Below, piece by piece: positions 1 through 64,000 of a DNA stretch of 64,000 bases. The number at the start of each line of letters is the position of its first letter. The stretch's first letter is position 1. The notes beneath the pieces were generated by a model, which did no database searches, was not told the origin of the DNA, and was given only the letters and a program-made list of their open reading frames with translations. The stretch is from Cyanobacteria bacterium FACHB-502 (GTDB lineage Bacteria; Cyanobacteriota; Cyanobacteriia; Elainellales; Elainellaceae). A program made the translations under genes and the position numbers. The DNA lies in NCBI GenBank assembly GCA_014695325.1, contig JACJNZ010000048.1, forward strand, positions 310,001 to 374,000, in the 5' to 3' direction.

Positions 1-1376
1 GGCTTCAGGCTTGCCTGTGCCACCCAGGATGCCAGCATCGCGCTGGAGATGTCGCCCTTTTGTGCCGTGATGATATAGAGTCCGCCGCTGAGCCGCCCCA
101 GTGCTTTATCCAGATCGTTGTCGAGAGCCTTCATTTGCTTGACGGTGCGATCGCGGGTGAGCCACTGTCCCAGGTCGGTTCCGGCTTCGACGCAGAGCTG
201 AAAGGTGCTGTCGTTCGGCGTTTCTTTGATCAAAATCGGCGGAAACGCTTCTCGCACCCCCACTTCTCGAAAGCGATTGCGAAGCGGATAGACCGACTCA
301 TCCTCGCCGCCGCCTGTTTCAAACAAGCCCACGACCTGCTTGGAGTTCACGGCTGCCAGGATCGTACCCAGTGCCGCTTCCGTGCTGCCGATCGAGCGAC
401 CTGGCTGAGGTGGCATCCCGATCACAATGCCCGATGCTAGACCGATCGTTTCAGTAATGTCGTGCGGCTCAGCCGTGCACAGATCAATCAGCTCGACGCC
501 CACGCCTGTTTTCTGGATGCCCTGACCGATTGCCTGGGCTAGCTCGTCGCTGTAGCCGTAGTCCACTACATAGAAAATGGCAACCATTGTTTCGGCTTTT
601 GCCTGTGCCTGGCTCCATTCGCGGTAGCGGTTCACCAGTTCTGAAATGTGGTGCTTTAGCAGGGGGCCGTGTCCGGTGGCGATCGTCTCGATGGTTGGAA
701 GGTTGCCCATGCGCTTCAGGGCTGCCAGTACCGAGCGGGCATTTGGACCCATGAGGCAGTCGTAGTAAAGCTTATAGTCTGCCTCCAGCAGCTCCAGGTC
801 TTCGTCGTAGCTGTAGTCGTCGCAGTAGTGCATCCCAAACACATCGCAGGTGTAGAGAGTGCTGGTTTTGTGGTCGAAGGTCAGAATGGTGTCGGGCCAG
901 TGGAGGTTAGGTGCAGAAACGAACTCCAGCTCGTGCCCATTGCCCAGATCCAGCCGCTCGCCGCTTTTTACCTGGAGCCGCTCAAAGGGAGAATGTACCA
1001 GATCTTCAAGAAATTGAATGGCTACCTTGGAACCGACGATGGTAATGTGAGGCGCAAGCTGGAGCAGGTCTTTGATCAGACCGCTGTGGTCGGGCTCAGT
1101 ATGGCTGACAACTAAATAGTCAATCTGTTGGGGATCGATCAGCCCGGTCAGGGTATCAAAGTAAAGCTCGCGAAATTTCTCGTGCGAGGTATCGACTAAA
1201 GCAGTCTTCTCACCCCGGATCAAAAAGGAGTTATAAGTTGTGCCGTTTTGCAGCTCAAATTCAATGTCAAAGCGATCGCGATCCCAGTCAAGCGATCGAA
1301 TTGCTGTCGTGTTATCGGCTATTTCTAAGGTTTGGAGCGTTAAGCGGCTTTGAATGCGCTCAGTAAGTGCTACCAT
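1..1376 (-). CDS. flv3: Flavodiiron (diflavin flavoprotein) protein, Flv3-like, partial
   Basis: My translation of the minus strand from ATG at 1376 stays open to the window edge, giving about 458 N-terminal residues of a protein that is usually near 570-600, so the C-terminus lies outside. The order is a metallo-beta-lactamase-like diiron domain (SHTEPDHSG supplies the H-x-E-x-D-H ligands; FGMHYC follows), a flavodoxin domain (VAIFYVVDYGYSDEL) and the beginning of the flavin reductase domain (ITAQKGDISSAMLASW). Flavodiiron proteins reduce O2 to water with electrons from the photosynthetic chain and protect photosystem I. The intact diiron ligands fit the Flv3/Flv4 class better than Flv1/Flv2, where ligands are often replaced; the Flv3 assignment comes from remembered N-terminal similarity (IRSLDWDRDRFDIEF). 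It is transcribed divergently from rpaA. Confidence 0.85.
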   Translation of the reverse strand, partial: MVALTERIQSRLTLQTLEIADNTTAIRSLDWDRDRFDIEFELQNGTTYNSFLIRGEKTALVDTSHEKFRELYFDTLTGLIDPQQIDYLVVSHTEPDHSGLIKDLLQLAPHITIVGSKVAIQFLEDLVHSPFERLQVKSGERLDLGNGHELEFVSAPNLHWPDTILTFDHKTSTLYTCDVFGMHYCDDYSYDEDLELLEADYKLYYDCLMGPNARSVLAALKRMGNLPTIETIATGHGPLLKHHISELVNRYREWSQAQAKAETMVAIFYVVDYGYSDELAQAIGQGIQKTGVGVELIDLCTAEPHDITETIGLASGIVIGMPPQPGRSIGSTEAALGTILAAVNSKQVVGLFETGGGEDESVYPLRNRFREVGVREAFPPILIKETPNDSTFQLCVEAGTDLGQWLTRDRTVKQMKALDNDLDKALGRLSGGLYIITAQKGDISSAMLASWVAQASLK

Positions 1377-1769
1377 GTCTGACTTTCCTCACTAACGGGC
1401 GAGCCTTGTCCTGTCATTACCCCATTATTGCTCTGCTGACTAGTTTTTTGTAAAGTTTTAATAAGTAAATCTACTTATTATCTCTGCTTATCAATTCTCC
1501 CATAAGGGTGACGCAAACTTAATCAATTTCTGACGTGAGGAAGCTAATAGACGCGGCTACCGTCGTTTTAAGGGTATTTTTGCCGTGGCTACGAGCATGT
1601 TGCATTCTGTCTCAGAAACGAAAGATTCCCTTGTAAACTGTAAACGGGTTAAATATAAGCATTAAGATTGATGCGCTCAGAAAGAATTAAAGATCCTTGC
1701 TTATAATCTGTACAGGAATCTTTTCATTCCTCAACGGTTCTAGAACATCTCTATCAAAACTCTTAAAAG
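1377..1769. other. Divergent intergenic region flv / rpaA
   Basis: This 393-bp region separates two divergent genes and should hold both promoters. It contains TTTACAAA-like motifs on the minus strand near 1450 and a GTAAACTGTAAAC direct repeat near 1635-1647. No open reading frame in it looks real. Confidence 0.6.
1702..1707 (+). promoter_or_regulatory. Candidate -10 box of rpaA
   Basis: A perfect TATAAT lies about 60 bp upstream of the rpaA start, a reasonable distance for a short 5' leader. I see no convincing -35 hexamer at 16-18 bp, so an activator-dependent promoter is possible. It is a sequence match only. Confidence 0.45.
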
Positions 1770-2495
1770 ATGCCTCGTATTCTTGTCATCGATGATGACC
1801 CTGCAATTGCCGAACTCGTCGCCGTAAATCTGGAAATGGCTGGCTATGATGTCAGTCAAGCTCCAGATGGCATCAAAGGACAAGCCCTTGCGCTTCAGCT
1901 CATTCCAGACCTGATCATGCTGGATTTGATGCTGCCTAAGGTCGATGGATTTACGGTTTGCCAGCGTCTCCGGCGTGACGAACGAACTGCTGATATTCCC
2001 GTCTTGATGTTGACGGCTCTTGGGCAAACCCAAGACAAGGTAGAAGGATTCAATGCAGGGGCAGACGACTACCTGACGAAACCCTTTGAAGTCGAAGAAA
2101 TGCTGGCGCGAGTGCGTGCCCTGCTCCGACGAACCGATCGCATTCCTCAGGCTGCTAAGCACAGCGAAATTCTTAACTTTGGTCCGCTGACGCTTGTTCC
2201 CGAACGGCTAGAGGCGATCTGGTTTGACCATACGGTAAAGCTGACTCATCTAGAGTTTGAGCTGCTCCACTGCCTGCTTCAGCGACACGGACAAACCGTT
2301 TCCCCCAGCGAAATTCTCAAAGAAGTCTGGGGCTACGACCCGAATGATGACATTGAAACGATTCGGGTTCACGTTCGTCACCTGAGAACTAAGCTGGAGC
2401 CCGACCCACGCCATCCGCGCTATATCAAAACTGTCTATGGGGCAGGATATTGCCTGGAACTGCCTGCACTGCCTCAGGAAGGCGAGATTGCCTGA
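1770..2495 (+). CDS. rpaA: OmpR-family response regulator RpaA
   Basis: A 241-residue two-domain regulator. The receiver domain (1-120) has the acidic pocket at D8-D10, phospho-acceptor Asp52 in LDLMLP, Thr82 and Lys104 (TKPFE). The C-terminal winged-helix domain (about 135-232) ends with the recognition-helix region [16 protein letters not shown]. The sequence is near-identical to what I recall of RpaA, including [10 protein letters not shown] and [16 protein letters not shown]. RpaA is the master output regulator of the KaiABC clock, phosphorylated by SasA and dephosphorylated through CikA. It controls dusk genes and phycobilisome-photosystem coupling. The gene stands alone, divergent from the flavodiiron gene. 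Confidence 0.93.
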
Positions 2496-2571
2496 GCAAA
2501 TTCTTTTTCCAGAATGCCTGTTCTACAAGAGGCGATCGAAGTCGTTTCCTTTGTGGTTGATACGCTGACTC

Positions 2572-3105
2572 CTACTCCAGCGCGTTGAACTCCGATCGAT
2601 AGCTCACTGTTCCATGGCAGCCCTTAAGGGCATCCGCTGCTAGCTCTACTACCATAAACGCTTCTTCTGGGACGTTGTATTCACATTTCAACCCCTTTTC
2701 GCGGGCTGGAACAAACCCAAATCGGGAATAGTATGCCGGGGAGCCCAGCACGACAACAGCTTGACAGCCCAACCGATCGCACTCTACTAAACCCTGGCGA
2801 ATCAGCAGTGCCCCAATTCCCCGTCGCTGATAGCCGGGTAGAACCGCAACGGGTGCAAGCCCAAGCACGAAGGCATCCGCACATTCCCCGCAGGCTCGAT
2901 CGACGTTGGGCTGGGTGCGAATCGTGACTGGACTGAAGAAAATGTGTCCGACGATTTGCCCAGATTCAGTCGCAATGAGGGAAAGCGTAGAAGCGGCTCC
3001 CCGAAGTCGATCGACTAAATTTGCCTCGTCTTCTCGCCCGAATGCCGCAAGATTGACTTTGCGAATGGCTTCTATATCCTCTGGTTGCTCAGCTCGGACT
3101 TCCAT
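2572..3105 (-). CDS. GNAT family N-acetyltransferase (YhbS-like)
   Basis: A 177-residue protein with the GNAT fold. The acetyl-CoA binding motif A is YQRRGIGALLIRQGL (about residues 90-104), followed by the typical PAYYSRFGF segment of YhbS-type acetyltransferases. The substrate cannot be deduced. It lies 38 bp downstream of the solute-binding-protein gene on the same strand and may be co-transcribed with it, but a functional link is not evident. Confidence 0.82.
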   Translation of the reverse strand: MEVRAEQPEDIEAIRKVNLAAFGREDEANLVDRLRGAASTLSLIATESGQIVGHIFFSPVTIRTQPNVDRACGECADAFVLGLAPVAVLPGYQRRGIGALLIRQGLVECDRLGCQAVVVLGSPAYYSRFGFVPAREKGLKCEYNVPEEAFMVVELAADALKGCHGTVSYRSEFNALE

Positions 3106-3143
3106 AATTTCCTAAGTTCTCAGTTTTGGAATCTGAAGCAGTT

Positions 3144-4442
3144 CTAGGTCTTGAGCAATGTACGGGTTTCCTGAGCCGCTGCCTGGAGTGCAGCTTCAAT
3201 CGACATCCGATCGGTGAGGGCAGCACTAAGATAACGCTGGAGAATATCGGAAGCCTGGGCATATTGGGCGATCGGCGGACGCAAAACTGCCTGTTCTACC
3301 ACCTGCTGCATTGGCGAGAAATAGGGGTATTTTGCCAGCACTTCGGGATCAGCATAAACCGATCGGCGTGTGGGCAGATAGCCATTTTCGAGGGCAGCCA
3401 TTTTTTGAGCAGCAGCACTGGCATAAAATTGAGCCACTCGCCAGGCAGCTTCAGGATGACGCGAGCTTTTTGCAATGCCAATTCCCCAGCCGCCGAGACA
3501 GGCTCCGCTCTGGAACCCTTCTGCATGAACCATCGGCATCACCGCAAACTTTCCTCTGACTAAAGAATCATCCGCGCTCGCCAGCGGATACACATAGGGC
3601 CAGTTTCGCAAGAATGCTACCTCCCCACTCTGAAATAGCTGCCGCGTTTCTTCTTCCTGGAAGGTTGTCACTCCGGGAGGCGCAATGCCAGCCGCGATCG
3701 TGTCTTTCAAAAAGCGAAGTGCCTGGACTGCCTGAGGGCGATCAATTCCGACTTCCTGCGTTTTGGGATCGACCCAGAAGCCGCCAAACCCCGCCAGCAC
3801 TTCGATAAACATAGCAGGAAGCCCTTCGTACTGTCGCCCCTGCCAGACGTAGCCCCACTTTGCCGCGCCAGACTGCTGAAGCTGTTTTGCCGCGCTGATC
3901 AGATCATTAAAGGTGGTGGGGGGCTGAATGCCTGCCTGTTCTAGCAGATCTTTGCGGTAGTAGATCATGCCGCCATCCGATCGAATGGGCAGTCGATACA
4001 GCCGCTCTTGATAGCGTCCGCCTGCCAGATCGCCCGGCATCAAGTCAGCAACATCTTCGGGAGTGAGGCGATCGGTTAAATCCAGTAGCCATCCGGCGGC
4101 AGCAAACTTGGGCAGCCAGACGATGTCCATCATCACCAAGTCATAGGGCGAATCTCCCAGCAAAAAGGATGAGGTGTAGAGGTCTTCGACCAGGTTTGAG
4201 GCGTTTGGTCCTTCAACAACATCAATTTTGATATCTGGATTTTCGGCTTCAAACGCTTTGACCAGGTGTTCTCCCTGCGCTGCATCGAGGGCAGAAGTCA
4301 ACAAGCTGACGTGAACTGGTTCTTGAGTTCGGGCAGGGGGAGCTACCCAGATAATGAACAACGCAAACAAAATTGCCAGCCCAAACCAGATTACAGGTTT
4401 AGCAAGCCAGCGTGAACCTGTGCGGAAAAGGGTTTTGGGCAT
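3144..4442 (-). CDS. ABC transporter sugar-binding protein, family 1
   Basis: 432 residues. The N-terminus carries one hydrophobic helix (about 17-36) as signal or anchor. It is followed by a typical extracellular solute-binding family 1 fold, with the early motif KAFEAENPDIKIDVVEG and the DLVMMDIVWLPKFAAAGWL segment seen in sugar (trehalose, maltose, glucosylglycerol-type) binding proteins. No conserved lipobox Cys was noted, so it is probably membrane-anchored through the helix or secreted. The permease and ATPase genes are not next to it, so the partner transporter must be encoded elsewhere. The exact sugar is unknown. Confidence 0.85.
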   Translation of the reverse strand: MPKTLFRTGSRWLAKPVIWFGLAILFALFIIWVAPPARTQEPVHVSLLTSALDAAQGEHLVKAFEAENPDIKIDVVEGPNASNLVEDLYTSSFLLGDSPYDLVMMDIVWLPKFAAAGWLLDLTDRLTPEDVADLMPGDLAGGRYQERLYRLPIRSDGGMIYYRKDLLEQAGIQPPTTFNDLISAAKQLQQSGAAKWGYVWQGRQYEGLPAMFIEVLAGFGGFWVDPKTQEVGIDRPQAVQALRFLKDTIAAGIAPPGVTTFQEEETRQLFQSGEVAFLRNWPYVYPLASADDSLVRGKFAVMPMVHAEGFQSGACLGGWGIGIAKSSRHPEAAWRVAQFYASAAAQKMAALENGYLPTRRSVYADPEVLAKYPYFSPMQQVVEQAVLRPPIAQYAQASDILQRYLSAALTDRMSIEAALQAAAQETRTLLKT

Positions 4443-4753
4443 TGTGACTCCACCCGGATCAGCGCAAAAGGGTTTGTCTCATTAGACTGTAAACGTCTCA
4501 AGAGATATGTCTAGCTTACGCATCTGGTGGATTTAGGGAAAGAGGAGCAAGAGAAGTGACAGGAAAATTTAAGGGAACCTCTGGGAAGAAATTAAGCCAA
4601 ACGGCTCGAAATTCCTCCTGTGAAGGGAGATTTAGGGAGATCTCAAGCCCTGGAAGACCAATCCGAAGTTCTTCTCAAACCTCCTTGTAATTGATTGATT
4701 GATCGTTTTTATAAAAGCTTGTAATAATCTGTCGGATGAATCATTCTGCTCAG
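4443..4753. other. Intergenic region with a dispersed-repeat fragment
   Basis: This 311-bp stretch holds the putative promoter of the minus-strand sugar-binding gene and, at about 4608-4645, a short fragment related to the dispersed GCCCCCTAAAT/ACTTTGA repeat family (GGGAGATTTAGGGAGATCT). No credible gene. Confidence 0.5.
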
Positions 4754-5056
4754 TTATTTTGCTAAATCTTGAAGCAGTGCCCCAGCAATTTGTCGCCATT
4801 CTGCATCCAGTTCTGAGGTGCATTCTGGCTGCCTTGCGCGATCGTACCAGTAGCGGGCGTTGCTCATATCTCCTTCTCTGCGATGCAGATAGGCATGTAC
4901 CCAGGCACTCTCTGGATCAGTTCCATCGCCCAAAAACTCATGGGCCTGTTGCCAGCCGTTGCGCTTGTCGTACCAGAGTGCCTGCAATGCAAGGGGTAAA
5001 TTGAATGGAGGACGATCAGCTACCTGAGTAGAGTGAAAAAATTCGTCGAATGTCAT
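4754..5056 (-). CDS. Conserved hypothetical protein, TPR-like helical
   Basis: A 100-residue protein. The centre reads like a single helical repeat (ALQALWYDKRNGWQQAHEF, then WVHAYLHRREGDMSNARYWYDRA), as in a small widespread family of unknown function with Sel1/TPR-like helix pairs. There is no signal peptide or membrane segment, so it is probably a cytoplasmic adaptor. The downstream neighbours on this strand are unrelated. Confidence 0.7.
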   Translation of the reverse strand: MTFDEFFHSTQVADRPPFNLPLALQALWYDKRNGWQQAHEFLGDGTDPESAWVHAYLHRREGDMSNARYWYDRARQPECTSELDAEWRQIAGALLQDLAK

Positions 5057-5085
5057 GGTTTGAACTGCTTGCGCTCCCCTGCTGG

Positions 5086-5472
5086 CTAACGTCGCGTCTG
5101 CGAAGAGCCGACCTTATTTTCGGGCTGTAACCGAGCCTGGAAATCGCTACAGTCCAGAGCACTTTCGGTCAAGACGGTTTCTGGACGAACCGCACAGCGC
5201 AGATAGGGATTGTTGGTAAAAAACTGGCACTGATAGCAAGGAATTTTTTGGGCAACTTTGACTTTGCGGTTGCCGCCATAAACCAGCTTGGGCAGTCCCA
5301 GAAAAACGGCAGTGGCGATCGACCAGAGGAGAACAAAGCTAATCGGAATAAAGAATAAAAGGCTATCCGGGGGCTGTGTTTGTTCCTGTTGAGGAACGTT
5401 TGAGGAGACAGCCTGCTGCGAAGCAATCAGCATAGCTTCAGTCTGGTCAGGTGCGATGTCATTGCCGTTCAT
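5086..5472 (-). CDS. Small membrane protein with cytoplasmic Cys-rich tail
   Basis: 128 residues. A polar Gln/Pro-rich N-terminus (about 1-37) is followed by one transmembrane segment (about 38-60, LLFFIPISFVLLWSIATAVF) and then a conserved tail. The tail contains C-Y-Q-C, N-N-P-Y-L-R-C-A-V and a final C-S-D-F, so four cysteines are spaced for a metal or Fe-S site. I recognise this PCxxCxFF...LxCAV layout as recurring in cyanobacterial proteins of unknown function. The start lies inside a short tandem GAACGGCAAT repeat, so its choice is slightly uncertain. Confidence 0.72.
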   Translation of the reverse strand: MNGNDIAPDQTEAMLIASQQAVSSNVPQQEQTQPPDSLLFFIPISFVLLWSIATAVFLGLPKLVYGGNRKVKVAQKIPCYQCQFFTNNPYLRCAVRPETVLTESALDCSDFQARLQPENKVGSSQTRR

Positions 5473-5700
5473 TGCCGTTCACGATGGTTAGGTAACTGTT
5501 GTCTAGTAAGTAACTGTGTTAAGTAACTGTTGTCAGGATCAGTTTTTCAGAATTGGCAGGCGGGGAATAGGTTTAAGGCACAGCGATCGCTTGTGAAACC
5601 TCTAATTGTTTCAGGAAGAACCTGACAAGTCCAAGCTCCTCCCGATCGTTCGATCGCCGCAGCTTTTCAGATTCTGATACGGCAAATTTTCAGATTCCGA

Positions 5701-6666
5701 TTAAGAGACGGTTTCCTCTGCTGCCGGAAGCTGGGCTATAGGCTTCATGTCAGAGCCGTAGAGCTCAACGAACCGCTTGTAGAGCCACATCGTATCCCGT
5801 TCAGAAGTTCGATTACTAGGATTCAGCAGACGGTTGAGATTGCGCTCAGCCAGCTTTTGCAGGTAAGGCAGATCTTCAAACAGTGTGAGACAAGCTGAGA
5901 AGTGCAAAATTGCTTGCAGAATCGGACGGGGCCACTTAAGGTCGCTGTAAATGTCGATCAGAAACTTATGGCGATTTTCGTCGATTGGCACAACGTTAAA
6001 TAGAACCGTAATGCGCTTGCCGTTATAGGCTGGGATGCTCAGCTCAACGGTGTAGGGAGTCAGCAGCGTCAAATCTACTTCCACAATTGGCTGCCGCCAG
6101 ATGCGGAGCGCGTTCATGGGCGAATCGAGCGTGGTTTGAAACTTCACTTTGCCGCCGATCGCCGTAGGCTCTACATCGCTTACCTGAATCACTCTCAAGT
6201 TACCCAAACTAAAGTTGTGAATGCTTTCCAAGTGTTTCAGGTTCAGCAGGTGGTAAATCTGGCAAACGTAGGGGAATGGCAGAATGTATCCCTGGCTGAT
6301 CACATGATTCTCGCGCATCTCGTGCATTCTTGCTTGAGTGCGATGGGCAAAGCTTTCAAACGAGTGGCTGAGCTGGGATGCAGCCTGGAGTGCCCTGGTT
6401 CCTCCATCTTCTTCTTGCTGGTTGGGCTTGAGATAAAGCCAGGTCAAAAAGAAGAATGAAGCCATGATCAGCTGCAAGACTTCACCGGGCGAGGGCGCAC
6501 CGTGGGCGAAAGCAGCAATCCCACGATCGGCAATGCCAAAGAGCCAGGAAGGAATTCCAATCATCCAAATGCCGTTTTTAATTTGGGCAATGGACATGGG
6601 AATATCAACAGAAGACTGACGCTGAATTGCAGCTTGTTGAGTTTTAGGTTCGATCGAAGTAGACAT
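5701..6666 (-). CDS. Conserved cyanobacterial membrane-associated protein, unknown
   Basis: 321 residues. Two hydrophobic segments lie at about 32-50 and 62-80, followed by a long soluble part (about 100-310) without a motif I can name. It contains alternating beta-like stretches (VEVDLTLLTPYTVELSIPAY) and the segment KWPRPILQAILHFSACLTLFEDLPYL. I do not recognise the family. It is the first gene of a minus-strand series of small unknowns, and neighbours give no clear function. Confidence 0.65.
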   Translation of the reverse strand: MSTSIEPKTQQAAIQRQSSVDIPMSIAQIKNGIWMIGIPSWLFGIADRGIAAFAHGAPSPGEVLQLIMASFFFLTWLYLKPNQQEEDGGTRALQAASQLSHSFESFAHRTQARMHEMRENHVISQGYILPFPYVCQIYHLLNLKHLESIHNFSLGNLRVIQVSDVEPTAIGGKVKFQTTLDSPMNALRIWRQPIVEVDLTLLTPYTVELSIPAYNGKRITVLFNVVPIDENRHKFLIDIYSDLKWPRPILQAILHFSACLTLFEDLPYLQKLAERNLNRLLNPSNRTSERDTMWLYKRFVELYGSDMKPIAQLPAAEETVS

Positions 6667-6818
6667 GGTTAATTCCGGCAGAACGGTAAGTCAGGTGAAA
6701 CGGGAATCCAATCGATAGGGCCTGAAAACAAGATCTGAAATCAAGCTGGGAACACAAACGAGAAAAGCGATTGGATTAGAGCGGAAACCATCAAAGTGAC
6801 AGAAGGATTAAACAAACC

Positions 6819-7115
6819 TTAATGCAACTCTGCAGGGCTCGCAGCCGACTCTAAACAAACCATTGATCGAAACCGAAGTCCGACAAACTGCTCATACAGA
6901 GGATTGAGCTTACAAAGGGGCGGGATCACAAATAGAACGCGATCGGCAACCTTAACAGTGCGGGCAAAAGGACAGCTCGCCGGAATAACATGACAGATAA
7001 CCTGTGCAACCTTCGGGTTTTGAATCTCCACCGAATCGAGCCATTTGCGGATGGGATTCAAGACGTTTAAGCGGGAGGATGTCAAATGAGAGAAGAACTG
7101 CACGAGGTTAAACAT
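6819..7115 (-). CDS. Mo-dependent nitrogenase C-terminal domain family protein
   Basis: 98 residues, with the features of the small cyanobacterial family annotated as Mo-dependent nitrogenase C-terminal domain: IRKWLDSVEIQNPKVAQ, then ICHVIPASCPFAR, then PPLCKLNPLYEQFVGLRFR. Despite the name these proteins are not nitrogenase. They are common in cyanobacteria, including non-fixers, and their function is unknown. Two Cys (CHVIPASC) and a third in PPLCKLNP are conserved in my memory of the family. No nif genes are nearby. Confidence 0.75.
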   Translation of the reverse strand: MFNLVQFFSHLTSSRLNVLNPIRKWLDSVEIQNPKVAQVICHVIPASCPFARTVKVADRVLFVIPPLCKLNPLYEQFVGLRFRSMVCLESAASPAELH

Positions 7116-7166
7116 TTGTCCAAGTCCTGAACGAATAAAGAATGAATCGTTTCGATCGTTCGCGAA

Positions 7167-7415
7167 TTAAGCCGTTTTCAAGCTATATGAAACTGCGGTT
7201 GCTTGCCCTTCGGCACTAGAGATAAGCTGCCATCCTTCACGCAAGAGCTTCTGGTAAGTTGCCCAGCCTTTTGAGCCACCCGGAATCTCATAATCTGGCA
7301 CTGCGCCTCGGAAGGTTTTGTACGACTGCCAGGGTTGACTCGGGGAAGTTCTAATGTGCAGAATCTTAGTTCCGTCGTGACCGAAGCTCGAAAGCCAGCA
7401 CATTTGTCCAGTCAT
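7167..7415 (-). CDS. Hypothetical protein, 82 residues
   Basis: A short soluble ORF with a plausible start (ATG at 7415) and a composition like a real protein: WLSSFGHDGTKILHIR, then GSKGWATYQKLLREGWQLIS. I do not recognise a family. The C-terminal half resembles the W-x-x-Y-x-x-L-x-x-x-G-W-E pattern seen in small conserved bacterial proteins. It lies 51 bp upstream of the Mo-nitro-domain gene on the same strand, so the two may be co-expressed. Confidence 0.55.
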   Translation of the reverse strand: MTGQMCWLSSFGHDGTKILHIRTSPSQPWQSYKTFRGAVPDYEIPGGSKGWATYQKLLREGWQLISSAEGQATAVSYSLKTA

Positions 7416-7825
7416 AAAGCAAACTCCTTGATTTTTTCCCAGCTTCGTTGTCGAAGAATGCGCGCTGGGCGCAGGTGATTACGCACTGGGCGGATAGAGA
7501 AGAACGCATCGAAGAGCTGAAATGACAGCTAACTTTTGGTTGCGAACCTTGATAGTTCCAGGATGCTGCGGGACACTCAGAAAATCCTCTTTCTAGAGTG
7601 TTAAATATTTCTTTACGTTCCTGCGTCAGTCGATAGAGAACCAGAGCAAAAGGAGATATAGCCCCGAAAACGCCTGTAAATATGAACCTTTCAAGTTTTC
7701 AAGCAGTCTATCTACGTAAATACCCCTTGAGTTCTAACGGCTTCCTAAAACTCAAGTCTTGTGGTAGAGGAAAATCAGCGTTGTTCCCAGTAGAAATAAA
7801 AATGTGAGTGGGAGAAATATAGGCA
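7416..7825. other. Divergent intergenic region, 410 bp
   Basis: It separates divergent small genes and must hold their promoters. I see no RNA gene, repeat or strong hairpin in it. Confidence 0.5.
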
Positions 7826-8023
7826 ATGAAAGAGTTTCCGCGCTTCAACTGTGAGCAAACGGTTCGGTTTATTGGAGGAAAAGGAAAAGTAAAGTCCTAC
7901 CGGCCCGCTTCAGGCTCCTGGCAGTATTTGGTCGAGATGGAGATGGGACCAGAGCCGGATATGGGAAGAATTGGCTATGAGACCACAATTATGCTGCTGG
8001 AGTCCGATCTAGTTCCTTTGTAG
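7826..8023 (+). CDS. Small conserved hypothetical protein, 65 residues
   Basis: The ATG at 7826 is preceded by GGGAGAAATATAGGCA, an adequate ribosome-binding site. The protein (VRFIGGKGKVKSYRPASGSWQYLVEMEMG, here in two halves) looks like a compact beta protein with SH3-like character, of a kind common in cyanobacteria. The C-terminus ends in TTIMLLESDLVPL. Function unknown; no membrane segment. Confidence 0.6.
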   Translation: MKEFPRFNCEQTVRFIGGKGKVKSYRPASGSWQYLVEMEMGPEPDMGRIGYETTIMLLESDLVPL

Positions 8024-8354
8024 GTCGATTGATTGCCAAACCTATCAGCGATCGCATCAACCGCTGCATTCGCCCCTGCTTTCATCGTTGTATTAACGCA
8101 ACGCATTATAAACTCATGCATTAGCGAAATACATTAACGTAATGCATTAACACAATTATTAAAGTTGCTATGGTCATTGCAGTCTTCTTAGGCTGCATTT
8201 TTTTACATAGCTTTTTTACATAGCACACTTCCCAAAACAGAGTTTTAGCCCAGGATAGTGAGTCATTCGGTTAAGTGAACTCGGTAGGTATCACTGCCCT
8301 TAATCCAACCTATACGCATCTTAACATTTCTTCAAGCGATTGGCAGGCATTGGC
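8024..8354. other. AT-rich intergenic region with two repeat clusters
   Basis: 331 bp between a plus-strand small gene and the end of the minus-strand receiver gene. It contains a cluster of ATGCATTA-type repeats (8090-8155) and a direct duplication of TTTTTTACATAGC (8200-8224). No ORF. Confidence 0.5.
8088..8155. repeat. Degenerate iteron-like 12-14 bp tandem repeats
   Basis: Five successive units resemble ATGCATTAACGNAA: TGTATTAACGCA, ACGCATTATAAACTC, ATGCATTAGCGAAA, TACATTAACGTA and ATGCATTAACACAA. They are AT-rich and contain overlapping palindromes (ATGCAT, TTAACGTAA). They could be a multi-site operator or simply an expanded repeat. Confidence 0.5.
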
Positions 8355-8753
8355 TCATGCCTTCGGTAATAGCGATCGAACTTGATTGATGAGTTCTGTA
8401 AAATCGACAGGTTTTCGGATAAACCCGTTAATTCCTAATTCTTGCTCCTCGGCTTCTGAAGGCTGATCAAATCCGGTAATCAGCAGAATTGGAATATAGG
8501 GCAACGCTTTATTCTGGCGAATCCGACGGCTGACTTCAAAGCCATTCATCCCAGGCATCATCATATCGAGCAGGATGAGGGCAGGAGGTTCTGCTTCTAT
8601 TTTTTCCAGAGCGGCATGACCGTTATCCGCGACATCAACCTGATATCCTTCGGTTTCCAAAAACGTTTGGAGTAAGAAAGAATTATCAGAAATGTCATCC
8701 ACGATGAGAATTTTGGGAACCCCAACATCGGAATGAACCAGCGGTGGATTCAT
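8355..8753 (-). CDS. CheY-like single-domain response regulator
   Basis: 132 residues from the ATG at 8753; an upstream TTG would add 11 hydrophobic residues that are not typical of receivers. It is one receiver domain: ILIVDDISDNS acidic pair, phospho-acceptor Asp in LLDMMMPGMNGFE, Thr in LLITGF, and Lys in FIRKPVDF. There is no output domain, so it must signal by protein contact. The cognate kinase is not adjacent. It is similar to many cyanobacterial Pat/PilG-type stand-alone receivers, and the specific pathway cannot be assigned. Confidence 0.85.
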   Translation of the reverse strand: MNPPLVHSDVGVPKILIVDDISDNSFLLQTFLETEGYQVDVADNGHAALEKIEAEPPALILLDMMMPGMNGFEVSRRIRQNKALPYIPILLITGFDQPSEAEEQELGINGFIRKPVDFTELINQVRSLLPKA

Positions 8754-9287
8754 AAAAGCGTAGGTACTAGCTATTAAAAATATCAAAGAGAATTTTAGCG
8801 GATTCTTGCACCACTTTAGTAGGTAGACCCGCTATTGATACACATTTCTTGCTCAACACGTTGCTTCTTATCCCTATGCAGCAAGAAAAGGCTCAGCTTA
8901 CCAATTATTTCTTAACTAAGAATAAAGAAATAAAAATGAGTCACTTCTGATGCTTTTAGCTGCTCGTTTAAGAGCAAGTTTCTCAACGAGTATTTCGGAG
9001 AACGAAAATAGAATATGAAAAAGCAGCCCCCGAAGGAACTGCCGCAGTTTCTGGTCTCTCTTCCTTTCCATTTGCATAGTAGATGATTGAAAGAAGAGCG
9101 ATCGTCTGCCGTTAGACGGAGTTGTCTACGAAACTCTTGGCTTTTTAGTTTCTCTCGATTTCTATGGGAAAACTTCTCCCTGTAGCATAGCCTCTATCCC
9201 TGTTGGGATACTGATTTATACCTTGAGCGGGTTAGGTGAGCGAAAAGCGACTGATAAAGTTTCAGTCGATGAGTTAACTAACAATTT
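8754..9287. other. Divergent intergenic region, 534 bp
   Basis: Region between the receiver gene and the carotenoid-protein gene. Apart from the leader hairpin at 9248-9268 I find nothing with a clear identity; no credible ORF. Confidence 0.45.
9248..9268 (+). promoter_or_regulatory. Perfect leader hairpin upstream of the carotenoid-protein gene
   Basis: CGACTGA and TCAGTCG form a 7-bp perfect inverted repeat around a 7-nt AT-rich loop, ending 19 bp before the ATG at 9288. It could be an operator half-site pair or an RNA hairpin near the ribosome-binding site. The function is inference. Confidence 0.4.
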
Positions 9288-9788
9288 ATGACATATACCA
9301 CGTCGAATTCTTCCACTGAGCTAGTACAAGCTTTTCAGAGCCTGGATGTTGATCAGCAGCTTGCACTCTTTTATTTCATTTACAAGGAAATGGGCGACTC
9401 TGTGACTCCGGCTGCCCCCGCTGCCAGCACCGTTTCTCCAGAGATTGCAGAAGGATTGTTCAATCAGGTTAAAGAACTCTCTCATGAAGAGCAGCTTCAG
9501 CTTCAGCGCGACTTAGTTATGCGGAAAAACAGCTTTATTGCGCGAGAATATGGGGCACTGAGCGACACGACAAAACTTCTGTTCTGGTATTACTTGTCTC
9601 AGGGAATGGATCAGGGAACGATTATTCCCATGCCTGCAAACTATGAGCTTTCTGAGCAAGCAAATCAACTCTTTGAGCAAATCAAGGGGCTTGATTTTGG
9701 TCAGCAAATTACCCTGTTCCGTGACATTGTTGCACCAATGGGCGTTGACCCGACCACGGCTGAACACAACGAAGAAACCGGACTGTAG
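9288..9788 (+). CDS. Helical carotenoid protein (stand-alone OCP N-terminal domain)
   Basis: 166 residues matching only the all-helical carotenoid-binding N-terminal domain of orange carotenoid protein; the NTF2-like C-terminal domain is absent. Landmarks align with OCP: DQQLALFYFIYKEMG (Tyr29 where OCP has Trp41, Tyr32 for Tyr44), KLLFWYYLSQGM (Trp100 for OCP Trp110), IIPMP, and GLDFGQQITLFRDIVAPMG. Such HCPs bind a ketocarotenoid and, by clade, quench phycobilisomes or singlet oxygen, or pair with a separate C-terminal-domain homologue. No CTDH gene is adjacent. It is probably high-light or stress inducible, but the sequence alone does not show that. Confidence 0.88.
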   Translation: MTYTTSNSSTELVQAFQSLDVDQQLALFYFIYKEMGDSVTPAAPAASTVSPEIAEGLFNQVKELSHEEQLQLQRDLVMRKNSFIAREYGALSDTTKLLFWYYLSQGMDQGTIIPMPANYELSEQANQLFEQIKGLDFGQQITLFRDIVAPMGVDPTTAEHNEETGL

Positions 9789-10004
9789 AACCGTCTGATC
9801 ATCGGCTTTCCAGGGTGGGCACTGCTCACCCTAACCAAGATTGAGGGATGAAAACAGCAAAACGGCAAATAGCCCCTAGATGCTTAGTTTTCTGCGGCAG
9901 CTTGCCAAATTAGGCTGGCTCCCGCTGCAGTAGCGGTCATTCCTCCCTCAAGCCTTGCTTGCGTTCAGTGCAAAAGTTCCTGTCTGCTCCACGATACGCA
10001 TTGC

Positions 10005-10085
10005 CAACTCATACAATTTCCATAAATCCAATTTTTATATAAATCCAATTTCCACATTTCCATATAAATTCAATTTCTATAAATT
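10005..10085. repeat. AT-rich degenerate direct repeats (ATAAATYCAATTT)
   Basis: Four to five copies of a 13-18 bp motif, ATAAATCCAATTT or ATAAATTCAATTT, follow one another with short spacers just beyond the terminator of the mechanosensitive-channel gene. Confidence 0.5.
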
Positions 10086-10086
10086 C

Positions 10087-10110
10087 AAAAAAAAGGCGGC
10101 AGAGCCGCCC
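10087..10110 (-). terminator. Rho-independent terminator of the channel gene
   Basis: On the minus strand GGCGGC-TCT-GCCGCC is followed by seven or more T residues. It begins about 30 bp after the stop codon of the gene at 10142, so it is a textbook intrinsic terminator. Confidence 0.85.
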
Positions 10111-10141
10111 TAAGGTTTATCTATAAAACACGATCGAATTT

Positions 10142-11854
10142 CTATCGCGGGCTATTCTGCCGGAACGACGACACCCATTCGCGCAGTTGGTCGGCCGCCA
10201 CATCTCGACCCCCTAAACCAAAGGCAAGGGCGATCGCCACGGCAATGGCTCCCACAATAAGACCAAATGCCAGATTCACAATGCTACTGGCAATACCCAT
10301 TTGCTGAAGTGCCATCGCAGCGACCAGCGCAATAATGGCGATCCGGGCAGTTTGTGCCAGAACTCGGGCTTGGCGTCCGCCGGAACTGCTAATCAGGTTA
10401 AACGCCAGATTTGCCAGGTACAGGCCCACACCAAACACGGCGAGTCCAATCAGCACCCGTGCCGAGATTGCCAACAAACCATAGACAACTGCTGTGAGAG
10501 ACTCAAAGCCCAGCACTTCGGTTGCCGCAACTGCGCCCAGCAGCATTATGCCGACCAGCACCACAATCCCACCAATTTCAGAAGGCGATCGAGCCCCAGA
10601 CTGCACCACGGTTTTCGCGCCTGGCGCAGGCTTTCCGGGCGGAACCGTTCCCGGAGCAGTTCCAATGGTGGTGGATGGCGGAGCAGGCGGCGGGGTGCGT
10701 CCGGTAGTTGCTGCAGACGGGGGGAATCCGAGAACTCTAAAGATATTGTTGAAGCCGATGCTGGTCAGAATACTGGCGACCAGATCTGCCACAAATCGCC
10801 CAATCACATAGAAGATTGCCAGAATCAGACCCGCCGTGAAAATCAGCGGCAGAGCAGTCAGGATTTGCTCGAGCATTTGCACTGCCGGGGCAGAAATAGC
10901 TTCGATTTGCAGCGCATTGAGGGCAGCGATCGCCGTCGGGATCAAAATCAGCACATACACGATCGTGCCGATCAATGCCGCCAGGGATAGCCCGCCCGCT
11001 GCCTGGGTCAAGCCGATTCTTGCGCCGATCTGGTTGGTTCCCACTGCGCTAAGCAGGTTCGTGACAATGCCGCGCACAACTCGCGCAATCAGCCAGCCGA
11101 CCGCCGCAATCAATATCGCTGTCAAAATTCTGGGCAGCGCAGAGAGAATCTGATCGAGCAAATTCTGCACAGGCTGAAGCGGACCCTGAAGATTTAAAAC
11201 ATCCAGAACCAGGGGCAGGAAAAACAGCAGCACAAACCAGTACAGCGCGTTGCCGAGGGTTTCGTTCAGCAAAAACGGGCTGCCTGCATCAGTTCCGCCT
11301 GTTTGCGCCGCTAGCCGATCGTCTAGATTAAACCGCGATAATCCACGGGTAACAACCAGCTTGGTGATCGTTGCCAACAACCACGCCACCAGCAAAAGCA
11401 CAACGGCTCCACCCAGGCGCGGCAAATAGGCAAAAATTTGGTTCAGCAGACTAGTCAGCGGCGCGGAGACTGCCGGAAGCTGAAGCGCGTTCAGGAATGC
11501 CACGATCGCAAACAACATGATCAGCCAGAATACCCCGGCTGAGATCCATCGCTCCACCCGCAGTGAATCGCCCTGCGTCGTTGGGTGTCCAGTAATGGCG
11601 TGGGCAATGCGATCGTCTAGATTCGTTTTACTCAAAATGCCTCGAACAACCGAAGCGACCAGCAGCGCGATCAGCCAGCCAATGATCAAAACGGCGATCG
11701 CCGCAATCAAACGAGGCAGATAGGCTGTAATTCCCTGAAGCCAGTTGGTTGCTACCGCTGTACTTTCTGTAAGCGGATTGGCTTGGGCAAGCCAGGGAAG
11801 CCAGCCCAGCGGCTCAGGCAAATGAAGGGACGCGACGCACCAAATCTCACTCAT
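10142..11854 (-). CDS. Mechanosensitive channel family protein with repeated TM-helix motifs
   Basis: 570 residues, strongly hydrophobic. At least four copies of the 'conserved TM helix' module (PF05552-like) recur: LPRLIAAIAVLIIGWLIA, LPRLGGAVVLLLVAWLLA, LPRILTAILIAAVGWLIA and LPLIFTAGLILAIFYVIG. Each is followed by a short segment such as VVRGILSKTNLDDRI. A Pro/Thr/Gly linker lies at about 375-415, and the last part (430-560) holds more membrane helices ending in GLGGRDVAADQLREW. This architecture is typical of cyanobacterial CmpX/MscS-related proteins in the inner membrane, responding to tension or osmotic stress. The classical MscS beta domain is not present. The gene is monocistronic. 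Confidence 0.8.
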   Translation of the reverse strand: MSEIWCVASLHLPEPLGWLPWLAQANPLTESTAVATNWLQGITAYLPRLIAAIAVLIIGWLIALLVASVVRGILSKTNLDDRIAHAITGHPTTQGDSLRVERWISAGVFWLIMLFAIVAFLNALQLPAVSAPLTSLLNQIFAYLPRLGGAVVLLLVAWLLATITKLVVTRGLSRFNLDDRLAAQTGGTDAGSPFLLNETLGNALYWFVLLFFLPLVLDVLNLQGPLQPVQNLLDQILSALPRILTAILIAAVGWLIARVVRGIVTNLLSAVGTNQIGARIGLTQAAGGLSLAALIGTIVYVLILIPTAIAALNALQIEAISAPAVQMLEQILTALPLIFTAGLILAIFYVIGRFVADLVASILTSIGFNNIFRVLGFPPSAATTGRTPPPAPPSTTIGTAPGTVPPGKPAPGAKTVVQSGARSPSEIGGIVVLVGIMLLGAVAATEVLGFESLTAVVYGLLAISARVLIGLAVFGVGLYLANLAFNLISSSGGRQARVLAQTARIAIIALVAAMALQQMGIASSIVNLAFGLIVGAIAVAIALAFGLGGRDVAADQLREWVSSFRQNSPR

Positions 11855-12536
11855 AGGGTTTTGATACCAGAAACATCACTAAGGACTGAAAAACAAGCGT
11901 ATTCGTTTTCCTAGGAAAAAATCAGGAGAAACTGTAAAACAACGGAACGGTTTTCAGGAGTCGATCGCCAATTGATCGCCTCGATCAACAGTGCGGGTTT
12001 ATCTGCTCGCTAAAATTTTGCAGTCACACTAAATACCGATAAGATTATGTCGGAAGCCTTAGAGTCGCCTCTCTCTTTATGAAGAAATAACGAGCGGGAT
12101 TTAGACAAAACGGTAATGGCGGGCGATCGGAACTGGCAGATCAAAAAATAGAATTGCGATGGAGAATTGCCTTAATACTGATGTAGATTCGTTAAGTTCA
12201 GTAAGTTCAATTAATAGCCTGCGGCGAAGTTATCCGAGGCCTGCGCCGTCATAATTTCATGTTGTATTTCAGAAGTCGTATTCTGGAAAATAATTAAACA
12301 GTCATGCTGTTTGTCGGATTGCGTGCTCCTCGATTTTGGGCAATCCTGTACCTTTAAGTCGCCTGTACCTCTAAGTTGCCTATGCCTCTAAGTTGCCTAT
12401 GCCTCTAAGTTGAAGGTTTACTTTATTCCGTCTCCAGTAAACTGCCAGACGCTAGCCCATCAGACGTTAGATTATCTAATGTATTACAGTGATCTTTGGG
12501 AACTCTCCTTAGTAACTCTCCCCGACTCCTGCCAGA
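11855..12536. other. Divergent intergenic region, 682 bp
   Basis: It separates the channel gene from the SRPBCC gene. It contains a fourfold 17-bp tandem repeat (12345-12412). No convincing ORF or RNA gene. Confidence 0.5.
12345..12412. repeat. 17-bp tandem repeat, four copies
   Basis: The unit CCTATGCCTCTAAGTTG occurs twice exactly (12379-12395 and 12396-12412), preceded by two diverged copies CCTGTACCTTTAAGTCG and CCTGTACCTCTAAGTTG. It looks like a minisatellite with progressive divergence. Confidence 0.85.
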
Positions 12537-12995
12537 ATGCCGCTGCAAGTCTTTGAGCAATCGATTCAAATCAAGGCTAGCGCAACCGCTGTCGAGCAAT
12601 GCCTGACGGACTTAGAGCTAATGCACCGATGGCTCAATCCTGCTTTGCGCTGTGAGCCGATTAGCGAGTGGAGTACCGAGTTAGGTAGCCGCAGCCGCTT
12701 TGTGATTCAGGTTCCTCTGTTGAAGCCCAAGCTGAGAGTTACAGTGGGCAAGCGGGAGCCGGGGCTGATTGTGTGGGAGTTTCAAGGCTTTTTCAAAGGG
12801 CGCGATCGCTGGGAATGCCAGCCTAATGAGCGGGGCACACGATTAATTAATCGCTTTGAGTTTTCGATCCCGAATGCGATCGTTCGCTACGGCTTTAATC
12901 AGTTTGCCTATGACTGGACAAAGCAAGATATGCAGGCACAGCTTCGCCGCCTTAAGCGAGTGGCGGAGGAAGTGTATCAGCTCTCTGCGGTTTAG
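12537..12995 (+). CDS. SRPBCC (START/polyketide-cyclase-like) protein
   Basis: 152 residues that open with the SRPBCC pattern FEQSIQIKASATAVEQCLTD and LELMHRWL, and close with a long helix QDMQAQLRRLKRVAEEVY. The fold forms a hydrophobic pocket that carries or modifies a small ligand. Cyanobacterial members are mostly uncharacterised. There is no signal peptide. It stands alone, and the ligand cannot be deduced. Confidence 0.75.
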   Translation: MPLQVFEQSIQIKASATAVEQCLTDLELMHRWLNPALRCEPISEWSTELGSRSRFVIQVPLLKPKLRVTVGKREPGLIVWEFQGFFKGRDRWECQPNERGTRLINRFEFSIPNAIVRYGFNQFAYDWTKQDMQAQLRRLKRVAEEVYQLSAV

Positions 12996-13212
12996 GCACT
13001 GTGCGTCGTTGACCCTGGCTTCTGTCCAGCCCACTGCCCAGGGTATCCCTCAGCGTATTGTTCAGCGTATTGCCAGGGTTGAACTGTTACCAGTCTGACT
13101 TTAGATATATTTTCGCCAAAATTGCCTGATTGGTCGCGTTTATCGTCCTCCGAGTTGGGTTTGGGTGTTTACCCTGAAAGTATGGCTTTGAAAATTATTG
13201 TGGGTGAGTGGA

Positions 13213-14064
13213 ATGAATACCTTACGTTTTAAGCAACTATTTTTTATCTCTAGCCTGGCAGGAATTTTGGTGGCGATGGGCAGTCGATCGGCTCAAGCCG
13301 AAACTTTTCAGGCAATGCCACAAGCGAATCAAACTCCTGACACTGCGGGCATCCGATCGGATGCCCCACTAAACGCGCAACCTGACGCAGCCAATTCGTT
13401 AACCGTTCAAGAAGAACCGCTTCATAGCGAACCGACTCCTGTAATCAACGCAGAAGCAGTTCCTCCGCTTGATTCCGCCGAAGTTTCAGCAGACAGTTTG
13501 CAGGGGGAAACGCAGCGCGGAACTGAGACAGCTCAAATGATTACTCCGCAGGACGACCAATCTGGTATTAATACCGAGATTAATGCGAATATTGATGCAC
13601 AAGGCTCCAATTCGATCATTACTGCTCAAGAAGTCGATCCGGGTCGAGCCACGCGATCGGGTTCAAGCTACATTGGCATTGGCGGCAATATTGGCTTCGG
13701 CGGCGATAGCGGACTGGGCACAGGCAATTTTGCCATTTTGAGCAAAGTGGGCATTACGGAAAATATTTCGCTTCGTCCGGCTGCTTTGGTGGGGGATGGT
13801 GTCACGTTCCTCTTTCCAGCAACGGTTGATTTTCCGATCGCCGTTTCGACCACGGTAGATGACGAACGCATCGGGCTGGCTCCGTTTATTGGGGGCGGTA
13901 TTGCAATTGGCGCAGACGACGATAGCGAAATTCAGCCCCTAGTGACGGTAGGTGTGGATGTGCCAATTACCAACGAGTTCACCGCAAACGCAAGTGCCAA
14001 CGTCAGCTTTCCTGATGATGTGGAAGTGGGCGTGATTTTGGGAATTGGCTACAACTTCCGTTAA
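13213..14064 (+). CDS. Exported protein with beta-barrel-like C-terminus
   Basis: I take the ATG at 13213 (283 residues) rather than an upstream TTG. A signal peptide (about 1-30) ends in RSAQA. It is followed by a disordered Glu/Thr/Gln-rich stretch to about residue 150. Then comes a Gly-rich alternating beta region (SYIGIGGNIGFGGDSGLG, FAPFIGGG-like, VEVGVILGIGYNFR) with a terminal aromatic-containing strand. This fits a small outer-membrane barrel or an autotransporter-like barrel in the OmpA/OMP_b-brl group. Function unknown. It precedes a MscS gene on the same strand, 172 bp away. Confidence 0.6.
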   Translation: MNTLRFKQLFFISSLAGILVAMGSRSAQAETFQAMPQANQTPDTAGIRSDAPLNAQPDAANSLTVQEEPLHSEPTPVINAEAVPPLDSAEVSADSLQGETQRGTETAQMITPQDDQSGINTEINANIDAQGSNSIITAQEVDPGRATRSGSSYIGIGGNIGFGGDSGLGTGNFAILSKVGITENISLRPAALVGDGVTFLFPATVDFPIAVSTTVDDERIGLAPFIGGGIAIGADDDSEIQPLVTVGVDVPITNEFTANASANVSFPDDVEVGVILGIGYNFR

Positions 14065-14236
14065 AGAATCTGCGGGGCAGTGCCATTTAATTCATGCATA
14101 CCCTGCGGCAGGTGACAAGCCCTGAATGAATCTGCCAGCATGGCACGCGACGGCATGGTTGATCTGACGGTTTATCTGACTGAAGCAGGTCTTTGCTTGC
14201 TTGTAGCCGTTTTGTATCGATCGTGCCGTCGATGTG

Positions 14237-15646
14237 ATGTTTGCGATACTCGCCATGCCACGGCTGATTAAATTTCAACGGTTTTGGGCGATCGCCCTGA
14301 TTACGGCATTTGCAGTTTTGAGTGGTCTGCCCGGATGGGCACAGACTGCTCCAGCGAGTTCGCCAGCCGCTTCAACGCCCGTGCCGGAAGCTTCATCCGA
14401 AGGGCTATTCTTTGCTGATGTGGTGGTGCGAGGACAGCCCATTTTTCAGATTGGCGGACTGACGAATTTAACCGCGGCAGAGCGGGCACGAATCATTAAC
14501 CGCCGCATTGGCAGCATTTTGGCACAGTCCGAAATAGAGCGCTCGGTCAGGGTGCGGGTAAATTCCACCCGATCGGTTGCCACGCTGCAAGTTAACAATC
14601 GCGTTTTGATGACCATCACCCAGCAGGATGCTCAGGACTTTAATCTGCCTGTCGAAATCTTGGCACAGCAGTGGGCAGACGAGTTGACCGAAGCATTTGA
14701 TCAGCCGCCTTTAGCGATCGACGTGGGACAACGGTTATATTCCACGATGCGGCAGTTTTTGCGAGATGCGATCGATCAGTTGCCTGCTCTGATTGGTGCG
14801 TTGCTGGTAATAGCACTCACTTGGGCGTTTGCAGCGAGTATGCGGCGAGTCGTGCTGGCAGGGGCAGGACGTTGGGAGATTGATCACAACTCAAAAGTGC
14901 TGGTGAGCCGTCTGGGATACGGAGCCGTCTGGGTGCTGGGGACGATCGTGGCACTGGGCGTTTTAGGACTGGATTTTGCGGCCCTGTTTGGCACGCTGGG
15001 ACTCACGAGTGTGGCAATTGGCTTTAGCTTGCGGGATGTGTTGAGCAACTATTTTTCGGGAATTATCTTGCTGGCATCGCGTCCGTTTCGGCTGGGTGAT
15101 CAGATTGTGATTAAAGAATACGAAGGAACCGTTACCCAGATCCAGCTCCGGGCAACCCGAATCAAAACCTACGACGGACGCACAGTTTATATTCCCAACC
15201 AGGAAGTTTTTAACGCCAGCATTGTGAATAACACGATGGTCAAAATTCGCCGTAGCGAGATCACGATCGGCATTGACTATGAAGCCGACATTCAAACTGC
15301 TCAGCGAATTATTGAAGACGTGCTGCGGCACACCGAAGGCGTCGAGGCAGACCCATTGCCCGAAGTTCTAGTTTGGGAGCTGGGAGCCAACGCCGTGAAG
15401 CTTCAGGTGCGAATCTGGGTCAGTTCCCGTCGTCAGTTGTTTTTAGAAAGCACCTCACGAGCCGCGATCGCGATTAAAGAAGCCTTGCAGGCAGCCGGAA
15501 TTCCGATGCTGACCGAGATTTATACCATCAGGCTTCAGGATCAGCCCTCGGATTTGCCGCATCGCCACTTAGTGGACTCGAAGGACTCGAAGTCCTTTGC
15601 CCAAAGTGATGCCACCCATTCTTCTAACGGAATCTCGATCGATTAA
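14237..15646 (+). CDS. MscS-family mechanosensitive ion channel
   Basis: 469 residues from ATG 14237 (a GTG precedes it directly; ATG 14255 is another option). Layout: signal-like N-terminus ending around AQTAPAS, a periplasmic region with an NRRIGSIL motif, two or three TM helices between about 180 and 260, then the pore helix and MscS beta domain (VAIGFSLRDVLSNYFSG, RPFRLGDQIVI, YEGTVTQIQLRATRI, IPNQEVFNASIVN) and the alpha/beta C-terminal domain (DYEADIQTAQRIIEDVL). It releases solutes upon membrane tension. The periplasmic N-terminal part resembles cyanobacterial MscS variants. Confidence 0.9.
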   Translation: MFAILAMPRLIKFQRFWAIALITAFAVLSGLPGWAQTAPASSPAASTPVPEASSEGLFFADVVVRGQPIFQIGGLTNLTAAERARIINRRIGSILAQSEIERSVRVRVNSTRSVATLQVNNRVLMTITQQDAQDFNLPVEILAQQWADELTEAFDQPPLAIDVGQRLYSTMRQFLRDAIDQLPALIGALLVIALTWAFAASMRRVVLAGAGRWEIDHNSKVLVSRLGYGAVWVLGTIVALGVLGLDFAALFGTLGLTSVAIGFSLRDVLSNYFSGIILLASRPFRLGDQIVIKEYEGTVTQIQLRATRIKTYDGRTVYIPNQEVFNASIVNNTMVKIRRSEITIGIDYEADIQTAQRIIEDVLRHTEGVEADPLPEVLVWELGANAVKLQVRIWVSSRRQLFLESTSRAAIAIKEALQAAGIPMLTEIYTIRLQDQPSDLPHRHLVDSKDSKSFAQSDATHSSNGISID

Positions 15647-15762
15647 AAGCTGCGGGTTAAAAAGCCGATCGCCGATTTCTTCCTTTGGAGAGGTGGAGCG
15701 AAAGCAGAGCTGTGGGTGAAACTGGGAAGCGTTCTGGCATATTGCAAGCTTCTGAGAAAACG

Positions 15763-16572
15763 ATGAAAGGATTAAAGGGAAAAACCGCACTGATTACGGG
15801 CGCAAGTTCGGGAATTGGACAGGCGATCGCCGTTCGTTTGGCGCAAGAAGGCTGCAACATTGCGATCAACTACCGTAAAAATCCTGAAGGCGCAGAAGAT
15901 ACCGAAGAGCAGGCAATGCAAAAAGCCTGTGGACAGGCAGAAGAATGCGGCGTGCAGTCCCTATTAGTTCAGGGCGATGTATCCCAAGAAGAAGACATCG
16001 TAAACGTGATCAGTGCGACTGTTGACAAGTTTGGCGGTCTAGATATTTTGATCAACAATGCTGGAATTCAGACCGAGCAAGCCTCCCACGAAGTATCAAC
16101 CGACGAGTTCGATCGTGTAATCAACGTTAACTTGCGTGGAGCCTATCTCTGTGCGCGAGAAACAATTAAACATTTCCTGGCTCAGAACCGCCCCGGTGTC
16201 ATTATTAATGTCTCTAGCGTTCACGAAGTCATTCCCCGCCCTTCCTACATCAGCTACTCGATCAGCAAAGGCGGCATGGGAAATATGACTAAAACCCTAG
16301 CTCTGGAATACGCCAATCGCGGTATTCGGATCAATGCGATTGCCCCCGGAGCCACCATTACGCCCATTAACGACGCCTGGACCCATGATCCAGAACAAAA
16401 GGCGATCGTCGAAAGCCACATTCCAATGGGTCGTGCTGGAACGTCTGAAGAAATGGCAGCCGCCGTTGCCTTCCTGGTTTCGGATGAAGCGACCTACATC
16501 ACCGGGCAAACGCTATTTATCGATGGTGGACTCACGCTCTACGCCGATTTCCGGGAAGCCTGGTCAGCCTGA
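15763..16572 (+). CDS. SDR-family oxidoreductase (glucose 1-dehydrogenase-like)
   Basis: I choose ATG 15763 (269 residues) because the NAD(P) motif begins within eight residues: KTALITGASSGIGQAIA (TGxxxGIG). Other SDR landmarks are NNAG (LINNAGIQTE), the catalytic Ser-Tyr-Lys (NVSSVHE..., YISYSISKGG with Tyr and Lys four apart) and the C-terminal ITGQTLFIDGGLTLY. The insertion TEEQAMQKACGQAEECG after the second strand resembles glucose 1-dehydrogenases and related SDRs. The substrate is not certain. The end overlaps the convergent hydrolase gene by 34 bp. Confidence 0.88.
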   Translation: MKGLKGKTALITGASSGIGQAIAVRLAQEGCNIAINYRKNPEGAEDTEEQAMQKACGQAEECGVQSLLVQGDVSQEEDIVNVISATVDKFGGLDILINNAGIQTEQASHEVSTDEFDRVINVNLRGAYLCARETIKHFLAQNRPGVIINVSSVHEVIPRPSYISYSISKGGMGNMTKTLALEYANRGIRINAIAPGATITPINDAWTHDPEQKAIVESHIPMGRAGTSEEMAAAVAFLVSDEATYITGQTLFIDGGLTLYADFREAWSA

Positions 16573-17456
16573 GCTGCAAACCACTCAATCAATAACGGAT
16601 TGACGATCTCAGGAGCTTCGTCCTGGGGACAGTGACCAATTCCAGGTAACGGCACAAATTGCTTGACCGCCGGAAATTCCGCCAGGGCTTTCCCCTTCTC
16701 AAACGGCTCCCACGGGTCATCGATTCCCCAAGCAATCAGGACTGGAACCTGAACTTGTGGCAGGAGATCCTCTGGTAAAACGCCTTTGGAATAAGTGATG
16801 AACGACAGAAACACATCGGCTGCGCCCTCGTCCTGGGCAGGCTTGAGCAAAATTTCGACCAGCTCATCGGTAACGGCTTCTTTGCGGCTATATGCCTTCA
16901 GTAGTGCTTTGCGAATCACTTGCGGCTGAGCCAGCTTTGAGAAAAAGAAGTGCCCGATCGCCGGATGCGTCAACAGCTTTTGCACCCGCGGAAAAACAAT
17001 TCGTCGATACCAGTTCAGCTTTCGCTCATGCTGGAGCCGCAATGCACAATCTAACAGGGCTAGCGACTTTATTTGCTCAGGCTGATTCACTGCTGCCTGT
17101 AATCCCACCAAACAGCCGATTGAATTTGCCGCAATATGGACAGGTTCGTCAATCACGTCTCGGCAAAAATCGTTAATTTGTTCGCCCCAGGTCTCAAATC
17201 GGTAGTGAATTGCTTCTCCCGGCTTGGGTTTCGCCGATTCGCCAAAGCCAATCAGATCGATCGCATACACCCGATGCTGCTGTGCTAACGCTTCAATATT
17301 CCTGCGCCAGTGCCGACAGGATGCCCCCAGCCCGTGAATCAGCAAAACTGCCGTTCCCGCCGTTCCTGCGGTTTGATAGGCGATCGAAAACCCGCGCCAC
17401 TGCCAAAATTGAGTTGTGAGCTGAGAACCAGACGCGATCGATTGATTGATAATCAT
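16539..17456 (-). CDS. Alpha/beta hydrolase
   Basis: 305 residues with the alpha/beta hydrolase fold: oxyanion region VLLIHGLGASCRHW, DLIGFGES, nucleophile elbow AANSIGCLVG (G-N-S-x-G variant, Ser in N-S-I-G), then the acid at IAWGIDDPWEP and the catalytic His near PLPGIGHCPQDEAPE. Similar proteins appear in cyanobacteria and plants as pheophytinase/PpaP-like or esterase homologues. The substrate is unknown. Confidence 0.83.
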   Translation of the reverse strand: MIINQSIASGSQLTTQFWQWRGFSIAYQTAGTAGTAVLLIHGLGASCRHWRRNIEALAQQHRVYAIDLIGFGESAKPKPGEAIHYRFETWGEQINDFCRDVIDEPVHIAANSIGCLVGLQAAVNQPEQIKSLALLDCALRLQHERKLNWYRRIVFPRVQKLLTHPAIGHFFFSKLAQPQVIRKALLKAYSRKEAVTDELVEILLKPAQDEGAADVFLSFITYSKGVLPEDLLPQVQVPVLIAWGIDDPWEPFEKGKALAEFPAVKQFVPLPGIGHCPQDEAPEIVNPLLIEWFAAQADQASRKSA

Positions 17457-17599
17457 AGAAATGGGTTGAAGAAATTGTTGAAACGAAAAACTAGAAAGTT
17501 TGTCGATCGGTTCTGGATAAGGATAAAGGGGGTGCTGTCATGCTTTTGAAACAGTGAAAGCAATCCTTAGAGAGTCTTGAGAAGAAGATATATCCGAAC

Positions 17600-17698
17600 T
17601 GCCCCCTTTCAGGCATCCCTTTTGTAATAGGCAGTTCTACCCGTCTCAAAGTCCCCCAGTGTTGAGGGTTATCAAGAGAAACAGCGGGGGCAATGCGA
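17600..17698. repeat. Dispersed palindromic repeat, copy 1
   Basis: It starts with GCCCCCTTTCAGG and ends with ACAGCGGGGGCAATGCG, with an internal AAAGTCCCCC. The right end matches the right end of the copy at 62219-62402 (ACAGCGGGGGCAGTGCAG). Confidence 0.6.
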
Positions 17699-17717
17699 AA
17701 GTACCCGTCTCACCAAC

Positions 17718-18071
17718 TTATTCCAGTGCGTCCCAGATATTTTTGGGAACACTGCTGCGTCCTTTACGAGAGATGAGATTCGGCTGATAGTGGCAAGTAT
17801 TGGCTTGTTCAACTTTCTGGATAAATCCTTGAGCAATTAGCTCGCTCAGCAAAGCTTCAATTGCGGACTCCGATTGATCGAAATGAACAGCAATCTCAGA
17901 GACCGTTGCCTGCTGGTGACGAACTAGCCAATTCATCAGCGATCGTTCCCTTTCCGCTAGAAACAGCAAATCTGCCATTGTTCGCGTGGATAAGCCTGCG
18001 CTGCGGCGGGACTGTTTTCTTGCAGGCTGCTCCGCCTGGGGTTCTAATTGCCATTCGGGATTATCCGACAT
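17718..18071 (-). CDS. Winged-helix DNA-binding-like protein
   Basis: The likely start is ATG 18071, which overlaps the end of the ParA-like gene by 11 bp (ATGTCGGATAA), giving 117 residues; upstream sequence in the same frame is the shadow of the ATPase gene. The N-terminal 30 residues are polar. The centre (LAERERSLMNWLVRHQ, then ATVSEIAVHFDQSESAIEALL) is a helix-turn-helix, followed by a wing (AQGFIQKV...HYQPN). The tail ends in VPKNIWDALE. The overlap implies translational coupling with the ATPase, so it is its probable partner. Confidence 0.78.
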   Translation of the reverse strand: MSDNPEWQLEPQAEQPARKQSRRSAGLSTRTMADLLFLAERERSLMNWLVRHQQATVSEIAVHFDQSESAIEALLSELIAQGFIQKVEQANTCHYQPNLISRKGRSSVPKNIWDALE

Positions 18072-18846
18072 ACTCCAGTGCCAGTAATTTTTGCGCGACG
18101 GTATGCACTTCTTCGCTAAACGTATGGTGGGGATGATGCAGCCAAAACACGCCGCCGCTTGCCAGTTGCAGCATTTCCTCGTTTTCGTAGAACAAACCGC
18201 CCACCGGAACGCCGTAGCGCGTTTGCACTTGTTCCAGCACCGAAGCACGAGAGAAGGCTTGAGGCGTTTTGTTGACCAGCAGCATAATATTGGGCACGTC
18301 GAGCCGCTGCGCCACTTCTAAAGTCACTGCCGTACCCAGAAAATCTTGGCGATCGGGACGCAGAATAATCACCATCGCATCGGAAATTGCGATCGACAGC
18401 AGCGTTTCCTCGTTTAAGCCGGGGTGCGTGTCGATAAAAAGGTAGTCCAGGTCTAGCTGTTCGGTGAGTTCCTGAAAGCCTTCGTTCAGCAGACCAACAT
18501 CAAAGCCTTCTCGCAGCACCTTGGCGATTTCTCCGGCTTTGAGGCTAGAGGGCACCAGATAAACCTTGCCTGCGAGATTAGCGGTTCCGGTGGCAGTTTG
18601 GAGCTGAGAAGTGACATCATAGGCAGTTTTTTCAATGGGGCACTGTCCCCATAAATAATCGTTCAGCGAGTAGTTAAAGGAATCTTCGTCCAGACCGAAA
18701 ATGACGTGAATTCCGGGCGACTGAATATCAGTGTCTACAATGCCAACTCGCTTGCCCTGACTAGCGATCGCCACTGCCAGATTTGCCGTCAGGTTAGATT
18801 TCCCCGTGCCACCCCGGAAGGAGTGAATTGAAATGATTTGAGACAT
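18061..18846 (-). CDS. ParA/MinD-family ATPase with Arg in the signature position
   Basis: 261 residues. The deviant Walker A box reads SFRGGTGKSN, with Arg in place of the usual signature Lys of K-G-G-x-G-K-[ST]. The A' motif is VDTDIQSPG and Walker B is FIDTHPGLNEET, both in the normal order. These ATPases form ATP sandwich dimers and position cargo on nucleoid or membrane. The C-terminus (LHHPHHTFSEEVHTVAQKLLALEYVG, in two parts) has no obvious amphipathic MinD tail. Its partner gene overlaps downstream; a tail-anchored cNMP receptor is divergent. No chromosomal parB or minCE is nearby. The cargo is unknown. Confidence 0.85.
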   Translation of the reverse strand: MSQIISIHSFRGGTGKSNLTANLAVAIASQGKRVGIVDTDIQSPGIHVIFGLDEDSFNYSLNDYLWGQCPIEKTAYDVTSQLQTATGTANLAGKVYLVPSSLKAGEIAKVLREGFDVGLLNEGFQELTEQLDLDYLFIDTHPGLNEETLLSIAISDAMVIILRPDRQDFLGTAVTLEVAQRLDVPNIMLLVNKTPQAFSRASVLEQVQTRYGVPVGGLFYENEEMLQLASGGVFWLHHPHHTFSEEVHTVAQKLLALEYVG

Positions 18847-18903
18847 AAAGCGTCCCTCTAATAAAACCAGGATTTTGAGATAGGCGATAAACCTGAATAC
18901 AGT

Positions 18904-19461
18904 ATGGGAACAATGGGCGAGAAACTATCACACTTCAGTAACGACTTTATGGAAAAGCGAACTTATGCACCGGGGGACGTGGTGTATCAGGAAGGCGATG
19001 CCAGCGACAACGTTTATCTAATTAAAAGCGGACGGATTGAGCTAGTCGATCGCTATCCCGAAACAGGGGAAGTGGTGGCAAAAACGCTGGGTGTGGGCAA
19101 AGTCTTTGGTGAGATTGAGCTAATCGATCGCAAGTCGCGTTCCTCAACGGCAAAAGTGATGGAATCGACGAAAGTTATGATCTTCAGCCACGAAGAAATT
19201 CTAGACGTTTTGTTTAAACACCCGGAACAAAGTCTGGTTCTGGCACGGGATGTCTTCGATCGCCTCAGGCAGCTTTACAGCACCGATAGCCTGGACGCAG
19301 AAATGACCAAACTGCGCGAAGAAATGCACGAAACCATCAAGAAAGCGGTGATTAGTCATGAATCTCGCGTGGTCAAAAGCCATAATGGCATGGCGGCAAT
19401 TGCAATTCCGATCGTGTTGCTGGTGGCGATCGTCATTGGCATTCGTGTCTATCTACATTAA
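18904..19461 (+). CDS. Tail-anchored cyclic-nucleotide-binding protein
   Basis: 185 residues. A CRP/PKA-type cyclic-nucleotide-binding domain (about 5-125) contains the phosphate-binding cassette FGEIELIDRKSRSSTA, with the Glu and Arg that contact cAMP/cGMP. A charged coiled-coil helix (EMTKLREEMHETIKKAV) and a single C-terminal transmembrane segment (about 162-183, AAIAIPIVLLVAIVIGI) follow. There is no DNA-binding domain, so it is a membrane-bound receptor rather than a transcription factor. It is divergent from the ParA-like gene (57 bp between starts), suggesting shared regulation. Confidence 0.85.
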   Translation: MGTMGEKLSHFSNDFMEKRTYAPGDVVYQEGDASDNVYLIKSGRIELVDRYPETGEVVAKTLGVGKVFGEIELIDRKSRSSTAKVMESTKVMIFSHEEILDVLFKHPEQSLVLARDVFDRLRQLYSTDSLDAEMTKLREEMHETIKKAVISHESRVVKSHNGMAAIAIPIVLLVAIVIGIRVYLH

Positions 19462-19495
19462 TTTCGCTAATTTATTCCCGTTGCGAGCTTTTGTC

Positions 19496-20281
19496 GTGCG
19501 ACATTTACAACTTACGCCTCAGCAAATTGCAGTTCCCGGAATTATGGGCGGTATGGGTCCGCTTGCCCATCTTGAGTTTGAACAGCGGTTGATTCAAAAA
19601 AATCTAGAGCGAGGCAACAGCAGCGATCAAGATCATCCGGTCTGGTTGTTGGTGAACGCATCGAATATTCCCGATCGCACAAAAAGCATTGTCGGAGAAA
19701 CCGCCGACTGCGTGCCCTGGCTGCTGCACTATGGGCATTTGCTAGAACGGTCCGGCGTTGACTTTATTCTGGTGACTTGCAACACCGCCCATGCGTTTTA
19801 CGATCGGGTTCAGCCTCAGCTCAATGTTCCCTGGATTCATTTAATGGAACAAACAGTACAGTTCATCCGAGTTGCTCATCCCCAGGTGCGGCGAGTGGGG
19901 GTTTTGGCAACAGACGGCACATTAAGAACTGAACTTTATACGCGTAGCCTGACCCAGACCGGGTTAATTCCAATCGTGCCCATGCTGGGGTCGGGGGTGC
20001 AGCTCCAAATAATGCAGTCGATCTATCATCCCAATTGGGGAATCAAAAATGCAGGCATTTGGATTTCTGAGCAGGCAATACAAGCGCTTCAGCAGTCGAT
20101 CGAATGGCTGCAACAGCAGGGCGCAGAGCTAGTGATTGCAGGATGTACCGAGCTTTCCGTCGCACTGACACGCATGGAAACCGTTCCCCTGCCGTGGGTT
20201 GACCCGCTCGAAGTGGCAGCATCGCTAACGCTGGATCTGGCGTTTGGTCGGCGATCGCTGCAATCGATTTGGGCAGCCTGA
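19496..20281 (+). CDS. Aspartate/glutamate racemase family protein
   Basis: I place the start at GTG 19496 (261 residues); TTG 19481 is also possible, and an ATG at 19358 would overlap the receptor gene heavily. The family signature GIMGGMGPLAHLEFE lies close to the N-terminus. Both catalytic cysteines are present (VTCNTAHAF and AGCTELSVAL). The family interconverts L- and D-Asp/Glu or related acids without cofactor. It leads a co-directional run with a solute-binding protein and a DAACS transporter, which suggests a role in acidic amino acid use. Confidence 0.87.
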   Translation: MRHLQLTPQQIAVPGIMGGMGPLAHLEFEQRLIQKNLERGNSSDQDHPVWLLVNASNIPDRTKSIVGETADCVPWLLHYGHLLERSGVDFILVTCNTAHAFYDRVQPQLNVPWIHLMEQTVQFIRVAHPQVRRVGVLATDGTLRTELYTRSLTQTGLIPIVPMLGSGVQLQIMQSIYHPNWGIKNAGIWISEQAIQALQQSIEWLQQQGAELVIAGCTELSVALTRMETVPLPWVDPLEVAASLTLDLAFGRRSLQSIWAA

Positions 20282-20299
20282 ATTAAATGCAACTCCCCC

Positions 20300-21319
20300 A
20301 TGCAAGCGACAATGCGGAAACCCCTGATCAAGCTCATCGGATGGACGACGCTGGTGCTGCTGCTCTGGTTGGCGGTTCCGATTGCAATACCAGACGCAGT
20401 TGCAAGTCACAGTGCAGCTCAAAGCCCCCCTCAAAGTTCTCCTCAAAGTCCCCCTCAAAGTTCCTCATCAATTCAGGATGGAGAGGGCGAAAGAATCTTA
20501 AGGACAAAACAGGCCCCGAATGCAGGCTCCGCAGCCCTGCAAGAGAGCCGATCACCCATGCCGCCAGACGTTCAGCGGATTTTGCGGCGCGGTAAGCTCG
20601 TGGTGGCAATGCTAAATCAAGACAATCCGCCTTTTTTTATAACTGCTGAAGGAACGCCAGAAGGCTCCGACGTTCAGGTTGCGCGATCGATCGCGGAGCA
20701 GCTTGGGGTTTCGGTAGAGTTTAATCGATCGGCAAAGACGTTTGATCAGGTGGTGCAGACGGTGTATCGTCTCGATGCGGATCTGGCAATCTCGAAGCTG
20801 AGCCGAACGCTGAGCCGTGCTAAATTTGTGCGTTTTAGTCAACCTTACGTCACCATGCGGCAGGGTTTGCTGGTGAACCGACTTCAGCTTGTACAGCAGG
20901 CAAACGGACGCAGCATTCCTGAAGTGATTCGGAATTTGGAAGGCAAGATCGGCGTGATCCAGGGATCTTCCTATGTTGGGTTTACTCAAAAGCGATTTCC
21001 CAAAGCAGAAGTGGTCGAGTTTCCGTCCTGGTCTGCCGCGGTGGATGCGGTGATTCGAGGTGAGGTGCTAGCAACCTATCGCGATGAACTGGAGGTTAAG
21101 AAAGTAGTACTCAGTAAACCCGATGCTGCCCTTCAGCTTCAGACGATTGCCCTGACCGACACCGAAGATGCGATCGCCATTGCCCTTCCCTGGGACAGCC
21201 AACATCTGCTGGCATTTGTGAATCAGGCACTTGACACGATGAATATCAATGACACCGCAGATAGCCTGCTGCAAGCTTATTCCAATCGGCTTCAGACCAA
21301 TTCTCAAGGAAAGCGGTAG
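20300..21319 (+). CDS. Periplasmic amino-acid-binding protein (SBP family 3)
   Basis: 339 residues. The N-terminal signal or anchor is KLIGWTTLVLLLWLAVPIAIP, followed by a Pro/Gln/Ser-rich stretch with short repeats (SPPQSSPQ). The family 3 SBP fold starts at VQRILRRGKLVVAM, with ADLAISKLSRTLSRAKFVRFS as lobe-crossing region and GKIGVIQGSSYVGF in lobe 2. It binds a polar amino acid; acidic specificity is inferred from the neighbours. There are no ABC permease or ATPase genes next to it. Instead a DAACS-type transporter gene begins 8 bp after its stop. Confidence 0.84.
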   Translation: MQATMRKPLIKLIGWTTLVLLLWLAVPIAIPDAVASHSAAQSPPQSSPQSPPQSSSSIQDGEGERILRTKQAPNAGSAALQESRSPMPPDVQRILRRGKLVVAMLNQDNPPFFITAEGTPEGSDVQVARSIAEQLGVSVEFNRSAKTFDQVVQTVYRLDADLAISKLSRTLSRAKFVRFSQPYVTMRQGLLVNRLQLVQQANGRSIPEVIRNLEGKIGVIQGSSYVGFTQKRFPKAEVVEFPSWSAAVDAVIRGEVLATYRDELEVKKVVLSKPDAALQLQTIALTDTEDAIAIALPWDSQHLLAFVNQALDTMNINDTADSLLQAYSNRLQTNSQGKR

Positions 21320-21326
21320 GAAAGCG

Positions 21327-22700
21327 ATGTCAAAGTATTTCTCAAGATATTTCTCAAAGACCTCCTCAAACTATCCCAAGTTTTTCTCCGTTCCATTCCT
21401 GATTCGGTGGCTAAAAAGTCCCTGGACGATCGCCGTTAGCGTTGGGCTGAGTATCTATCTAGGAACTTGTCAGCCTCAGATTGCCGCGTCGATCGCCCCC
21501 CTGGGACAGTTTTATTTAAGCTTGCTGAAGATGTGCGTTCTGCCGATTTTGCTTTCTGCGGTAACAGTGAGTACAGGGCGACTGATGATGACGGATAATG
21601 CCGCTCGATCGATCCGGCGCATTGCCGCTGTGTTTCCGATCGGGTTGCTGCTGGTGAGCAGTATTGCCGTTGCGATCGCCACCCTGGCTCAGCCGGGGAA
21701 AAATCTTTCGGCTTCAGCTCTGAAGAAATTAGGCATTTTAGTCAATCAGTCGGGAATCGATCTGGAAATTTCATTAAGCGGGGCAGAAATACAGCCTGAA
21801 GAATTTCCGCTGAATCAATTGCTGGTCAATCTGATTCCAGAAAATATCTTTAGTGCGCTGAGCGAAGGGCAAACGCTGAGAGTTTTAGTGTTTGCGCTCG
21901 TCTTTGGCATTTCGCTGGGACTCGTGCGAGAACCTGCCACGCAATCGTTGTTTGCAGCGTTAGAAAGTGTTTATCATGCCTGCAATCGGCTAATTCAAGG
22001 ATTAACTGTTTTATTACCGCTTGGGTTATGCAGCTTATTGACGACCCAGTTTTCGCAGTTGGGCATTGATATTCTGTTTTCCATGATTCGGTTTGTGCTG
22101 ATTGCCATTCTCACTTTTGTCATCATTTATATTCTCAGTACCATTATCATTTGGCGACAAACCAATCAATCATTTCTAACCGTCCTAGCACAGCTTAAAG
22201 AGTCAACCTTTCTGGCACTGGCAACGTCGAGCAGCCTTGCCTGCATTCCCTCAGCAATCTCCGCGCTGAGCAACGGTTTAGGCTTCGATCGCCAAACAAC
22301 CCAGCTTTTGACGCCGCTTTCGATTACACTCTGCCGCTTTGGATCGGTGATTTACTTTGCCCTGGCTGCTCTGTTTGTCGCCCAGCTTTACAACAAAGAT
22401 TTGAGCGGGGGACAGTTGGCACTCGTCGTGGTTCTCTCGATTCTAGCGGGCATGGCAACTTCGGGCGCAACGAGCGTGATCACGCTGACCATGCTCGACA
22501 TTGTGCTGAATCCCCTGAAACTTCCCTTGGAAGCAGTGCTGGTGCTGTTTATTGCGATCGATCCCATTGTTGATCCCTTCCGCACCTTGGGAATTGTCCA
22601 TACAGGGATTGCCGCAACTGCCCTAGTTGCTCAATCCGAAGCGGAACCAAGGATCGATATTTCAACCCTTCCGCCCTGTTTACCCGACTCTACGCTGTGA
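21327..22700 (+). CDS. DAACS (glutamate/aspartate)-type transporter, atypical
   Basis: Start ATG 21327 after a GGAAAG-type ribosome-binding site (457 residues). It has the usual eight-helix plus two-hairpin layout: hairpin 1 region LATSSSLACIPSAI and C-terminal IDPIVDPFRTLGIVHTG. By alignment from memory with GltPh, the substrate-contacting Asp394 and Arg397 correspond to the Asp and Arg of DPFRT. The NMDGT sodium motif reads LCRFGS, and Asn401 and Asp405 appear lost. So it is probably an acidic-amino-acid carrier with changed ion coupling. It is translationally close to the upstream SBP and the downstream sensor. Confidence 0.82.
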   Translation: MSKYFSRYFSKTSSNYPKFFSVPFLIRWLKSPWTIAVSVGLSIYLGTCQPQIAASIAPLGQFYLSLLKMCVLPILLSAVTVSTGRLMMTDNAARSIRRIAAVFPIGLLLVSSIAVAIATLAQPGKNLSASALKKLGILVNQSGIDLEISLSGAEIQPEEFPLNQLLVNLIPENIFSALSEGQTLRVLVFALVFGISLGLVREPATQSLFAALESVYHACNRLIQGLTVLLPLGLCSLLTTQFSQLGIDILFSMIRFVLIAILTFVIIYILSTIIIWRQTNQSFLTVLAQLKESTFLALATSSSLACIPSAISALSNGLGFDRQTTQLLTPLSITLCRFGSVIYFALAALFVAQLYNKDLSGGQLALVVVLSILAGMATSGATSVITLTMLDIVLNPLKLPLEAVLVLFIAIDPIVDPFRTLGIVHTGIAATALVAQSEAEPRIDISTLPPCLPDSTL

Positions 22701-22711
22701 GGAGATTTTCC

Positions 22712-24190
22712 GTGACCCGACTTCGCTCGCTGCAAAACTATCTCCGGTCAAAAGCAGGTACGCCTGGTCTCAAAGTCAGCCTGGTAGGAGCGATACTAGC
22801 AACCGTAGGCGCAACGGCTGCGATCGTCTATATTCCCTGTGCAATGACTTCGCGACGCAACGTGAATACGCTGATGACTCAGGTCAATCAGGAAATTGCC
22901 AATGCCACCAGTCAGGAAGTCAAGCGGCTGTTTCTGAGTGCCCAATCCGCGCAGCAGCTTGTAGACAGCAGTTTTACGCAGGAACTGATTGACCTGAACA
23001 ATTGGCAGGAGCAGGAAGCCTTTTTCCTGAGTACCCTTGCTGCCAATCCCGACTTTACCTGGATTCAGCTTGGCTTTGCAGACGGTGATTTTGTCGGCGT
23101 ACAGCGCACTGCGGATGATTTGCTGCACTTTCACGTTCGCGATTGGGATGGCAGGACTCGCACTACCCACAGCACCATTCGCACCTATCAGGTAGAAAAT
23201 CAGGAATTCAAGCAAATTGATCAGCACTCCGCCCCGATGGAGCCTGCGTTTTATGCGCCTGATCGCCCCTGGTATAAAAGTGCAATTCGTACTGACGGAA
23301 AGCCTGCCTGGACGGTTTATATTTATCGATCGACCAACGCGCCAGGAATGGATACAACGATTCGTCTACAGCAAGATCAAAAGACGATCGGAGTGATTGG
23401 AATTGGAATCGAGTTGGCTCAGCTTTCACGATATCTCGAACGCATGAAAGGCGATCGATCGGGAGAAGCCTTTATTCTCAATCCTGAACAGGAATTAATT
23501 GCTTCAACCGATCCGCAGGAAGTTTTTTCAGAGGCAAAACGTCAAACCCAGCTTCAGCAATTGAGCCAGGCGCAGAACCCGCTGCTTCAATTAGCAAATC
23601 AGACGATTCAAGCCCAAAAGATAAACCTTAGTACAATTCAAAATCAGCAGGAATACGTTTACGTCGATCCCAAAACCGGAGAGAGCTATCGCATCTCGCT
23701 ATCGCCCGTGGGCTATCTGGATTGGGTCGTGGGTGCGATTATTCCTGAGGCTGGCTACCTGGTTGAAATTAACCGCAGCAGGCAGGTTCTATTGATTGTG
23801 ATTAGCGTGTTTGTCTTGATAGCCGCGGGTCTGGCAATTATTGCAGTCGATCGGATTGTGGCACGTCCGATTCTTTGCATTGCCCACGTTGCCGCAGACA
23901 TTGAAGCCGAAACCTTTGAGCTAGATCACCTTTCCCCGGTCGCCCGCCGTACCGATGAACTGGGACAACTCGCCCGCATTTTTAAAAAAATGGCACAGCA
24001 AGTTTATCTACGCGAACAGCGACTCAAGCAGCAGGTTCAGGAATTAAAAATTGAGATCGACGAAGCCAAGCGACAAAAGCAAGTTAAAGAAATTGTCGAA
24101 ACCGACTTCTTCCAGGATCTTGTCGGCAAAGCACAAACGATGCGCCGGCGAAAACAGTCTCGATCGGCTCACGGAGCCTCTCAATTGTAA
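22712..24190 (+). CDS. dCache-HAMP membrane sensor without output domain
   Basis: GTG 22712 is chosen because GGAG lies seven bases upstream; the gene starts just after the preceding stop (22700). 492 residues: TM1 at about 25-45, a dCache extracytoplasmic domain (about 50-350, with DRPWYKSAIRTDGKPAWT and the SxQxxx-like IGIELAQLSRYLERM), TM2 (about 355-380), a HAMP domain, and a charged coiled coil that ends shortly after ETDFFQDL. No kinase, cyclase or methyl-accepting domain follows. Similar short dCache-HAMP proteins exist in cyanobacteria. It should sense a small ligand, possibly an amino acid, and signal through an unidentified partner. Confidence 0.82.
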   Translation: MTRLRSLQNYLRSKAGTPGLKVSLVGAILATVGATAAIVYIPCAMTSRRNVNTLMTQVNQEIANATSQEVKRLFLSAQSAQQLVDSSFTQELIDLNNWQEQEAFFLSTLAANPDFTWIQLGFADGDFVGVQRTADDLLHFHVRDWDGRTRTTHSTIRTYQVENQEFKQIDQHSAPMEPAFYAPDRPWYKSAIRTDGKPAWTVYIYRSTNAPGMDTTIRLQQDQKTIGVIGIGIELAQLSRYLERMKGDRSGEAFILNPEQELIASTDPQEVFSEAKRQTQLQQLSQAQNPLLQLANQTIQAQKINLSTIQNQQEYVYVDPKTGESYRISLSPVGYLDWVVGAIIPEAGYLVEINRSRQVLLIVISVFVLIAAGLAIIAVDRIVARPILCIAHVAADIEAETFELDHLSPVARRTDELGQLARIFKKMAQQVYLREQRLKQQVQELKIEIDEAKRQKQVKEIVETDFFQDLVGKAQTMRRRKQSRSAHGASQL

Positions 24191-24263
24191 AAACTTGATT
24201 GCAAAAAAGGGGCAGATGCCCCCCAAATTGTCGTCAAAGTTGTCGTCAAAGTTATAAAGTCAC

Positions 24264-25463
24264 CTATGTCCAGTACAGCACCTGCGCCTGCGGAAACCGC
24301 TTATTGATCTCCCCTTCAAAGAACTGGCGAAGCTGCCTCATCGTATTGCCGTCGTACACATACTTCGTGCCGCCAAACTTGTTGCGCTTGATAATGCGAT
24401 TCTGCTCGTCCATATCTAGCTTGCTGTTGGGATACCAGGCTTGCAGCACTTCCTTAGAGCCGGGCGTAAAGCGGTGCGAAATCAGCTCAAACGTGAGGTC
24501 ACAGGGGAAGTCGATCGCCTGCTCGATCTGATCGAACAAATCGCTGTAATGCTGCTCCCAGTCTTCGATCGGCATAATCGGCGCGATCACTAAACCGATC
24601 GGATAGCCACCGCCGCCCTGCTCACGCGGAAGTCCGAGCTTGCGGAGTGCCTGAAGCCGCTGAGGAACAGTCGCCGTACCGCCTTCGAGCTTCTGGGAAA
24701 CCCAGGCAGCATTGACGCTAACCCGACAGCGCGTATGCCCGTTATGCGGCAAATCCAGCAGCCCGTCTACGTTGTCAAACTTGGACACCCAGCGCAAATA
24801 GCCGTCCTCGCGTGTGCCAAAATAGCGAATCGCTTCTGCCAAGCTGCCCGTTAAATGCTCAATACCAAGCGGGTCGGTGTAGCAACTCACCTCAAAGCTA
24901 GTCGCCTTGCCCGGCTGCTCATACTTGCCTAGGTTGGCGAGAATCTGCGGCAGGTTAGCAAACACGCGAATCAGAGGTGGACCCTGCAAACTGCCTGCTA
25001 GATAGCAATATTGACAGTGACCCGGACAACCTTCAGCAATGTGAAACTGCCAGTCTGCGGAAGGTGGAATCGGGCTGAGCTTAAAGCTGCTGGGCGGAGC
25101 CGTCACCACTGCCAGCGTCCGCTTTGCTCTGGCATAAGTCTCGCGCTCGGTCTCACCCTTAACGCCTGTGATGCGATTGCGGCCTAACTCCTCGATCGGC
25201 AAATCGAGTGACTGCGCCCGTCGATAAAGCTCCTGTCCCCATGGCTCTTCGAGTGCCATCGGCGTAAACAAAACGCGCTCAGGCAACCACAGCCGCGATG
25301 AACGAAACGCACTCAGCTCGGGATGAATCGGTGCGGTAATATCAGTCGTTGGCTCAGGGGTTGTAGCGGGATCAAACGGACTAGTCTTAACAGTTTTAGC
25401 GTCTAAACCCGTAGTCTCTGCGGTCTCAAGGGGAAGCGTGAGTTGAGTAGGTGTAGCGATCAA
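24264..25463 (-). CDS. Spore photoproduct lyase-like radical SAM protein
   Basis: 399 residues from TTG 25463 with GGAG six bases upstream. The radical SAM motif is GCPGHCQYC (CxxxCxxC). The following sequence tracks B. subtilis SPL closely as I recall it: SCYTDPLGIEHLTGSL, HNGHTRCRVSVNA, FELISHRFTPGSK and KYVYDG, ending near VLYWT. A Cys in SCYTD is in the region of SPL's hydrogen-donor Cys141. SPL repairs the thymine dimer 5-thyminyl-5,6-dihydrothymine. Cyanobacteria do not sporulate, so the substrate is uncertain. Divergent from a second SPL-like gene. Confidence 0.85.
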   Translation of the reverse strand: MIATPTQLTLPLETAETTGLDAKTVKTSPFDPATTPEPTTDITAPIHPELSAFRSSRLWLPERVLFTPMALEEPWGQELYRRAQSLDLPIEELGRNRITGVKGETERETYARAKRTLAVVTAPPSSFKLSPIPPSADWQFHIAEGCPGHCQYCYLAGSLQGPPLIRVFANLPQILANLGKYEQPGKATSFEVSCYTDPLGIEHLTGSLAEAIRYFGTREDGYLRWVSKFDNVDGLLDLPHNGHTRCRVSVNAAWVSQKLEGGTATVPQRLQALRKLGLPREQGGGGYPIGLVIAPIMPIEDWEQHYSDLFDQIEQAIDFPCDLTFELISHRFTPGSKEVLQAWYPNSKLDMDEQNRIIKRNKFGGTKYVYDGNTMRQLRQFFEGEINKRFPQAQVLYWT

Positions 25464-25662
25464 AATCCAGCTCCATGAATGACCTACTTTTAGTATGACG
25501 CACTCTCAAGGAGCATGAAATCTAGAAACAGCGCGGATCCCACCACTTTCAAGGACGGTCTTCCCCGGTCAGTTAACCTGCTTTCTAAAGGCGGATATCG
25601 CGCCTGTTCGATCGCCCCTCAACCTCATTACGATCAAGACAGATCACAACCAGGAGTTTGCT

Positions 25663-26829
25663 TTGCATACTGCCCCAACTGCAACTGATCTTCAGATCAA
25701 TGCTGAGATCAACGCTCCGATCGCTGCTCCCGCTTCATCTGGCGGCAATTCCACTCCAGAAGACATTTCGCTAAACCGTCTGCTGCAAGTCAAAGAGATT
25801 TACTATGAGCCTGCTGTATTAGAGTATGGGCGCGGACAGGAGATCCTCTCGCGTTATCCCAATGCGCGTCAGGTTGAGGTCGCTTCGCACTGGAAAATCC
25901 CCGATCTGCACGCCAACGAAGATTCAGTTGAGCATTGGAACCTGATCAAGCGCACGGTGCTGGTGCTGGGCGTGAAGAAATCGATCCAGGTGCGTCCAAA
26001 CGATCGCAGCGCAGACTTTATTGCCCCGTCCCATTCAAACGGGTGCGCGATGGCTTGCTCCTATTGCTTTGTTGCTCGCCGCAAGGGTTTCGCCAATCCA
26101 ATTACGACGTTTGTGAATATCGAGCAGATTCAAAAATATCTTAAGCGACACGCTGCACGACAGGGCGAAAAGACGATTTCTTCTCAAACTGATCCCCAAA
26201 ACTGGGTATATGAGATCGGAGAGAACAGCGATTGCTCGGTGGATGCTGCGATCTGCGATAACGTAAAGGATTTGATTACGCTCTTTCGTGATATTCCAAA
26301 TGCCAAAGCGACCTTTGCGACGAAGCGAGTGAATCGTGATTTGCTCAATTACGATCCACAGGGCAAGACTCGAATTCGCTTTAGCGTCATGCCTCAATCG
26401 ATTGCTCAGGTGGTAGATATTAGAACGTCCAGCATTGACGATCGCATTAATGCCGTGAATGATTTTGTGAGCGCAGGCTATGAAGTGCATCTCAATTTCG
26501 CGCCCGTCATCTATCACGAGAACTGGAAAGAAAACTACACCGCTCTGTTTCAGCAAATCGACGACACTCTATCCCCTACAGCGAAGGCACAGCTTCAGAG
26601 CGAGGTGATTTTCCTGACGCACAACGAAGGGCTACATAGCGTGAATATGGGCTGGCATCCGCAGGGCGAGAACCTGCTGTGGCGACCCGATTTGCAGGAG
26701 CCGAAGTATTCCCAGAATGGCGATGTTAACGTGCGATATAAGCGCGGCTTTAAGGGACAGCTCGTGTCGAGCTTCTGCGATTTGCTTAAGCAGCATTTGC
26801 CCTACTGCAATATTCGCTATGCGTTCTAA
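25663..26829 (+). CDS. Second SPL-like radical SAM protein
   Basis: 388 residues from TTG 25663 (CCAGGAG upstream). The radical SAM cluster motif is NGCAMACSYCF (CxxxCxxC). Downstream features such as ISSQTDPQNW, TKRVNRDLL, RIRFSVMPQ and LNFAPVIYHENWKENY resemble the SPL family but are much more diverged than in the divergent neighbour; the SCYTD-type Cys is replaced by SSQTD. It may be a partner subunit or a different lesion/RNA-modifying enzyme. The intergenic region (25464-25662) must carry both promoters. Confidence 0.82.
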   Translation: MHTAPTATDLQINAEINAPIAAPASSGGNSTPEDISLNRLLQVKEIYYEPAVLEYGRGQEILSRYPNARQVEVASHWKIPDLHANEDSVEHWNLIKRTVLVLGVKKSIQVRPNDRSADFIAPSHSNGCAMACSYCFVARRKGFANPITTFVNIEQIQKYLKRHAARQGEKTISSQTDPQNWVYEIGENSDCSVDAAICDNVKDLITLFRDIPNAKATFATKRVNRDLLNYDPQGKTRIRFSVMPQSIAQVVDIRTSSIDDRINAVNDFVSAGYEVHLNFAPVIYHENWKENYTALFQQIDDTLSPTAKAQLQSEVIFLTHNEGLHSVNMGWHPQGENLLWRPDLQEPKYSQNGDVNVRYKRGFKGQLVSSFCDLLKQHLPYCNIRYAF

Positions 26830-26855
26830 TCTAGCTCGATAGAAACAAAAGAAAT

Positions 26856-26880
26856 AAAAAAAAGGGGGCTGAGTTGCCCC
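26856..26880 (-). terminator. Rho-independent terminator of tmRNA
   Basis: On the minus strand GGGGC-AACTCA-GCCCC(C) is followed by eight T residues, 25 bp past the tmRNA 3' end. It may also help end the convergent SPL-like gene. Confidence 0.82.
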
Positions 26881-26905
26881 TCATTTATTTAGTGTTGATT
26901 TTAAG

Positions 26906-27288
26906 TGGAGCCGACGGGAGTCGAACCCGTGTCCAAATTGGGTATTTGCATGCCGATCGTTCACAGGTTTAGCTTCTCTGATCCTCGAAGCGGGAACCGT
27001 CACTTATCCCGGACGATGGGATTCTCTGGTAAAGTCTTAACTAGATCGTTGACCAGAGGCAATAATCTAGAGCATCCGTTGAGGTTTGTCTGTAACTCTT
27101 AACGGAGTCAAATCACAGACGCTCGAACCAGTTTTTGGTGTTAGGCAGCAGCTAGTGCTTGCTTACGAGCAAAGGGCTTAATTTCATTTGCACCTATTGT
27201 GTTGAGCCATTGATTTTCGAGAGGTAGCTCGCTCTCGACCTGCATCACGACATAACGTTCGCCAACCTGTCGAAACCGTTACAGCCCC
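26906..27288 (-). ncRNA. ssrA: Transfer-messenger RNA (tmRNA)
   Basis: The minus strand begins GGGGCTGTAACGGTTTCGAC, and its 3' part ends GGGTTCGACTCCCGTCGGCTCC plus discriminator A (split here as T-arm GGGTTCGACTCCC and acceptor CGGCTCC). The 5' GGGGCTG pairs with 3' CGGCTCC, including two G-U pairs. CCA is not encoded (CTT follows). The tag ORF at 27141-27191 encodes ANEIKPFARKQALAAA and TAA. With SmpB it rescues stalled ribosomes and adds the degradation tag. It is a one-piece tmRNA of 383 nt, the usual cyanobacterial arrangement. Confidence 0.95.
27141..27191 (-). other. tmRNA tag-peptide reading frame
   Basis: Resume codon GCA at 27191-27189 and stop TAA at 27143-27141. The 16-residue tag ANEIKPFARKQALAAA keeps the cyanobacterial core (PFARK) but ends in LAAA where many cyanobacteria have APVAA. 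Confidence 0.9.
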
Positions 27289-27300
27289 GTGCGTATATTT

Positions 27301-27306
27301 ATTATA
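27301..27306 (-). promoter_or_regulatory. -10 box of ssrA
   Basis: TATAAT on the minus strand ends 12 bp before the mature tmRNA 5' end, so a short 5' leader may be removed. A TTTACA-like element lies upstream at a longer than usual spacing. Confidence 0.55.
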
Positions 27307-27507
27307 GCATCAGAATTTTGCTGTGGATGTAAAGCTACGGGAAGAGCCTTTATTGATGGGTCAGCGTTAACAGGATTACACCTCTCCGATCGGTTGCTGC
27401 ATGGGGGCTAACAAGGAATGGCTTTGCCAGTCAATTGCTCCAGCATCGCCATCCCCTCGCTTGATAAACCCGACCGATCAGTTTGCAGTTAGTGGAGTCA
27501 GGTGGTT

Positions 27508-28167
27508 TTATGGTTCCACCGTAACCGGAGTTCCCACTTCAACCAGCTCATAGAGCTTACGAACATCTTCGTTATACATCCGCACGCAGCCGTGGGAAGC
27601 AGCCCTTCCGATCGACTCTCGATTAGGTGTTCCGTGGAAGCCAATCCAATTGAGTCCATCGGTCCAAAACCCAATCCATCGATCGCCGAGCGGATTATCG
27701 TTACCGGGCGGCATCTGTTCTCCAGTTAACGGGTTCGTCCAGCCTGGATGCTCCAGCTTTTGCATGACCGTAAAACTGCCCGTTGGCGTTTCCCAACCGG
27801 GTCTGCCGATCGCCACCGAATATCTGGCTTTCACTTCGTTGCCTTCATAGACATATACACGTCGCTCACCCAGCTTTAGCACCAGCCGTACAGTTAAACT
27901 TTCGGGCAAAACTGGCTTGATCGGCGGCAGTTCGGGAGGAAAAAAAGGCAGCGCACTACTGCGAACAGACACAGAGGATTCTGCTGGAACGGCAGGAGCA
28001 GTTTGTGCAGTTACGGGCAGAGTCACCATCAGGAGGCTAACCCCCAGAGGAATTTGAAGAAGGCGAGTAAAAAGAGACACGATCGCAGTTGGGTAGGAGA
28101 ATGACTGAGTTCGATTTACAAAACTTCCTGCTTCGGTTTTAACCGATTCGCAACCGAGGTTTACCAC
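27508..28167 (-). CDS. L,D-transpeptidase (YkuD domain)
   Basis: 219 residues from GTG 28167; an internal GTG at 28080 is an alternative and would place the signal peptide at the very N-terminus. Signal or anchor: [20 protein letters not shown]. YkuD domain (about 95-218): [37 protein letters not shown] and the catalytic SHGCVRM. It forms 3-3 peptidoglycan cross-links or attaches proteins to the wall. The start GTG overlaps the stop of the upstream proline-rich gene by 7 bp, which suggests translational coupling. Confidence 0.9.
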
Positions 28168-28706
28168 AGAGCGCGAGGGCTAGTGTTATTAGCTCCTGTT
28201 GGCGGTGTTGTTCTGGGTGAGGTTGGGCTGGGCGAAGGAGTGGTGCGCGGCGTGATGCCTGACGGAGCAGGTGAAGGCGTCGGAGTGGTGCGGGGTGTAG
28301 GCAACCCAGGCGAAGGAGAAGGCGTGAACGTTGGAGCAGGACTCGGCGTGGGGCTTGGTGTAGATAGTCCAGGTGAGGGAGAAGGGGTGAACGTTGGAGC
28401 AGGACTCGGCGTAGGGTTTGGTGTAGATAGTCCAGGTGAGGGAGAAGGGGTGAACGTTGGAGCAGGACTCGGCGTAGGGTTTGGTGTAGATAGTCCAGGC
28501 GAAGGGGTGGGTGTTGGAGTAGGACTCGGCGTGAGAGGTGCTGGCGAGGGAGAAGGAGTGGGCGTTGGAGCGATCGGCGAAGGCGTGGGTTGGGGGACAT
28601 CTTGGGCTAGCCCCTTTTGCATATCACCAATTCCTGCCGTTAGCAGCAGAACGGTCAGGGGCAACGAAATCTTGAGAAAAGCAGATGACTGCTTAGCCAT
28701 AATCAC
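28161..28706 (-). CDS. Secreted proline-rich repeat protein
   Basis: 181 residues. A signal peptide (about 8-34, [16 protein letters not shown]-like, ending around KGLAQD) is followed by a low-complexity Pro/Thr/Ser region made of a 21-residue repeat ([20 protein letters not shown] plus Leu), present three times with diverged flanks. It is likely periplasmic or wall-associated and extended. Its end overlaps the L,D-transpeptidase gene. I do not recognise a specific function; a wall-spanning spacer or a target of the transpeptidase are possibilities. Confidence 0.7.
28306..28512. repeat. 63-bp tandem repeat inside the proline-rich gene
   Basis: The segment beginning GTGAACGTTGGAGCAGGA on the plus strand occurs at 28324, 28387 and 28450, exactly 63 bp apart, with more diverged units on both sides. 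The repeat keeps the reading frame (21 codons). Confidence 0.88.
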
Positions 28707-28819
28707 TCCTTACTTCACTTCAGTATTTCAGTAACGTTATCACTTCAAAGCGGTTCTCTGCCCTGGCACAATGTTGACTTTAGCCCACACCTTGCCCAGC
28801 TTCGAGGGGGGTGGCTCTT

Positions 28820-30649
28820 TTAGCGATCGCACGACAAATTGCCATTGACCAGTTTGCCGGTTTGCCAGGTGCCGCGCTGTGATCGTCCATCATTGAACAG
28901 AAAAATTCCGTCTCCATGACAGCGATTGTTCTGAAATGCACCCACATAGCGGTTGCCATCGCCCAAAAGCCAGATGCCCAGCCCCTCAAAGCGATCGGCT
29001 TTGAACTGTCCGATATAGCGTTTGCCGTTCGAGAAGCTGTAGGTGCCGCATCCTTCACGCTTGCCATTGCGGAATTCTCCGTCATAGCGATTGCCTGTAG
29101 GAAACACCATAATTCCTCGTCCGTCAGCAGGGCGATGAATCGCAGTTTCCCCTTTGAGGGAATTGGCATCTAGGGAGCCGTAATAACGAGTGCCATCAGC
29201 ATACTCATAGCTGGGCTTGCTAGACGACGGTAAGGAGGGGGGTGGAGGTTCCCGACAGGGTAAATTAGGCAGAACAGGAGCCTGGTCAGAAGGTTGCTGT
29301 CCGGGCAGAGTAGCAGATGGCACACTGGATGTTGGCACAGTAGAAGCTGGCACAGTGGACTGGAGGCGAGAGGGTATCAGGTGGCTGGATAGCGCAATTG
29401 CCGCTGCAACGAAACCACCGATCGCCAACCGCAGTTTCCAGGGCGAAGTCTGAAATCCAGCTAGGGTAATTGTTTTGGGAGTGGTTGCCGAGGCAGGGAG
29501 AACGGGGAACGGGCTAGGAGCAAGGGTGGGAGCAACCTCTGAGGGTGAGGACTCTTTGGGGAGGAATGTTCCCTCTAAGTTTCCGTCAGCAGGAAAGCTT
29601 TTTTCAAAGGCTGGACTTACTGGGTCTGCGGCATCTTCTGCGGCAGTGACAAACGGCTCAGCGACTGAAACAAAGGGTACTATTCCTCCAAAGGAAGAAT
29701 CTTGACCCATCGCCTCTGCGGCCTCGTCGGATTCCTCAAATGCCATGAGCGTGGTGAAATCCCCGATTTCCTCAGGTTCGTCATCCGGGCATTCGCCTTG
29801 CTCAGCAATCAGTTGCTCGATCGCCTGCAAGGGTTCTTCAACCGTTTGATAGCGGTCTTTGAAGTGGTAACGCACCATGCGATCGAGGATTTCGGCAAAT
29901 GCCTCGCTCACGGGTGGATCAAGCGCTTGCCAGAGGAGTTCGCCGGTCTGGAAATCGCGCTGAAGCTGACTGGGGCGCACTCCCGTCAACGCTTGAATCC
30001 CAATCATGCCGACAGCATAAAGGTCACTGCTGTAGCGTGGACTGCCGCTAACCTGCTCAGGCGGCATATAGCCCTGTGTGCCAATCGAGATGGTGAGGGG
30101 TTGCTCCAAGGGCGAATCGTCCAGTAGAGTGCTGACTTGCTTCACGGCCCCAAAGTCGATCAAGACGAGCTTGCCATCTTTATGACGGCGGATTAGATTC
30201 GAGGGTTTAATATCCCGATGAATGACTTGCTGCTGATGGACAAAAGACAAAATCCCTAAAATGTCGTGCAGCCGTCGCAGCGTTTGCCCTTCCGTCCATT
30301 GCAGCACGCGGTTGTCGAGCGGTTGACCTTCAATAAATTCTTGAACCAGGAAAAATTCCTGGTTGTCTTCAAAGTGAGCGAGCAAACGCGGAATCTGATC
30401 ATGATTGCCCAGGCGGTAAAGCACGGCTGCCTCTGTGTCAAACAACCGCTTTGCGACCTGCCATCGCGTCATGTTTTTGCTGTGAGGATGAAGCTGCTTG
30501 ACCACGCAAAGGGGATACCCCGGCAACTGCGTATCCTTTGCCAGGAAGGTCTGGCTAAATCCACCCGATCCCAGTTGCCGAATTACGCAATAGCGTCCGC
30601 TAAGGAGCCGATCGGGAAGCAGCTTTTGAAATCGCTTAATGGAGTCCAA
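28820..30649 (-). CDS. Ser/Thr protein kinase fused to MORN repeats
   Basis: 609 residues from TTG 30649. Kinase domain (about 20-285): Gly loop GSGGFSQTF, Lys51, catalytic HRDIKPSN (Asp146), DFG as IDFGAVK (165-167) and GTQGYMPPEQ in the activation segment, all residues of an active Hanks-type kinase. An acidic/Ser/Pro linker and a membrane segment (about 395-420, LAIGGFVAAAIALSSHLIP) follow. The C-terminal part (about 480-605) has four or five MORN repeats (GNRYDGEFRNGKREGCG, GKRYIGQFKADRFEGLG, GNRYVGAFQNNRCHGDG). MORN repeats probably lie outside the cytoplasm and bind lipid or wall. Downstream are the proline-rich and transpeptidase genes. Confidence 0.9.
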   Translation of the reverse strand: MDSIKRFQKLLPDRLLSGRYCVIRQLGSGGFSQTFLAKDTQLPGYPLCVVKQLHPHSKNMTRWQVAKRLFDTEAAVLYRLGNHDQIPRLLAHFEDNQEFFLVQEFIEGQPLDNRVLQWTEGQTLRRLHDILGILSFVHQQQVIHRDIKPSNLIRRHKDGKLVLIDFGAVKQVSTLLDDSPLEQPLTISIGTQGYMPPEQVSGSPRYSSDLYAVGMIGIQALTGVRPSQLQRDFQTGELLWQALDPPVSEAFAEILDRMVRYHFKDRYQTVEEPLQAIEQLIAEQGECPDDEPEEIGDFTTLMAFEESDEAAEAMGQDSSFGGIVPFVSVAEPFVTAAEDAADPVSPAFEKSFPADGNLEGTFLPKESSPSEVAPTLAPSPFPVLPASATTPKTITLAGFQTSPWKLRLAIGGFVAAAIALSSHLIPSRLQSTVPASTVPTSSVPSATLPGQQPSDQAPVLPNLPCREPPPPSLPSSSKPSYEYADGTRYYGSLDANSLKGETAIHRPADGRGIMVFPTGNRYDGEFRNGKREGCGTYSFSNGKRYIGQFKADRFEGLGIWLLGDGNRYVGAFQNNRCHGDGIFLFNDGRSQRGTWQTGKLVNGNLSCDR

Positions 30650-31065
30650 GGTTCTCTAGTCTCTGAAGAAGATTCCATAAACTGAAGCTCAAAGTTAAGC
30701 TCAGAGGACGTAGATGCACTCTACAACAATAATTATGTCCAATTGGTGATTGCAATGTTCACTTAGGCAGAGAAATTCGTCAGACTTTAGTACAGGATTC
30801 CCTCATCCGCCCTCATCTTCCCACCTCTTTTACCATTCCCATTATGGGAAAAAGGAGAGCTGGATCAGAAGTTTCTCTGTGTTTTCTACCTGTCTGCATG
30901 GGAGCGGGATTGAGGGTGCGGGCAAGCTTTCAGGCAGGAGGCTTCACTAACCGCTCGTCCGCAATCGCTCGTCTGCAATCAGGCGTCTGCAATCGGGAAA
31001 AACAATGGCGCAAAAATAGCAGGGCAGCAGGGTGCGTAAGCCAACCTCATCCCCCATCTACCTTC
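30650..31065. other. Intergenic region with a triple 14-bp repeat
   Basis: 416 bp upstream of the kinase gene and downstream of the GDSL gene. Apart from the three 14-bp repeats (30954-30995) and the kinase promoter region, I see nothing identifiable. Confidence 0.5.
30954..30995. repeat. 14-bp tandem repeat, three copies
   Basis: CTCGTCCGCAATCG, CTCGTCTGCAATCA and GGCGTCTGCAATCG follow without spacer. Confidence 0.75.
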
Positions 31066-32133
31066 TTATCCCTCCTTCGCCCGATCGCGCCTTTGCCGCC
31101 AAAGTGCTCCTGCCCCTGCGAGAACGCCCAGTGTGCCGATCGCCGACAGTCCGCCTAACGGAAAAGAAGTGGGCTGGACAGCTGTGGGTCGATCGATCAG
31201 CGTGAGCGCATTATCGCTAATTTGTCGATGGGCAGCCGTGGTGGGATGGAGGTTATCCCAGAACAAATGGCGATCGGGCTGGGCGCAAATGGTTCCGGTC
31301 GTGCGGCTGTAGCAGGGCGTGGTCAGGTCGCTGAAGTCGCGATTGTCTGTGGCTTGCACATAAAGTCTGCCGATATCGAGCCGCATTAAATCGACTTCAG
31401 GTAAGGCACGCTGCAACTCGTCGAGCTGTTGGCTGAGAAGCTGGTTGTGTCGATCGCTCAGGCGATTGAGGGTCTGAACGACGGTCTGACCTTGCTGCTT
31501 TGCCAGAGGCGTTTCACCCAGGGCGGGCAGATTGGCAACCAGAAAATGCCTTGCCCCCGACTGATAAAGGGACTCGATCGCTTTCACAATGTTTTGCACC
31601 GGGACGGACGGATTCGGTTCCTGCCCGTTTGAATTGGAACGGTTGATGCCCGACAGATAATCGTTTGCGCCCATCCAGATCACATAAAGCGCGTTGGGGT
31701 CAGCAGTTCGATCGGCAAGGAGCTGTTGGAATTCAACAATCTGGGTTTGCAGTCCCGGAATTGCGCCACTGATCGCGCTGCTGGTTCCCGTGGTGGCTCC
31801 GCCATAGGCAAAGTTCACGCTGTCTATGCCAGACGATTCGCTGCTTTGAGGATTGGGCAGGACGGCGATCGGGGTGGGGGTGAGGTTGAGCTTTTCTGCC
31901 AGATAGTCGATCCACACTGGACCATTGGAAAACCGTCCCTGGTAGTAGGGCGAAGGCGGCGCACCTGTACCTAGGAACTGTTTTGAGGCATTGAAGACGT
32001 TGCCTGTGTCGGAGAGGCTATCGCCAAACACATAGAGTTTCTGAAAGGGAGCGGCGATCGTTCTGCCAGGCAGCAAACCTGTGAATAGGGCAGCACTCGC
32101 CAGCAGCAGCGGCAGTTTTAGGCGGTATCGCAT
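31066..32133 (-). CDS. Exported GDSL/SGNH esterase
   Basis: 355 residues. A signal peptide is followed by block I YVFGDSLSDTGNVF (nucleophile Ser), then NFAYGGATTG (block II Gly), WMGANDYLSG (block III Asn) and DNLHPTTAAH (block V Asp-His). The C-terminus has a hydrophobic helix followed by RQRRDRAKEG, like a sorting or anchoring tail, but without a PEP motif. It hydrolyses esters or lipids; the exact substrate is unknown. It is a single gene, with the divergent DUF3370 gene 264 bp away. Confidence 0.88.
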   Translation of the reverse strand: MRYRLKLPLLLASAALFTGLLPGRTIAAPFQKLYVFGDSLSDTGNVFNASKQFLGTGAPPSPYYQGRFSNGPVWIDYLAEKLNLTPTPIAVLPNPQSSESSGIDSVNFAYGGATTGTSSAISGAIPGLQTQIVEFQQLLADRTADPNALYVIWMGANDYLSGINRSNSNGQEPNPSVPVQNIVKAIESLYQSGARHFLVANLPALGETPLAKQQGQTVVQTLNRLSDRHNQLLSQQLDELQRALPEVDLMRLDIGRLYVQATDNRDFSDLTTPCYSRTTGTICAQPDRHLFWDNLHPTTAAHRQISDNALTLIDRPTAVQPTSFPLGGLSAIGTLGVLAGAGALWRQRRDRAKEG

Positions 32134-32396
32134 TGATGGTTAGCGTCCTGTATCAGAGGGTAGTAAGTCTTTTCTGGTGTAGCGAATCGATCGGGGTTTT
32201 GACAGTGCCTAGAAGAATAATTGTGGAATGGATGCGCTTGACGAGAAGCTTTGAGGAGTTGTAGGAATCTTGAGAACCGCTCTAAAAAACGCCGAAATCC
32301 AAAATTCAAAGCCCATGAATTGCCCTTAAATTCCGAGTGAAGAAGGTGACCAAAACGTACTACAATCCGTCCGATCGCTTCAAGGAGAAAAGGGCA

Positions 32397-33788
32397 ATGC
32401 TGAGCGGAATCCTGGCAATGGCAGTTATGGCGCAAACTCCCCCCCAACCCGCACCACAAACTCCGGCAACTCCCCCCCAACCCGCGCCGCAGGAGATTGT
32501 GCAGCCGCAGGAAGTTCGATCGCTTTCCGGCAGTCTTGATCGAGTTCCGGTGTTTAACAGCAACAGCCCTGAACTGGTGAAAGAAGAAGGCATTTTGCTC
32601 TCGACCTTTTCGCCGGAGGGCAAAGCCGATCGATCAGCGCATCTCAACTTTCCGTTTAATGGACGGTTTGATATGTTTGCTCATCACGTTTACCGCGCCG
32701 ATAACCCGGAAGATTTGCGGAGTCTGTATCTGGGCGTTTTGGTGTACAATCCGGGCGATCGTCCAGTGAGGGTGGAAGTGCTGCAAGGCGCAAGCTATCT
32801 GAGCCAGCCCGATGCCCCCTTTATCACGCTGCCGCCCGTGGTGGATAATCCGCAGGGAACGGTGTTTGCAGGTCCCGGCAGTCGGGTGATGAGCGATGTG
32901 CTGCGCGGCGATCGAGAAGCGATTTTTCCGGCACAAATTGAGATTCCGCCCCGCTCTTATCAGCTTTTAATGAATCTGCCGATTCCGGTTGCCACGCTGA
33001 CTCCGCCCCTAAACGGACGATCAACCCTGATGCGGCTCCGCAGTAATGGATCAGTGTATCTGGCAAGCCTGGCACTCAGGGCAAGGCAAAATCCAGACGG
33101 CTCCGAGCTTGCCCCCACCCTAACCGAATGGACGAGCCTGCTGGAAACCGGAAAGCTGGCTTCCTCTCGCGATCGAACTCCCACTCCCCCTGATCAAACG
33201 AGCGGTCAGGTTATCTACGGTCGAGTTGCCGGGGTCGCAGAAGGATCACGCTGGGAAGCTCAGCTCACCGATTCAGGCGCAACCGATCTGGCAATTCCGG
33301 CGCCCGGTGCGGCGTTTTCCTACGGACTCGCAACGCTGCTGGGCGGCAGACTCGGAACCGAACAAAATCAGTCGGCTCGAATGCTGGTGCGCTATCCTGA
33401 CACGGCATACCAGGCACACGGCAATTACGGCATTGAGTACGATCTGACGCTGCCTTTGCACAATCCTGGCAGTCAGCCGCAGACGGTGACGATCGCTCTA
33501 GAAACCCCCATTAAAGAAGACACCCTGAGCCAAAACGGGCTACGCTTTTTCGAGCCATTGCCCACCCAGACTTTCTTTCGGGGAACGGTGCGGGTGCGCT
33601 ACACCGACGATCGAGGCTTACCTCAAACGCGCTATGTGCATCTGGTGCAGCGACGGGGGCAGCAGGGCGAACCGATCGTGACGCTCAATTTGCCTGCGGG
33701 AGGTCGGCGACTGGTGCAGTTCAGCTTTTTGTATCCGCCAGATTCAACCCCACCGCAGGTTTTGACGGTGAGGACGGCGCAGCCTTGA
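32397..33788 (+). CDS. DUF3370-domain exported protein
   Basis: I choose ATG 32397 because AAGGAG lies nine bases upstream; a GTG at 32337 is less likely. 463 residues with a short hydrophobic start (LSGILAMAVMAQ), a Pro/Gln-rich linker and then the DUF3370 domain covering nearly all the rest (SLDRVPVFNSNSPELVKEEG, FDMFAHHVYRA, VYNPGDRPVRVEVLQG). The family is restricted to cyanobacteria and is probably periplasmic or outer-membrane associated. Function unknown. The stop codon lies inside a short tandem repeat. Confidence 0.85.
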   Translation: MLSGILAMAVMAQTPPQPAPQTPATPPQPAPQEIVQPQEVRSLSGSLDRVPVFNSNSPELVKEEGILLSTFSPEGKADRSAHLNFPFNGRFDMFAHHVYRADNPEDLRSLYLGVLVYNPGDRPVRVEVLQGASYLSQPDAPFITLPPVVDNPQGTVFAGPGSRVMSDVLRGDREAIFPAQIEIPPRSYQLLMNLPIPVATLTPPLNGRSTLMRLRSNGSVYLASLALRARQNPDGSELAPTLTEWTSLLETGKLASSRDRTPTPPDQTSGQVIYGRVAGVAEGSRWEAQLTDSGATDLAIPAPGAAFSYGLATLLGGRLGTEQNQSARMLVRYPDTAYQAHGNYGIEYDLTLPLHNPGSQPQTVTIALETPIKEDTLSQNGLRFFEPLPTQTFFRGTVRVRYTDDRGLPQTRYVHLVQRRGQQGEPIVTLNLPAGGRRLVQFSFLYPPDSTPPQVLTVRTAQP

Positions 33789-33827
33789 TCCGACCTTGAT
33801 CTGCTCTTGATCTGCCTTGATCTGCCA
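33783..33827. repeat. 10-12 bp repeat spanning the DUF3370 stop codon
   Basis: Four copies of CTTGATCTGC-like units (CCTTGATCCGA, CCTTGATCTGCT, CTTGATCTG, CCTTGATCTG). The first contains the TGA stop of the upstream gene. Confidence 0.65.
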
Positions 33828-33839
33828 ATGTGCGATCCG

Positions 33840-34217
33840 CTAGCTCTGGGTCGGGAAACAGCGCAGTGGTCCACTTGCCACCCGGTTCACCGCTTCGTAT
33901 GCCCAGTCATTGGGGGTGACATCGGGAAACTTAGAGGCAAACTGACCCGCCGGACAGGAAATGGTCGGCTCCTCGGTCAGGGGGCGTGGATCGGGGCGGC
34001 TGTCTTCCTGGGAAAATCCGGGTGTGTCGGTCGATCGATTCGGAATGGGCGAAGTCGGTGAAACTGGGCTGGGCTGGGTTTCGATCGTTGGAGCCGGAGC
34101 AGGAACGGGAATCGTTTGAGCCGAAGCCCCACTGAAACCCGGAAGCACGGCGACAGATGCCAGCGCGATCATGCCAGGAAGCGTGCGAAAAAGGGTACGA
34201 AGCGTTAAGCGATTCAT
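33840..34217 (-). CDS. Small exported protein with a single SLH-like segment
   Basis: Start ATG 34217 gives 125 residues with a clear signal peptide (LRTLFRTLPGMIALASVAVL, cleaved around SGASAQ). A Pro/Ser/Thr linker follows, then a short C-terminal segment FPDVTPNDWAYEAVNRVA, which is the start of an S-layer homology domain. A full SLH is about 45-50 residues, so the segment is truncated or minimal. Such short SLH-like proteins are frequent in cyanobacteria and may bind pyruvylated wall polymers. Confidence 0.68.
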   Translation of the reverse strand: MNRLTLRTLFRTLPGMIALASVAVLPGFSGASAQTIPVPAPAPTIETQPSPVSPTSPIPNRSTDTPGFSQEDSRPDPRPLTEEPTISCPAGQFASKFPDVTPNDWAYEAVNRVASGPLRCFPTQS

Positions 34218-34520
34218 AAAGCGATTTATGGAGATAGTTCGAGATAAATCTGGATAAACAGCGATGCAAGGCAGTTCCCCGAATGGGGTCATCGATTGAA
34301 GGGGCGATCGCAGTGCATTCCATTCTAAAAGGTTTCGATTCTGGACAGTGTTTGAACAGATATTGCGCTTGCTCAATCGATCGCCCGATCGCCCCCCGTC
34401 CCAGGAAAAATCCCTGCTTATCAAGATCCACCTTAAGTAAGGGTTTCTCACTTGATCAAATTGCTAGAGTTGCCAGTGCAGCTTTGACGGAAAACGGGCA
34501 AAAGCGACAAGGAGGCAGCG
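34218..34520. other. Divergent intergenic region, 303 bp
   Basis: Promoter region for the SLH-like and aldo/keto reductase genes. No RNA or repeat found. Confidence 0.45.
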
Positions 34521-35471
34521 TTGCAGTATCGGCACTTAGGAAAATACGGGGTTCGCGTTTCTGAAATTTGCCTTGGTTCGTGGCTGACCTACGGCAATGC
34601 CAAAGACGAGAGTGTTGCCCGCGACTGCATTCATACTGCTTATGATCTGGGCATTAACTTTTTTGATACGGCGAATGTCTACGCCCGCGGCGAAACCGAG
34701 AAAGTTGTGGGCAAGGTGCTCAAAGACTTTCCACGCGAATCCTTTGTGCTGGCAACCAAGGTTTATTTCCCGATGGGGCCAGGACCAAACGATCGCGGAC
34801 TGTCGCGCAAACATATTATCGAGCAGTGCAACGCCAGCCTGAAGCGATTAGGCGTAGATTACATTGACCTTTATCAGGCACACCGTTACGACCCAAATGT
34901 GCCGCTCTCGGAAACCCTGATGGCATTTGATCACCTGGTGCAGCAGGGCAAAATTCTGTATTACGGCGTGTCAGAATGGAGTGCCTCGCAGATTGCTCAC
35001 GCGACCGATATTGTGCGGCTGGGGGGACTCGCGCCGATCGCCTCAGACCAGCCTTATTACAACCTGCTCGATCGCGACATTGAGCAGGAAGTTTTGCCGC
35101 TCTGTCAGCGAGAAGGCATTGGCATTATCAATTTTTCGCCTCTGGCTCAGGGCATTCTCACCGGCAAATACAAACCGGGTGAACCGTTGCCCCAGGGGTC
35201 CCGCGCCACTGACCCGAAGCAAAACGCTTTTCTCAGCGAAGAACATCTGGGTGAGGATGTGCTGACGCGAGTGCAAAACCTAAAAACGATCGCTGAACAA
35301 GAAGGACTGACGCTGAGTCAGCTTGCGCTCGCTTGGTGTCTGCGCCACGAAATTCTGAGCAGCGTGATTATTGGTGCAACACGAGCAGAGCAAGTGAAAG
35401 AAAATGCGGAAGCAGCGGGTAAAAAACTGTCGGCTCAAACGCTAGAGGCGATCGATAAGCTGTTTAGCTAA
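34521..35471 (+). CDS. Aldo/keto reductase (voltage-gated K+ channel beta subunit-like)
   Basis: 316 residues from TTG 34521, preceded by AAGGAGG at good spacing. The AKR fold has Asp and Tyr of the tetrad in FDTANVYARGETEKVVG, Lys in VLATKVYFP, and His in YQAHRYDPNVP. Cofactor region: IIGATRAEQVKENAEAAG. The early VSEICLGSWLTYGN and LTGKY patterns are typical of the YghZ/Kv-beta group, NADPH-dependent reductases of aldehydes. No pathway neighbour. Confidence 0.9.
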   Translation: MQYRHLGKYGVRVSEICLGSWLTYGNAKDESVARDCIHTAYDLGINFFDTANVYARGETEKVVGKVLKDFPRESFVLATKVYFPMGPGPNDRGLSRKHIIEQCNASLKRLGVDYIDLYQAHRYDPNVPLSETLMAFDHLVQQGKILYYGVSEWSASQIAHATDIVRLGGLAPIASDQPYYNLLDRDIEQEVLPLCQREGIGIINFSPLAQGILTGKYKPGEPLPQGSRATDPKQNAFLSEEHLGEDVLTRVQNLKTIAEQEGLTLSQLALAWCLRHEILSSVIIGATRAEQVKENAEAAGKKLSAQTLEAIDKLFS

Positions 35472-35558
35472 TATTTATGTTTAGATGATATTTGAATGCC
35501 ATTGGATTCAGATTCTGGATAAATCTGTTCGATTCACCAAGGGCACTGGTGCGGCGAG

Positions 35559-37352
35559 CTAATTCGCGCCCGGACAGGAACTACCCAGCGTTTCAGCCAG
35601 CGGACGCGCATTTCCCCCGTTCATCAAAGTCAGATCCAGGGGCGATCGACTAATTGATTTGGCATAAGAAGCTTGGAGGTAATCGCGGTAGTCGGGCTGC
35701 GCGGCGACATGGACTTTGGCAAAGGCAAGACTGAGGGCTTCGAGGTATCGCTGTGCCTGTCCGGAGCTTGGATTCTGGGTTTCTCCGGGAAAAAGCGATC
35801 GGCTACTCGAATGGCTACTATAAACGTGCGTTCCTTTTTTGATCACAGCCAGGTATTTGTCGGGCATCGTTAGCCAGGTAAACGGACAAACCTGTTCCAG
35901 CAGCACGGGCGAAATCAAATCATCACTGCCGCCGATCATCATGACCGGAATCTGGATTTGCTGAAGTCCTGCCTGCCCAAAAATGCCGTTGCTGGCAGAA
36001 TTCATGGCAATCACAGCTTTGACGCGATCGTCTTTAAGCTGCAGGGAAGTGGGCTGAGTCGTGTGCAGGGCTTCGCACTGAAGCAACATCGAGAGATTGG
36101 TGATATTGAGGTGAGTTAAATCGGGCTGACACTGCTGTTTGAGCAGGTTGAAATTCAGGTTTGCCCCTGCCAGTGCCAGGGCAGTATAGCCGCCGAGCGA
36201 ATGCCCAATCACACCAATTTGATCGAGATTTAAGCGGTCTTTGAAATTGCCCGATCGATTGAGTTGCTCTACCTGGTCGATTAAATAGCTGACATCCTGC
36301 GGACGATGCACAAATTCATCGGGAGCTGTCATTTCATCGGCTAAACCGCTTAACCAGTTGCGGAGCTGCTGCGTGTCACTACCCGGATGATCCAGTACGG
36401 CAACCGCAAATCCGTAGGAAACCAAATGCTGCGCCAGCTCTGAAAAATCACCGCGATCGGCAGCAATTCCGTGAGAAATAATCAGCACTGGGGCGGGTGT
36501 TTGAGCATTGGGTAAATAGAAATCGACGGCAAAGGCTCGATCGCGGCGGTGATCAGTCAGGGTCAGCGTTTGCTTTTGCCAGTTTGCAATTCCAACCTGC
36601 TGTAAATCAGTGCGGCGATCGAAACTTAAGGGCTGAGCGGCGGCATCGGCTGCGTTTTGCTGAGCGATAAATGCCGTAATGCGATCGGTTTGTTGGGCAA
36701 GCTGCGAAAATTCGTCTGCCACCTGCATTGCCCGATCCGCCCGCACTCGAATGCTGTGAGAAGGAAACTGTTTGATTAAGTTTAATAGCGACAATCCTTC
36801 GGCATCGGCTGCGGCTGCAATGGCTGCCGATCGCAATGCATAAAAGCCATTTTGTCGCGACTCAGTTTGAATCACCTCTCCCAAATGCTGAAGCGATGTT
36901 TCCCCCACCGAGGAATAAGTAACCTGCGAAATTTCGCCGACATCCAAATCAATTCGATCGCGCAAAACTTGACGAAATTGCTCTTTGTTTTCTGAAGGAA
37001 TAAACCGGGTATAAAAGCGCAAACTGCGATCGACTTCACCTGTTTCAGCATAGGTTTCGAGTGCCTCGATCGGAACTGAAATTTCAAGCGGACCGTAGGA
37101 AATATTAACCTGCTGCGCGCATAGTGCCGGAAGCGTGGTCAGGAACGAGGAAACACTGCCGAGTAAACCAATTTGACCGAAACGCTTTACCCGTTTTCCT
37201 AAATTTGAAAATCGTAAGTTTGAAAATCGGGTAATTTTATGGTTTTGTTGTTCTGATTTGCTGTGCCGTTTCTGATCGTTTTTACCCAACACAATTTGTC
37301 CTACCGATGACATAGCATCGATCGGAACCGCACTGTCTTGATCGCAGTTCAT
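35559..37352 (-). CDS. Exported alpha/beta hydrolase with N-terminal DUF1400
   Basis: I take ATG 37352 (597 residues); ATG 37313 or a further upstream start at 37481 are possible. A signal segment (RFGQIGLLGSVSSFLTTLPA) ends at ALCAQQ. DUF1400 (YGPLEISVPIEALETYAETG to about 165 residues on) is followed by a dienelactone-hydrolase/PAF-acetylhydrolase-like domain: PVLIISHGIAADRGDF, nucleophile IGHSLGGYTAL, acid at MMIGGSDDLISP, and His near KGTHVYSS. The combination is specific to cyanobacteria. Periplasmic esterase or lipase is a reasonable reading; the substrate is unknown. Confidence 0.85.
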   Translation of the reverse strand: MNCDQDSAVPIDAMSSVGQIVLGKNDQKRHSKSEQQNHKITRFSNLRFSNLGKRVKRFGQIGLLGSVSSFLTTLPALCAQQVNISYGPLEISVPIEALETYAETGEVDRSLRFYTRFIPSENKEQFRQVLRDRIDLDVGEISQVTYSSVGETSLQHLGEVIQTESRQNGFYALRSAAIAAAADAEGLSLLNLIKQFPSHSIRVRADRAMQVADEFSQLAQQTDRITAFIAQQNAADAAAQPLSFDRRTDLQQVGIANWQKQTLTLTDHRRDRAFAVDFYLPNAQTPAPVLIISHGIAADRGDFSELAQHLVSYGFAVAVLDHPGSDTQQLRNWLSGLADEMTAPDEFVHRPQDVSYLIDQVEQLNRSGNFKDRLNLDQIGVIGHSLGGYTALALAGANLNFNLLKQQCQPDLTHLNITNLSMLLQCEALHTTQPTSLQLKDDRVKAVIAMNSASNGIFGQAGLQQIQIPVMMIGGSDDLISPVLLEQVCPFTWLTMPDKYLAVIKKGTHVYSSHSSSRSLFPGETQNPSSGQAQRYLEALSLAFAKVHVAAQPDYRDYLQASYAKSISRSPLDLTLMNGGNARPLAETLGSSCPGAN

Positions 37353-37620
37353 AGTTTCAGCCGCTTTTGAAATTGAGCCGTCTTGATCACACTTTGATCG
37401 AAAGCCAATGCAAAACAATCCGCCTTTTATAAGAATTATCTGGTTCAGGAAATCTACACCCTGATTGAAATTGCATCGCATTTGAAAAAGGACAGAGTTT
37501 GAAGCGTTTTGGTTTCCTTCAGAACCGATAAAAAATTAAAGCCTGAAAAGCTCACAGATACAGAATTCGGAAATAATAGCGCAGCTTCTCCAGGATGACA
37601 CGCTAAATGTAGAGCAATTT

Positions 37621-38295
37621 CTAAAATCCTGCACCCTGTAGTAGCAAATAAGAGTGGCTTGCAATCAGAATATAAATCCCTAATCCAATCAGGACGATCG
37701 GCACAATCCAATGACTGTAGCGCGCTAGCAAAGGTGCAACGGTCGGATGCTGACTCAAATAATTTGCCACAGCACACCAGACCGCAATCATTAGCCCAAA
37801 TATAATCAGAATCACCAGCAGTGATGGGAGATTGCTGGCAGCAAATAAAGGCACATAAGTGGCAATATTATCGCCGCCATTTGCGATCGTCACCACAGCA
37901 ATTTGCAGCGTTTGGGGATGGAGCAACTGAGCCAGCTTGGCCCGCAGCAAATTTTTATGAGCTGAATTCGTGACATCAGAGACAAGCTGAATCTCTGCCT
38001 CGTCTGATTCAGGACGAATTAACTGCTGAATCCCAATCGCGATCGGCAAAAACCCCAGTAACCCAATCCACGGATCAGGAATCAGCATCCCGCCGACAAA
38101 ACCGGGAATCGCAGCGATGATCAGCACCAGAAAGCCCAAATACTGCCCCACCACAATTTGCCAGGGACGCAGAGAACTGGGCTGTGCCGGATTGTTTGCC
38201 TGAGCAAAAAAGAGCGTCAGCATCACGATATCATCAATATTCGTCGCGACAAAGGCAAAAACGCCCGATACGATCGCGCTGATCACCCAATTCAT
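37621..38295 (-). CDS. CadD-like cadmium resistance/permease family protein
   Basis: 224 residues, about six membrane helices. N-terminus VSGVFAFVATNIDDIVMLTLFFAQ contains the conserved Asn-Ile-Asp-Asp of the CadD/LysE-related family, and the second repeat carries ANGGDNIATYVPLF. The middle loop (about 105-130) is cytoplasmic and charged. CadD proteins export Cd2+ or other cations in Gram-positives; the cyanobacterial substrate is unproven. Single gene. Confidence 0.8.
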   Translation of the reverse strand: MNWVISAIVSGVFAFVATNIDDIVMLTLFFAQANNPAQPSSLRPWQIVVGQYLGFLVLIIAAIPGFVGGMLIPDPWIGLLGFLPIAIGIQQLIRPESDEAEIQLVSDVTNSAHKNLLRAKLAQLLHPQTLQIAVVTIANGGDNIATYVPLFAASNLPSLLVILIIFGLMIAVWCAVANYLSQHPTVAPLLARYSHWIVPIVLIGLGIYILIASHSYLLLQGAGF

Positions 38296-38469
38296 TTTGT
38301 TTTTTTGATTGATGTAGATTAGTTCACGATCGCCAAACTTATATTATGCACTGGAGTTGTTACCCTGGAGATTGCTCTGTTAATGAAGGGGGAATGGAAG
38401 ATCCTTTACGCTCTTCAGACCATTCTGAACAGAAGCAAACCTACAAAAGCAACAAAGAAGCGTATTGCA

Positions 38470-39684
38470 ATGGCAAAACTTGCCACCGTTCAACTTCCTG
38501 CCAACCTGAAAGAACGCCTGATGCAGGGACATCCGTGGGTGTATCGCAATCACGTTCCGCCGAATCTGCATTTGTCCTCTGGAAGCTGGGTCCGGGTGCA
38601 GTGCGGCAACTGGAAAGGGTTTGGACTTTGGGATAATCAAAGCCCGATCGCCATTCGGCTCTTTTCCCGTCAGGAACCTCCCACTCCCAAATGGATTCGC
38701 GAACAGGTACAGTCTGCCTGGGATCTGCGATCGAGTTTGCGTCAGCAAAACTGTACTGCCTATCGCTGGCTGTTTGGCGAAGGCGACGGGTTACCCGGAA
38801 TTACGGTCGATTTATACGATCGATTTGCCGTGGTGCAAACTTACATGGAAAGTGCAGCGGTGCTGCTGAATTGGTTAGTTGATGCGCTTCAGGCAACTGC
38901 TTCCCTGGAAGGAATTTATCTCAAGACCCAGCATCGCTCTCTGGAAATGAACGACCGGGATGATGAGTCTGCGAACGCTCCATCCGATAGCAAAGTAAAG
39001 CTGATTTGGGGACAACCTGCACCCAAAGCGTTAATTGTAGAAGAACACGGTTTGAAATTTCAGGTAGACCTTCATGCGGGACAAAAAACAGGCTTATTTT
39101 TGGACCATCGCGAGAATCGCAAATACGTTGAAGGCTTGAGCAAAGGACGAACCGTATTAAACTGCTTTGCCTATACGGGAGCTTTTTCGCTCTACGCGCT
39201 GCGCGGTCAGGCAAGTTATGTCACTAGCGTTGACATCGGGAAAGGGCTGGCAGAAGCCGCATCGACAAATATTAAGCTCAATGGGTTGGACGATCGCCGC
39301 CACACCTTTATCACGCAGGACTGCTTCACGCTGCTCAATGATTCTATTCAGCAGGGCAAACAGTTCGATCTGATTATCCTTGATCCGCCCAGCTTTGCCA
39401 AAACCAAGCAAAATCGCCATGCTGCTCAGCGAGCCTACAGCAAAATTAATACACTTGCGCTTCGCTGTCTTGCCCCAGATGGCTTACTGGTGAGCGCAAG
39501 CTGTACGAGTCAAGTCAGCCCGGAAGCCTTTAAAGAAGCGATCGCCGCTGCCGGAGCTACCACCGGACACCAGATTCAAATCATTCACGAAATAGGTCAG
39601 CCCATCGATCATCCGGTTCCCGCCCAGTTTCCTGAAGGACGTTATCTAAAATTTGTGGTGGGGCGGGTAAGGCGATCGAACTGA
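38470..39684 (+). CDS. Class I SAM-dependent rRNA methyltransferase (RlmI-like)
   Basis: ATG 38470 gives 404 residues with the family's normal N-terminus (LATVQLPANLKERLMQGHPWVYR, a PUA domain, quoted here as LKERLMQGHPWVYR). The middle domain has WLFGEGDGLPGITVDLYDRF. The Rossmann domain has HAGQKTGLFLDHRENR, SAM motif VLNCFAYTGAFSLYAL and catalytic motif IILDPPSFAKTK. RlmI makes m5C1962 of 23S rRNA in E. coli; this protein is the cyanobacterial homologue or a close paralogue. No operon partner. Confidence 0.9.
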   Translation: MAKLATVQLPANLKERLMQGHPWVYRNHVPPNLHLSSGSWVRVQCGNWKGFGLWDNQSPIAIRLFSRQEPPTPKWIREQVQSAWDLRSSLRQQNCTAYRWLFGEGDGLPGITVDLYDRFAVVQTYMESAAVLLNWLVDALQATASLEGIYLKTQHRSLEMNDRDDESANAPSDSKVKLIWGQPAPKALIVEEHGLKFQVDLHAGQKTGLFLDHRENRKYVEGLSKGRTVLNCFAYTGAFSLYALRGQASYVTSVDIGKGLAEAASTNIKLNGLDDRRHTFITQDCFTLLNDSIQQGKQFDLIILDPPSFAKTKQNRHAAQRAYSKINTLALRCLAPDGLLVSASCTSQVSPEAFKEAIAAAGATTGHQIQIIHEIGQPIDHPVPAQFPEGRYLKFVVGRVRRSN

Positions 39685-39799
39685 CCAAAAGGGGATTCGG
39701 CAATGCCAGATTCCCCAGGGATTTCATTGACTTATATCAGTTAGGCTTTTAGGCTTTAAAGTGAAATTGAGAGAGGTTTGAGCAGGATTCGGGTGCTAC

Positions 39800-39862
39800 G
39801 TTGCCCCCTAAATTCCTCAAAAATTCCTCGAAATTGAGGGACTTTGAAATCAGGATTTTGAG
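39800..39862. repeat. Dispersed repeat, copy 2
   Basis: TTGCCCCCTAAATTCC at the left and GAGGGACTTTGAAATC at the right, the same order as in the left half of the 46886-47090 element. Confidence 0.65.
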
Positions 39863-40084
39863 ATCACGATTTTGAAATTAGGATAAAGCGCAGTTTTTAC
39901 GAGGATGAGCGACTGGGTCTCCATACTACTAGGTCTCTATAAAGTTCAGCAGCAGGATGTGAAGAAAAACAATCGACCGATCGCGTCCTAACAGCATTAA
40001 CAAATTTTTTTGAATGAATTTTGAATGAAAGAGAATAGCTTTATAATCTGTATTTCTTTTTCTCAGAGAAGCAGGTCATTCTTT

Positions 40085-40129
40085 AATTGAGATTCTACTA
40101 ATTAAGACTCCACTAATTGAGATTCCACA
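40085..40129. repeat. 15-bp tandem repeat, three copies
   Basis: AATTGAGATTCTACT, AATTAAGACTCCACT and AATTGAGATTCCACA are directly adjacent. Confidence 0.8.
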
Positions 40130-40564
40130 AATTCTTAATCATCTTTCGATTAAAACGAGCAAAAACAGTTCAGCTTTTGCTAAATCCCAATCGGGTTTCA
40201 CAGCACAATTTTTGGAAGACATCTAAATTCTTGTAACGATTCGATCGCGGAACTGATAAATTACCTTGATCCCCAAAAGCGATCGCTTCCAAACAATGTT
40301 AATTGATTTAGCGTTTGTTCAATGTTTGTGAATAACCCTTCGCAAGGACGATCGATTTGCGTTACACGAGAGTAAATCAGACTCAATCGGATTCAAGATA
40401 ATGGGGGTGGGCAGCCGTCCACCCTTCACCTGTAACAGGGGCAACTTCAAACGGCACTACCCATTACAAATAAACGTCATTGGTTGAAGTGCTTCACATT
40501 AAGCGTTTCAAGAAACTTGAGCAAACTGACGAGAGACAAAACCAAGTTGAGGAAGGAAGAATTC

Positions 40565-41725
40565 ATGAGGATTGCAGTTCCAAGAGAGATTGAAATGGGA
40601 GAGCGGCGGGTTGCCCTGATCCCGGATACCGTGAGTCGTTTAACCAAGCAGGGGATCGAAGTCTGGATCGAAGCCGGAGCGGGAGAAGCCGCCTATTTCT
40701 CAAATGCGGACTATGAAAAAGCCGGAGCCACGATCGTCTTTGATCTAGAGGCACTCTGGGGGTCGTGCGATGTGCTGCTCAAGGTCAAACCGCCCCAGCG
40801 TCGAGAAGACGGACGGCATGAGGTGGATTTGCTGCGCTCGGGTGTAACGCTCATTAGCTTTCTCGATCCGCTTGGCAATCCAGAACTGGCAGGACGACTC
40901 GCCGATCGCCACATCTCTGCCCTCAGCATGGAGCTAATTCCGCGTATCAGTCGGGCGCAGAGTATGGACGCGCTTTCGTCTCAGGCATCGGTTTCAGGCT
41001 ATCAAGCGGTTTTGATTGCAGCAGCAGCGTCGCCCAAGTTCTTTCCAATGTTGACGACGGCGGCAGGCACAATTCCCCCTGCCAAAGTGTTTGTGATCGG
41101 GGCAGGAGTGGCTGGTTTGCAGGCAATTGCAACTGCGCGTCGGTTGGGAGCGGTGGTCGAGGCGTTTGATATTCGTCCTGCCGTGAAAGAGGAAGTCCAG
41201 AGTTTGGGCGCGAAGTTTGTTGAGGTGAACCTGGAAGAAGACACTGTTGCCGCAGGCGGATATGCCAGAGAAGTGTCTGAGGTGGCGAAGCAGAAGACCC
41301 AGCAGGCGATCGCCGACCATGTGAAGTTATCAGATGTAGTCATTACGACGGCGCAGGTTCCCGGCAAACGCGCTCCGATCCTGGTAACGGCTGACATGGT
41401 GGCGCAAATGAAACCGGGGGCGATCGTGGTCGATATGGCAGCCGAGCAGGGCGGCAACTGTGAGGGCACAAAGGCAGGTCGCGATGTGGTCAAGAATGGC
41501 GTGACGCTGATTGGTCCCACGAATTTGCCTTCGTCGATGCCCGTTCACGCGAGTCAGATGTATGCGAAAAATTTGCTGACGCTGGTGCAGCATTTGGTGA
41601 AGAACGGTGAACTGCTGCTCAACTTTGAAGATGAAATTACTCGCGAAGCTTGTGTGACGCATGCAGGCGAAGTGCGCCATCCGCGAGTGCGCGAACTGTT
41701 GAATCAAATGGCGACGGTGGGTTAG
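40565..41725 (+). CDS. pntA1: NAD(P) transhydrogenase subunit alpha part 1
   Basis: ATG 40565 follows GAGGAAGGAAG (386 residues). It is the hydrophilic dI domain only: MRIAVPREIEMGERRVALIP at the start (alanine-dehydrogenase/PNT N-terminal), then the NAD-binding fold AKVFVIGAGVAGLQAIATARRLGA with acidic AFDIRPAV, and the PGKRAPILVTADMV region. The membrane part is in the next gene, as usual in cyanobacteria. The PNT complex uses proton motive force to make NADPH from NADH at the thylakoid or plasma membrane. First gene of a three-gene operon. Confidence 0.95.
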   Translation: MRIAVPREIEMGERRVALIPDTVSRLTKQGIEVWIEAGAGEAAYFSNADYEKAGATIVFDLEALWGSCDVLLKVKPPQRREDGRHEVDLLRSGVTLISFLDPLGNPELAGRLADRHISALSMELIPRISRAQSMDALSSQASVSGYQAVLIAAAASPKFFPMLTTAAGTIPPAKVFVIGAGVAGLQAIATARRLGAVVEAFDIRPAVKEEVQSLGAKFVEVNLEEDTVAAGGYAREVSEVAKQKTQQAIADHVKLSDVVITTAQVPGKRAPILVTADMVAQMKPGAIVVDMAAEQGGNCEGTKAGRDVVKNGVTLIGPTNLPSSMPVHASQMYAKNLLTLVQHLVKNGELLLNFEDEITREACVTHAGEVRHPRVRELLNQMATVG

Positions 41726-41744
41726 CAAAAAGGATTCACAAAAC

Positions 41745-42038
41745 ATGACAGAAGCATTAGTTACAGGCTTAGTCGTCTTTACGCTAGCCGCCTTTATCGG
41801 GTTTGAAGTCATTAATAAAATCCCGCCAACGCTCCACACGCCGCTGATGTCTGGCTCCAATGCAATTTCTGGAATTGCGGTCGTGGGTGCGGTGCTGGTG
41901 GCAGGCGAACGTCACTGGAATCTAACGGTGATTTTGGGATTGATTGCGGTCATTCTCGCAACCATTAACGTCGTGGGTGGATTTCTCGTCACCGATCGCA
42001 TGCTGCAAATGTTTAAGAAGAAGGAAGGCAACGCATGA
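41745..42038 (+). CDS. pntA2: NAD(P) transhydrogenase subunit alpha part 2
   Basis: 97 residues with three membrane helices: ALVTGLVVFTLAAFIGFEV, NAISGIAVVGAVLVAG and LGLIAVILATINVVGGFLV, plus the signature HTPLMSGSNAISG. Starts 19 bp after pntA1. The stop overlaps the pntB start (ATGA, 42035-42038). Confidence 0.95.
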   Translation: MTEALVTGLVVFTLAAFIGFEVINKIPPTLHTPLMSGSNAISGIAVVGAVLVAGERHWNLTVILGLIAVILATINVVGGFLVTDRMLQMFKKKEGNA

Positions 42039-43438
42039 ACGAATTTCTCCCCTCAGCAATTCAGTTGAGCTATCTGGCTGCGTCTGCCCTGTTCATTATT
42101 GGCTTAAAACAGCTTGGTTCTCCGGCAACGGCTCGTCGGGGAAATGGGATTGCGGCGATCGGAATGCTGATTGCCGTCGTGGCAACTTTGCTGGATCGGC
42201 AAATTTTGAACTATGAAATGATTGCGGTGGCGATCGCGATCGGTTCCATCATCGGCATCGTCATGGCGCAGCGCGTTGAAATGACCGCAATGCCACAAAT
42301 GGTGGGTTTACTAAACGGATTTGGTGGCGCAGCGTCCGCACTTGTTGCCGTGGGCGAATTCTGGAAATATCTGAATGGATTGGAACTCGTTCCCCTCAGC
42401 GAAACGATTACGATCGTCCTCAGTGTTTTAATCGGCGGCATTACCTTCACCGGAAGCTTGCTCGCCTTTGTCAAACTGGAAGGCTGGATCAGCGGTTCAC
42501 CTATTACTTTTCCCTTTCAGCAGCCATTTAACCTGACGTTGCTGGCATTGTTCCTGGGTGCAAGCGGTTTATTGCTGTTTAATCCACACGATACCGTCAC
42601 CTTTCTCATTCTCGTTGCCATCTCTCTTGTACTGGGAATTCTGTTCGTTTTACCGATCGGCGGTGCAGATACACCCGTGGTCATTTCCTTGCTCAACTCC
42701 TTCTCTGGGCTTGCTGCAAGTGCTGCCGGATTTGTGTTAACGAACAATATGCTGATTATTGCCGGAGCATTGGTCGGCGCATCGGGCATTATCCTGACGC
42801 AAATCATGTGTAAGGCAATGAATCGATCGTTGGCAAACGTCCTATTTACTGCCTTCGGTTCCGCAAAAACGGCTTCTGGCGGAAGTTCAGACGCATCAGG
42901 GGATCGAACGATTCACAAGATCGATCCCGAAGAAGGCGCGATGATGCTGGGCTATGCGCGATCGGTGGTAATTGTCCCCGGCTATGGCATGGCAGTGGCT
43001 CAGGCACAGCACACGGTACGCGAACTCGCAGACCAGCTTGAGCGACTGGGCGTAGACGTAAAATACGCGATCCATCCCGTCGCAGGCAGAATGCCCGGAC
43101 ACATGAATGTGCTGCTAGCAGAGGCAAATGTGCCCTACCCCAAGCTGCACGACATGGACGACATCAACCCAGAGTTTGAGCGAACCGATGTGGCTCTGGT
43201 AATTGGCGCAAACGATGTGGTCAACCCCGCCGCCCGTCACGATACCGCTAGCCCGATCTATGGAATGCCCATTCTCGAAGTTGATCGCGCTCACCATACG
43301 ATCGTGATCAAACGCGGCATGAATGCAGGCTTCTCCGGTGTGGAGAATGAGCTTTTCTACAAAGACAAAACCATGATGCTGTTTGGTGGCGCAAAGGATG
43401 TGGTCGAACAGCTTGTCTCCAGCGTCAAGGACCTCTAG
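42035..43438 (+). CDS. pntB: NAD(P) transhydrogenase subunit beta
   Basis: 467 residues. The membrane domain II (about 1-260, nine helices; MPQMVGLLNGFGGAAS, PIGGADTPVVISLLNSFSG) leads to domain III, which binds NADP(H) (about 290-467: VVIVPGYGMAVAQAQHTVREL, GRMPGHMNVLLAEA, VALVIGANDVVNP, KRGMNAGFSGVENELFY, quoted in parts). All conserved segments of the dIII site are visible. Completes the PNT complex with pntA1 and pntA2. A terminator follows 34 bp after the stop. Confidence 0.95.
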   Translation: MNEFLPSAIQLSYLAASALFIIGLKQLGSPATARRGNGIAAIGMLIAVVATLLDRQILNYEMIAVAIAIGSIIGIVMAQRVEMTAMPQMVGLLNGFGGAASALVAVGEFWKYLNGLELVPLSETITIVLSVLIGGITFTGSLLAFVKLEGWISGSPITFPFQQPFNLTLLALFLGASGLLLFNPHDTVTFLILVAISLVLGILFVLPIGGADTPVVISLLNSFSGLAASAAGFVLTNNMLIIAGALVGASGIILTQIMCKAMNRSLANVLFTAFGSAKTASGGSSDASGDRTIHKIDPEEGAMMLGYARSVVIVPGYGMAVAQAQHTVRELADQLERLGVDVKYAIHPVAGRMPGHMNVLLAEANVPYPKLHDMDDINPEFERTDVALVIGANDVVNPAARHDTASPIYGMPILEVDRAHHTIVIKRGMNAGFSGVENELFYKDKTMMLFGGAKDVVEQLVSSVKDL

Positions 43439-43472
43439 ATCGAGCGTTAATCGACTTAAATTAATGCAACGG

Positions 43473-43499
43473 GGGTGCGATCGTCGTGCCCTCTTTTTT
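43473..43499 (+). terminator. Rho-independent terminator of the pnt operon
   Basis: GGGTGCGA and TCGTGCCC form an 8-bp stem (two G-U pairs) with a TCG loop, followed by TCTTTTTT. It separates pntB from the small protein gene at 43585. Confidence 0.8.
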
Positions 43500-43584
43500 A
43501 CTGTATTCTCTAGAAACAGTATTCTCTAGAAACTGTAGACAAATTGGCTCACGTAATTTTGACTCAAGTAATTCGACTCAAACA

Positions 43585-43686
43585 ATGGATACGTCTTCCA
43601 CAGTTCTCGATTGGCTAGCGGTGGCTTTTTACATCGGCTTCGCTGGCTTCATCATCTGGCAAGTTCTAACCAGAACAAACCGATAG
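43585..43686 (+). CDS. 33-residue single-TM protein
   Basis: ATG 43585 gives a peptide with an acidic/Thr-Ser start (MDTSSTVLDW), one membrane helix (LAVAFYIGFAGFIIWQVL) and a basic tail TRTNR, so the orientation follows the positive-inside rule. Size and layout are like small photosynthetic or NDH subunits, but I cannot match any known one. No strong ribosome-binding site is visible, and it is separated from pntB by a terminator. Confidence 0.5.
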   Translation: MDTSSTVLDWLAVAFYIGFAGFIIWQVLTRTNR

Positions 43687-43867
43687 CAGTGCTCTGCCTT
43701 TTCTGATTCTTAAACATACTCATTCTTCAACACACCCTGATCCAAACCCTTCGATCGCCTTCCCGATCATCGCTTTTATATTTGCCAAGATCAGAAAAGC
43801 TCTAGCAACCTATCACCAAACCGATAACTGATTCGTATATTCGATCGCTCACGTTCCATTCAATTCC

Positions 43868-44473
43868 ATGCCTCAAATCAAGCCCCCTTTTTCCGGGGAG
43901 AACCGCTACCTTGTCTTCTTCAAACCGTTCGACGTTCTTTCACAATTTACAGACGAAACTGCCGTCGATCGTCTGACGCTCAAAGCTTTTATCCCAGTTC
44001 CCGATGTTTATCCGGTTGGACGGCTCGATCGCGATAGTGAAGGACTGCTGCTGTTAACCAGCGATGGCGGCTTTCAGCATCGCCTGACCGACCCAAAGTT
44101 TTCCCATCCGCGCACTTATTGGGTGCAGGTGGAGCGAATTCCCGACGAGGTAGCCCTGCAAAAACTGCGATCGGGCGTGAAAATTCAGGACTACAAAACT
44201 CGTCCGGCTCAAGTGCGTCTGCTGGACACCGAACCCGATCTGCCGCCTCGCGATCCACCCATTCGCTTTCGCAAAACGATTCCCACAGCCTGGATCGAAA
44301 TGACGCTGACCGAAGGCAAAAACCGCCAGGTGCGACGCATGACCGCTGCCGTTGGTTTTCCCACGCTGCGATTGGTGCGAGTAGCAATCGGTCAACTCCG
44401 CCTCCAGGGACTCCAACCCGGAGAATGGCGCGATTTAACTCCAGAGGAACGAGAACTAGCCTTCCGGCGATAG
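43868..44473 (+). CDS. rRNA pseudouridine synthase, RsuA/RluE family
   Basis: 201 residues without an S4 domain. Motifs: [12 protein letters not shown] (KPxGV variant), catalytic [18 protein letters not shown] (Asp in RLDxxSEGLL) and the final [28 protein letters not shown] (quoted here as [10 protein letters not shown]). It is closest to RluE, which makes pseudouridine 2457 of 23S rRNA; the Glu/Pro-rich middle ([11 protein letters not shown]) is a small insertion. The end overlaps the convergent EI24 gene by 18 bp. Confidence 0.9.
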
Positions 44474-45556
44474 CTTGCGCTCCTCAGTTTTTTCAGAACG
44501 ATACCAGGGCAAAATCCGATCGCAAAAGAATAGGGTTCCTGCCGCCACGCAAACCGGAATCGCCAGCAAATTCACAAACGGAATGCTCACCAACACCAGA
44601 CAGACGATCGCAAACCCTGCGCTACCGGGTAGACTCCGCCCAACAATTCCCAATTTCTGACGAAACGAAGGACGACGCCGCTCCACCGCAGAATCCAGAA
44701 AATCAAGACAGACGATCGTATCCGCCAAGATAATACCGCCGATCGTTGCAATTACTGTACCGATGCCGGGAAAGAAATTGAGCAAAAAGAGCGGTAGACC
44801 AAAGACGATCGTGAGAATTAGCTTGTTGAGTTCGTAGGTGATTGCCCGCCCGATTTCTGTCAAGAAACTAACGTTCACCGTTCGGAGTTGTCCAGTTTTG
44901 AGAATTTCAATTTCTTCTGACAGCTTGCCGTACCAGGGCGCACCCAGCAGCACCCCAAACTGAAGCAGCACAAAGCCCGTCAGCAGCAGCAGAATTACCG
45001 TCAGCAGCCCCCGCAGCAAAAACACAAATAGCCGCAGCGTTTCTCCCGGCACGGCATTGAGCCACTGAAGTAGCCAGTCGGGAAGGCGTACAGCAGGTAA
45101 ATTAATTTGCCATTGGGGAAACTGCCACTGCGGAAACTGCCACTGGGGAAGTCGCCAGTCAGGAAGCTGAATTGCCGGCAAAGCAATCTGCGGTAAAGGA
45201 ATATGAGGCAAATACGCGGTCAAATCAGGCAATTGAATCGGGGGCAAATGGACTGAAGGCAGATCAACCTGGGCGATCGATCCCCCCACCTGAGACAACT
45301 GCGCTAGCCATCCGGGAATCCCTGCAATCAGCGCATCAATTGCCCAATATCCTGCCGAGAGCAGCGCAGCATACAGCGTCACGCCCAGCACCAGATTGAT
45401 CACGATCGGAATCAAGATAAATTTCCGCAGTTGGGGCAATTTGGCAAATAGCCAGACAGCTCGAAGCGGATAGGATGCACCTGTGATCATGCTACCGGGT
45501 CCGCGATCGATGGGCGGCACAGCGGAGATAGGTTGGGAGTTTGGCTGCTGAGTCAT
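44456..45556 (-). CDS. EI24-domain membrane protein with LPxW repeat insertion
   Basis: 366 residues. EI24/CysZ-like membrane domain: [20 protein letters not shown] at the start, later [20 protein letters not shown] and the [21 protein letters not shown] region. Between TM1 and the second group is a periodic insertion (about 95-170) rich in Leu-Pro and Trp-Gln ([15 protein letters not shown]), longer than the 240-280 residues typical of the family. The insertion is probably extracytoplasmic. EI24-like proteins include the sulfate transporter CysZ; the function here is not known. Confidence 0.8.
45109..45168. repeat. 15-bp tandem repeat within the EI24 gene
   Basis: Four adjacent units: GCCATTGGGGAAACT, GCCACTGCGGAAACT, GCCACTGGGGAAGTC, GCCAGTCAGGAAGCT. 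They encode the PQWQF-type periodicity. Confidence 0.75.
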
Positions 45557-45693
45557 CGTTATACGGTTTTCTGCCTATATCACTATCAATCACTACCAAT
45601 TCGACTATGACCTGGAAGCAATGTGCCCTGGAAGACCGACGATCGCTTCCCAGCCTGATATCTTGAGCTTAAATCAGGTGAAAGATTGTTAAT

Positions 45694-45717
45694 GCAGCCT
45701 TCGGGCTGCTTTTTTTT
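45694..45717 (+). terminator. Orphan rho-independent terminator upstream of trpS
   Basis: GCAGCC-TTCG-GGCTGC with eight T residues in the plus orientation; the reverse complement has no T-run. No plus-strand gene ends nearby, so it must end a small RNA, a leader transcript of trpS, or a read-through from outside. It lies 128 bp before the trpS start. Confidence 0.82.
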
Positions 45718-45844
45718 GGGCAATCAGCTCTCTTTTGCAAAAGAATTTACTCAAAATCTAGCTCATAACGTTCCACCGAAACCACTGCATCTGGTCGCGA
45801 TCGGGCAGAATAAATAGAGTATGTAAGGGGAATTGGGAAACGTT

Positions 45845-46855
45845 ATGGGTAAGCCGCGTGTGCTTTCAGGAATTCAGCCGACGGGTGAACTGCATCTAGG
45901 CAACTATCTGGGGGCAATTCGTAACTGGGTTGAGATTCAGCAGGACTATGACAGTTTCCTGTTTATGGCTGACCTCCACGCGATCACCGTGCCCCACGAC
46001 CCCACTCAGCTTGCCACAACGACTTACAAAGTGGCAGCGATGTATATGGCTTGCGGCATTAGCCTGGAGCACGCCACCATCTTTGTTCAGTCCCACGTTC
46101 CTGCCCATACGGAACTGGCATGGCTGTTTAACTGCATCACGCCCTTAAACTGGCTCGATGACATGGTGCAGTTTAAAGAGAAAGCGATTAAGCAGGGAGA
46201 AAACGTCAGTGCTGGGCTGCTGACCTATCCTGTTTTGCAGGCATCAGACATTTTGCTGTACGAGCCGGACAAAGTACCCGTTGGCGAAGACCAGAAGCAG
46301 CACCTGGAGCTAACTCGCGACATTGCCGCCCGACTGAACTACCTCTACGGCAAAGAAGACCAACCGATTCTCAAACTGCCCGATCCAATGATCCGCCGCG
46401 AAGGGGCACGGGTGATGAGCCTTACTGATGGCACGAAGAAAATGTCCAAGTCCGATCCTTCGGATGCCAGCCGCATCAATCTGCTCGACCCCCCCGACGA
46501 GATTCAGCGCAAAGTTAAACGCTGCAAAACTGACTCGGTACGCGGACTTACCTTTGATGATGCTGATCGCCCCGAATGCCACAACCTGCTGTCGCTCTAC
46601 ATGATCCTGTCAGGACAAACCAAAGAAGCCGTCGCCGCTGAATGTACTGATATGGGCTGGGGACAGTTCAAGCCCCTGCTGACCGACACCTTGATCAACG
46701 CACTCCAACCTATCCAGGAGAAATATCACGCCATTATGAACGACAAGGGCTATCTAGAATCGGTGCTGCAGCAGGGACGAGAAAAGGCAGAGTCGATCGC
46801 CAATGTCACTTTGTCAAAAGTCAAAGACGCGCTGGGATATTCTAAACCCCTTTAA
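45845..46855 (+). CDS. trpS: Tryptophanyl-tRNA synthetase
   Basis: ATG 45845 (336 residues). Class I aaRS signatures: RVLSGIQPTGELHLGNYLGA with the HIGH-equivalent HLGN, FLFMADLHAIT, VGEDQKQHLELTRDIAARLN and the KMSKS loop GTKKMSKS. It charges tRNA-Trp. Single-copy housekeeping gene. An unpaired intrinsic terminator upstream might attenuate it. Confidence 0.96.
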   Translation: MGKPRVLSGIQPTGELHLGNYLGAIRNWVEIQQDYDSFLFMADLHAITVPHDPTQLATTTYKVAAMYMACGISLEHATIFVQSHVPAHTELAWLFNCITPLNWLDDMVQFKEKAIKQGENVSAGLLTYPVLQASDILLYEPDKVPVGEDQKQHLELTRDIAARLNYLYGKEDQPILKLPDPMIRREGARVMSLTDGTKKMSKSDPSDASRINLLDPPDEIQRKVKRCKTDSVRGLTFDDADRPECHNLLSLYMILSGQTKEAVAAECTDMGWGQFKPLLTDTLINALQPIQEKYHAIMNDKGYLESVLQQGREKAESIANVTLSKVKDALGYSKPL

Positions 46856-47172
46856 GGAATGGTTTGAGGAATCTTAGAGATTTTGATTGCCCCCTAGATC
46901 CCCTATTCATAGGGACTTTGAAATTTGTAGAAAGCTCAGTTTCTCCCAGCATGGAATGACGGTGAGCAAACTGGCGATCGACATACCCAAGCTTCTCAGT
47001 CCCAAGCTTCTGAGTGAACTGCCCCCAGCCTCAAATTCTAAGGAAACTCAAAGTCCCCACCGATGGGAGATTTAGGGGGTCGCAATGCCTAAAACGAAGC
47101 TTATTTCGCTGTAGGGATACGATCGCCACAATTGGACACTAGGAAGTTTGGGTAACAGCCTCAACCCTCCTC
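46856..47172. other. Intergenic region containing a MITE-like repeat element
   Basis: Downstream of trpS. Almost the whole region is the inverted-repeat element at 46886-47090; no ORF. Confidence 0.55.
46886..47090. repeat. MITE-like element, copy 3 of the dispersed repeat
   Basis: Left end TTGCCCCCTAGATCCCC ... GGGACTTTGAAA and right end (reverse complement) GACCCCCTAAATCTCCC ... GGGGACTTTGAG are imperfect terminal inverted repeats of about 38 bp around a 130-bp centre. No transposase, as for a MITE or a palindromic repeat. Confidence 0.65.
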
Positions 47173-48021
47173 CTACAGCAAAAGACTATCTCCTTCCGGC
47201 TCAAAAATCAGCTCATAGTCAAACGCAAGCGAATTGGGATGGCGAATTACCCCAAATCCAAATTGAGAAGTGCGATCGGCAGTAAAAGTCGCAATCACCA
47301 GTGCCAGCAGCTTCTTTTCAGGAATGTTGGGCTGCTGCACAAAGTAACTGCGTTTCGCAAAAAATACGCCCTCGTCCTTGGGGACAATAATGCCGTTAAT
47401 CCGGTGGGCGTGCTGAATCGGCTTGATGAGATTCTGAATAAATTCTTCCTGGTTGCGCTGGAGGCGATAAAGCCGCTCATGCTGACACCAGCTCATTTGA
47501 AACATCATCTTCAGCAATTCAAATCCCAGGATGTAGTTAAAGACGTGATTGCCTTCCTCGCTACTGAGGACAAGCTTCAGCGCGGATTGAAGATATAGAT
47601 CGGGCTGCCTGCGCGTATCCTGTGCTGAATGAACATAGAACTGACGAATGTAGGTGCGTAATACGGCTTCTGACAGGTCAGTCTCAATCCGAAAGTCGCG
47701 CAAGTATTGCTTGACGCGCTGCCTCATTTCCTGATCTTCTAACTTTTTAGACACCACGCCATCTGCGGTGTAGTCATCCAAAAATTCTGCCTGTGCTTCG
47801 GAAGATGCCGCGCAAATTAAATGACAGAGCGAAAGCACGTAGCGTCGCTGTTGCCAGGGCAAACTCTCCACCCAGTTTCGAGCCGGGGTCGGCAGCTTGC
47901 TGAGGATCGCATCATGAAAGCCATTGTTCAGGGTCAGTAAACCTGCCTGGTGAACAAACTTCGGCCCATCTGATTGCGGTAGATCGGGGGTGAATGGGGG
48001 GGGGAACGAGTTCATGAACAC
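47173..48021 (-). CDS. Conserved cyanobacterial hypothetical protein
   Basis: 282 residues, soluble and mostly helical in the first two thirds (WVESLPWQQRRYVLSLCHLIC, then DDYTADGVVSKKLEDQEMRQ). The last part is probably beta (NGIIVPKDEGVFFAKRSYFV..., FTADRTSQFGFGVIRHPNSL). It contains no motif I can name. The gene is alone on this strand, upstream of pyrE but separate. Function unknown. Confidence 0.65.
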   Translation of the reverse strand: MFMNSFPPPFTPDLPQSDGPKFVHQAGLLTLNNGFHDAILSKLPTPARNWVESLPWQQRRYVLSLCHLICAASSEAQAEFLDDYTADGVVSKKLEDQEMRQRVKQYLRDFRIETDLSEAVLRTYIRQFYVHSAQDTRRQPDLYLQSALKLVLSSEEGNHVFNYILGFELLKMMFQMSWCQHERLYRLQRNQEEFIQNLIKPIQHAHRINGIIVPKDEGVFFAKRSYFVQQPNIPEKKLLALVIATFTADRTSQFGFGVIRHPNSLAFDYELIFEPEGDSLLL

Positions 48022-48134
48022 TCAGTGCGGGCAGGGTTGGTATGCCTGCTAGAATGCCCGATCGAATTTTGAAGTTCCCTCCGCAAATTCACTAGTTTTT
48101 GTGGCCTGAAATCTGCCCTGAGAATCAACCTGAA

Positions 48135-48755
48135 TCAGGCTTGTCGCTTTGCCCAGTGCTGCTTGATGTCCTGAATGGAGAAGATGGTTTGAAAGTCGAG
48201 CTGCTGCTGCTGATAAAGTTCCGCGCCACCCTGATGCCGATCGACCAACGAAATTACCTGCGTGACCTGATAGCTCGCTTGCCGAAGCCGATCGACTGCT
48301 TTCAGTGCCGATTGTCCAGTTGTGACCACATCTTCTAACACCACAACCGGGCTTCCTTCTGGCAGGGGCAATCCTTCAATGTATGCCTGGGTCCCGTGTC
48401 CTTTAGCTTCCTTGCGAACAATGAGTGGCGCGATCGATCGTCCGGCATAGGCGGCTGCTACACTCGTTGCCGACACGATCGGATCAGCTCCCAGGGTCAG
48501 TCCGGCTACGGCGATCGTTTCCGGCGGCAGCATCGACAGCACGACCCGACCCACTGCCACGCCCCCCAGCGGATGCAGCGTCACCTGCTTGCCGTTGATG
48601 TAATACTCGCTGCGTTGCCCGGAAGACAGCACAAAGTCGCCTTCACGATAAGCAAAGTCACAGAACAAATCCAGCAAATATTGCTTGAGTTCGGGCAGGT
48701 CTGCTTGCGTGACCAGGGTAATGGCTTCGGAAGAGGCGATCGTCGATTCGCTCAT
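48135..48755 (-). CDS. pyrE: Orotate phosphoribosyltransferase
   Basis: 206 residues of the type I PRTase fold: FVLSSGQRSEYYINGKQVTL at the N-terminus and the PRPP motif VVVLEDVVTTGQSALKAV (E-D-V-V-T-T-G). LGADPIVSATS and LIVRKEAKGHGTQAYIEG fit OPRTase. It converts orotate and PRPP to OMP in pyrimidine synthesis. The pathway's dihydroorotate dehydrogenase is also in this window (60940), but not linked. Confidence 0.94.
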   Translation of the reverse strand: MSESTIASSEAITLVTQADLPELKQYLLDLFCDFAYREGDFVLSSGQRSEYYINGKQVTLHPLGGVAVGRVVLSMLPPETIAVAGLTLGADPIVSATSVAAAYAGRSIAPLIVRKEAKGHGTQAYIEGLPLPEGSPVVVLEDVVTTGQSALKAVDRLRQASYQVTQVISLVDRHQGGAELYQQQQLDFQTIFSIQDIKQHWAKRQA

Positions 48756-48869
48756 TGATAGATTTAACGTGACTGGTTGAGAGATTGCTTATTTACTGTC
48801 CCACACATTTGCCTCGTACAGCATTGCTTAATCCCAGTCTGAACTCGCCCCCAATCTTTCACAGCTTAG

Positions 48870-48920
48870 AAATTCCCAAATCTCAAAGTTCCCTAGAGAA
48901 TTGGCCTCCTGAGGGGGCAC
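48870..48920. repeat. Dispersed repeat, fragment copy 4
   Basis: On the minus strand GGTGCCCCCTCAGGAGG ... GGGAACTTTGAGATTTGGG, the same order of parts as in copy 2, in inverted orientation. Confidence 0.6.
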
Positions 48921-48957
48921 CAACGCTATCAAACTCATCCCTTCATGTCCGTTCCAT

Positions 48958-49323
48958 TCAACCGTCCGTTCCAGTGGATTGTCCCAGCACGACCTCGCAG
49001 TATTGCCTCAAGAGTGTCAACCGATCGCCAATCTGCTTCTGTCGCTGGCTTGCGGTCGAAGGCTGTCGAGCCGCCTTCAGAAACAAAACATCCGTTGAGA
49101 GCAGGCGAAACTGCTTGGCAATCTCGGTTTGGATTGACTGAAGCTTAGTGGCGATCGGCGGGTTGAGGGCATCCAGATCCAGGGGCAAGATCTGTTGATG
49201 AAAGATTTGCTGTGCAGCTTCGACTTCGGCAGTGGTGAGTTCTCCCTCATTAGTTAGGTCGATCAAGCGATCGATTGATGCCTGTAAAGCGAGAAAAGGT
49301 TGACGGTATTGTTCAGTTAACAT
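48958..49323 (-). CDS. PatD-like heterocyst frequency control family protein
   Basis: ATG 49323 (121 residues). A purely helical protein: QYRQPFLALQASIDRLIDLT, QQIFHQQILPLDLDAL and the family hallmark EIAKQFRLLSTDVLFLKAARQPST, then QIGDRLTLLRQYCEVVL. I recall PatD as a Trp/Leu-rich helical protein of similar length that in Anabaena affects heterocyst number and FtsZ. Related proteins are also found in non-heterocystous cyanobacteria, so the name does not prove heterocysts here. Confidence 0.6.
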   Translation of the reverse strand: MLTEQYRQPFLALQASIDRLIDLTNEGELTTAEVEAAQQIFHQQILPLDLDALNPPIATKLQSIQTEIAKQFRLLSTDVLFLKAARQPSTASQRQKQIGDRLTLLRQYCEVVLGQSTGTDG

Positions 49324-49842
49324 TCGGTTTTGTCGTTTCGGTGAGGATGCCCTTCTTTGGATAGAAGTAAAATGTGTCGCAGTATGCACCTTAATAGGTT
49401 AAAGTAGTGTTAAGCTTCCTGGTCGCTTCTTTATCAATTTCCTCTTATCCTTAAGAGTAAGAGATAGACTCCTTTCCCGTTTCCACCTGCCGTACTGGTT
49501 TAGCAATCTGTATCAGCGGCTTGTTGCAGTCCATGATCAAGTCTTTGATCAAGTCATTGCTTTAAGTCATTAGCTGTAGCCCCGATTACAGCGATTTGTA
49601 AACTTGGGGTGGGCAGTTTAATATTTTTCCTTAACAATCTTTTGACAGACCTCAAAACAAATTGTCGATCGCTGGTCGTTTCATTAGCGACTTGCCACGA
49701 TCGGTCAGTTTCTCAGTTTGAGCAAGCACGTTGGAGCAATATTCTGCTTCAGCAACCCACCTTATTTCAAATTGGGTACGATGGCGTAAAATTACGCAAT
49801 CATCCACCCTTAGCCCCTTTACCCGCACTCAGGGCTTAACCT
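49324..49842. other. Divergent intergenic region, 519 bp
   Basis: Between the PatD-like gene and relA/spoT; presumably both promoters. A short direct repeat TGATCAAGTC (about 49535-49555) is visible. No ORF. Confidence 0.5.
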
Positions 49843-52113
49843 ATGAATGTAGCCATCGCCACGCTTCCCACTGATATTGCTTTACCCAACTGGCTTGAGG
49901 ATTGTTTGACCGAGCATCAATCGCCCCTTGCCTGTGCTGAACCCACTCCCACGCCCAATGATATTTCGCTTGTTTGTCAGGCATTTGAGTTTGCCTACTG
50001 TCTACATCAGGGGCAAAAGCGGGCTTCGGGAGAACCTTACATTGCCCATCCGGTCGCCGTTGCGGGATTACTGCGTGATCTGGGGGGCAGTGCGCCGATG
50101 ATAGCGGCAGGGTTTCTGCATGACATTATCGAGGATACGGATGTCACGGGCGAAGAGCTAGAGCGGCGATTTGGCGCAGAAGTGCGGCGGCTCGTGGAAG
50201 GCGTCACCAAGCTTTCTAAGTTTAATTTCTCCAGTAAGACGGAGCGGCAGGCAGAAAACTTCCGGCGGATGTTCCTGGCGATGGCTCAGGATATTCGCGT
50301 GATCGTGGTCAAGCTTGCCGATCGCCTGCACAACATGAGAACGCTAGAACACCTAACTGATGATAAGCGGAGGCGCATTGCCCTGGAAACACGAGAAATT
50401 TTTGCGCCGTTAGCGAACCGCTTGGGGATTGGACGGTTTAAGTGGGAATTGGAGGATCTGTCGTTTAAATATCTGGAGCCGGAGGCATACCAGCAGATCA
50501 AGCAATTGATTTCTGATAAACGAACTGATCGCGAAGCCCGACTGGAAAAAGTGGCAGAAACCCTGCGGGAGCGGCTTGATCAGCTTGGAATTCACTGCTA
50601 TGACATCAGCGGTCGCCCAAAGCACCTGTACGGCATTTATCAAAAGATGCAGCGACAGCAAAAAAGCTTTGAGGAAATCTACGATATCGCGGCAGTGCGG
50701 GTAATCGTGGGAACCAACGATGAATGCTATCGTGCCTTGGCAGTAGTGCATGATGCCTTTTGTCCGATTCCCGGTCGCTTCAAGGACTATATTGGTTTGC
50801 CTAAGCCCAACCGCTACCAGTCGCTGCACACGGTGGTGATCGGCACAACGGGTAGACCGATCGAAGTTCAGATTCGCACGCTGGAAATGCATCACGTTGC
50901 CGAGTACGGAATTGCCGCCCACTGGAAATACAAGGAATCTGGCAATAGCCACACGCGCCTTTCAACTGACGACGAGAAATTCACCTGGCTGCGGCAGTTG
51001 CTCGACTGGCAAAACGATCTAAAAGATGCCCAGGAATACCTGGAAAGCGTCAAAGATAATTTGTTTGCGGACGATGTTTATGTGTTTACGCCGAGCGGAG
51101 ACGTGGTCGCGCTGGGGCAGGGCGCAACGCCTGTGGATTTTGCCTACCGAATTCATACCGAAGTGGGCAATCACTGTGCGGGGGCAAAGGTGAACGAGCG
51201 AATGGTAACGCTGGATACTGTTCTGAAAAACGGCGACATCGTAGAGATCATCACCCAGAAAAACTCCCACCCCAGCCTCGACTGGCTCAACTTTGTCGTC
51301 ACGCCGGGGGCACGTAACCGCATTCTTCAGTGGTATAAGCGATCGCACCGCGACGAAAACCTTCAGCGCGGACGCGAAATGCTGGAGAAAGAAATGGGCA
51401 AGCGCGGCTTTGAAGCTCTGCTCAAGTCCAGCCCGATGCAAGCAGCAGCAGAACGCTGTAATTACCAATCCGCAGAAGATTTGCTAGCGGCTCTAGGCTA
51501 CGGAGAAGTCACGCTGAATCTAGTTCTGAACCGTTTGCGTGAGGCAATCAAAGCCACCCAGCCGATCGCCCCCGCTGCCCCCACCGAAGAAGTCAAAACC
51601 CTGCTGCTGCCGTCCAATTCAACCAGTGCCCCTGCTCAGCCACGTGGCAAAGAATCGCCGATCGCTGGAGTCGAAGGATTGCTGCACTCGCTTGCTAAGT
51701 GCTGTAACCCCGTTCCGGGCGAACCCATTATCGGTGTGGTGACACTGGGCAGTCGCGGCATTTCGATTCACCGTCAGGGCTGTAGCAATACCGAATCGGT
51801 TCCGGGCGATCGCTTGATTCCGGTAAGCTGGAACCCAATAGACGATCACCATGCCCGTCCGCAAACTTATCCAGTCGAGATTGAGATTGACGTGATCGAT
51901 CGCGTGGGTGTGCTGAAGGACATTCTCTCCCGCCTCAGCGACTACCGCATCAACGTTCGCAGTGCCCAGGTGAAAACGATTCCCGGACAAACTGCGAAGA
52001 TTAATCTGGGAATTGATATTGTGGATCACTCGCAGCTAGAGCGAACCTTCACCCAAATTCGCAAAATGAGCGATGTGATCAAACTGCGCCGAATTAGCGA
52101 GGTTGCTGAGTAG
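49843..52113 (+). CDS. Bifunctional (p)ppGpp synthetase/hydrolase
   Basis: 756 residues in the Rel order. HD hydrolase (about 50-190; SGEPYIAHPVAVAG, AGFLHDIIEDTD, KLADRLHNMRTL, all with metal ligands). Synthetase (about 260-375; YDIAAVRVIV, GRFKDYIGLPKPNRYQSLHT, VEIQIRTLEMHHVAEYG type). TGS (about 405-465; VFTPSGDVVALGQGATPVDFAYRIH, quoted in part), helical/CC domain, and a C-terminal ACT (IDVIDRVGVLKDILSRLSDYRINV, in part). Both active sites appear intact, so it should balance ppGpp during darkness or starvation. Confidence 0.95.
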   Translation: MNVAIATLPTDIALPNWLEDCLTEHQSPLACAEPTPTPNDISLVCQAFEFAYCLHQGQKRASGEPYIAHPVAVAGLLRDLGGSAPMIAAGFLHDIIEDTDVTGEELERRFGAEVRRLVEGVTKLSKFNFSSKTERQAENFRRMFLAMAQDIRVIVVKLADRLHNMRTLEHLTDDKRRRIALETREIFAPLANRLGIGRFKWELEDLSFKYLEPEAYQQIKQLISDKRTDREARLEKVAETLRERLDQLGIHCYDISGRPKHLYGIYQKMQRQQKSFEEIYDIAAVRVIVGTNDECYRALAVVHDAFCPIPGRFKDYIGLPKPNRYQSLHTVVIGTTGRPIEVQIRTLEMHHVAEYGIAAHWKYKESGNSHTRLSTDDEKFTWLRQLLDWQNDLKDAQEYLESVKDNLFADDVYVFTPSGDVVALGQGATPVDFAYRIHTEVGNHCAGAKVNERMVTLDTVLKNGDIVEIITQKNSHPSLDWLNFVVTPGARNRILQWYKRSHRDENLQRGREMLEKEMGKRGFEALLKSSPMQAAAERCNYQSAEDLLAALGYGEVTLNLVLNRLREAIKATQPIAPAAPTEEVKTLLLPSNSTSAPAQPRGKESPIAGVEGLLHSLAKCCNPVPGEPIIGVVTLGSRGISIHRQGCSNTESVPGDRLIPVSWNPIDDHHARPQTYPVEIEIDVIDRVGVLKDILSRLSDYRINVRSAQVKTIPGQTAKINLGIDIVDHSQLERTFTQIRKMSDVIKLRRISEVAE

Positions 52114-52118
52114 CCTGC

Positions 52119-53003
52119 TCAACTTCCTGGTTTAGGCTTGGGCTGCACTCGCGATCTTGCCTGCCGCTTCTTCTGATTCTTCTGAGGCGCGCCCATACCC
52201 GTCCAAGCAATGACCCCATAGCCGCTTGCCAGCGTCAGTGCAGTCAAAATCGTATGAATTCGCAGCTTGCGGGTTTCTGTTGTGATGCGATCGCGCTCCT
52301 GCTGCTGCTGGGTTTTGATTTGTTCAATTCCGGTCTGTTTTGCCTTGGCTAGCTCTTGCTCTAGCAATTGGGGCTTGTCCTGCACGCGCTCGGTAAGCTC
52401 GAGGAGCTGCTGGAGTTCGGTTTGCTGTCCTGGCAACAACTGGCTCTGTAAGGGGTTATCTGCGTTATCGGTATCTTCAAGCTGTGCCTGAATTTCCCGC
52501 CGTCGAGCAGCGTCAGACAGCAAAAGATTAATCTGCTCTCGTCTTTCGCTCAGGCGATCGCTCAACTCCTGTTCTGCCTGTTTTGCCTGTTCGTTAAGCT
52601 GGCGGGTAGTGGCAGCACTGGCAATTCGACTGCTGTTGAAATAGAGAGGAGCCAGTAGCGCAAACAGCACACTATAGCAGCAGGAAAGAAAAACGACCCC
52701 AGAGAACCATCGCGGCTTGGCAGGCTTCTTTTTTTTGCCAGCAGGACGACCGGAAGGCATACCGCCCGCCGAAACATCAATCCACGCGCCGAGCAGCAGC
52801 AGGGCAAATCCTATAAGTGGAATTGTGCCGCGCAAAACCCAGTCTCGAATCAGCATTGTCAGCCACACCTGATCGAGAAAATTGGGCGGAACGACCAGGA
52901 TCAGGCAATCAACGATCGACCCAATCACCATTAGTCCTCCCACCAGTTTCAAGATCAGCGCAGCATAGGCAGGAGGAGATAAAGGGGATAAAGCAGCTTT
53001 CAT
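52119..53003 (-). CDS. HpsJ family protein
   Basis: 294 residues with four membrane segments (two in 15-75, one at about 100-120, one near 255-275). A cytoplasmic or periplasmic coiled coil lies between the last two (QLNEQAKQAEQELSDRLSERREQ... QLLEQELAKAKQTGIEQIKT). The N-terminal GLMVIGSIVDCLILVVPPNF and FALLLLGAWIDVSA are those of HpsJ-like proteins linked to hormogonium polysaccharide secretion. The rest of the hps cluster is not here. Convergent with relA/spoT, 5 bp between stops. Confidence 0.75.
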   Translation of the reverse strand: MKAALSPLSPPAYAALILKLVGGLMVIGSIVDCLILVVPPNFLDQVWLTMLIRDWVLRGTIPLIGFALLLLGAWIDVSAGGMPSGRPAGKKKKPAKPRWFSGVVFLSCCYSVLFALLAPLYFNSSRIASAATTRQLNEQAKQAEQELSDRLSERREQINLLLSDAARRREIQAQLEDTDNADNPLQSQLLPGQQTELQQLLELTERVQDKPQLLEQELAKAKQTGIEQIKTQQQQERDRITTETRKLRIHTILTALTLASGYGVIAWTGMGAPQKNQKKRQARSRVQPKPKPGS

Positions 53004-53081
53004 AGGGGGTTTGGTGGATGGATAAGCATCCTTTAACGTTCCCGGAAGCAGCTTAGAGTCACCAGGCGATTGGGGATTAGA

Positions 53082-54608
53082 TTAGCGCAACTGACAAAAT
53101 TTTCGATCGCGATCGTACTGGGGTTCCTGCCAGGAAAAAGCAAAATGGCTGATTTCGTTAATTTGGGGTGTGGCAGCACGGATTGCCTGCATTTGCGCTT
53201 CTAAAGAAGGACGACCGTTAATCGACTGTCCCCAGGTTCCCGCCAGTGCAGGCTGAATTCTGGCTTCCGATGGGGCGGATGACAGCACCCGCTGAACTTG
53301 CTGCACGATACAGTCCACTGTGCCGCAGGTTGCGTAGGACATGGGGTGCCATTCGATCGAATTGGGAAAGCGATCCCAGGGTTGCAGGCGCGAGTCGTAG
53401 CCCTGTGTGCCCACCGTTTGATTGCCGTCCGGGAAGAAAACAGCTCCGGCGGGGATTTGCCGCTGCTGCACAGGCTGAATTGCCGCCGTCAAGAAGTCCA
53501 GCACACCCTGCATCGCATGGGCAACACTCAGCCGCCAAAGCTCAGACTGTAGACTGGCGATCGGTGTTGCCTGAGCCGAAGTGCGACCCTGCCAGAGGGG
53601 AATCGGTTCCTGGGGATAAAGGGAATTGACTGCATTCAAATCGCCTGTGGTAACAGAACCTTGCGCTAGAAAGCGACGAATCAATTCCTGCCCTTTTCGG
53701 TTCTGGGCACGTTGCAGAAGAGCAGTTTGGGCAGCGGGTCCATAAATCCACAAATCCTGAACGCGACTCGCCACCGAGGCAGCACCCGATCCTCTGGGGT
53801 AACGAACATAGTCAAACAGCACCCCATCGGGACGACGTTGCAGCACTGCTTGAAGCAAAGCGGCGTATTCTTGCTTTGCCTCTGGACTGTAGGGATCGAT
53901 AAAGGCTTCGTTGGAGCTGGATGACCCGATCGCATTGGCAGCTCGCTGCATAATGCTCGTTTCACCACGCCCGTTGAGGGCAAGAACCTGCTGTGCCTGA
54001 GGACGCTGCGTGTATCGATAGCCGAAATTGAGTGTAAACATCCAGGCATACACTTTTAGCCCGCGCTGCCGCCCTTTGACGATCGCCTCTGCTAGCAAAT
54101 CTCGATTTTCATAGCCGGGGGTGCGAATCACCGAATTCCAAACTGTACGATTCTGTGCCGCAGGCAGCAGCACCTGACCGTCATAAAACACCTCGACGTA
54201 AACCTTGTTGTAGCCGCGAGCGACAATGCGGTCGAGCACTTCCTCCAGAACGCCGTTCATCGCATCACAGGGATAGAGCCGCAGCCAGATTGCCTGAGTT
54301 TTGAGCCAGCTTTGACTGCGACAGCGAATGAGCTGCTCCGCGTGCTGCTGAATCCGATTCTGGTAGGCTTGCTCTGCGGCTTTGTCGCCCCGCAGTCCTG
54401 CTTGGTGAAGCTGCGTGGTTTCGCCAATCTCCGTCGGGGTGAGCTGACAGTAGGGATCGCTCTGCGCCTGAGCAGCGATTCCACCGAAGGACTGGAGTCC
54501 AATTCCGGTAAGGCAGGCGAGCAGGAACAAAGGCAATTGGCGCGAGGCGAAGCGGCTCCCTTTCCGATAGGGGAATCGTAATCGGGTGAAAGCAGGGAAA
54601 TGGTGCAT
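53082..54608 (-). CDS. Exported family 10-like glycosyl hydrolase
   Basis: 508 residues. Signal peptide (about 18-45, PLFLLACLTGIGLQSFGGIAAQAQ, in part), then a short helical part and a (beta/alpha)8-like domain of the GHL10 type: VLDRIVARGYNKVYVEVFYDG, GLKVYAWMFTLNF, SPEAKQEYAALLQAVL and GVLFDYVRYPRG with the DYVRYP signature. Conserved Cys pairs are consistent with a periplasmic enzyme. It probably acts on a wall or capsule polysaccharide; no substrate assignment. Confidence 0.82.
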   Translation of the reverse strand: MHHFPAFTRLRFPYRKGSRFASRQLPLFLLACLTGIGLQSFGGIAAQAQSDPYCQLTPTEIGETTQLHQAGLRGDKAAEQAYQNRIQQHAEQLIRCRSQSWLKTQAIWLRLYPCDAMNGVLEEVLDRIVARGYNKVYVEVFYDGQVLLPAAQNRTVWNSVIRTPGYENRDLLAEAIVKGRQRGLKVYAWMFTLNFGYRYTQRPQAQQVLALNGRGETSIMQRAANAIGSSSSNEAFIDPYSPEAKQEYAALLQAVLQRRPDGVLFDYVRYPRGSGAASVASRVQDLWIYGPAAQTALLQRAQNRKGQELIRRFLAQGSVTTGDLNAVNSLYPQEPIPLWQGRTSAQATPIASLQSELWRLSVAHAMQGVLDFLTAAIQPVQQRQIPAGAVFFPDGNQTVGTQGYDSRLQPWDRFPNSIEWHPMSYATCGTVDCIVQQVQRVLSSAPSEARIQPALAGTWGQSINGRPSLEAQMQAIRAATPQINEISHFAFSWQEPQYDRDRKFCQLR

Positions 54609-54696
54609 GGGACAGATACGTTCAACAAGGCGATATCAACAAACAGGCAAAGCTTAACTCAGATCTGCGACGCCTGCTGCTGCCTTGCCCTATTCT

Positions 54697-56006
54697 CTAA
54701 ACAAACACAAATCCTCGTTCGAATCCGGTAATGTTGTCCCCCTGCACGATCGCGATAAGCCCAGGCTGGATTTGCCCTGCGGTTAGAAAAATTGCCCTTC
54801 CTAAAGCGATTGGGGTGGGGTCGAATAGTCTGCTGCCCTGCCTTTAAGCTGGATGACATCATTTTGGGCGAAGCTGAAGTCTCTAATCAGGGCATAGTCC
54901 GCGATTCCGTCACTGTTTGCCTGTCGATCGTTATAAAACACTTGGTTGGAATTGCCTAGAACGAAGCGATCGGCTCTCTGGTTGATCAAAGGACTGAAGT
55001 TGGGGCTTTGATCTCCGATCAGTTCATCGACTTCCTCCATTCCTGGAAAAGGACAATCGGGATTGCCTCCCGTCAGCATATCGCTGCTATAAAGCTGGTC
55101 GTTTCCGGCGTCGCCTTGAATGCGGTCGTCTCCCGTACCCCCCTGCACAACATCGTTGCCTGCTCCGGCAGTAATTTCATCGTTGCCTGCTTCGACACTG
55201 AAGTAAGGAGGCATAATTTCGCGAATGCCGATCCGATCATCACCTGTCCCACCCGAAAGCAAGTCGTCTCCGGGTCCGCCAAAGATTTGATCATTCCCAG
55301 CATTACCATACATGCGGCCATTGCCGATCGCCTCAAAGCTCATCCGCAATTGAAATAAATTGCCAACAAAATCATCGCCGTTGCCGCCTCGCAGTTCATC
55401 ATTGCCCTCGCTGTCGAGCAGTTGATCGTTGCCGCTGCCGCCAAAATAAAAATCATCGCCTGCATCCAACCCAACTCGATAGGGGCTGTATTTGGTAGTA
55501 CCAGCCCAGCACATCGTTACCCTGCCCGCCAAAGAGCCAATCTGTACCGTTGCCTCCGCTCAGACGATTGTTGCCATTTCCCCATCCATGAAATCGTCGC
55601 CTGCGTCCTGCCCAAGGATGCCGATGCTCGCTTCCATATAATCCCCAAGGACATCATTGCCATTTTCGCCCAGCAGAAAATCATGACCGTCGCCACCACT
55701 CAACCGATCGTTTCCCTCACCACCGATTAGAAAATTTTGGCTGGGATCACCATTCAGGTGATTATCTCCTTCACCGCTAATTAAAACATCTTTGCGCTCA
55801 CTGCCCTCCCAAGAAGAACTACGCTCTGCGCGATTCTCTGCTTGATTAAAAACATCATTGTCTACGAGAAAGACTAGCCTGGGATCATAAATAAACTTAA
55901 ACAACACGTCATTTTCTAGTAATTCGTAGGAGGCAATCCGATTGACAAGATTTGAATCGCGGTCAGAAATATTATTTAATTTTTTATCAATAATTTGGTT
56001 TTTCAT
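54697..56006 (-). pseudogene. RTX calcium-binding repeat protein, frame-disrupted
   Basis: Two open segments in the same frame (56006-55560 and 55532-54801) are separated by a TGA. The region between continues RTX nonapeptides (GGNGNNRLSGGNGTDWLFGG) in a shifted frame: the shift begins at a CCCC run (55580-55583; five needed) and reverses near CCC at 55505-55507. A third shift at 54810-54823 restores the normal RTX C-terminus (GQIQPGLIAIVQGDNITGF, stop 54697-54699). Upstream, repeats such as GGEGNDRLSGGDGHDFLLG bind Ca2+. An intact copy would be a secreted type I cargo. Whether these are real mutations or assembly errors in homopolymers cannot be decided here. Confidence 0.8.
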
Positions 56007-57148
56007 TGGAGTATTTTGAGTAACTTAATAGCAAACAAAATAAGACAAAGTTAACATTTGCTTTAATCATAAAAGTTGTTTGATCCACGAAATAAAGCTG
56101 TAAAAATAAGTTATTAAAACTGGCCGAATTCAACTTGCCTGACTGCTCTGTGGGGCGATCGCTTTTTGCAGAAGTCCTACGTTAAGAACCCGCCACTTTT
56201 GCTGCCGCCAGAATTGACAGCACCCAGCAAGGAGATTAACTAGAAATATGACCAGAGACAATCTTATGCAGCAGCAGTCTTGCTTAGCGTTTACTGCGCT
56301 GGGGTTTAATGCAGAACTTTCCAGAAGACATCACTGAAGAGAATGACGAAGCAAAGTTTATTGATCCGCTAGCATTGCCGATTCTATCAGTGGCTCTCTA
56401 GGGAAGTTTCTCTGGAAAAATTTAGGAGCTGTTTCTACTTCAAAAGAGATAGTTTGAAAATTATTTTTGTATTCGAGTAAAGTCGGCATCAATCAATGTT
56501 GAGGCTGATGAGACGATTTATTCATTCATAGATTACGTTATTTCAGCTAATTTCACTAAAACAAACTAACTTTATTGATAGCTACGCTTGCTAAATTTAT
56601 ACTTAGTTAAATTTATACCTAACTTAATAAAAGCCCTATCTAAAGTAGCTCACAATAGAATTTCTGTAAAACTGTCTCTTGGCAGGTGATGCTTGCTACT
56701 GAAATCTTAGACAATGGGACAGCAATACTTGACTATTTCAGGCAAAAAGCCAAGATAAGGAGCCAAAGGAACTGGAATAAAAGAACTGGAACAACGAAGA
56801 CATCGAAAACATCGGTTAAATGAGCTAAATCGGAGCTAGGCTGGGCAAATCGCTATGGGTAAAGCCGATCGCAGAACAGAGGCAGAACTGGTTATGCCCA
56901 AGGTTAGACGACATTAGATGACAAAGTTACAAAGCGGCTGGCATTAAATCGAACACAGTTACCCTATTGCCTGGGTGTCACTCGATTGCCTCCGCTCTAA
57001 ACCAGAACTTCAAATTCAAGTCCAATCTCCAAAGTTTCAGAGAACTTCCAGTGAAATCACTGGTTAGTCCCGTTCTTCTCCTTGTATATTTCTCAGTATT
57101 ATTAACTAGTTCGCAGTCGTTCACTGCAAGACGTACAAACGAACAGTC
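56007..57148. other. Gene-poor AT-rich region
   Basis: 1142 bp between the disrupted RTX gene and the sugar transferase gene. It has a direct repeat of CTAAATTTATACTTA and TTAAATTTATACCT (56590-56620) and a short ORF at 56309-56401 (MQNFPEDITEEN...), which I do not accept as a gene. Probably the long upstream region of both neighbours, possibly with degraded sequence. Confidence 0.55.
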
Positions 57149-57841
57149 ATGGTTTTATCTGACGCTTTCAAAGATCTTTCCCACGAGCAGTTAATGCTTG
57201 CTGATGCCTGCGATTTGCTGAATCCGCAAGGGGTTCATCCCTCCGTGGATAGCATTGCAAAGCGTTGTCTGGACATTCTGGGTGCGCTGGTGGGATTAGG
57301 AATTACCGGGGCTGTTCTCATCCCGCTGGTCGTGGCAATGCAGATTGATAGCCCTGGCCCAATCTTTTATAGCCAGGTGCGTTGTGGGCTACACGGTCGT
57401 CCGTTTCGGATCTGGAAATTCCGCTCAATGGTGGTGGGAGCCGATCGCCTGAAGCATTTGGTCAACAACGAAGCCAAAGGCAATATCTTTAAAAACCGCA
57501 ATGATCCCCGCGTTACGCGAGTTGGGCGATTTATTCGGCGCACTAGTCTGGACGAATTTCCTCAGTTCTGGAACGTACTGAAGGGCGAGATGAGCCTCGT
57601 TGGAACTCGACCCCCTACCGTTGACGAGGTGATGAAGTATGAACCACACCACTTTCAGCGATTGCTGGTGAAGCCGGGAATTACGGGCGAGTGGCAGGCA
57701 AACGGTCGCTCTCAGGTCGAAAACTTTGAAGAAATTGTGGAGATGGACATTGCCTATCAGCAAAAATGGTCTTTCCTCTATGATGTTAAGCTGATCTTCA
57801 AAACCATCCAGGCCGTCTTTAAGAAAGAAGGAGCGTATTGA
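57149..57841 (+). CDS. Short-form undecaprenyl-phosphate sugar transferase
   Basis: 230 residues: one membrane helix (about 48-72, ILGALVGLGITGAVLIPLVV), then the bacterial sugar transferase domain: DSPGPIFYSQVRCGLHGRPF, KFRSMVVGAD, NRNDPRVTRVGRFIRRTSLDEFPQFWNVLKGEMSLVGTRPP (quoted in parts) and KPGITGEWQANGRSQV. All catalytic regions of PglC/WcaJ-like phosphoglycosyl transferases are present, including the Asp-Glu pair in SLDEFPQF. It starts a polysaccharide repeat unit on the lipid carrier. No other glycan genes adjoin it. Confidence 0.92.
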   Translation: MVLSDAFKDLSHEQLMLADACDLLNPQGVHPSVDSIAKRCLDILGALVGLGITGAVLIPLVVAMQIDSPGPIFYSQVRCGLHGRPFRIWKFRSMVVGADRLKHLVNNEAKGNIFKNRNDPRVTRVGRFIRRTSLDEFPQFWNVLKGEMSLVGTRPPTVDEVMKYEPHHFQRLLVKPGITGEWQANGRSQVENFEEIVEMDIAYQQKWSFLYDVKLIFKTIQAVFKKEGAY

Positions 57842-57869
57842 GTAGACCGGCCTGGAGCGGGATGACTGC

Positions 57870-60704
57870 TCAGAAAAATGTGCTCATTCCGTCGCCCCGG
57901 TTAATCTGGGTTGTAGAAATGCCAGCGGCAACGGGAATCATCAGGCGGCTGAGAATTCGATCGTCTTCCAGGCGATACAGCTTACACTCGCCACCGAGCT
58001 GCTGCATTAAAGTCTGGCAAACGTAGAGGTGTAGTCCGGGTGGCTGATCGAGTGTCGAGGGAGCTAGCAAATCTGCCATTCTGCCTGCATCGAGTTCTTG
58101 GAGCAATCGCTGTTCGACCACGCCATGATCGGTAATCGACAGTTCGAGCCAGCGATCTTCCACCTGACGACACCAAATATCGAGCCGTCCACCCAGGGGC
58201 GATCGGTGACAGGCAGCACTTAGCATTTCATAAAGCACAAACTCGATTTTTGGGATATCGCCGCCGATGCTCAAACTCGCTTCGTTGTGAACCTGTGACC
58301 AGAGCTGACGCTGTTTAATAATCACATCAACTCGCTCTAGCGATCGTTTGAGTAGGCTTGCCAGCGGGATCGACTCATATTCTTGATGGAGCTGCCAGCG
58401 TTCATGTTTCAGAACGGGTGTGAGCGAGGTTAGTGTATTTCCAAGATGGCGCAAGGTTTGCTGATATCGCATTGAGGCAGTAGCATCCTTCTGGTTGCCT
58501 AATTCGTTGAGCCGCCGCAGGGCAATATTTAAGATGCGATAAACCTCGTCTAGCCGCCGCATTTTGTACCAGTTAATTTGGGAAAGCCGCTGACGCTGAT
58601 TCACCAGGGTTTGGGTCAGGATCAGGTAACGGCGACACCAGGCAAACTGAGTCATCAGGGTTCCCAGGGCGGCCAGCTGGCTTCCTGCCAAATTAGGGGA
58701 AGTTTTCTCTCTGCCAATCAAGACGATCGCTGTAGGTTCGTGATCAGGAGCCGTTCGCAGCGTCAGCACCAGCAGTTGACCGATTTCTGGGCCGTTGAGC
58801 CAATGGCGGGTTTCGGGCGTGACTTCTTCGATCGTCAGGGGCAGGAGCCCGTCGGCCTGGAGGGCAGTCTGAACCAGCATATCGGTATAGATGGGGATCG
58901 GCAGCTCGGTAGCAACTCTGAACCCCGGCTTAGCAACAACTGCGGTAGAGATCTGAGCGACAGTGCGTCCGGGCTGCCAGCTAATGAGTGCCGTGAGCGG
59001 AGCCTGGAGCAACTGAGCAATGTTCTGCATCGCAGACTGTTCTAGAACGTCCAGTTCGGTTGCCTGCTGCATAGTGGTCAAGCCCCACTGCACCACCTGA
59101 ACGTTTTTCTGAAGCTGCTCGGTCTGATGCTGAAGCTGAAACTGATGTAGCAGTAGCCCGATTTGCTGACTGACGACGCGGAGCAATTCCCGATCGGCAC
59201 GGCTCCAGCTTCGGGGCGCTTCATGAGCCACTACTAATAGCCCTTCGATTGGCTTTCCGATCGCGCTACTACAGATCAGGAGCGATCGAACCTCCAAATC
59301 GAGAAATGGTTTTCGCCAGGTCATCAGCTTCAGGTCGTCTTCCAAATTTTCAATGCCGATCGCTTCGGTCGAGCGTTCTAGCATTTGCCAATCAACCGGA
59401 TTTAGTGGAACCAGCGGAGCAACCAGCGGACGACGGTTTTTCGGCTGATGCTGAAAACAAATGTCAAACTGCTCCTGATCCCCGTTGTACAGCAAGACCA
59501 AAAATCGTTCTACGTTAAGCCGTTGGCATACCTGCTCAGCGCAGCGTTTTAGACTGCTGCGCCAGTCATCTTCGCTGTACAGGGCGCGGGAAACTTCAGC
59601 CGTCAATATTTGATCCTGTTTCACCTGCTGGATCGCGACTTCCATTTCTTCAAGCGGAGCGGTCAGGGCAATGAGCTGCGCCGCCCCCCGCATAAAGCTC
59701 TTGTCTTCCTCGGACCAGATTCTTGCCTCTGTGCCTTCGATCGCCAGAAAACCGCGTAGTTCTCCCTGAAACAAGATTGGAGCCGCAATCAGCGATCGAG
59801 TCTGGAGCTGCTGCATCAGTCGTCCGGTTGTATCAGCTTTAAAGGAACTGTTTGCCTCGCCAATACATACGAGCTGGTCAGCAGTGAGCGTCTGGTAGAG
59901 GCTGCCGATGTCCTGCACCAAAATTTTAGTTTCGGCTTCGCCTGGAGAAATTGCCCGGTTGCCTGTGCGTCGCCAGAAATAGCGGTGTTCCCGCTCGTAC
60001 CAGTAAATATTGGTTCGGTATGAAGCAGATCCACCCTTGAGAGAATCGGGCACGATAAAGCGATGGGTTTCAGCCACGATCGCCTCGAGTCGCTTGGCCA
60101 GGGTAGGCAGCGATCCCAGCTTTGAAAGCAGCAGCAAGAGCGGTTCATCGGGGCGCTTGGTTTGCTGCCGCTGTGCCTCGGTTTCAATTTGAAACAGGGC
60201 TTCTGCGAATCCGCCGAGCACCATGCTTAAGCGGGCTTTTTCTTCGATGTGCGGAGATGTGCCCCACAGCAGTGCCCCCAGCATCACCACACCAAAACAT
60301 TGCCCCTGATGCCGAATTGGAAAAATTGCGGTTCCTTGAATCCCCATTTTTTGAGCAACGGTACGCCACCCGCCTGCCCTGGATTCTTCTCGCAGATCGG
60401 GAACGGCGATCGGTCGCTGCTGCATAATGACCTGTTCGAGCAAGTCGCCCGGATTCAGGCTCACTTTCTGCTTTAGCAGCAATGAATCTCCTTTAGGTAG
60501 GCTGCCTCCCTTTCCAATCAGCTGCTGCTCCGCCCGGTCGTACAACCCGATCCAGACTAGACCGTAATCAAACTCTGCCTGAAAGTAGTCCAACCCAATT
60601 TTGACCAAGCCATCGATCGTTTTTTCCTCACGTAGTGCTTGCAGCGTTCGTCCCAGGGCAACGAGCTGTTTTTCATAGCTTGATGGCTCTTTCGGCAACC
60701 CCAT
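57870..60704 (-). CDS. Large multi-GAF protein with degenerate kinase-like C-terminus
   Basis: 944 residues, no membrane segment. GAF-like domains appear at about 25-165 (TAIFPIRHQGQCFGVVMLG), 195-345 (SLIAAPILFQGELRGFLAIEG), 375-535 (RSLLICSSAIGKPIEGLLVV) and possibly 560-700. A helical region (RRLDEVYRILNIALRRLNELG) and a part with HATPase-like fold (VLYEMLSAACHRSP, LELSITDHGV, LHLYVCQTLMQQLGG) follow. The phospho-acceptor His box is absent and the G-boxes look altered. It probably senses a ligand and acts as a scaffold or regulator. The Cys typical of bilin-binding GAF domains is not obvious. Confidence 0.78.
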   Translation of the reverse strand: MGLPKEPSSYEKQLVALGRTLQALREEKTIDGLVKIGLDYFQAEFDYGLVWIGLYDRAEQQLIGKGGSLPKGDSLLLKQKVSLNPGDLLEQVIMQQRPIAVPDLREESRAGGWRTVAQKMGIQGTAIFPIRHQGQCFGVVMLGALLWGTSPHIEEKARLSMVLGGFAEALFQIETEAQRQQTKRPDEPLLLLLSKLGSLPTLAKRLEAIVAETHRFIVPDSLKGGSASYRTNIYWYEREHRYFWRRTGNRAISPGEAETKILVQDIGSLYQTLTADQLVCIGEANSSFKADTTGRLMQQLQTRSLIAAPILFQGELRGFLAIEGTEARIWSEEDKSFMRGAAQLIALTAPLEEMEVAIQQVKQDQILTAEVSRALYSEDDWRSSLKRCAEQVCQRLNVERFLVLLYNGDQEQFDICFQHQPKNRRPLVAPLVPLNPVDWQMLERSTEAIGIENLEDDLKLMTWRKPFLDLEVRSLLICSSAIGKPIEGLLVVAHEAPRSWSRADRELLRVVSQQIGLLLHQFQLQHQTEQLQKNVQVVQWGLTTMQQATELDVLEQSAMQNIAQLLQAPLTALISWQPGRTVAQISTAVVAKPGFRVATELPIPIYTDMLVQTALQADGLLPLTIEEVTPETRHWLNGPEIGQLLVLTLRTAPDHEPTAIVLIGREKTSPNLAGSQLAALGTLMTQFAWCRRYLILTQTLVNQRQRLSQINWYKMRRLDEVYRILNIALRRLNELGNQKDATASMRYQQTLRHLGNTLTSLTPVLKHERWQLHQEYESIPLASLLKRSLERVDVIIKQRQLWSQVHNEASLSIGGDIPKIEFVLYEMLSAACHRSPLGGRLDIWCRQVEDRWLELSITDHGVVEQRLLQELDAGRMADLLAPSTLDQPPGLHLYVCQTLMQQLGGECKLYRLEDDRILSRLMIPVAAGISTTQINRGDGMSTFF

Positions 60705-60939
60705 TACTTCCTAACTCCGGTCGATGCAGGCGGCGCATAATTAACCTGGCTCAGTACAAATTCCACCGGGAAGTAGAATAACCAATGGGCAAATCCATTG
60801 AACACTTCCCACAATCGCTAGAGTTCCCTAAAAATTGGCTTTGCAATCTGGCGATCGAATTCGGTGCAATGGTCAGGTTGACGAGTAATCTGGAGAAAGA
60901 GACACCTGTTTCATTTCCCCACTCTCACAACATACACGC

Positions 60940-62142
60940 TTGAACGCTTCAGACTTTCATCCAGACCTTTATCAAGCCTTGCTGCGACCGCTCCTGTTTT
61001 CAGGAATGATCGGCGATCCAGAGCAGCTTCACCATCGGGCAATTGATTTATTGCAGTGGCTCGATCGCGATCGTGGTTTTGTCCAGCCTCGACTGCGGCA
61101 TTTTTTGCGCCAAACCTGCTGTTTTGAGAATGCAATGCTTCAACAAACGCTGTGGGGGCTAAATTTTGCGAACCCGATCGGTCTAGCAGCAGGCTTCGAC
61201 AAAGACGGAGTTGCATCCGGTATCTGGTCAGAGCTGGGGTTTGGCTTTGCGGAACTGGGAACCGTCACCGGTCATCCTCAGCCGGGAAATTCGCAGCCGC
61301 GCCTGTTTCGGCTACCGCACGATCAAGCAATTCTCAACCGCATGGGCTTCAACAATCAGGGGGCGGCGGCTCTAGCAGAACGGCTGCAATCAAGACAGAG
61401 TGCGGCTCGGTGCTCCTCGATCCCGTTGGGGATCAACCTGGGTAAATCAAAAGTGACCCCACTGGAAGAAGCGGCGGCTGACTATGGGGCAAGTTTTCGC
61501 CTCCTGCAAAACCAGGGAGACTATTTCGTGATCAATGTCTCTTCGCCTAACACCCCCGGACTTCGATCGCTTCAGGCAACGGAGCAGCTCGAGCCCATTC
61601 TGTCTGCACTGCAAGCTGAAAACCAATCTCAAAAACCTTTGCTGATCAAGATCGCGCCTGATCTGGAATGGGAAGCGATCGAGTCCGTGCTGGCTCTGGC
61701 ACAGCAGCATCAATTAGCGGGAATCATTGCCACCAATACCACCATCCGTCGGGATCAGCTTCAAACCGAACGCCTGAGCGCAACCGGAAAACTGCTAACC
61801 GATGAGGCAGGCGGCATTAGCGGTAAACCTGTGCGCGATCGATCGACCGAAATCATCCGATTTATCTATCGTCAAACCCAGGGCAGCCTGCCTATTATCG
61901 GGGTGGGTGGCGTGTTCAGTGCAGCGGATGCCTGGGAAAAAATTACGGCAGGGGCGAGTCTGGTGCAGGTTTACACAGGCTGGGTGTATGAGGGACCGTG
62001 GATGGTAAAGCGAATTTTGACAGGGCTGGCTGAAAAACTGCAAACTGAAGGCATTGCTTCACTGAAAGAGGCGATCGGCGTTGCGGCTGAGGGTCAATCT
62101 GTTCATTCTTCTGTTTCGTTCTCGATGTCAGAGAATGTTTAA
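60940..62142 (+). CDS. pyrD: Quinone-dependent dihydroorotate dehydrogenase (class 2)
   Basis: 400 residues from TTG 60940; no nearby ATG would keep the N-terminal helices. An N-terminal helix pair ([20 protein letters not shown]) binds quinone at the membrane. The core begins [16 protein letters not shown]. The substrate site has [10 protein letters not shown] and [11 protein letters not shown] (catalytic Ser in class 2), then GIIATNTTI and the FMN-binding [16 protein letters not shown]. It oxidises dihydroorotate with plastoquinone in pyrimidine synthesis. Confidence 0.93.
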
Positions 62143-62468
62143 CCGTTATGATTCTCGGTCGAACCGCTCGCCTAGACCATGTTTTGCGATCGCAGATCAG
62201 TGAGATACAGAGTCCGCTACGCCCCCTAAATTCCCCAACGAAGAACTTTGAGTGAATCAGAAGTTTCCTGGGATTGAGGGGTTAGAAGCTGCAACAATTT
62301 TTAAGAGATGCCCAGTCCTCTCATTCTGGAGGGAGCCAAGCCTGCTCAGAGTTTAAAATTCCCCTAAGTTGGAACCCAGACAGGAAAACAGCGGGGGCAG
62401 TGCAGGATCTCTGCAACTTTATCAAGCCATTTTTAACTCGATATTTCTACCCTTCTACTTTTTTCGTT
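62143..62468. other. Intergenic region containing dispersed repeat copy
   Basis: 326 bp after pyrD. Mostly the repeat at 62219-62402. No gene. Confidence 0.55.
62219..62402. repeat. Dispersed repeat, copy 5
   Basis: Left end ACGCCCCCTAAATTCCCC, followed by GAACTTTGAGTG; right end AACAGCGGGGGCAGTGCAG, shared with copy 1. Overall about 185 bp with an imperfect inverted-repeat look. Confidence 0.65.
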
Positions 62469-62924
62469 ATGCAGGTTGAATTCCGCGAATGCAATTTCTT
62501 TGATCTCTGGCTCTGGCTGGAGTTTGAGTCCGTTCCTTCCCTAATGGAGCAGCAATACGTTGAGGAAGTGTTCAACTCCTGGTTTTTACTGGGCAAGTTG
62601 GGCGGCTTCAATGCCGAAAACCTCCAGGTACAAGAGGCAGGCAGCGATATTAGCTATCTGACCTATGACCCAGAGGCTGCGGATACAAGCTTTATGGCAC
62701 TGATGCACAACATGAGCGAAGTCGAATACGAGGGAACCTGGGGACGTTGCTGGTTTGACCTCGGCACAAGCGATGCCCTTGCGCTCGACGTTTTGATCAA
62801 TGCGCTGGGGCAGCTCAGCAAAGATTATGTCGTGATTAAGCGACTCCTCATTGGCGGTGAAAACGAGGATTGGCAAATTCCCGGCAATCGCAGACCCTCC
62901 TTTGTCGAGGATACTGACGCCTAG
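62469..62924 (+). CDS. DUF3531 family protein
   Basis: ATG 62469 (151 residues), because family members begin directly with this VEFRECNFFDLWLWLEF segment; the upstream in-frame extension lies within the repeat. Trp/Phe-rich: GTWGRCWFDLGTSDALALDV, LSKDYVVIKRLLIGG. DUF3531 is found in cyanobacteria and chloroplast-containing eukaryotes. Function unknown; no signal peptide. Confidence 0.82.
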   Translation: MQVEFRECNFFDLWLWLEFESVPSLMEQQYVEEVFNSWFLLGKLGGFNAENLQVQEAGSDISYLTYDPEAADTSFMALMHNMSEVEYEGTWGRCWFDLGTSDALALDVLINALGQLSKDYVVIKRLLIGGENEDWQIPGNRRPSFVEDTDA

Positions 62925-62953
62925 ACAAATCAATCCAATCAATTCAAGGAAAT

Positions 62954-63319
62954 CTAGAATTCGTCGTCGGAGTAGCTTCCTCCTTCTCCGGCTTCGTTCT
63001 CCCGCTTAGAGCCAAGTAGCTCCAGACGATCGACGCGGACGATGGGCTTCGAGCGATCGGCTCCAGTGCTACGGTCTTGCCAGTAGTCAAACTTCAGCGA
63101 ACCAGAAACACCAATCAGGCTGCCTTTACGAACATAGTTGGCAGCCGTCTCAGCAGGCTTGCCCCAGATCTCAATCTCAAACCAATCTGGCTCATCGCTA
63201 TTGCGGCTCAGTCGTTTGACTGCCAGCGTGAAGCGACAAACAACGCTGCCCGACTCAAAGTACTTCACTTCGGGGTCGCGCCCTGCCCGTCCTACCAGCG
63301 TTACGGTGTTTAAGCTCAT
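62954..63319 (-). CDS. ssb: Single-stranded DNA-binding protein
   Basis: 121 residues: one OB fold beginning LNTVTLVGRAGRDPEVKYF, with WFEIEIWGKPAETAANYVRKGSLIGVSG (in part) and a tail with the acidic tip SYSDDEF, which corresponds to the partner-binding tip (DDDIPF) of SSB. The Gly/Pro-rich linker typical of longer SSBs is nearly absent, as in several cyanobacterial Ssb proteins. Confidence 0.92.
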   Translation of the reverse strand: MSLNTVTLVGRAGRDPEVKYFESGSVVCRFTLAVKRLSRNSDEPDWFEIEIWGKPAETAANYVRKGSLIGVSGSLKFDYWQDRSTGADRSKPIVRVDRLELLGSKRENEAGEGGSYSDDEF

Positions 63320-64000
63320 CTTGCCCTCTCTTTAACTCTTAGCAATATTCTCAGCAGTATTTCTAGCCGTTGTCGTGCGGGTCTTAGGCTGGTCTCGTGC
63401 TGGTTTTGTCCTTGTCGATCGCAATCGATCAGGTTTGAACCGAATCAAGTTTTAGACCAACTTCTGAGCAACGGATTCAACCTAGTCTAGCGACTACAGA
63501 CTGTGCTGACTAAAAGCACTCACTGAAAGTGGTACTTGCTAGGACCAAATTTAGTATGAATATGAATCAAAACGGCACAGCTCAGGGCGGTATGACTTTG
63601 GCTTTTAGTATCTCTGTACTAATTGTACTCCCTTGGGGCGGGTATAGGCAAGATCAAAAACAGCTCCTGGGAACAGGGCTTGGCTAGTGCAGCGGTAGGA
63701 GGAACACAAGATTGAACTGCCTTTTTAGCAAGCTTTCACTGTAGGGGTAGGTAATACAGGCATCGCTCAAACAGTATTTATCTCAACAATAATAATTAGT
63801 GACGATCGTTCGCCCGCAAAAGCGATCTAAAATTAATTTCTCGCTCGCGTATCCTTAGAGTATGACTCTAAAGAGTACTGATCTAACTCGCTTCCAGAAC
63901 CATTTGCAGAATCTACCTTTTTGGGAACGAGCTAGAAATGCGATCGTCATCAAAGATGATTGACTAGACTCTGTAATCAAAACGTAATAGAATCCTCCAT
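63320..64000. other. Window-end intergenic region with two unproven small ORFs
   Basis: 681 bp upstream of ssb to the window edge. The plus strand holds a 43-codon ORF at 63556-63687 (one hydrophobic stretch LAFSISVLIVLPWGG) and a 33-codon ORF at 63862-63963 (LTRFQNHLQNLPFWERARNA). Neither has a good ribosome-binding site; both need comparison with relatives. Nothing else is recognised. Confidence 0.4.

Follow-up and report, generated by a model that had tools for sequence, protein, structure and literature searches.

The partners of ParA/MinD ATPases are typically diverse and, as a rule, work through a short charged stretch. This diversity defeats recognition, which leaves many of the ATPases as orphans (PMC10241942). 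Which partner serves such an ATPase is the question raised by one locus in a 64,000-nucleotide stretch of contig JACJNZ010000048.1 of Cyanobacteria bacterium FACHB-502 (here ‘the window’). A sequence-only reading of the locus had proposed a partner next door, among the following features.

18061-18846, reverse strand: ATPase of MinD/ParA type, Arg-signature subfamily (261 aa; MSQIISIHSFRGGTGKSN; Pfam ParA/AAA_31)
18793-18822, reverse strand: its P-loop SFRGGTGKSN, with Arg in place of the signature Lys
17718-18071, reverse strand: winged-helix (wHTH) protein of 117 aa with a conserved IWDALE motif at its end, overlapping the ATPase; adjacent or fused elsewhere
18904-19461, forward strand: CNB-TM, a cyclic-nucleotide-binding protein with a C-terminal membrane anchor (185 aa; Pfam cNMP_binding 8e-19)
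19390-19458, forward strand: predicted C-terminal TM helix of CNB-TM (hydropathy maximum 2.7-2.8 in homologues)

An ATPase subfamily with a variant signature

The ATPase matches the Pfam families ParA, AAA_31 and CbiA (E 3e-17 to 6e-13), and NCBIfam matches were obtained too. The signature Lys of KGGxxK, the canonical mark of ParA/MinD, is missing; all 93 intact homologues, from Cyanobacteriota and Chloroflexota, carry the same motif S[FY]RGGTGKSN. Because Arg is identical in these 93 copies, it defines the subfamily and is no local oddity. D38 and D40 (A′), D139 (Walker B), R11 and K16 are invariant among 26 aligned homologues. Thus, the Arg-bearing Walker A motif of the sequence-only reading was borne out family-wide, as were its intact A′ and Walker B motifs. 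Judged by sequence, the Arg ATPases are a homologous ParA/MinD subfamily with a variant signature rather than canonical members. The window genome has a single copy (at E ≤ 1e-30), and in the surveys the subfamily ranged over cyanobacteria and Chloroflexota.

MinD is the nearest solved relative by PDB sequence comparison. It is also the best structural match to the fold of an ATPase homologue, with FleN and FleN/FleQ structures also among the matches. Septum-site MinD identity was rejected, as the scores with both curated models, 53.7 bits for minD_bact (cut-off 212.9) and 83.7 for minD_arch (cut-off 201.75), are far under the cut-offs. In the alignment, no MTS-like extension is evident at the C-terminus, which falls a few residues past the common core. 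When ATPase segments were ranked by conservation (with approximate numbering), no docking surface stood out besides the catalytic motifs. The conserved RPDxQDxxGTAV aligns with the MinD helix that binds MinE.

Recurrent and optional neighbours of the ATPase

Neighbourhoods were compared by calling and clustering ORFs over 15-20 kb around the ATPase in 20 genomes and over up to 20 kb for 80 named loci. The wHTH and ATPase genes share 11 bp (18061-18071), and the coordinates of this overlap, already seen in the sequence-only reading, were confirmed. The wHTH gives weak Pfam matches to FeoC and Penicillinase_R, and at 23 of the 80 named loci no more than 500 bp separate it from the ATPase. At five loci it is fused to a degenerate ATPase copy, with P-loops such as SFRHGTGKSN, SCRAGTGQSN and ACRHGTGCSH.

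L080 8067-9212; L135 5084-6190; L143 8787-9851; L089 7493-8587; L083 560-1687: degenerate ATPase-wHTH fusions

AlphaFold predicts the winged helix of the L080 fusion with high confidence. At least four of the five fusions share their locus with an intact ATPase, and in Herpetosiphon a degenerate copy without wHTH adjoins an intact one; pairing of intact with degenerate subunits into heterodimers is an attractive possibility.

The wHTH also occurs without the ATPase, in genomes G060 and G193 and inside eCIS-like proteins. It forms the N-terminus of TIR-WD40 and eCIS-like proteins (L146 3945-7049; L149 4127-6883; L148 1506-4454), and given these carriers the domain may be a general adaptor. As an obligatory part of the system it was rejected, being missing in many ATPase carriers. 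Its presence in these other proteins and its absence from many carriers point to an optional role as output or adaptor.

The genes of CNB-TM and the ATPase diverge across a gap of 57 bp, or 102 bp if the internal ATG at 18949, a start position matched by several homologues, is the true start. CNB-TM contains the FGE...R phosphate-binding cassette, a feature of CRP/FNR-like cNMP receptors, and its C-terminal 23 residues are a hydrophobic stretch, so ORFs, Pfam and hydropathy agree with the divergent, anchored receptor described from the sequence. Homologues keep the CNB pocket and the SHESRVVKSHNGMAAIAIP juxtamembrane/TM segment. Six named relatives, whose flanks differ, also have CNB-TM and the ATPase in divergent orientation, 33-222 bp apart; in L073 the divergent neighbour of CNB-TM is the wHTH gene, and the ATPase is 6 kb off. 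The C-terminal anchor signature was found in 5 of 194 cyanobacterial genomes. All five carry the ATPase. Neither pattern that the earlier reading had named as evidence of an accidental link, homologues that are not neighbours elsewhere or a CNB-TM living mostly without the ATPase, is what the genomes hold.

That reading took the three genes for a cNMP-responsive trio with CNB-TM as the main adaptor of the ATPase. The confinement of CNB-TM to ATPase carriers and its divergent adjacency in the window and the six relatives speak for such a trio, as does a compact operon of CNB-tail, ATPase and wHTH genes (L160 6416-8276) with a few-base overlap at each junction. On the other hand, 24 of the 29 cyanobacterial genomes with the ATPase lack CNB-TM, whereas all of them have the C-terminal sensor module described below (‘the tail’), and CNB-TM itself bears no tail module. 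This makes the trio improbable as the core of the system. What stands of the proposal is that the three genes belong together, with CNB-TM adjacent in six relatives and wHTH in 23 of 80 loci; what does not stand is CNB-TM as an obligatory or main adaptor, as both neighbours are accessory. By its distribution, CNB-TM is a genuine but optional, accessory part of the ATPase system.

Of the 80 loci, 17 have a CNB protein, of one architecture or another, no more than 2 kb from the ATPase; the 15 CNB domains above cut-off in the 6.6-Mb window genome would lead one to expect about one such locus. Three tail proteins have a CNB input domain. The L160 operon looks like a minimal version of the system, and together with the recurrent CNB proximity it gives independent support for a link between cyclic nucleotides and the ATPase. 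Directly downstream of the ATPase-wHTH pair, L061 (6562-9444) and L062 (10524-13388) encode a ~955-aa membrane ferredoxin-like protein with a C-terminal CNB.

The CNB domain and TM anchor of CNB-TM are also the architecture of PycTM, and PADLOC gave weak matches of the CNB domain to Pycsar-type proteins; CNB-TM could then be an abortive-infection effector beside an unrelated ParA operon. In Pycsar, however, a cyclase is paired with the receptor (PMC11224242), and a cyclase is absent among the 17 window ORFs scanned around CNB-TM. With CNB-TM strictly confined to ATPase carriers as well, we regard this explanation as very improbable. Because some ATPase copies have CHAT-like, CHASE2 and TIR genes nearby, membership in a conflict system was weighed; it was rejected, as no defence-specific assignment was obtained for window proteins. 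Predicted-inactive MinD/ParA effector domains and wHTH have been described in conflict systems, the present system not being mentioned (PMC7159879).

The companions of the ATPase differ among its clades. CNB-TM and wHTH accompany it in the window's clade; Nostocaceae and relatives have a CHASE2 protein, often also with wHTH; other cyanobacteria combine a HAMP sensor with a DUF7005 and a double-CNB protein; and in Herpetosiphon the companions are a HAMP sensor, a transporter-like MFS protein and an acetyltransferase-like one. The same groups emerge from a tree of 85 ATPases, in which the window belongs to a well-supported 12-member clade, with CNB-TM in eight loci and wHTH in nine. In several Nostocales and other cyanobacteria (L049 7406-9741 and relatives), the ATPase is followed by the DUF7005 protein, with an HECTH motif, and the double-CNB protein.

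A shared C-terminal module on unrelated sensors

The surroundings of the three genes include the following.

16539-17456, reverse strand: alpha/beta hydrolase downstream of wHTH, also in L066-L068
19478-20281, forward strand: Asp/Glu racemase family gene downstream of CNB-TM, start unsure (Pfam Asp_Glu_race 2.8e-32)
20300-21319, forward strand: periplasmic amino-acid-type binding protein (SBP_bac_3)
21249-22700, forward strand: Na+:dicarboxylate symporter family protein (Pfam SDF 4e-64)
22697-24190, forward strand: dCACHE-HAMP membrane sensor with no catalytic output domain (Pfam dCache_1 and HAMP; AlphaFold)
23987-24160, forward strand: C-terminal tail module of the sensor, coiled coil plus basic amphipathic helix VKEIVETDFFQDLVGKAQTMRRRK (profile A2, E 1.7e-25)

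CNB-TM, the racemase, the binding protein, the SDF symporter and, last, the sensor form a same-strand run whose order is kept in L068. Because a racemase, a binding protein and a symporter share the run, an amino acid or dicarboxylate is a reasonable guess for the sensor ligand. Elsewhere in the window lie two divergent spore-photoproduct-lyase-like genes side by side (24264-26829), a Ser/Thr protein kinase with C-terminal MORN repeats (28820-30649) and a stand-alone orange carotenoid protein N-terminal domain, or helical carotenoid protein (9288-9788).

For the 497-aa sensor, AlphaFold predicts two long membrane-type helices around dCACHE, followed by HAMP, a coiled coil and a separate C-terminal helix (470-491), the tail having a pLDDT of only 54-63. 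Pfam gave dCache_1, HAMP and a weak PDC match, and no DHp/HATPase output. This sensor is the single tail protein found in the window genome, 4 kb from the sole ATPase.

The tail module is 59 residues long. CHASE2 and HAMP proteins with unrelated inputs have the common end ‘...LxIEIDexKrxxQVxEIxETDyFqxLqxKAxxLR’, and so do GAF proteins; some CHASE2 and GAF tail proteins are without HAMP. Among 74 distinct tail proteins, Pfam found HAMP in 47, dCache_1 in 21, Tll0287-like in 10, CHASE2 in 9, GAF in 8, PAS in 7, cNMP_binding in 3 and a response receiver in 2, with single kinase/FHA cases (Pkinase/FHA); none of the 25 families listed for them is a histidine-kinase, GGDEF, cyclase or MCP output. 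From these annotations, tail-bearing proteins seem mostly to lack a catalytic output. The tail usually lies near the C-terminus and has a net charge of +2.9 per 17 aa, compared with −0.3 elsewhere. Its profile gave no convincing match to solved structures, and its helix could bind lipid rather than the ATPase. No natural tail-ATPase fusion was seen among the ORFs examined.

The tail-bearing proteins could alternatively be cargo, or cargo adaptors, which the ATPase spreads through the cell in the way that PpfA/TlpT or ParC/ParP handle chemoreceptor arrays, with sensing incidental. The closeness of the ATPase to MinD and FlhG/FleN in sequence and fold suits positioning, and so do the diverse charged partners typical of ParA/MinD ATPases and the many orphans among them (PMC10241942). 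But the tail sits on many unrelated sensory domains, mostly of output-less membrane receptors, which suits an output module better than a tag for cargo; the ATPase C-terminus, moreover, has no evident MTS-like extension. We hold positioning to be unlikely, though ahead of the trio and PycTM explanations.

Co-occurrence of the tail and the ATPase

Tail and ATPase were called at fixed thresholds (ATPase at E ≤ 1e-30, tail by profile) in 345 genomes of two phyla. In 194 genomes of Cyanobacteriota, the ATPase was found in 29 and the tail in 30, with both in 29/29; in 151 genomes of Chloroflexota, the counts were 21 and 22, with both in 21/21. Pooled, the tail is present in 50 of 50 ATPase genomes versus 2 of 295 others (Fisher p ~2e-58 with genomes treated as independent, an independence that p-values overstate because the samples include related genomes). 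The two non-carrier matches are weak, one (G116) being the HAMP-type coil of an EAL protein and the other (G339) covering model positions 2-34, the coiled coil, only; the ATPase is absent from both at E 1e-20. Six genera (g6, g14, g16, g21, g34, g45) contain species with both and species with neither, never with one alone, and ATPase and tail copy numbers are correlated (Spearman 0.81). The tail was also found somewhere in the genome of 30 of 32 named carriers, chosen mostly for having no tail near the ATPase; of the two without one, G211 carries a CHASE2 gene whose end is tail-like but degenerate (L119).

Tail and ATPase might travel on one mobile island without joint function, as the pair lies within 5 kb in 35 of the 50 genomes (44 of 90 tails). 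However, 15 genomes hold both, with no linked pair seen. Frequent but partial linkage means that the co-occurrence is more than a shared island, which argues for function. The adjacency of the sensor in the window is not strict, since the close relative L067 has its tail sensor on a separate contig. Nor does the profile seem merely to detect HAMP coiled coils, since it matched 2 of 295 ATPase-less genomes although HAMP proteins are common in bacteria, and the tail also ends CHASE2 and GAF proteins without HAMP. Both the island and the HAMP-coil explanations are largely refuted, and we give them very little weight.

The tail-ATPase partnership is thus strongly supported by the genome comparison. 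The candidate constant partner of the ATPase, by co-occurrence, is the tail, with CNB-TM and wHTH accessory. In place of the adjacent adaptor first proposed for the window, this is the sensor tail 4 kb away.

A proposed sensory pathway

We consider it rather probable that these parts form a modular system for sensing, with a MinD-like switch ATPase at its centre. The tail would dock on this ATPase and control it, with wHTH as the probable output and CNB-TM as an extra cNMP input. Physical docking, signal direction, the role of wHTH and the ligands are what we infer within this scheme. The dCACHE-HAMP receptor would sense a ligand on the outer side of the membrane, probably an amino acid or a related small molecule, and pass a conformational signal along the coiled coil to the C-terminal basic amphipathic helix. 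The helix would bind the Arg-signature ATPase in its ATP-bound, dimeric form and alter its ATPase or dimer state, much as MinE, McdB, ParB and FlhF peptides act on their own ATPases. The ATPase would then engage the co-encoded wHTH, the probable output being transcription or effector recruitment. CNB-TM would bring a second, cyclic-nucleotide input at the membrane, which in other lineages could come from a CNB directly on the tail.

As in MinD-MinE, the ATPase fold is shared and the partner, here the candidate tail, would act through a short charged helix; the differences are the Arg for the signature Lys, the lack of a recognisable membrane-targeting tail, the score far below curated MinD, and the location of the partner module at the C-terminus of sensor proteins. 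The proposed layout is reminiscent of FleN/FlhG-FleQ-FlhF, where a MinD-like ATPase controls a transcription regulator with the second messenger c-di-GMP, but the wHTH here is small and FeoC/MarR-like instead of an AAA+ regulator, and the receptors are CNB domains instead of c-di-GMP receptors. McdA-McdB, ParA-ParB and ParC/PpfA likewise combine an ATPase with a dedicated charged partner; the peptide of the known partners is N-terminal, whereas here one C-terminal module is shuffled among sensory domains (PMC10241942). As in two-component sensors and MCPs, the input modules (CACHE, CHASE2, HAMP, GAF, PAS) are coupled by a coiled coil to one conserved output segment, but here the segment is a non-catalytic stretch of ~59 aa, accompanied by an ATPase rather than a kinase.

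Our search of the open-access literature found no description of the Arg P-loop motif or of a ParA paired with CHASE2, HAMP or Cache. We tentatively suggest, with somewhat less than even confidence, an undescribed class of signal transduction in Cyanobacteriota and Chloroflexota, in which exchangeable sensors directly control a MinD-like ATPase through a common C-terminal module, and the dimer, or a heterodimer with a degenerate ATPase-wHTH, is the response element.

A candidate partner module has thereby been identified by sequence for a whole ATPase subfamily, across two phyla. If tail and ATPase interact, a large number of cyanobacterial and Chloroflexota sensors of the CACHE, CHASE2 and GAF kinds that have no output would acquire a downstream component, and ParA-type ATPases would take their place beside kinases, cyclases and chemotaxis arrays among sensory outputs.
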